Source of the DNA: a virus
IMG/VR virus record: IMGVR_UViG_3300004463_000192
Span: 1 to 23,573 of that record
DNA length: 23,573 nucleotides
Reading direction: 5' to 3' (one strand)
Shown: positions 1 through 23,573 of the stretch, one piece after another
Layout: each line of letters opens with the position of its first letter
Position numbering within the stretch: position 1 is the first letter of the stretch
Notes under the pieces: generated by a model
Told to the model about the DNA's origin: nothing
The model's database searches: none
Seen by the model: the letters and a program-made list of their open reading frames with translations, nothing else
Position numbers and translations under genes: made by a program

Positions 1-89
1 TCGAGTTCCCCGGCGATCCGATGGGCCCACCGGGGGAGACAGTGAATTGCCGCTGCACGGTGTTGCCCGTCGTGGACTCGACGCCATGA
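1..89 (+). CDS. Minor head / head morphogenesis protein, C-terminal end (partial)
   Basis: The gene enters from the left edge in the frame starting at base 3 and ends with TGA at 87-89. Only 28 residues are visible. They contain ETVNCRCTVLPV close to the stop, which resembles the Cys-containing C-terminal signature of Mu gpF-like phage head morphogenesis (minor capsid) proteins, where an N-C-R-C segment sits near the end of the domain. Those proteins act at the portal vertex during procapsid assembly. The setting agrees: the prohead protease and major capsid genes follow. The next gene begins at base 86 in an ATGA overlap, so the two are probably translationally coupled. The upstream part, and presumably portal and terminase, lie outside the window. 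Confidence 0.6.
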   Translation, partial: EFPGDPMGPPGETVNCRCTVLPVVDSTP

Positions 90-394
90 CGCGCCAGCTA
101 CACCGGGTCTATTTCAAGGGTCAGGGTGCGGTACAGCATCGGGTGGTGCACGGCGGGATGCGTGGCGGGACTCCCGATAAGGACGTATGCGAGCGGAAGG
201 GTGGCGCCAAGTCGTGCAACTGCCCGCGCGTGGAGTCGCATATCAGCGTTATGTGGACGCCGGCCACTTCCGAGGAGGAGGCCATTAACATCGCCGCCCT
301 ACGGCACCCGGGTGCGGTGGTGTCTACGGTTTTGGTGGGTATGCCGCGCCAAGTCGGCCCGATGCCGCTCGGCGGGCGTGCCTACTACGGTTAG
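86..394 (+). CDS. Small unknown protein following the minor head protein
   Basis: This is a 102-residue frame opened by the ATG that overlaps the preceding stop (ATGA). An in-frame TTG lies further upstream at 47, but the coupled ATG is the more natural start. The product has no hydrophobic segment. It contains a short Cys cluster (DVCERKGGAKSCNCP, about residues 35-49), then an ordinary mixed alpha/beta composition. I do not recognise the family. Its position directly behind a gpF-like gene suggests a small head or ejection accessory. The competing +1 frame over the same bases (126-476) is Arg/Ser-rich and looks like a shadow. The call rests on coding appearance and tight spacing only. Confidence 0.5.
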   Translation: MTRQLHRVYFKGQGAVQHRVVHGGMRGGTPDKDVCERKGGAKSCNCPRVESHISVMWTPATSEEEAINIAALRHPGAVVSTVLVGMPRQVGPMPLGGRAYYG

Positions 395-419
395 CAATAT
401 GTGGAAAAACGTTACTAGC

Positions 420-429
420 GGGCAGGGCA
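420..429 (+). promoter_or_regulatory. Start-associated motif copy 1 (GGGCAGGGCA)
   Basis: This 10-base motif ends 15 bases before the ATG at 445. The same motif, with one G/A position, occurs at equal spacing before four other genes in the window (8773, 10532, 18234, 21962). The spacer here holds a weak GAGGGA purine run that could serve as ribosome binding site. Whether the motif acts in transcription, mRNA processing or translation cannot be told from sequence. Confidence 0.6.
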
Positions 430-444
430 AGGCCAACCGAGGGA

Positions 445-1881
445 ATGGGAATCTATTACGTTTCTCCGACAGGTGACGATGGCGAGGACGGGCTTACCGA
501 GGCGACGGCATGGGAGACGGTTGGTAAAGTCAACGGCGAGACGTTTTCCGCCGCTGATGAAATCCTTTTCGAAGGTGGTGGCACTTGGGACGAGGCGTTA
601 ATCGTTCCTGCCGCCGATCTATCGTTTGGTGTCTATGTTTCGTCTACGGTGGGTATCGACGCTAGGGCAACTATCGACGTAAGTGGCGGGGCGGCTAATT
701 GTATTGATTGCGCGTTTGACGGGTGCTCGTTCACGCGGATTGATCTCACGGGTGCCACGGGCGATGGGTTCTTCGCCGACGACGCGAACGGGCTCACCTT
801 GAGCTTTATGGATTCCACCTCGAACGGTGGCGACGGGTTCAAGCTCAACGGCGACGATATTACGATTACCTCCCTTGTATCTACCGGGAACACCGGACAG
901 GGGTACTCGCAGGCGGGCACCTATAGCACGTTGGTGGCGGATGGGTGCTCGGCTACGGATAACGTAGGCGACGGGTGGAAGCTTACCGGGTCTACGGCGT
1001 TTAGCCTGGTGAACTGCACCGGGAGTAGCAACGGTAACGGTTCGGGCTCGAGCCGCGGGGTGGCGTTTATCGGCTGTGATAGTGGTACGTCTACCCGGAT
1101 TCTCGCCGAGGATAACGACGGGCACGGTATCCAGGTCACGACGAACGGCGGCACGCATTCAACGGGGATCGTTATTGATTACCCCGTGTGCCGTGGTAAT
1201 GGGGTAGGCGGGAGTACGGGATCGGGGATTAGCGTTGACCAAACCTCCGGCAATATTGACATAACCAAGCCAACGCTCAGCGGTAATGATGAGGCGGGGG
1301 TTGTCTGCCGCACCGCCTCTACGGATATAACGGTCGCGTGGGGCGTTATCCACGATAACCCGATTGGGTTCTGGTTGACGGGCGATCATGGGGTTAATTG
1401 CCGCCTGTGGAATTCTCTTGTAATGAATAGCTCGACGGCCGGAGCGGCGATTACCGAGTCTACTACGGCAACATCCGGCAGTATCAAAAACAATATTTTC
1501 CGTGATAACGAGATCGGGGTTCGCCTCGACGCCGAGGGTATCTCAGTCGTGCACGCTATTAACTTTAATCTCTACTATAACAACACGACTTTTGCGGTGT
1601 CCTATGACGAGGACACTTATACCGATGCGTCAATTGACGCATTTAATGCGGATCATGCTACTTATGAGTCCAACGGGATCGGTGGCGCCGACCCGCTCCA
1701 AGCTTCACCGCCGGAAGATGTGCACTTGCAGCCCGGCTCATTAGCGATTGCTACGGGTACAACCGAGGACGCGGGGCCGGATTACTACGGGTCTACGCCA
1801 AAGTCCACGCCATCTATCGGGCCATCGGAATGGGTGGGTGCTCCGTTCTGGACTCCGGCCTACGGGCGCGGGAGGCGGTAA
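445..1881 (+). CDS. Right-handed parallel beta-helix (pectate-lyase-like) protein in the head module
   Basis: The 478-residue product begins IYYVSPTGDDGEDGLTEAT, the typical opening of right-handed beta-helix proteins, followed by AWETVGKVNG and a DEILFEGGGTW segment that matches the first turns of a pectin-lyase-like fold. The body (about residues 60-400) is a chain of short beta-prone turns rich in G, N, D, S and T, such as NGGDGFKLNGDDITI and DNVGDGWKLTGST. No signal peptide or membrane segment is present. In phages such folds usually form trimeric fibres or tailspikes that bind or cut polysaccharide, sometimes with no catalysis. Here the gene sits between minor head and protease genes, not with the fibres, so it may be a capsid-borne fibre or decoration. 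The stop overlaps the next ATG (TAATG). Fold call firm, activity unknown. Confidence 0.75.
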   Translation: MGIYYVSPTGDDGEDGLTEATAWETVGKVNGETFSAADEILFEGGGTWDEALIVPAADLSFGVYVSSTVGIDARATIDVSGGAANCIDCAFDGCSFTRIDLTGATGDGFFADDANGLTLSFMDSTSNGGDGFKLNGDDITITSLVSTGNTGQGYSQAGTYSTLVADGCSATDNVGDGWKLTGSTAFSLVNCTGSSNGNGSGSSRGVAFIGCDSGTSTRILAEDNDGHGIQVTTNGGTHSTGIVIDYPVCRGNGVGGSTGSGISVDQTSGNIDITKPTLSGNDEAGVVCRTASTDITVAWGVIHDNPIGFWLTGDHGVNCRLWNSLVMNSSTAGAAITESTTATSGSIKNNIFRDNEIGVRLDAEGISVVHAINFNLYYNNTTFAVSYDEDTYTDASIDAFNADHATYESNGIGGADPLQASPPEDVHLQPGSLAIATGTTEDAGPDYYGSTPKSTPSIGPSEWVGAPFWTPAYGRGRR

Positions 1882-2750
1882 TGGCACAGCACCTCGAGCA
1901 GATTCTAGTCCGCGGGCTTTCCGGCCTGATCGAACGGAGCTCGCGCGGGGATAACCCGGATGGTCCGGTCACGGTGACAGGCTACGCCTCGACCGTGGAC
2001 GAGGATATAGACGGATACGTTATCGCTCCTGAGGCTTACCGTAAGGGCCTCGCGACGTATATGCGTAACCCGATCCTGCTCTTTAACCATGATCGGGATA
2101 AGCCGATTGGGGTAGTCAGGCGGGCGGAGATTGATAGCCGCGGGTTACTCATAGATGCCGAATTCGATATGCAAGATAGCTTCGCCGCGGCTCGAGCGAG
2201 CCAAGCCGAGCGCGGGATCTTGCGGGCCTTTTCGGTGGGTTTTCGTCCCACGGCAGAACCCAAGTTCAAGGACGACAAGCTTTATTTTAACGAAGTGCAG
2301 CTTATGGAAATTAGCCTTGTGTCCGTGCCGGCGAACCCGCACGCCTTGATCGGTGCTGAGGCGGGGGAGCTCGTGGCGCGGCAGGCTGAGGCACACGAGA
2401 ACGCACTCAAGGAGATTGCCGCGGCTGAGGCCAAGAGCCGGGAAGCGGTGGCGTTGTTTTTTAAGGAGCAGCTTAAGGGTGCGGAGCGGCGGGTGGCCGA
2501 GCTTTTCGAGGCCCGCGGGATCACGATTGCTAACTTGGTCGATAAGTCATTGGCTAGGCTCGCCGATCCGGTCGAGGATGACGAGATAACGCGCGCGCTA
2601 AGGGCCATCGTTCAGGGCGGCGGGCAGCAGGGGGGCGGAAACCCTTTACCGCCCGATCCTTCTAACCCGCCGCTTCCTACTCCCGCCGACGTGGTGCACG
2701 AGGACGATTACATCTTGGGCGCCTTAACGCAGGTGGTGACGGCCGAATGA
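1881..2750 (+). CDS. HK97-type prohead (capsid maturation) protease
   Basis: The start is taken at the ATG overlapping the preceding TAA, preceded by GGGAGGCGG, giving 289 residues. The N-terminal 160 residues follow the HK97 prohead protease (gp4-like) pattern: VTVTGYASTVD, RNPILLFNHD with the expected catalytic His70, ILRAFSVGF with the nucleophile Ser118, and VQLMEISLVSVPANPHA with Glu143. These enzymes cut the scaffold or delta region of the capsid protein inside the procapsid and then digest themselves. Residues 165-245 are Ala/Glu/Lys-rich and helical, possibly a scaffold-like tail, and a Gly/Pro linker (about 249-275) leads to an acidic C-terminus. The gene overlaps the following one by four bases (ATGA). 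The major capsid gene lies 0.9 kb downstream. Confidence 0.9.
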   Translation: MAQHLEQILVRGLSGLIERSSRGDNPDGPVTVTGYASTVDEDIDGYVIAPEAYRKGLATYMRNPILLFNHDRDKPIGVVRRAEIDSRGLLIDAEFDMQDSFAAARASQAERGILRAFSVGFRPTAEPKFKDDKLYFNEVQLMEISLVSVPANPHALIGAEAGELVARQAEAHENALKEIAAAEAKSREAVALFFKEQLKGAERRVAELFEARGITIANLVDKSLARLADPVEDDEITRALRAIVQGGGQQGGGNPLPPDPSNPPLPTPADVVHEDDYILGALTQVVTAE

Positions 2751-3337
2751 TTACGCTTGGGCACATGCGCAATATGCACGAGCGTGAAATGGCGCTCGTG
2801 GTGGGAAACTCGCCTTGGCGTACGGGCTTTCCGATCCATATATGGAATGGCCCGCTGATCGTCTGTAACCACGCATTCCTTGAGCTGCCACGCCGGGGCT
2901 ACGTCTGCGTATCGGATGTAGAAACGATGGAGCAGGTATTTCAAGAGCCGGAAGCGGACCAGCATACGTTTATCACTCCGCGGAATCTCGCCAAGGCGAA
3001 CCTGCGCGCCCTGATTGACGGCCGGAATTTGAAGCATGTAGCGGTCGAGGACGCATGGAAAACGGAGCCTACGTCGGGCGCTATGGCCCTGGGGCTTGCC
3101 GGGTGGCTTGGGTGCAGTTCGCTCTTAGCTATCGGGTTCTCGTGCGATACGACGCACGTTAAGGCGAAGGGCGGGAAGGTGGCACCAGGGGCCAATGCAC
3201 GCGGCATTGAAGCGGTGCAGCAGGGGATGGACGAGTTTCGGCGGCTCTCGCCCGGGGGGTATGCGGCGATTTCGGTAGATCCTGACTGGTTTATTCAGGC
3301 TATAGAGGAGAATCAAGCGCAATGGCTCAAACAATAA
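2747..3337 (+). CDS. DUF115 / sialyltransferase-fold-like protein in the head module
   Basis: The 196-residue product starts in an ATGA overlap with the protease. It has features of the DUF115/MptE-like group and the related sialyltransferase-like fold: a nucleotide-loop-like VVGNSP (residues 18-23), then PLIVCNHAFLELPRRGYVCVSD (36-57), then SGAMALGLAGWLG (110-122) followed by LLAIGFSCD (126-134), which matches the usual SG..A...A...G......GFD pattern. Family members are glycosyltransferase-like or bind phosphorylated substrates. Whether this one is active is unknown, as the usual GNGPS motif reads GNSPW. Similar proteins are found in phage head operons without a clear role. A modification of capsid or fibre surface would be one idea. 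The stop overlaps the next gene by 16 bases. Confidence 0.45.
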   Translation: MITLGHMRNMHEREMALVVGNSPWRTGFPIHIWNGPLIVCNHAFLELPRRGYVCVSDVETMEQVFQEPEADQHTFITPRNLAKANLRALIDGRNLKHVAVEDAWKTEPTSGAMALGLAGWLGCSSLLAIGFSCDTTHVKAKGGKVAPGANARGIEAVQQGMDEFRRLSPGGYAAISVDPDWFIQAIEENQAQWLKQ

Positions 3338-3558
3338 CCTTAGACGAAGGACACCGGCCGGCAACGGCACAGATTGTCCAGGCGATGGTAGCGGTGGGGA
3401 TTATTCCCGGCGATATGGTGTCCGGTACGGCGCTCTTGACGTTTGACCACGGAATGATTAGCACGGTGGTGCTTACGAGTCCCAAAATGATTTCCGTCGA
3501 TACGGCGGCTGGACGTGATTACACGGCCGCTGACGGTGTTATCGGGGCTGTGGTCTAA
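3322..3558 (+). CDS. Small unknown protein upstream of the capsid gene
   Basis: This 78-residue product begins at an ATG 16 bases inside the end of the preceding gene, so the pair is probably coupled. The sequence has a short polar N-terminus, then a stretch of beta-prone and small residues (AQIVQAMVAVGIIPGDMVSG, TALLTFDHGMISTVVLTSP). There is no signal peptide, and the hydrophobic stretches are too broken to be clear membrane spans. I do not recognise the family. Small genes at this place in HK97-type head clusters are often decoration, head-stabilising or assembly proteins, but nothing here proves that. Confidence 0.6.
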   Translation: MAQTITLDEGHRPATAQIVQAMVAVGIIPGDMVSGTALLTFDHGMISTVVLTSPKMISVDTAAGRDYTAADGVIGAVV

Positions 3559-3644
3559 CCCTATTAGATGTGACGGGGCAGCACGCATGAATCTAAAGCG
3601 GCTCGGCATAAACCGCCTCGGGCTCGGCAAAGACGAGGGGCTTA

Positions 3645-5207
3645 ATGTCCGCAGATGTTGGAACCCAGGACGCCTTGGCTCGTGCCGTTGGCGAGATCAA
3701 GGGATATGTTGACAGCAAGCTAGGAGAATTCGGCGTTAGGGCCGACGAGCTTGCCAAAAATTATGAAAAGCGATCGGCGGAGACTGACGACCGTGTAAGT
3801 AAGGCGCTCGCCGACGCGGTATCGAAAGATGAAGCCAAGAAGCTCTTGGATGACGTGCTCAAGGAAGCGGCACGCATTAAGGGTGAGACGCCGAACCTTG
3901 TAGGCGATTTCGATATGGCGCGTATCCGTCGTGGTGCTACGGATGCGGCGACTCCTGGTGAGGCGAAAGCCATTTACGAGGAGTTCCTTACATCGAAGCC
4001 GGCTAACGAGACGGTGGCGCGGTTCCACGAGCTTTCGACCAAGCTTACGCTCCTGCGAACGATTATGCGCCGGTATGACCCGGACTGGGAGCCTTCGCGC
4101 GCGCAGAATAACGTGGCGCGTGCCTGGTTCCGTGAGTATCAGGCAATCCAAAAGAGCACGTTTACCGATTCGTTCCTCGAGCGTGCTTTCGATACGCAGT
4201 CTACGAATGACGGCCCCGACTGGATCCCGTCGTTTATGTCGGCTGACCTGATTCGGTATATCGAGGTCCGGGGCGGACTGATCCCGCTCCTCCGTTCGGT
4301 GGCGATGCCTGGCAAGGTCTACGATCTGCCTTTCACTTCGACTGCCGGTATTGGGCATGTGTTTAGTGAGCGTACGGCGTCACCGTCTGCCGCTTACAAC
4401 TATACGACTCGCGAGCTCTATACGAACGGCTCCGGGCCGATTGATAACAACCGCCTGGACGCGATCACGATTCGTGCGTTTATCGTCGCCTCGCAGCAGG
4501 TTATCGAGGATTCAATTATCCCGATGATCGACTTTATGGCGACGGATACGGCGGATGCGATCCGGCGTGCGATCGAGGATGCGATTATCAACGGTGACGG
4601 TACGACTACCCACTTTGATACGCTGCCCTCGATTTCCTACACCCCGGACGGTGCGGGCGGTGTGCATAACCGTACCGCATGGGACGGCTTCCGACTGAAT
4701 ATCAATACGAACGGTGCTAACGCGCGTGTGGCGTTGGCGGCGACTTCTTACGGCTCGCTGGCGCCTTTCGCCAACGTGCTCGCGAAGATGGGCCGTTACG
4801 CGGCGGAAGGCCCGGGCAATCTCGCGTGGGTGGCGTCGCCGCTTGCTTACTTCAAGCTCCTGGCCCTGCCGGAGTTCGCAACCGTCGAGAAGATCGGCGC
4901 GCGCGCCACGGTGGTCACGGGTCAAGTCGGCTCGATTCTCGGCAGCCCGCTCGTGCTGTCCGAGTTCGTGCGGCAGGACTTGGATGCTAACGGCGTGGCT
5001 TCTACCACGACCAACAACACTACGGAAATTATCGTTTTCCATCGGCCTAGCTGGTGGATCGGTAACTACCGTGGCATTTCGACCGAGCCGGAGCGGTTGC
5101 CCGGATGGGACCAGAACGTGATTTGGGCCCGGTGGCGGGGTGACGTTATCAAGCTCTGGGCGGTGGGACAGATTTCCGAGGCGGCACTCGTGGATATTCG
5201 GCCGTAG
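3645..5207 (+). CDS. HK97-fold major capsid protein
   Basis: The 520-residue product starts at an ATG preceded by GACGAGGGG. Residues 1-75 are helical and charged (DSKLGEFGVRADELAKNYEK and onward), as expected for a scaffold-like delta region removed by the prohead protease. The rest follows the HK97 capsid plan: DWIPSFMSADLIRYIEVRG (N-arm/E-loop entry), the segment LITIRAF-like AITIRAFIVASQQVIEDS, the spine helix DTADAIRRAIEDAIINGDGT (the A-I-x-N-G-D-G motif is typical), and the A-domain end SSILGSPLVLSEF-like GSILGSPLVLSEF with a C-terminal RWRGDVIKLWAVGQISEAAL. It forms the icosahedral shell. A 13-bp hairpin begins 26 bases after the stop, consistent with high expression of this gene relative to those downstream. 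The length includes the N-terminal extension. Confidence 0.93.
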   Translation: MSADVGTQDALARAVGEIKGYVDSKLGEFGVRADELAKNYEKRSAETDDRVSKALADAVSKDEAKKLLDDVLKEAARIKGETPNLVGDFDMARIRRGATDAATPGEAKAIYEEFLTSKPANETVARFHELSTKLTLLRTIMRRYDPDWEPSRAQNNVARAWFREYQAIQKSTFTDSFLERAFDTQSTNDGPDWIPSFMSADLIRYIEVRGGLIPLLRSVAMPGKVYDLPFTSTAGIGHVFSERTASPSAAYNYTTRELYTNGSGPIDNNRLDAITIRAFIVASQQVIEDSIIPMIDFMATDTADAIRRAIEDAIINGDGTTTHFDTLPSISYTPDGAGGVHNRTAWDGFRLNINTNGANARVALAATSYGSLAPFANVLAKMGRYAAEGPGNLAWVASPLAYFKLLALPEFATVEKIGARATVVTGQVGSILGSPLVLSEFVRQDLDANGVASTTTNNTTEIIVFHRPSWWIGNYRGISTEPERLPGWDQNVIWARWRGDVIKLWAVGQISEAALVDIRP

Positions 5208-5232
5208 CACGACGGCTGAGTAAGTCGGCGAA

Positions 5233-5278
5233 GGGCCGGCGGTGGTTAGAAGTCACGATCTAGCGCCACCGCCGGCCC
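5233..5278 (+). terminator. Perfect 13-bp GC hairpin after the capsid gene
   Basis: GGGCCGGCGGTGG (5233-5245) is followed after 20 bases by its exact reverse complement CCACCGCCGGCCC (5266-5278). It lies in the gap between capsid stop and the next start (5305). There is no U-tract after the stem (the sequence continues CAAGCC), so it is not a textbook intrinsic terminator. It may be a partial terminator, an mRNA 3'-end stabiliser or a processing structure limiting expression beyond the capsid gene. Confidence 0.6.
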
Positions 5279-5304
5279 CAAGCCGGCAGAACGGAAGGCA
5301 GAGG

Positions 5305-5544
5305 ATGTTGGTCAAGTTCTTAAGGGCGGTCTACTGCCCTAGCTATAACGGTCCTGGTGATGTGCGGGAAATGGACGATATGCGCGCTATCAAGCTTATG
5401 GCCGAGTTCCCGGGCGCGCTCGAGCGGTACGACCCGCAAGCGGAATTGCGCGCCAAGGATGAATCCGCACAGTTGCCGCTCGTGGCGCCACGACCTGCGA
5501 CCCAGGCCCCGCCGCGTATGGCGTCGAATCTTAGGCGGGGATAA
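5305..5544 (+). CDS. Small unknown head-module protein
   Basis: The start chosen is the ATG at 5305, preceded by GGAAGGCAGAGG, giving 79 residues (MLVKFLRAVYCPSYNGPGDV onward). An in-frame GTG at 5242 would lie inside the hairpin and add a Pro/Arg-rich leader, so it is unlikely. The N-terminal 30 residues resemble a compact beta strand plus helix (MLVKFLRAVYC, MDDMRAIKLMAEF), the rest is charged and ends in a Pro/Arg-rich tail. I do not recognise a family. Many HK97-type phages carry a short protein between capsid and connector with a similar N-terminal strand, so a head-completion or capsid-vertex role is possible, not shown. Confidence 0.6.
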   Translation: MLVKFLRAVYCPSYNGPGDVREMDDMRAIKLMAEFPGALERYDPQAELRAKDESAQLPLVAPRPATQAPPRMASNLRRG

Positions 5545-5553
5545 GGCGACGTA

Positions 5554-6168
5554 ATGGCTGACATTGTGACCCTGAGCGAGCTTAAGGCGAAGGCAAGGAT
5601 TACGAGCTCCACCAATGATACGGAGCTCACGCAGATCATTGCCGAAGTCGAATCCAAGTTCCAGGGGGAGATTGGGCAACCCCTAATCACCACCGCCTAT
5701 ACCGAAGTCCGTACGGGTGACGGCGGCTCCATAATGCAGCTTTACCGCTATCCCATTATTGCCCTGAGCTCGATTGCGATTGAGAACGAGGCGAACGTAC
5801 CGCTGGTATCGGATCAGATTCGGTATGCGACGGGCCCGGGGTCGGACGGGATTCTCTACCTTCTCCGCCGCTACTTTACCGCCTGGTATCCGCGGAATAT
5901 TACGGTGACGTATGTTGCCGGCTATGCGAGCCAATCGGCGATCAAGGCGGCGATGCCGGATGCGTGGGAACTGGTGCTGGATGCCGCTTCGCAATACTGG
6001 TTCGATATGAATAGCCAGCAAAAGGGCGTGCAGTCGCAAGCGTACATGGATGGCGCGATCAGCTTCTTTGGTCCGCAATTCAAAGATAAGAAGTTTCAGG
6101 ATCAATGGTCGCAAGTCGTGAGCAAGTACCGGCGTCGGCTGAATGAGGCGGTGCCGGATGTGTATTAG
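5554..6168 (+). CDS. Head-tail connector protein (HK97 gp6-like)
   Basis: The 204-residue product opens with VTLSELKAKARITSSTNDTELTQIIAEVES, the classic start of gp6-like head-tail connectors: a short strand, the LKAHLRI-type helix, then the D-x-x-L-x-x-I-x-x-A helix. The middle has the usual SIAIENEANVPLV and YPRNITVTYVAGYA segments, and DAWELVLDAASQYWFDMNS matches the C-terminal helix that packs the ring. These proteins form a ring under the portal and receive the tail. The position, after the capsid gene and before a gp10-like protein, fits. The C-terminal 60 residues are longer than in the shortest family members. The stop lies within a 13-base direct repeat (6150-6187). Confidence 0.85.
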   Translation: MADIVTLSELKAKARITSSTNDTELTQIIAEVESKFQGEIGQPLITTAYTEVRTGDGGSIMQLYRYPIIALSSIAIENEANVPLVSDQIRYATGPGSDGILYLLRRYFTAWYPRNITVTYVAGYASQSAIKAAMPDAWELVLDAASQYWFDMNSQQKGVQSQAYMDGAISFFGPQFKDKKFQDQWSQVVSKYRRRLNEAVPDVY

Positions 6169-6187
6169 TTTCGGGGTGCCGGATGTG
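6150..6187 (+). repeat. Direct repeat GGTGCCGGATGTG x2 spanning the connector stop
   Basis: GGTGCCGGATGTG occurs at 6150-6162 and 6175-6187, a 25-base period. The first copy is the last codons of the connector gene (VPDV), the second is just beyond its stop. It looks like a small local duplication. Confidence 0.75.
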
Positions 6188-6195
6188 CTGAGAAC

Positions 6196-6205
6196 TGCCC
6201 TGTCC
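6196..6205 (-). promoter_or_regulatory. Inverted copy of the start-associated motif
   Basis: TGCCCTGTCC is the exact reverse complement of GGACAGGGCA, the variant seen at 18210 and 21939. It sits in the 83-base gap before the gp10-like gene, 46 bases upstream of its start, but facing the other way. No minus-strand gene starts nearby, so its function is doubtful; it may be a relic. Confidence 0.4.
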
Positions 6206-6251
6206 CCGGTGCGGAAGGCTCCCCGATTCATTTTCGGAAAGGTGGTGCGGT

Positions 6252-6848
6252 ATGGCCTATAGGCTGACTCCGCCGGAGCCTTTCCAGAAATTGGCCGCTC
6301 GTATCTCGAGCGAGATACGTTCGGCGCTGAATGACTCCCTATCAATGGCCGAGCGCGAAGTTAAGACGCGGTACTCTGGGCCAACGGGGAGCGCGTCACT
6401 ATCGGTGAGAACGGGGAAGCTCCGTACGTCTGCGCGCGGGCGGGAGCTCCGCGGTGGGCCCCCGCCTCGTCCGATGGTGGCGCGTTTCTTTTCGCAGAAT
6501 CCCCCGCCCTATGCGCATATCCACGAGCACGGCGGGACGATCACGCCGAAGGCCGCACAGTATCTAACGATCCCGCTTCCCGGGGCCACGGGGTTGACTG
6601 CCGGACGTGGACCAGGGCGGCGGATTCGGGACTTTCCTGGTGGGTTCTTTTTCCGCTCACGCGCCGGAAACTTGATCTATGCGCGTGGGCGCGGGCGCGG
6701 GTTACCGCCGCTTACGTTGTTTCTACTCCGTAAGTCGGTTCGTATTCCCGCGCGCCCGGTGTGGCGCGAAAGTGCCAAGGCGATTGCTCCGGCGATTGCC
6801 TCACGATTCAGACGAGCGGTAGACGCAATCGTCAGGGCGGCAGGTTGA
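6252..6848 (+). CDS. HK97 gp10-like head-closure/neck protein
   Basis: The 198-residue product has the HK97-gp10 family layout: an N-terminal amphipathic helix (FQKLAARISSEIRSALNDSL), SVRTGKLRTSARGR (the T-G-x-L-R-x-S core), then PPYAHIHEHGGTITPKAAQYLTIP, a family hallmark in which the chain passes the Y-A-x-x-x-E-x-G segment. The C-terminus (ARPVWRESAKAIAPAIASRF) matches the common R-P-F/W-x-x-A end. Such proteins act at the head-tail joint or as tail-completion factors. An Arg/Gly-rich insert at about residues 115-155 (GRGPGRRIRDFPGG, ARGRGRG) makes it longer than typical members. A GGAAAGGTGG run precedes the ATG. The stop overlaps the next start (TTGA). Confidence 0.8.
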   Translation: MAYRLTPPEPFQKLAARISSEIRSALNDSLSMAEREVKTRYSGPTGSASLSVRTGKLRTSARGRELRGGPPPRPMVARFFSQNPPPYAHIHEHGGTITPKAAQYLTIPLPGATGLTAGRGPGRRIRDFPGGFFFRSRAGNLIYARGRGRGLPPLTLFLLRKSVRIPARPVWRESAKAIAPAIASRFRRAVDAIVRAAG

Positions 6849-7864
6849 GCAGCTTGACTCGTTGGCTACAGCAGATAACGAAGCGGTGGCGGACGCCGAT
6901 TGGAAGCCGTAAGCGGGCGGCATGGTCCGGTCAGCGCCATTTCATCATGATGCACTTTGAAAAAACGGATATTGACCGCTTTGACCCGACGCACATTAGC
7001 TACGATCCTACCTTTTTCGGGGAGTTCGACGGGTTTGTATTCGGGCATGTGGGCTACAAAAACAATATCGTTCTCTCCCTAATCGCATCGGGTAAGCGGT
7101 TTTTCTCTTACCATCTAATGCTGTGCTATCCGCGCACGGACGAGGTAGGCGGGGGGAGCGCGTGGCTTGATTGGTGGCATTCGGTGGTCCAGTTAGGCCA
7201 GAACGCGCGGATGGTGGTAGGCGGGCTCATTGGGTACATGCGGGGCTTCTACAGCGGGCCCCCGACCTGCGAGCATCGCGAGTTTGTGGATTGGGCCAAG
7301 GTCACTAACACTATCCGGCAGTCCATTGTTAACCAGCTTTGGTTTCTGCGCCCGTGGGGCGGGATGTTTTTTGACCTGTCATGGCAGCGGCCGGAGGAAT
7401 TCTACTTTTTCTTTTGTGATGCGAGCACCCCGCCGGATGCTTACGGGTGCGAGCCGTGTGCTACGGGGTTGCCGGTATCGTCCTACACGACAAACGACGC
7501 CTACCAGGCGAGCGTTAGGGACTTCTGGCAGAAGGCACAGCAGGAAGCCGAGCAACGCGGTACCTATGTGCTCCTGAATGGGAACTTCCGGGACAGTAAC
7601 GGGCAGCCTATGCCGATGCCGATTTACCTGGAAAACTCCGGGCAGCATCCGACCGGGACGCCGTTCTCTACGTTTGCGGCTATCTGGAAAGAAGATTCTC
7701 GGAACGTGCTTTCGATGGTTGTTCCCAATGCACAGTATTTCCCACAGATGGTCGAGGAGTTCCGGGCAAACGGTGGTTGGGTGGCCTTGACCGGGCCGGC
7801 TGCGCAAGATTCGGTCATGCGGGCGCACTATGCGCAGCTCCAGGCGGTGAGGGCGGCGGGCTAG
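6845..7864 (+). CDS. Possible TIM-barrel glycoside-hydrolase-like protein in the neck region
   Basis: The start is taken as the TTG overlapping the preceding TGA, preceded by GGCGGCAGG, giving 339 residues; an ATG at 6947 is an alternative. The sequence reads like an (alpha/beta)8 barrel of the putative glycoside hydrolase GHL15 type: EFDGFVFGHVG (60-70), GKRFFSYHLMLC (83-94), a long Trp-rich loop, RPWGGMFFDLSW (169-180, resembling the 'DGIFFDD' strand end with Asp177), then the helix RDFWQKAQQEAEQRGTYVLL leading to NGNF (245-248). I recognise no standard virion family. It has no signal peptide. A glycan-degrading enzyme carried in the virion or an inactive derivative would both fit. The insertion between gp10-like and terminator genes is unusual. 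The assignment rests on pattern resemblance alone. Confidence 0.35.
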   Translation: MSSLTRWLQQITKRWRTPIGSRKRAAWSGQRHFIMMHFEKTDIDRFDPTHISYDPTFFGEFDGFVFGHVGYKNNIVLSLIASGKRFFSYHLMLCYPRTDEVGGGSAWLDWWHSVVQLGQNARMVVGGLIGYMRGFYSGPPTCEHREFVDWAKVTNTIRQSIVNQLWFLRPWGGMFFDLSWQRPEEFYFFFCDASTPPDAYGCEPCATGLPVSSYTTNDAYQASVRDFWQKAQQEAEQRGTYVLLNGNFRDSNGQPMPMPIYLENSGQHPTGTPFSTFAAIWKEDSRNVLSMVVPNAQYFPQMVEEFRANGGWVALTGPAAQDSVMRAHYAQLQAVRAAG

Positions 7865-7868
7865 CGGC

Positions 7869-8705
7869 ATGGCGTTATTCACGAAGCAAAGCGGGGTTAC
7901 GGACTACACGCCTTCCCGCGCCAATCTGTTCCTCGAGCCAACGCGCAAGTGGTTTATCCGTTTCGAGCGAGCCAATACGGGTGTGGCGCTGGCGGTCAAG
8001 GTTTACGACACGCTAGCCAAGGCGAACGCGGCGGGGGCGGATTGGTCAGCGCAGGGGCAGGTGGGCCTCCCGATTACGAGTACGGATAACACGGTAACGC
8101 TATCGAGCGCGGGTGCTGGTTCCCCGCCCGTCTTTACGGGGGCAACGCTCAACGTGAGCATGACGGCCACGACTTCGACGGGGACGGCGGTATGGCAATG
8201 CGACTTGGGTACGAAGCTCCATCGCGCTGTGCTCATGGTCCATCGGGCAATCGCCGCCAAGATCAGCACGACGGGCGGCTATTTTTTTACGCCCGCACTC
8301 GTGGAGCTTGGCATTAAGCAATGGGAGGAAGTGGCGGCGGGACAGTTTCCCTATGTTGGGATCTATGGCGGGCTAATCAGTTCCGAGCCGGGCGAGATCG
8401 GGGCGGGCGGCTCGTGGCGTTCCGAGTTACAGGTGGGCGGAGTCGCGCACCTAACGAACGTGAACGCCGAGCCGGCGGACGCCAACGCCTTGCTTTTCTA
8501 CCATGATATTAGGCGGGCTGTGCTGAATACCTGGAACGAGGCCTATACGGGCTTACTCGACCCGGACGGTATGCCGGTGGACGAGGTTTCGGTTAGTTCG
8601 GCCGAGCCGGATAAGGGGATTGTGTGGGCGCGTGAGCGGGCTTCTTTGAATTTCATCGTTACCTGCTCGATCCACGAGACGGGTAGCGAGGTCGAGGCGG
8701 GTTAG
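7869..8705 (+). CDS. Probable tail terminator with an extra N-terminal domain
   Basis: The 278-residue product starts four bases after the preceding stop. Residues 1-120 are beta-rich (VALAVKVYDTLAKANAAGAD, VTLSSAGAGSPPVFTGATLN) and unlike known neck proteins to my eye. Residues 125-278 resemble tail terminator (gpU-like) proteins: an early helix (VLMVHRAIAAKI), LLFYHDIRRAVLNTWNE, and a beta end with RASLNFIVTCSIHE. The slot agrees, since the terminator is normally encoded just before the tail tube. Terminators form the ring that stops tube growth and joins the head. If correct, this gene is a fusion or has grown an N-terminal domain, because simple terminators are about 130-160 residues. Confidence comes mainly from position. 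Confidence 0.5.
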   Translation: MALFTKQSGVTDYTPSRANLFLEPTRKWFIRFERANTGVALAVKVYDTLAKANAAGADWSAQGQVGLPITSTDNTVTLSSAGAGSPPVFTGATLNVSMTATTSTGTAVWQCDLGTKLHRAVLMVHRAIAAKISTTGGYFFTPALVELGIKQWEEVAAGQFPYVGIYGGLISSEPGEIGAGGSWRSELQVGGVAHLTNVNAEPADANALLFYHDIRRAVLNTWNEAYTGLLDPDGMPVDEVSVSSAEPDKGIVWARERASLNFIVTCSIHETGSEVEAG

Positions 8706-8731
8706 TAACGTAAAGGACTAGGGGCAATGCG

Positions 8732-8741
8732 GGGCAGGGCA
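8732..8741 (+). promoter_or_regulatory. Start-associated motif copy 2a (GGGCAGGGCA)
   Basis: This is the first of two copies 18 bases apart in the 67-base gap before the tail tube gene. It ends 31 bases before the ATG and is separated from copy 2b by CTAAAAAA. The tail tube is normally one of the most abundant virion proteins, and it is the only gene here with two copies. Confidence 0.55.
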
Positions 8742-8749
8742 CTAAAAAA

Positions 8750-8759
8750 GGGCAGGGCA
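8750..8759 (+). promoter_or_regulatory. Start-associated motif copy 2b (GGGCAGGGCA)
   Basis: This copy ends 13 bases before the ATG at 8773. The spacer GGAACAATGATAG lacks a good Shine-Dalgarno, so the motif or its immediate neighbourhood may contribute to initiation. The first ATG in the spacer (8766) is out of frame. Confidence 0.6.
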
Positions 8760-8772
8760 GGAACAATGATAG

Positions 8773-9846
8773 ATGGCAACCCCGCAGGGTGCAGTATCCA
8801 AACTATTTTTTCGGCCGGAGACAACGTACGGTACGGACTCGATCGGTGCGGGTAGCGCGTCGATTGGATTCCTTAACTACTTTGACCGGGTATCGGTGAA
8901 GTCGGCTAAGACTCCGCTCGACTTCGGCGAAATCTCGGGGCTATCTACGGACTTCTCCGCCTTCGAGGAGGGCGGTATTGACGTGGGGCTCGATATTGAA
9001 TTCGCCATGCGGTATTACGGCGCCCATATTGCCCTAATCGGGCTCGGCATGGGGACGATGGTTACGACCGGCACCATTCCGGTCATTACCCATGCGGCGA
9101 CCTTGCAGGACGCTCTATTCTCGTCAACGTTTAAGTATCAGGTACCCGTGACCAATAACTCGACTTTTAACGAGAATATTCTCACGGGATGCTCCGTACA
9201 GCGAATGACGCTATCGCATCGTGCAGGCGACGTTATGCGGTGCCGGCTCGAAATGCTGGCGAGCGGGCTTACCTATAACTCGGGTTCGATTGCGACTCCC
9301 CCGTCCGCGGCGGGGCGGACGCCTACCGACCCGCTTATCTCGTGGTCGCACAAGGAGAACCTTGCGACTTCAACGGCCGTTATCCGCTCTGGCTTCTCGC
9401 TCGTGGAAATCAATATCCGGTCATGGGAAGTGACGCTAGACAACAAGCTCGAACCTAACTTCCTGATTCAGACGGGCCGATCGGGCGGGCAGCCGCAACG
9501 GTCGGATTTCCGCGAAGTGCGTATGCGGCTCGAGATCGAGCAGAACGCCGGTTGGCGTGAATTCTTGACGGCGTACGGGGATAGCCCCACGGGTACTACG
9601 TCTGACTTTGGCGTCCGGCTTGACTATCAGAGCCCCACGTCGGCGAACGAGGCTTTCCTCGTTCGCGTGTCTAACTGCCGTACGCTTGACGTGCAGCGCA
9701 ACACGGAGACGGCCGGAAAGATGTACCAGCAAGTGGAAATGCGAGGCCACTTCAAGTCGGGTAGCACGAACTTTATCCCGGCACCGCTTGAAGTCACGAT
9801 GAATAACACTAAGGACGTGCCTTACGACGAGGCCCCGCTAGGCTAG
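8773..9846 (+). CDS. Major tail tube protein
   Basis: The 357-residue product starts MATPQGAVSKLFFRPETTYG, like phage tail tube proteins that open with a strand plus an 'ETTYG' turn. The body alternates beta strands typical of the tube fold: GGIDVGLDIEFAMRYYG, STFKYQVPV, GCSVQRMTLSHRAGDVMRCRLEMLASG, WSHKENLAT, FSLVEINIRSWEVTLDNKLEPNF and FREVRMRLEIE. The 'S.N.E..........R.......' segments in the second half match the common LV.S..I.IDN.LE pattern of tube proteins. It would form the hexameric rings of the tail. Position before the chaperone pair and tape measure agrees. It is longer than minimal tube proteins (about 150-250), so a surface-exposed extra domain is possible. Confidence 0.85.
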   Translation: MATPQGAVSKLFFRPETTYGTDSIGAGSASIGFLNYFDRVSVKSAKTPLDFGEISGLSTDFSAFEEGGIDVGLDIEFAMRYYGAHIALIGLGMGTMVTTGTIPVITHAATLQDALFSSTFKYQVPVTNNSTFNENILTGCSVQRMTLSHRAGDVMRCRLEMLASGLTYNSGSIATPPSAAGRTPTDPLISWSHKENLATSTAVIRSGFSLVEINIRSWEVTLDNKLEPNFLIQTGRSGGQPQRSDFREVRMRLEIEQNAGWREFLTAYGDSPTGTTSDFGVRLDYQSPTSANEAFLVRVSNCRTLDVQRNTETAGKMYQQVEMRGHFKSGSTNFIPAPLEVTMNNTKDVPYDEAPLG

Positions 9847-9877
9847 TCCGAACTGGAACCGAGGAGGATCATCCAAA

Positions 9878-10327
9878 ATGGAAACACGCAAGGTTGACCT
9901 GGGTGGCGGATGGCAAGCAACCATCCGCCGCCCTGGGATCTACTGGGTAACGGTGATTGCGGATAAGCACAAGGCGATTGCCCGTCAGTATGGCGAAATG
10001 CCGGCCGAGTCCTTGGAAATCAAGGAGCAGGGTAAGGAGGAGCCGGCATCCGACTTGCCCGATAAGATCACGCTACACCCGGAACATTACCGATTCTGGG
10101 AGGATGAATTGCTCCCGGCGTCCTTGGTCGAAATGCACAAAGACGGGCAATTAGTCCAAACGCCCGCCCTTGCGGACTTGGGACTGGCACGGTTCGGTAA
10201 GCTCTTGGATGCGGTAATGACGCTGATTAATGAGGCCGAGGAGCATCCCAAAAGTGCGGATGATCCGGGCACTCGACAGCGCAACCGCGTTGCAGGTCAT
10301 GCAGCTCGCGAGAAGGCTAGGGCGTGA
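9878..10327 (+). CDS. Tail assembly chaperone (gpG-like, upstream frame)
   Basis: The 149-residue product follows a good ribosome binding site (GAGGAGG, 11 bases before ATG). It opens with KVDLGGGWQATIRRPGIYWVTVIAD, a beta N-terminus common in these chaperones, followed by a charged helical part (PASLVEMHKD, LGLARFGKLLDAVMTLINEAEE). The terminal residues past about 124 (KSADDPGTRQRNRVAGHAAREKARA) look like readthrough without homology signature, as expected when most of the biology lies in a frameshifted product. A second frame overlaps it by 98 bases, the arrangement seen for lambda gpG/gpGT. The chaperone binds the tape measure before tube polymerisation. Confidence 0.7.
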   Translation: METRKVDLGGGWQATIRRPGIYWVTVIADKHKAIARQYGEMPAESLEIKEQGKEEPASDLPDKITLHPEHYRFWEDELLPASLVEMHKDGQLVQTPALADLGLARFGKLLDAVMTLINEAEEHPKSADDPGTRQRNRVAGHAAREKARA

Positions 10328-10508
10328 CCCGCTCGAGATCCTCGAGGACGACCCGGCACGGGTATACGCACAAATAACGCTTATGTCCCGTGCTCACGAT
10401 GAATGGGCCCGGCAGGTTAACGAGATCGTAAGCGAAATGGCAAAGGAAGGACAGGGCGGGATGTGCTCGGCACACCTTCTATTGCCGGTGCTTGAGAATC
10501 TTTGGTAG
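10230..10508 (+). CDS. Tail assembly chaperone (gpT-like, downstream frame, reached by frameshift)
   Basis: The frame is open from 10227 to TAG 10506-10508 and its own ATGs (10230, 10260) have no recognisable ribosome binding site, so it is most likely translated as an extension of the upstream chaperone. It reads MQLARRLGRDPLEILEDDPARVYAQITLMSRAHDEWAR, which resembles the usual C-terminal module of tail chaperones (L.R..G.....L......E.......L...A). It lies in the +1 frame relative to 9878. At 10247-10253 the sequence CCC AAA A could allow a +1 slip at CCC (or -2), which would give a 209-residue fusion: 124 residues, then 85 beginning KVRMIRALDS. The direction of slip is opposite to the usual -1. 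Confidence 0.65.
   Translation: MRPRSIPKVRMIRALDSATALQVMQLARRLGRDPLEILEDDPARVYAQITLMSRAHDEWARQVNEIVSEMAKEGQGGMCSAHLLLPVLENLW
10247..10253 (+). other. Candidate programmed frameshift site CCCAAAA
   Basis: This heptamer is at the point where both chaperone frames are open (10227-10327). The upstream frame reads CCC AAA AGT; a +1 shift at CCC reads the downstream frame from 10251 (AAA GTG CGG). CCC is a classical +1-prone codon. Other slip points within the overlap cannot be excluded. Confidence 0.45.
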
Positions 10509-10517
10509 GGCAGGGCA
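10508..10517 (+). promoter_or_regulatory. Start-associated motif copy 3 (GGGCAGGGCA)
   Basis: The motif begins at the last base of the chaperone stop codon and ends 14 bases before the TTG start of the tape measure gene. The spacer GGTAGCGGGATCGG has only a weak purine run. Confidence 0.6.
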
Positions 10518-10531
10518 GGTAGCGGGATCGG

Positions 10532-13500
10532 TTGCCGGATCTTGAGATTAGGGTAAGTGCCCTATCCGATCAGGCGGTAAGGAATCTCGGATCGGTGGAG
10601 CGGCAGTTAGGCCGCACCACGAACGAGGTTAAGAAGCTTGACCAGGCGACGGCCACGGCGGGCAAGTCCGTTAACGGGTTTGCTCAGATTGGGGCTAAGG
10701 GCTTTGCCGATCTTGGTAACTCCGCGCAGAAGTCGCTAGCCGGCGTCAAGGAACTGTCTAAAAATATCCAAGGGCTAGTACAGGCGACTGCCGGGTTATT
10801 CATTATCCAACAGTCGATTCAGTTCCTACGCCAGTTCTCGGATGCTGTGGTCTCCACGGTTTCGGCTGTGGTCAAGCTCGGGGACCAGCTAGACGCCGTA
10901 TCCGCCCGCACCGGCGTTAGTGTCCAAACGCTCTCCGCTCTCAAGTTCGCCGCCGAGCAAACAGATACTAGTTTCGAGACGCTAGCGACTGGCGTACGCC
11001 GGTTGCAGGTGGCGTTGGTCGAAGCGGCTTCCAAGTCGGACAGCGAAGCCGCTAAGGCATTCGCCAAGATCGGCGTTAGCGCCACAAACTCCGCCGGTCA
11101 GATACGGGACGTGGCGGATGCGCTCCCGTCGATTGCCGAAGGTATCCGCAATCTAGGATCGGACGCCGAGCAGACGGCAGCCGCGGTGGCGCTCTTTGGC
11201 CGGTCGGGGCAAGAGCTCGTACCGTTTTTGCAGACGGGTGCGGCCGGCATGGCCGAAATGACGAACCAGGCGCAACGGCTTGGTGCGGTGCTCTCGCCCG
11301 AAGTGGCCCGGGCGGCATCCGATCTAGATAACTCGCTTAAGCAATTGAATACGGCGCTCGAGGCGATGAAGCGGGAGATTATCGCACCGCTTCTTGGGCC
11401 TTTGAATCAGTTGGCACAGAGCTTTATCACGCTCTCCGTTGCGTCCCGTACGCTTGGCGAATCGACTCCCGGGGAGGCGTTCCTAAGTGCCTTCACCCGC
11501 ACGCTGAGCATATTCCCGCCTTTCCGTGATGCGTTAAACCTGATCCAGCTCGGGTACAACAAAATCACAGAGGAGGCGGATAAGGCTGCGCAAGCGATGC
11601 AGCGGGCGGCGAATGCCGCGGCGGGCTCGAGCAACATTGGCGCCCTGCGATTGCAGGAGCAGGCGGGTCAGTCCCGCACGACCGAGACGATTAACGTCCG
11701 GGCGCCGCTTCCCACGACGGGCGGTACCGCCCCGGGGCTTACGGCACAGCAACTATTGGCGCTCGAGAACGCCATCCGGTCGAGTGTCGGGGTAGCGCAG
11801 ATCGGGACGGGGCAGCGGCAGATCCCGATCAATATTGACGACTCAGGACTTAGGGCGCAGGAGGAAGCTTGGCGCCGGGTCATGGGGTTGCAAAAGGATG
11901 CCGCTACCGCCGTCGAGGATACAAATAAGGCGGTCGAGCGGTTGGGGCCGATTCTCCGCGGGGTGCATGGGGTCTTTGATGATCTTGGCGACGTGGCCCA
12001 AGCTACCCAATCGCGGATTTTGGCAGTCATTTCTGCCTTTGGGCAGCTCGCCACGTCCTTAGTCGAGCTCGTGCGGAATATCGGAAACGCGAGTGCAGGG
12101 GCGGGGAGTGGTGGCGGTGGCGGGCTCGGCGGCTTCCTTGGCGATCTATTCGGCGGGCTGACGGGCCTGGGTTCGACGGTCGAGAACGCGACGGCTACGG
12201 GTGTCCAGGCGGGGATTGATAACTCGGTTGGCGTCCGGGTGCAGACGGCTACCTTCCCGGCTCTACGGGTGGAGACGCCTGCCGCTATCCCGGTCACGGT
12301 GCCGCGTATCCAGGTCGAGCCGATTCCCCCGGTTCAGGTGCAGGTGCCGCGGGTAACGGTAGACGTGCCGCGTACGGTGCTCGTTGCGCCGATCCAGGTA
12401 CAGACTCCCCGGCCGATCCCGATTGAAGTTCCGACGATTCAGGTAGAGCCGATCCCGCCGGTGACGGTGCAAGTCCCGCGGGTGGTGGCGGACGTGCCCC
12501 GGACTATCGACGTGCCGCCGGTCAGGGTGGACGCGCCACGGTCTATCCCGCTGGAAGTGCCCCGCATCCAGGTCGAGCCTATCCCGCCCGTCCAGGTCCA
12601 GGTTCCACGGGTAGGCGTGGACGTGCCCCGAACGATCGAAGTTTCGGCGCCCACAGTGCAGGTCAATGCGCCCCGGTCGATTCCGGTAGACGCGCCCCGG
12701 ATCGAAGTCGAGCCCGTGGTATTGCCCCGCCTGGCCGTAGACGTGCCGCGGCTAGCCGTGGAAGCCCCCGCGATAGCCCTTAGCGTTCCTAGGCTGACCG
12801 TAGAGGCGCCCGAAATCAGTGTCCCTGACCTGGCCCTTACCGCCCCCGATCTACGCCTTGAGGCGCCCGACCTGACGCTACAGGCGCCACCGCTCGAGCT
12901 TGAGGCCCCGGACTTACGGCTACAGGCGCCGAACCTGCAATTACAGGCACCGGACCTGAACGTCCAGGTGCCGGACTTGCGGGTGAGTGCCCCTGACTTG
13001 CGGCTCGAGGCGCCCGATCTCCGGCTGGATGCGCCCGACCTGCGGCTTGAAGCCCCGGACCTGCGCATACCGCCGGTATCGGTCACGGTGCCGACGATCC
13101 CGGTAGACGCGCCACGCTCAATCCGGGTGGACGTGCCGGAATTGAAGGCGCCGACGATCCCGCCGCTCAGGGTCCAGGCTACCCCGCTCCGGGTGAACGC
13201 TCCACGGTCGATACCGCTGGATGTGCCGGCACTCAGGGTCACGGCTCCTGACCTGGCTGTGAGTATGCCGGACTTGACGCTTACCGCCCCCGACTTGGCA
13301 CTCACCGCCCCGGACTTGCAGCTTAGGGCTCCTGACTTGGAGCTCAAGGCGCCTAAGAATCTGGCCCTTACCGCCCCTGATTTGGAATTAAAGGCGCCGG
13401 ACGTGAACGTCTCGATGCCGGATTTTGAAGCGGGCACGGCGATTATTAACCGCGCGTCTAACAATATCCTGCGTGCCGGCAATCTGTTTGCGGCGTCAGC

Positions 13501-14422
13501 CCGAAGGATCGAAAGCCAACGGCTAGCCCCAAGCGGGAGGCGGTTGGTTGACAACCCGGACGGGACCGTATCGTCAGAGCGAACCGTTACGGTTACATCG
13601 GACGAGATCAATAGAGGCCGCCCTACAAATATTCCGACAATGTTCGGAGGCGTAGAGTTAGGCGTCGAGGATGCGATACGCAGGATCATTGCCGCTGGTG
13701 GCCGCGATCCAGAAACCGGCCGGCAGCTCGAGGCGTTCAATTCGATTGAGGAAGCGGTCAAGGCTGCGCAAGAGCGTTCGGACAATATCGGAAAGTCCCT
13801 AGACAGGTTTTCCGGCAAGGCTGATTTTTCGGACGTTCGGAGCGGAGCATCTAGCACCGCGGAAAAGCTCCCATCGCTGGCTGGCCGTCTAGCGCGCATC
13901 GGTGCCGGGCTTCTTGGCGCTATCCCCGCCCTGGCAACGTTCGGCGGGATCGTGACCAATCTCCTATCCCGGGCGAACGACGTAGCCCGGGAGCGGGTGG
14001 CGGCATTCCGTAACGACTTCCAGAGCGAGCGCGCAGCCGGCGGCGGGCCCAATCTCGCATCCGCTCTCCGGCTCCAACAGCAACGCGGGTTTATCGAGCG
14101 TGTGCTGACTCCCGGTAGCGGGCCTGCCGGGATGTTCTTTGCCCCGGCGTCGGCGGGGATCACCGCCCCGAACGTGACGAGCTTCCCGCGCGATCTACCG
14201 TTCAATGTCAATGCTCCGGGGGGCCCGCAATTGGACCTGCCGCGGTTCAATCTCGGCCGGTTGAACTTCCCCCGCCCTAACCGCATTGACTTGCCTTCCC
14301 CGCGTACCGAGATCCACGTCAATACGCAGATGATGGATACCCGCGGCGGTCAAGAATACTTCTCGTCCCAAGAGTTCCGTAACGCTATGGCCTTCGCTCA
14401 GGACGTACGGGGAGGCCGGTAG
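10532..14422 (+). CDS. Tape measure protein with a long Pro-rich beta-type repeat block
   Basis: The 1296-residue product starts at a TTG (LEIRVSALSDQAVRNLGSVERQ, the usual tape measure opening). Residues 1-390 are helical and carry the phage tape measure core: an amphipathic segment AGLFIIQQSIQFLRQF, LGDQLDAVSARTGVSVQTLSALKFAAEQTDTSFETL, a further L..A...LG...S block, and EAMKREIIAPLLGPLN. A Gly-rich stretch (about 525-550) precedes residues 570-968, three 43-45-residue units and then two runs of LxLxAPD heptads. The C-terminus (about 975-1296) returns to helical, with one strongly hydrophobic segment (ARIGAGLLGAIPALATFGGIVTNLL). Tape measures set tail length and help DNA passage. The repeat block would alter length per residue if extended. 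The reading frame is unbroken through the repeats. Confidence 0.92.
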   Translation: MPDLEIRVSALSDQAVRNLGSVERQLGRTTNEVKKLDQATATAGKSVNGFAQIGAKGFADLGNSAQKSLAGVKELSKNIQGLVQATAGLFIIQQSIQFLRQFSDAVVSTVSAVVKLGDQLDAVSARTGVSVQTLSALKFAAEQTDTSFETLATGVRRLQVALVEAASKSDSEAAKAFAKIGVSATNSAGQIRDVADALPSIAEGIRNLGSDAEQTAAAVALFGRSGQELVPFLQTGAAGMAEMTNQAQRLGAVLSPEVARAASDLDNSLKQLNTALEAMKREIIAPLLGPLNQLAQSFITLSVASRTLGESTPGEAFLSAFTRTLSIFPPFRDALNLIQLGYNKITEEADKAAQAMQRAANAAAGSSNIGALRLQEQAGQSRTTETINVRAPLPTTGGTAPGLTAQQLLALENAIRSSVGVAQIGTGQRQIPINIDDSGLRAQEEAWRRVMGLQKDAATAVEDTNKAVERLGPILRGVHGVFDDLGDVAQATQSRILAVISAFGQLATSLVELVRNIGNASAGAGSGGGGGLGGFLGDLFGGLTGLGSTVENATATGVQAGIDNSVGVRVQTATFPALRVETPAAIPVTVPRIQVEPIPPVQVQVPRVTVDVPRTVLVAPIQVQTPRPIPIEVPTIQVEPIPPVTVQVPRVVADVPRTIDVPPVRVDAPRSIPLEVPRIQVEPIPPVQVQVPRVGVDVPRTIEVSAPTVQVNAPRSIPVDAPRIEVEPVVLPRLAVDVPRLAVEAPAIALSVPRLTVEAPEISVPDLALTAPDLRLEAPDLTLQAPPLELEAPDLRLQAPNLQLQAPDLNVQVPDLRVSAPDLRLEAPDLRLDAPDLRLEAPDLRIPPVSVTVPTIPVDAPRSIRVDVPELKAPTIPPLRVQATPLRVNAPRSIPLDVPALRVTAPDLAVSMPDLTLTAPDLALTAPDLQLRAPDLELKAPKNLALTAPDLELKAPDVNVSMPDFEAGTAIINRASNNILRAGNLFAASARRIESQRLAPSGRRLVDNPDGTVSSERTVTVTSDEINRGRPTNIPTMFGGVELGVEDAIRRIIAAGGRDPETGRQLEAFNSIEEAVKAAQERSDNIGKSLDRFSGKADFSDVRSGASSTAEKLPSLAGRLARIGAGLLGAIPALATFGGIVTNLLSRANDVARERVAAFRNDFQSERAAGGGPNLASALRLQQQRGFIERVLTPGSGPAGMFFAPASAGITAPNVTSFPRDLPFNVNAPGGPQLDLPRFNLGRLNFPRPNRIDLPSPRTEIHVNTQMMDTRGGQEYFSSQEFRNAMAFAQDVRGGR
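12305..12697 (+). repeat. Three tandem 43/43/45-residue repeats in the tape measure
   Basis: Units begin at 12305, 12434 and 12563 with R/T-IQVEPIPPV and contain QVQVPRV, DVPRT and APRSIP-type segments in the same order (129, 129 and 135 bases). Residues are about 592-722. A fourth, degraded start (RIEVEP) lies at 12698. Confidence 0.85.
12830..13060 (+). repeat. Eleven consecutive LxLxAPD heptads in the tape measure
   Basis: Residues 767-843 are an unbroken run of 7-residue units of consensus L-x-L-x-A-P-D, such as LRLEAPD, LTLQAPP, LQLQAPD and LRLDAPD. Identical residues are written with different codons in neighbouring units, so the repeat is kept at protein level. Confidence 0.9.
13232..13423 (+). 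repeat. Second run of nine LxLxAPD-type heptads, one residue out of register
   Basis: Residues 901-964 are nine heptads (LRVTAPD, LAVSMPD, LTLTAPD and so on) with one extra Asn (943) between the sixth and seventh. A non-heptad spacer rich in PRSI.LDVP connects this run to the first. Confidence 0.85.
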
Positions 14423-21961: not shown

Positions 21962-22378
21962 ATGGCCTCGTTTAATAAGTTCGAATCGTTCGTGGAAAAG
22001 CTGGCCGAGAAAGAGCATAACCTCGGCTCCGACACCCTTAAGATTTACCTTTCCAACGCTACCCCGTCAGCATCCGCCGACCTGATTAAGACGGACCTAG
22101 CCGAGATCACGAACCAGAACGGCTATACCGCCCCGGCGACGATCACGGTTACCGGGTCATCACAAGCCGGCGGTGTCTACTCGCTCACCCAATCGGCGGA
22201 CGTATCGTGGACCGCTTCAGGCGGCAGCTTCGGGCCGTTCCAATATGTGGTGATGTATAACGACACCCACGCCTCGGATGCACTTATCGGGTGGTGGGAT
22301 TACGGCTCGGCCATCTCCGTTAATACCGGAGAAACGTTTACCGTGGACCTGGCAGGCACGATTCTAACCATAGTCTAG
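21962..22378 (+). CDS. Conserved phage tail-fibre-region protein
   Basis: The 138-residue product starts MASFNKFESFVEKLAEKEHNL, then DTLKIYLSNATPSASADLI, and TASGGSFGPFQYVVMYNDTHASDALIGWWDYGSAISVNTGETFTVD. This combination matches a small protein found in many phages and prophages upstream of fibre genes, in which the SGG..GPF.Y..LYND......LIG..DYG motif is characteristic. It is beta-rich after residue 25. It may be a virion decoration or fibre-attachment protein. I know no defined function. It is followed four bases later by the fibre gene. Confidence 0.7.
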   Translation: MASFNKFESFVEKLAEKEHNLGSDTLKIYLSNATPSASADLIKTDLAEITNQNGYTAPATITVTGSSQAGGVYSLTQSADVSWTASGGSFGPFQYVVMYNDTHASDALIGWWDYGSAISVNTGETFTVDLAGTILTIV

Positions 22379-22382
22379 GCGC

Positions 22383-23573
22383 ATGGCGCTCACTCAGTCT
22401 CATTACCGCTTCGGCATTAACGAGCTCGCCGAAAGTACCCACGGCTGGCACGCCGGACAGGACACGCCTATACAAATGCTAGTAGGAACGACGTTCCTGC
22501 TACGCATTTGTTTGCAGGCGAACGCTACCGGGCTCAATAACGTAGATTGCGAATACCAGGTCCGTAAGAACGGTGGCAGCTACCAGAACATCACCACCAC
22601 CTCGTCCATTGTTAAGGCGGTGGCTGCCACCCCACTTACCAATGGGGGGGACTGCACGCAGCGGCTAGGCGGCACGGGCACTTTCGTTGCCAATAACGAC
22701 GGGCAGACGACGGACGGCACGAGCGGCGGTAATAACAATGACATAACCAGCAACGGCAATTCCGAGTGTGAGTGTGGGCTACAGATTGTCGCCGCCGACG
22801 TGGTTAAGGGTGACATATTAGAGTTTAGGCTCACCCGTGACGGCGGCTCGTTGATTGACACCTACTCGCAGACGCCGACGATTGAAGTCCTAGAGTCCTT
22901 TAGCCTGGTGGCGTCGGGCGGGTCCTACACTTTCACGGGCTCGACGGCAACTCCTAACGTCACCATGCCCGGGGCTGCCGGTTCGTACTCGTTTACCGGT
23001 GCTAGCGCAACACTTAGTAAGTCAATAATTTTCCCGGCGGGTGCCGGCTCCTACACCTTTACCGGGGCGGCGGCGACGGTAAAGGTCTCCCGTTATGTGT
23101 TTGGTAACAACTCCGTTGTTTTCAATAGTTTCGCCGCGGCTACTTTCCGCATCACGATCCCGGCGGATGTTGGCGCCTACACCTTTACGGGCAGCACGGC
23201 AGGGCTCACCAGGGCACCGCTCGCTATTACGGCTGCCGCTGGCTCGTACTCCTTTACTGGCGCTACCGCCACTTTCAGTATCACATTACCCGCGGCTAGC
23301 GGCTCCTACACCTTTACCGGATCTACGGCTACTTTCGGTCTCACGCTACCAGCCGCCAGCGGTTCGTATGCGTTCACAGGTAGCACGGCTAATTTCAGTA
23401 TCACATTCCCGGCCGGGGCCGGCACCTACGCCTTTACGGGTAGTAGCGCGACACTGACCAAGACGGGCGGCGCTATCACCATGCCCGCCGATGCCGGGGC
23501 CTATACGTTCACCGGCTCGGCGGCGGGCCTGACGCGCGCACCACTTGCGATCGTGGCCAATACCACGGCCTAT
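22383..23573 (+). CDS. Repeat-rich tail fibre protein (partial, runs off the window)
   Basis: The frame from the ATG at 22383 is open to the last base: 397 codons, no stop. Residues 1-176 form a globular N-terminus (SHYRFGINELAESTHGWHAGQDTPIQ, VDCEYQVRKNGGSYQNI) that resembles fibre attachment parts. A Gly/Asn/Asp/Thr-rich segment lies at about residues 105-125. From residue 178 it consists of tandem 20-25-residue units with core AGSYTFTG-S-TA-x-L/F, nine complete and one cut off. One unit carries an extra segment (VSRYVFGNNSVVFNSF). Related repeats occur in phage fibres and surface proteins and probably fold as beta structures. The gene likely continues beyond the window. Confidence 0.75.
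   Translation, partial: MALTQSHYRFGINELAESTHGWHAGQDTPIQMLVGTTFLLRICLQANATGLNNVDCEYQVRKNGGSYQNITTTSSIVKAVAATPLTNGGDCTQRLGGTGTFVANNDGQTTDGTSGGNNNDITSNGNSECECGLQIVAADVVKGDILEFRLTRDGGSLIDTYSQTPTIEVLESFSLVASGGSYTFTGSTATPNVTMPGAAGSYSFTGASATLSKSIIFPAGAGSYTFTGAAATVKVSRYVFGNNSVVFNSFAAATFRITIPADVGAYTFTGSTAGLTRAPLAITAAAGSYSFTGATATFSITLPAASGSYTFTGSTATFGLTLPAASGSYAFTGSTANFSITFPAGAGTYAFTGSSATLTKTGGAITMPADAGAYTFTGSAAGLTRAPLAIVANTTAY
22914..23573 (+). repeat. Tandem YxFTG repeats of the tail fibre
   Basis: Nine complete units and a partial one carry G-S/A/T-Y-x-F-T-G followed by S/A-x-A-x-L and a variable linker. Two units at 23160-23235 and 23485-23560 share an identical GLTRAPLAI segment, and synonymous codons vary between units. 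Confidence 0.85.

Follow-up and report, generated by a model that had tools for sequence, protein, structure and literature searches.

Phage tail length tracks the length of the tape measure protein at about 0.15 nm per residue, a relation explained by the protein being a helix. How a tape measure should be read when a long stretch of it departs from the helix is the question raised by IMGVR_UViG_3300004463_000192, an IMG/VR virus record from an uncultured phage (23,573 bases, all of which form the window analysed here). A first-pass annotation had placed in its tape measure gene, at 12241–13440, a Pro-rich block of repeats that it took to be non-helical; these coordinates hold, and correspond to tape measure residues 570–970.

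Results

The ORF carrying the block (10532–14422, + strand, 1296 aa, TTG start) has PHROGs and weak Pfam support. Residues 16–363 matched several PHROGs tail length tape measure families with E values down to 2e-24 (phrog_2276, the best named, 2.3e-24; phrog_8462, 2.4e-20; phrog_9483, 5e-20), while the Pfam PhageMin_Tail match (E 1.6e-4) fell short of the family cut-off. By homology of this N-terminal domain the product is a tape measure protein, as had been proposed. PHROGs, 80 IMG/VR relatives and helical periodicity marked out the conserved domain at residues 25–363 (10604–11620, + strand); the C-terminal region, residues 971–1296 (13442–14419, + strand), had no family match.

The location of the gene agrees with this assignment. 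It follows a tail tube gene (8773–9846; Pfam Phage_tube_2, E 3.5e-11) and two small overlapping ORFs (9878–10327 and 10230–10508) that occupy the chaperone position between the two genes. The relative frame of the small ORFs requires a +1 or −2 shift, rather than the usual −1, and they may therefore be separate genes. Family searches also identified a prohead protease (1830–2750), an HK97-type capsid protein (3645–5207) and a head-tail connector (5554–6168), but no tail family match in the large genes 3′ of the tape measure gene. As no sheath gene was recognised in the 23,573 bases, the tail is likely to be non-contractile. Elsewhere in the record, the ORF of a 478-aa right-handed beta-helix protein (445–1881; Pfam Beta_helix, E 1.7e-10) lies immediately 5′ of the prohead protease ORF and overlaps it, which is not where such a protein would be expected, and an open-ended protein at 22383–23573 contains repeats of approximately 20 residues of the type GSYTFTGATATFSITLPAA, with a tandem repeat at 23241–23415.

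The whole block spans residues 566–970 (12227–13441, + strand, as for all of its parts) and has 74 Pro in 405 residues (18%), approximately 45% hydrophobic residues, 2 Phe and no Trp. Three units of 43, 43 and 45 residues (590–632, 12299–12427; 633–675, 12428–12556; 676–720, 12557–12691), any two of which are identical at 25–30/43 residues without gaps, precede heptad run 1 (764–848, 12821–13075; consensus (A/V)PDLxLx), a spacer (13076–13216) with two degenerate copies of a unit motif, PRSIRVDVP and PRSIPLDVP (the second reaching 13228), and heptad run 2 (898–968, 13223–13435). Unit lengths and the two runs are as first annotated. The description ‘Pro every seventh position’ applies inside the runs: run 1 has 12 Pro (residues 765, 772 ... 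842) with all 11 intervals of 7, and run 2 has Pro at 899–963 spaced by 7 except for one 8-residue step. It does not extend to the block as a whole, where 29/73 consecutive Pro spacings are 7.

Residue autocorrelation peaked at lags 7 (0.34), 14 (0.26) and 43 (0.26), and units and runs share a common heptad, P-x-h-x-h-x-(A/V). Counting from each Pro that has a second Pro seven residues later, position +1 is mostly D/R, +2 is L/V, +4 is V/L, +5 is mostly E, Q, D or T, and +6 is A/V. The 43-residue units consist largely of this same heptad (about 6×7+1 residues; for example, PPVQVQV and PRVTVDV); their own motif, PR(S/P)I(P/R)xx(V/A)P, reappears between the heptad runs at residues 861 and 891, giving the layout U-U-U-H-u-u-H. 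Because heptads lie inside the units and the unit motif lies between the runs, we read the block as a single repeat system rather than a pair.

This pattern is neither chance nor recent slippage: the DNA repeats have decayed and the protein pattern has stayed. There were 37 Pro-Pro pairs at distance 7, compared with a mean of 13.1 and a maximum of 24 in 5000 composition-preserving shuffles, and a strict 5-heptad DNA pattern occurred seven times in the record, compared with 0 in 100 shuffles. Between units, second codon positions agreed at 74–86% and third positions at 40–49%. Identical heptad residues used identical codons in 36% of comparisons, against the 33% that the codon usage of the gene predicts, bearing out the observation that codons vary among identical heptads. 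With agreement barely above the usage expectation, the heptad pattern fits one held at the protein level, or else old repeats; the further claim of selection on the protein is compatible with the codon data, as is an old origin of the repeats. An antisense ORF at 12439–14322 was taken to be a shadow of the repeats.

The block is beta-strand in character, not helical. Its hydrophobic moment at the strand angle was 1.29, about 7 SD above shuffled sequence (0.86, SD 0.06), and at the helical angle it was lower than shuffled (0.71 versus 0.87), in agreement with the initial view of the block as non-helical. Residues 1–380 (1.24 versus 0.82 shuffled, at 100 degrees) and 381–565 (1.15 versus about 0.8, helical angle) behaved as helix, and only in the block did beta periodicity exceed helical, the three other regions of the protein showing the reverse. 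Mean hydropathy was 0.518 against a charge-hydropathy boundary of 0.426, which places the block on the folded side. AF2, run without an alignment on the whole block (421 residues), returned strands and no helix, so that helix throughout, the outcome named beforehand as counting against a non-helical block, was not predicted; the model was poor (mean pLDDT 44), with low values for the 43-residue units (about 31–45). A 111-residue construct (residues 747–857) gave one strand of ~5 residues per heptad (pLDDT 77.7, pTM 0.61), and this model resembled the tapirin C-terminal domain (6n2b_A, Z 8.9, rmsd 2.5 over 105) and bactofilin (2n3d, Z 7.5, rmsd 2.7 over 91), although a Z under 8 may reflect merely a common arrangement. 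Foldseek found no match with E below 3 for the 111-residue model and no significant match for the poor full-block model. AF2 is known to fold repeats wrongly into confident beta-solenoids (PMC11795689), and for this reason the case for beta rather than helix was rested on sequence periodicity and the exact fold was left aside.

Database searches with the block itself gave no Pfam match above curated cut-offs; weak matches to Sarcoglycan_1, DUF2125 and YdbH-like families, all below cut-off, were set aside as compositional. The likeness to AHNAK/periaxin repeats suggested in the first-pass annotation is a resemblance in pattern, on which this Pfam result does not bear directly. A phmmer search of the PDB found no solved-structure relative, its matches likewise being taken as compositional, the best of them (E 0.01) falling on a DLR-repeat stretch in a fucosyltransferase.

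The block was also sought in related tape measures. None of the 80 IMG/VR relatives, gathered by profile and ~30–40% identical in the N-terminal domain, contained Pro-heptads: they align over that domain, with marginal matches to the block (best E 0.0016), and their highest Pro count per 60 residues was 12 (median 5), compared with 16 in this protein. The block was also absent from five phage-genome relatives that were read through (phiKM1, Shpa, S-LBS1, IPK and an Oscillospirales phage), and neither the 80 nor these five included a relative with a different number of repeats, leaving the elastic or length-tuning role first proposed as conjecture. Homologues of the same tail length without the block had been put forward as evidence against its proposed role; all 80 relatives lack it, but the median length of their ORFs is 670 aa, far below the 1296 aa of this one. 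Close relatives were found neither by single-protein IMG/VR scans (tape measure, 950-aa downstream protein, capsid protein) nor by a tape measure scan of genome contigs.

The suggested search of phage proteins with the heptad consensus, carried out as pattern scans, returned no recognised tape measure among the matches listed, in IMG/VR or in 84,980 genomes, bearing in mind that exact patterns miss diverged blocks and that most matches were judged by reading the ORF rather than by family search. In IMG/VR, APDL repeated three times gave 0 matches, and a general 5-heptad pattern gave at least 120 stretches, comprising portal tails, other virion proteins and simple repeats. An A/V-P 5-heptad pattern (20 matches) and the 43-unit core pattern (29 matches) were never found in a tape measure, nor was a variant heptad pattern in genome contigs, where all 22 matches were short repeat ORFs. 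As far as these scans reach, the block appears so far confined to one lineage.

The nearest analogue is in portal proteins, which made up 15 of the 53 heptad ORFs listed. These comprise three groups confirmed by PHROGs (the 12 ORFs related to L107, together with L042 and L061) and L067, which was portal-like by reading, without a PHROG match. These tails (L107, L034, L010, L045, L042, L061 and relatives) have 5–6 PxVxVxA heptads followed by a charged tail, for example KRDexGRI. They share with the block the heptad P-x-V-x-V-x-A in a phage virion protein, but belong to a head protein and have only 5–6 heptads, near the very C-terminus and followed by the (K/R)xDxxGRI tail. Pro-heptad tails also occur in other virion-like proteins (L073, L098, L112, L121), those scanned having no family match. 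In L086, a 1251-aa protein (2475–6230) with hydrophobic stretches has six Pro-heptads in its N-terminal part; its ORF lies next to genes for a portal protein and a baseplate hub, had no PHROG match below E 0.04, and could conceivably encode a tape measure. Judging from these sequences, the block and the heptads elsewhere are as likely to have converged on a simple pattern of amphipathic strand as to be related.

Discussion

Tandem repeats within a tape measure are not new. Those of TP901-1 and p2 are 11/18-residue aromatic repeats, of a kind seen in roughly 5% of the tape measures surveyed (PMC5099701), but they sit in largely helical proteins and are marked by Trp/Phe, whereas the block has Pro-heptads, beta periodicity, periods of 7 and 43, and almost no aromatics. 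Nor is beta structure: the gene transfer agent (RcGTA) tape measure, a trimer, passes from a 113-residue helix into strands and loops that occupy 83 residues (PMC7296036), a beta-strand-rich part that is shorter than the block and is not described as Pro-heptads. No tape measure with comparable Pro-rich or beta repeats turned up in our literature searches, and the block is a genuine, apparently unreported variant within an otherwise ordinary kind of protein.

The explanation that we favour, tentatively and at a little under even chance, is that the block forms a rod or spacer of beta structure within the tip-side (C-terminal) half of the protein. Each heptad P-x-h-x-h-x-(A/V) would form one short strand with alternating hydrophobics, an Ala-Pro or Val-Pro pair would make the corner between strands, and the strands would pack by their hydrophobic faces, either inside one chain or among tape measure copies in the tube. 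In solved siphophages, the tube holds a tape measure trimer whose C-terminal end is at the tip, and in JBD30 the C-terminus of the trimer is in the baseplate core (PMC11445458). The block would add to the tube-filling segment of the ruler and, given its proximity to the C-terminus, would exit the tail early in ejection. How the block folds in the virion, how it packs as an oligomer, what it adds to tail length and what becomes of it at ejection are all what we infer.

Such a rod could take two forms. Three chains might wind together as a trimeric beta fibre, each contributing one heptad per layer, as suggested by the trimeric state of tape measures (PMC11445458, PMC7296036) and by the alternating hydrophobics and Pro/Gly turns that also define the triple beta-spiral, the trimeric rod of adenovirus fibre and reovirus sigma1. 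The spiral has a different register, with a 15-residue consensus, hydrophobics at c, e, g, k and m and one Pro/Gly, at j (PMC3150272), whereas the block has period 7 and hydrophobics at Pro+2 and Pro+4, and we consider this form unlikely. A single-chain triangular beta-solenoid, perhaps with three heptads (21 residues) per turn, seems more doubtful still: the 111-residue model does resemble beta-solenoids, but against this stand the failure of Foldseek to match it and the solenoid bias of AF2, three such rods abreast would barely fit a 4 nm lumen (derived from 40 Å, PMC11445458), and a block folded in this way would shrink to about 9 nm.

Alternatively, the block may be an unfolded, extended (polyproline-like) tether within the tube that, after ejection, serves as a long flexible connector joining the C-terminal domain to the remainder of the protein during passage of the envelope. 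The Pro content and the low pLDDT of the 43-residue units are as such a tether would have them, and JBD30 offers a parallel in tape measure residues 930–1021, predicted to be unstructured, near the C-terminal part and able to span the baseplate channel (PMC11445458). Strict hydrophobic alternation, a hydrophobic content that is unusual for disorder, and a position on the folded side of the charge-hydropathy boundary make this rather improbable, perhaps one chance in a few. It is also conceivable that the repeats expanded neutrally, or nearly so, with no role of their own, any filler of the tube being sufficient: infection by TP901-1 is little affected when many of its tape measure repeats are removed, or when one is exchanged for alanines (PMC5099701). 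Randomised codons alongside heptads kept over about 400 residues suggest a long-lasting constraint on the pattern, and we give this explanation as little weight as the solenoid.

The plain expectation is that the block would lengthen the tail by an amount set by its rise per residue. Tape measure deletions shorten tails proportionally (PMC5099701), and this extends to TM4, where losing a 114-residue enzyme-like motif from the tape measure cost about 20 nm of tail, or about 0.17 nm for each residue (PMC1796659). By arithmetic, the predicted tail would be about 194 nm were all 1296 residues helix, about 134 nm with the block not counted, about 143 nm with the block as a solenoid and about 263 nm with the block as single extended strands. 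It is possible, although on balance we doubt it, that about a third of this ruler is a beta-strand rod to which 0.15 nm per residue does not apply, so that shape and residue number together set tail length. A 400-residue non-helical block is in this sense a natural experiment on the ruler rule, setting residue number against shape: for specialists a curious and useful test of that rule, rather than a startling one.
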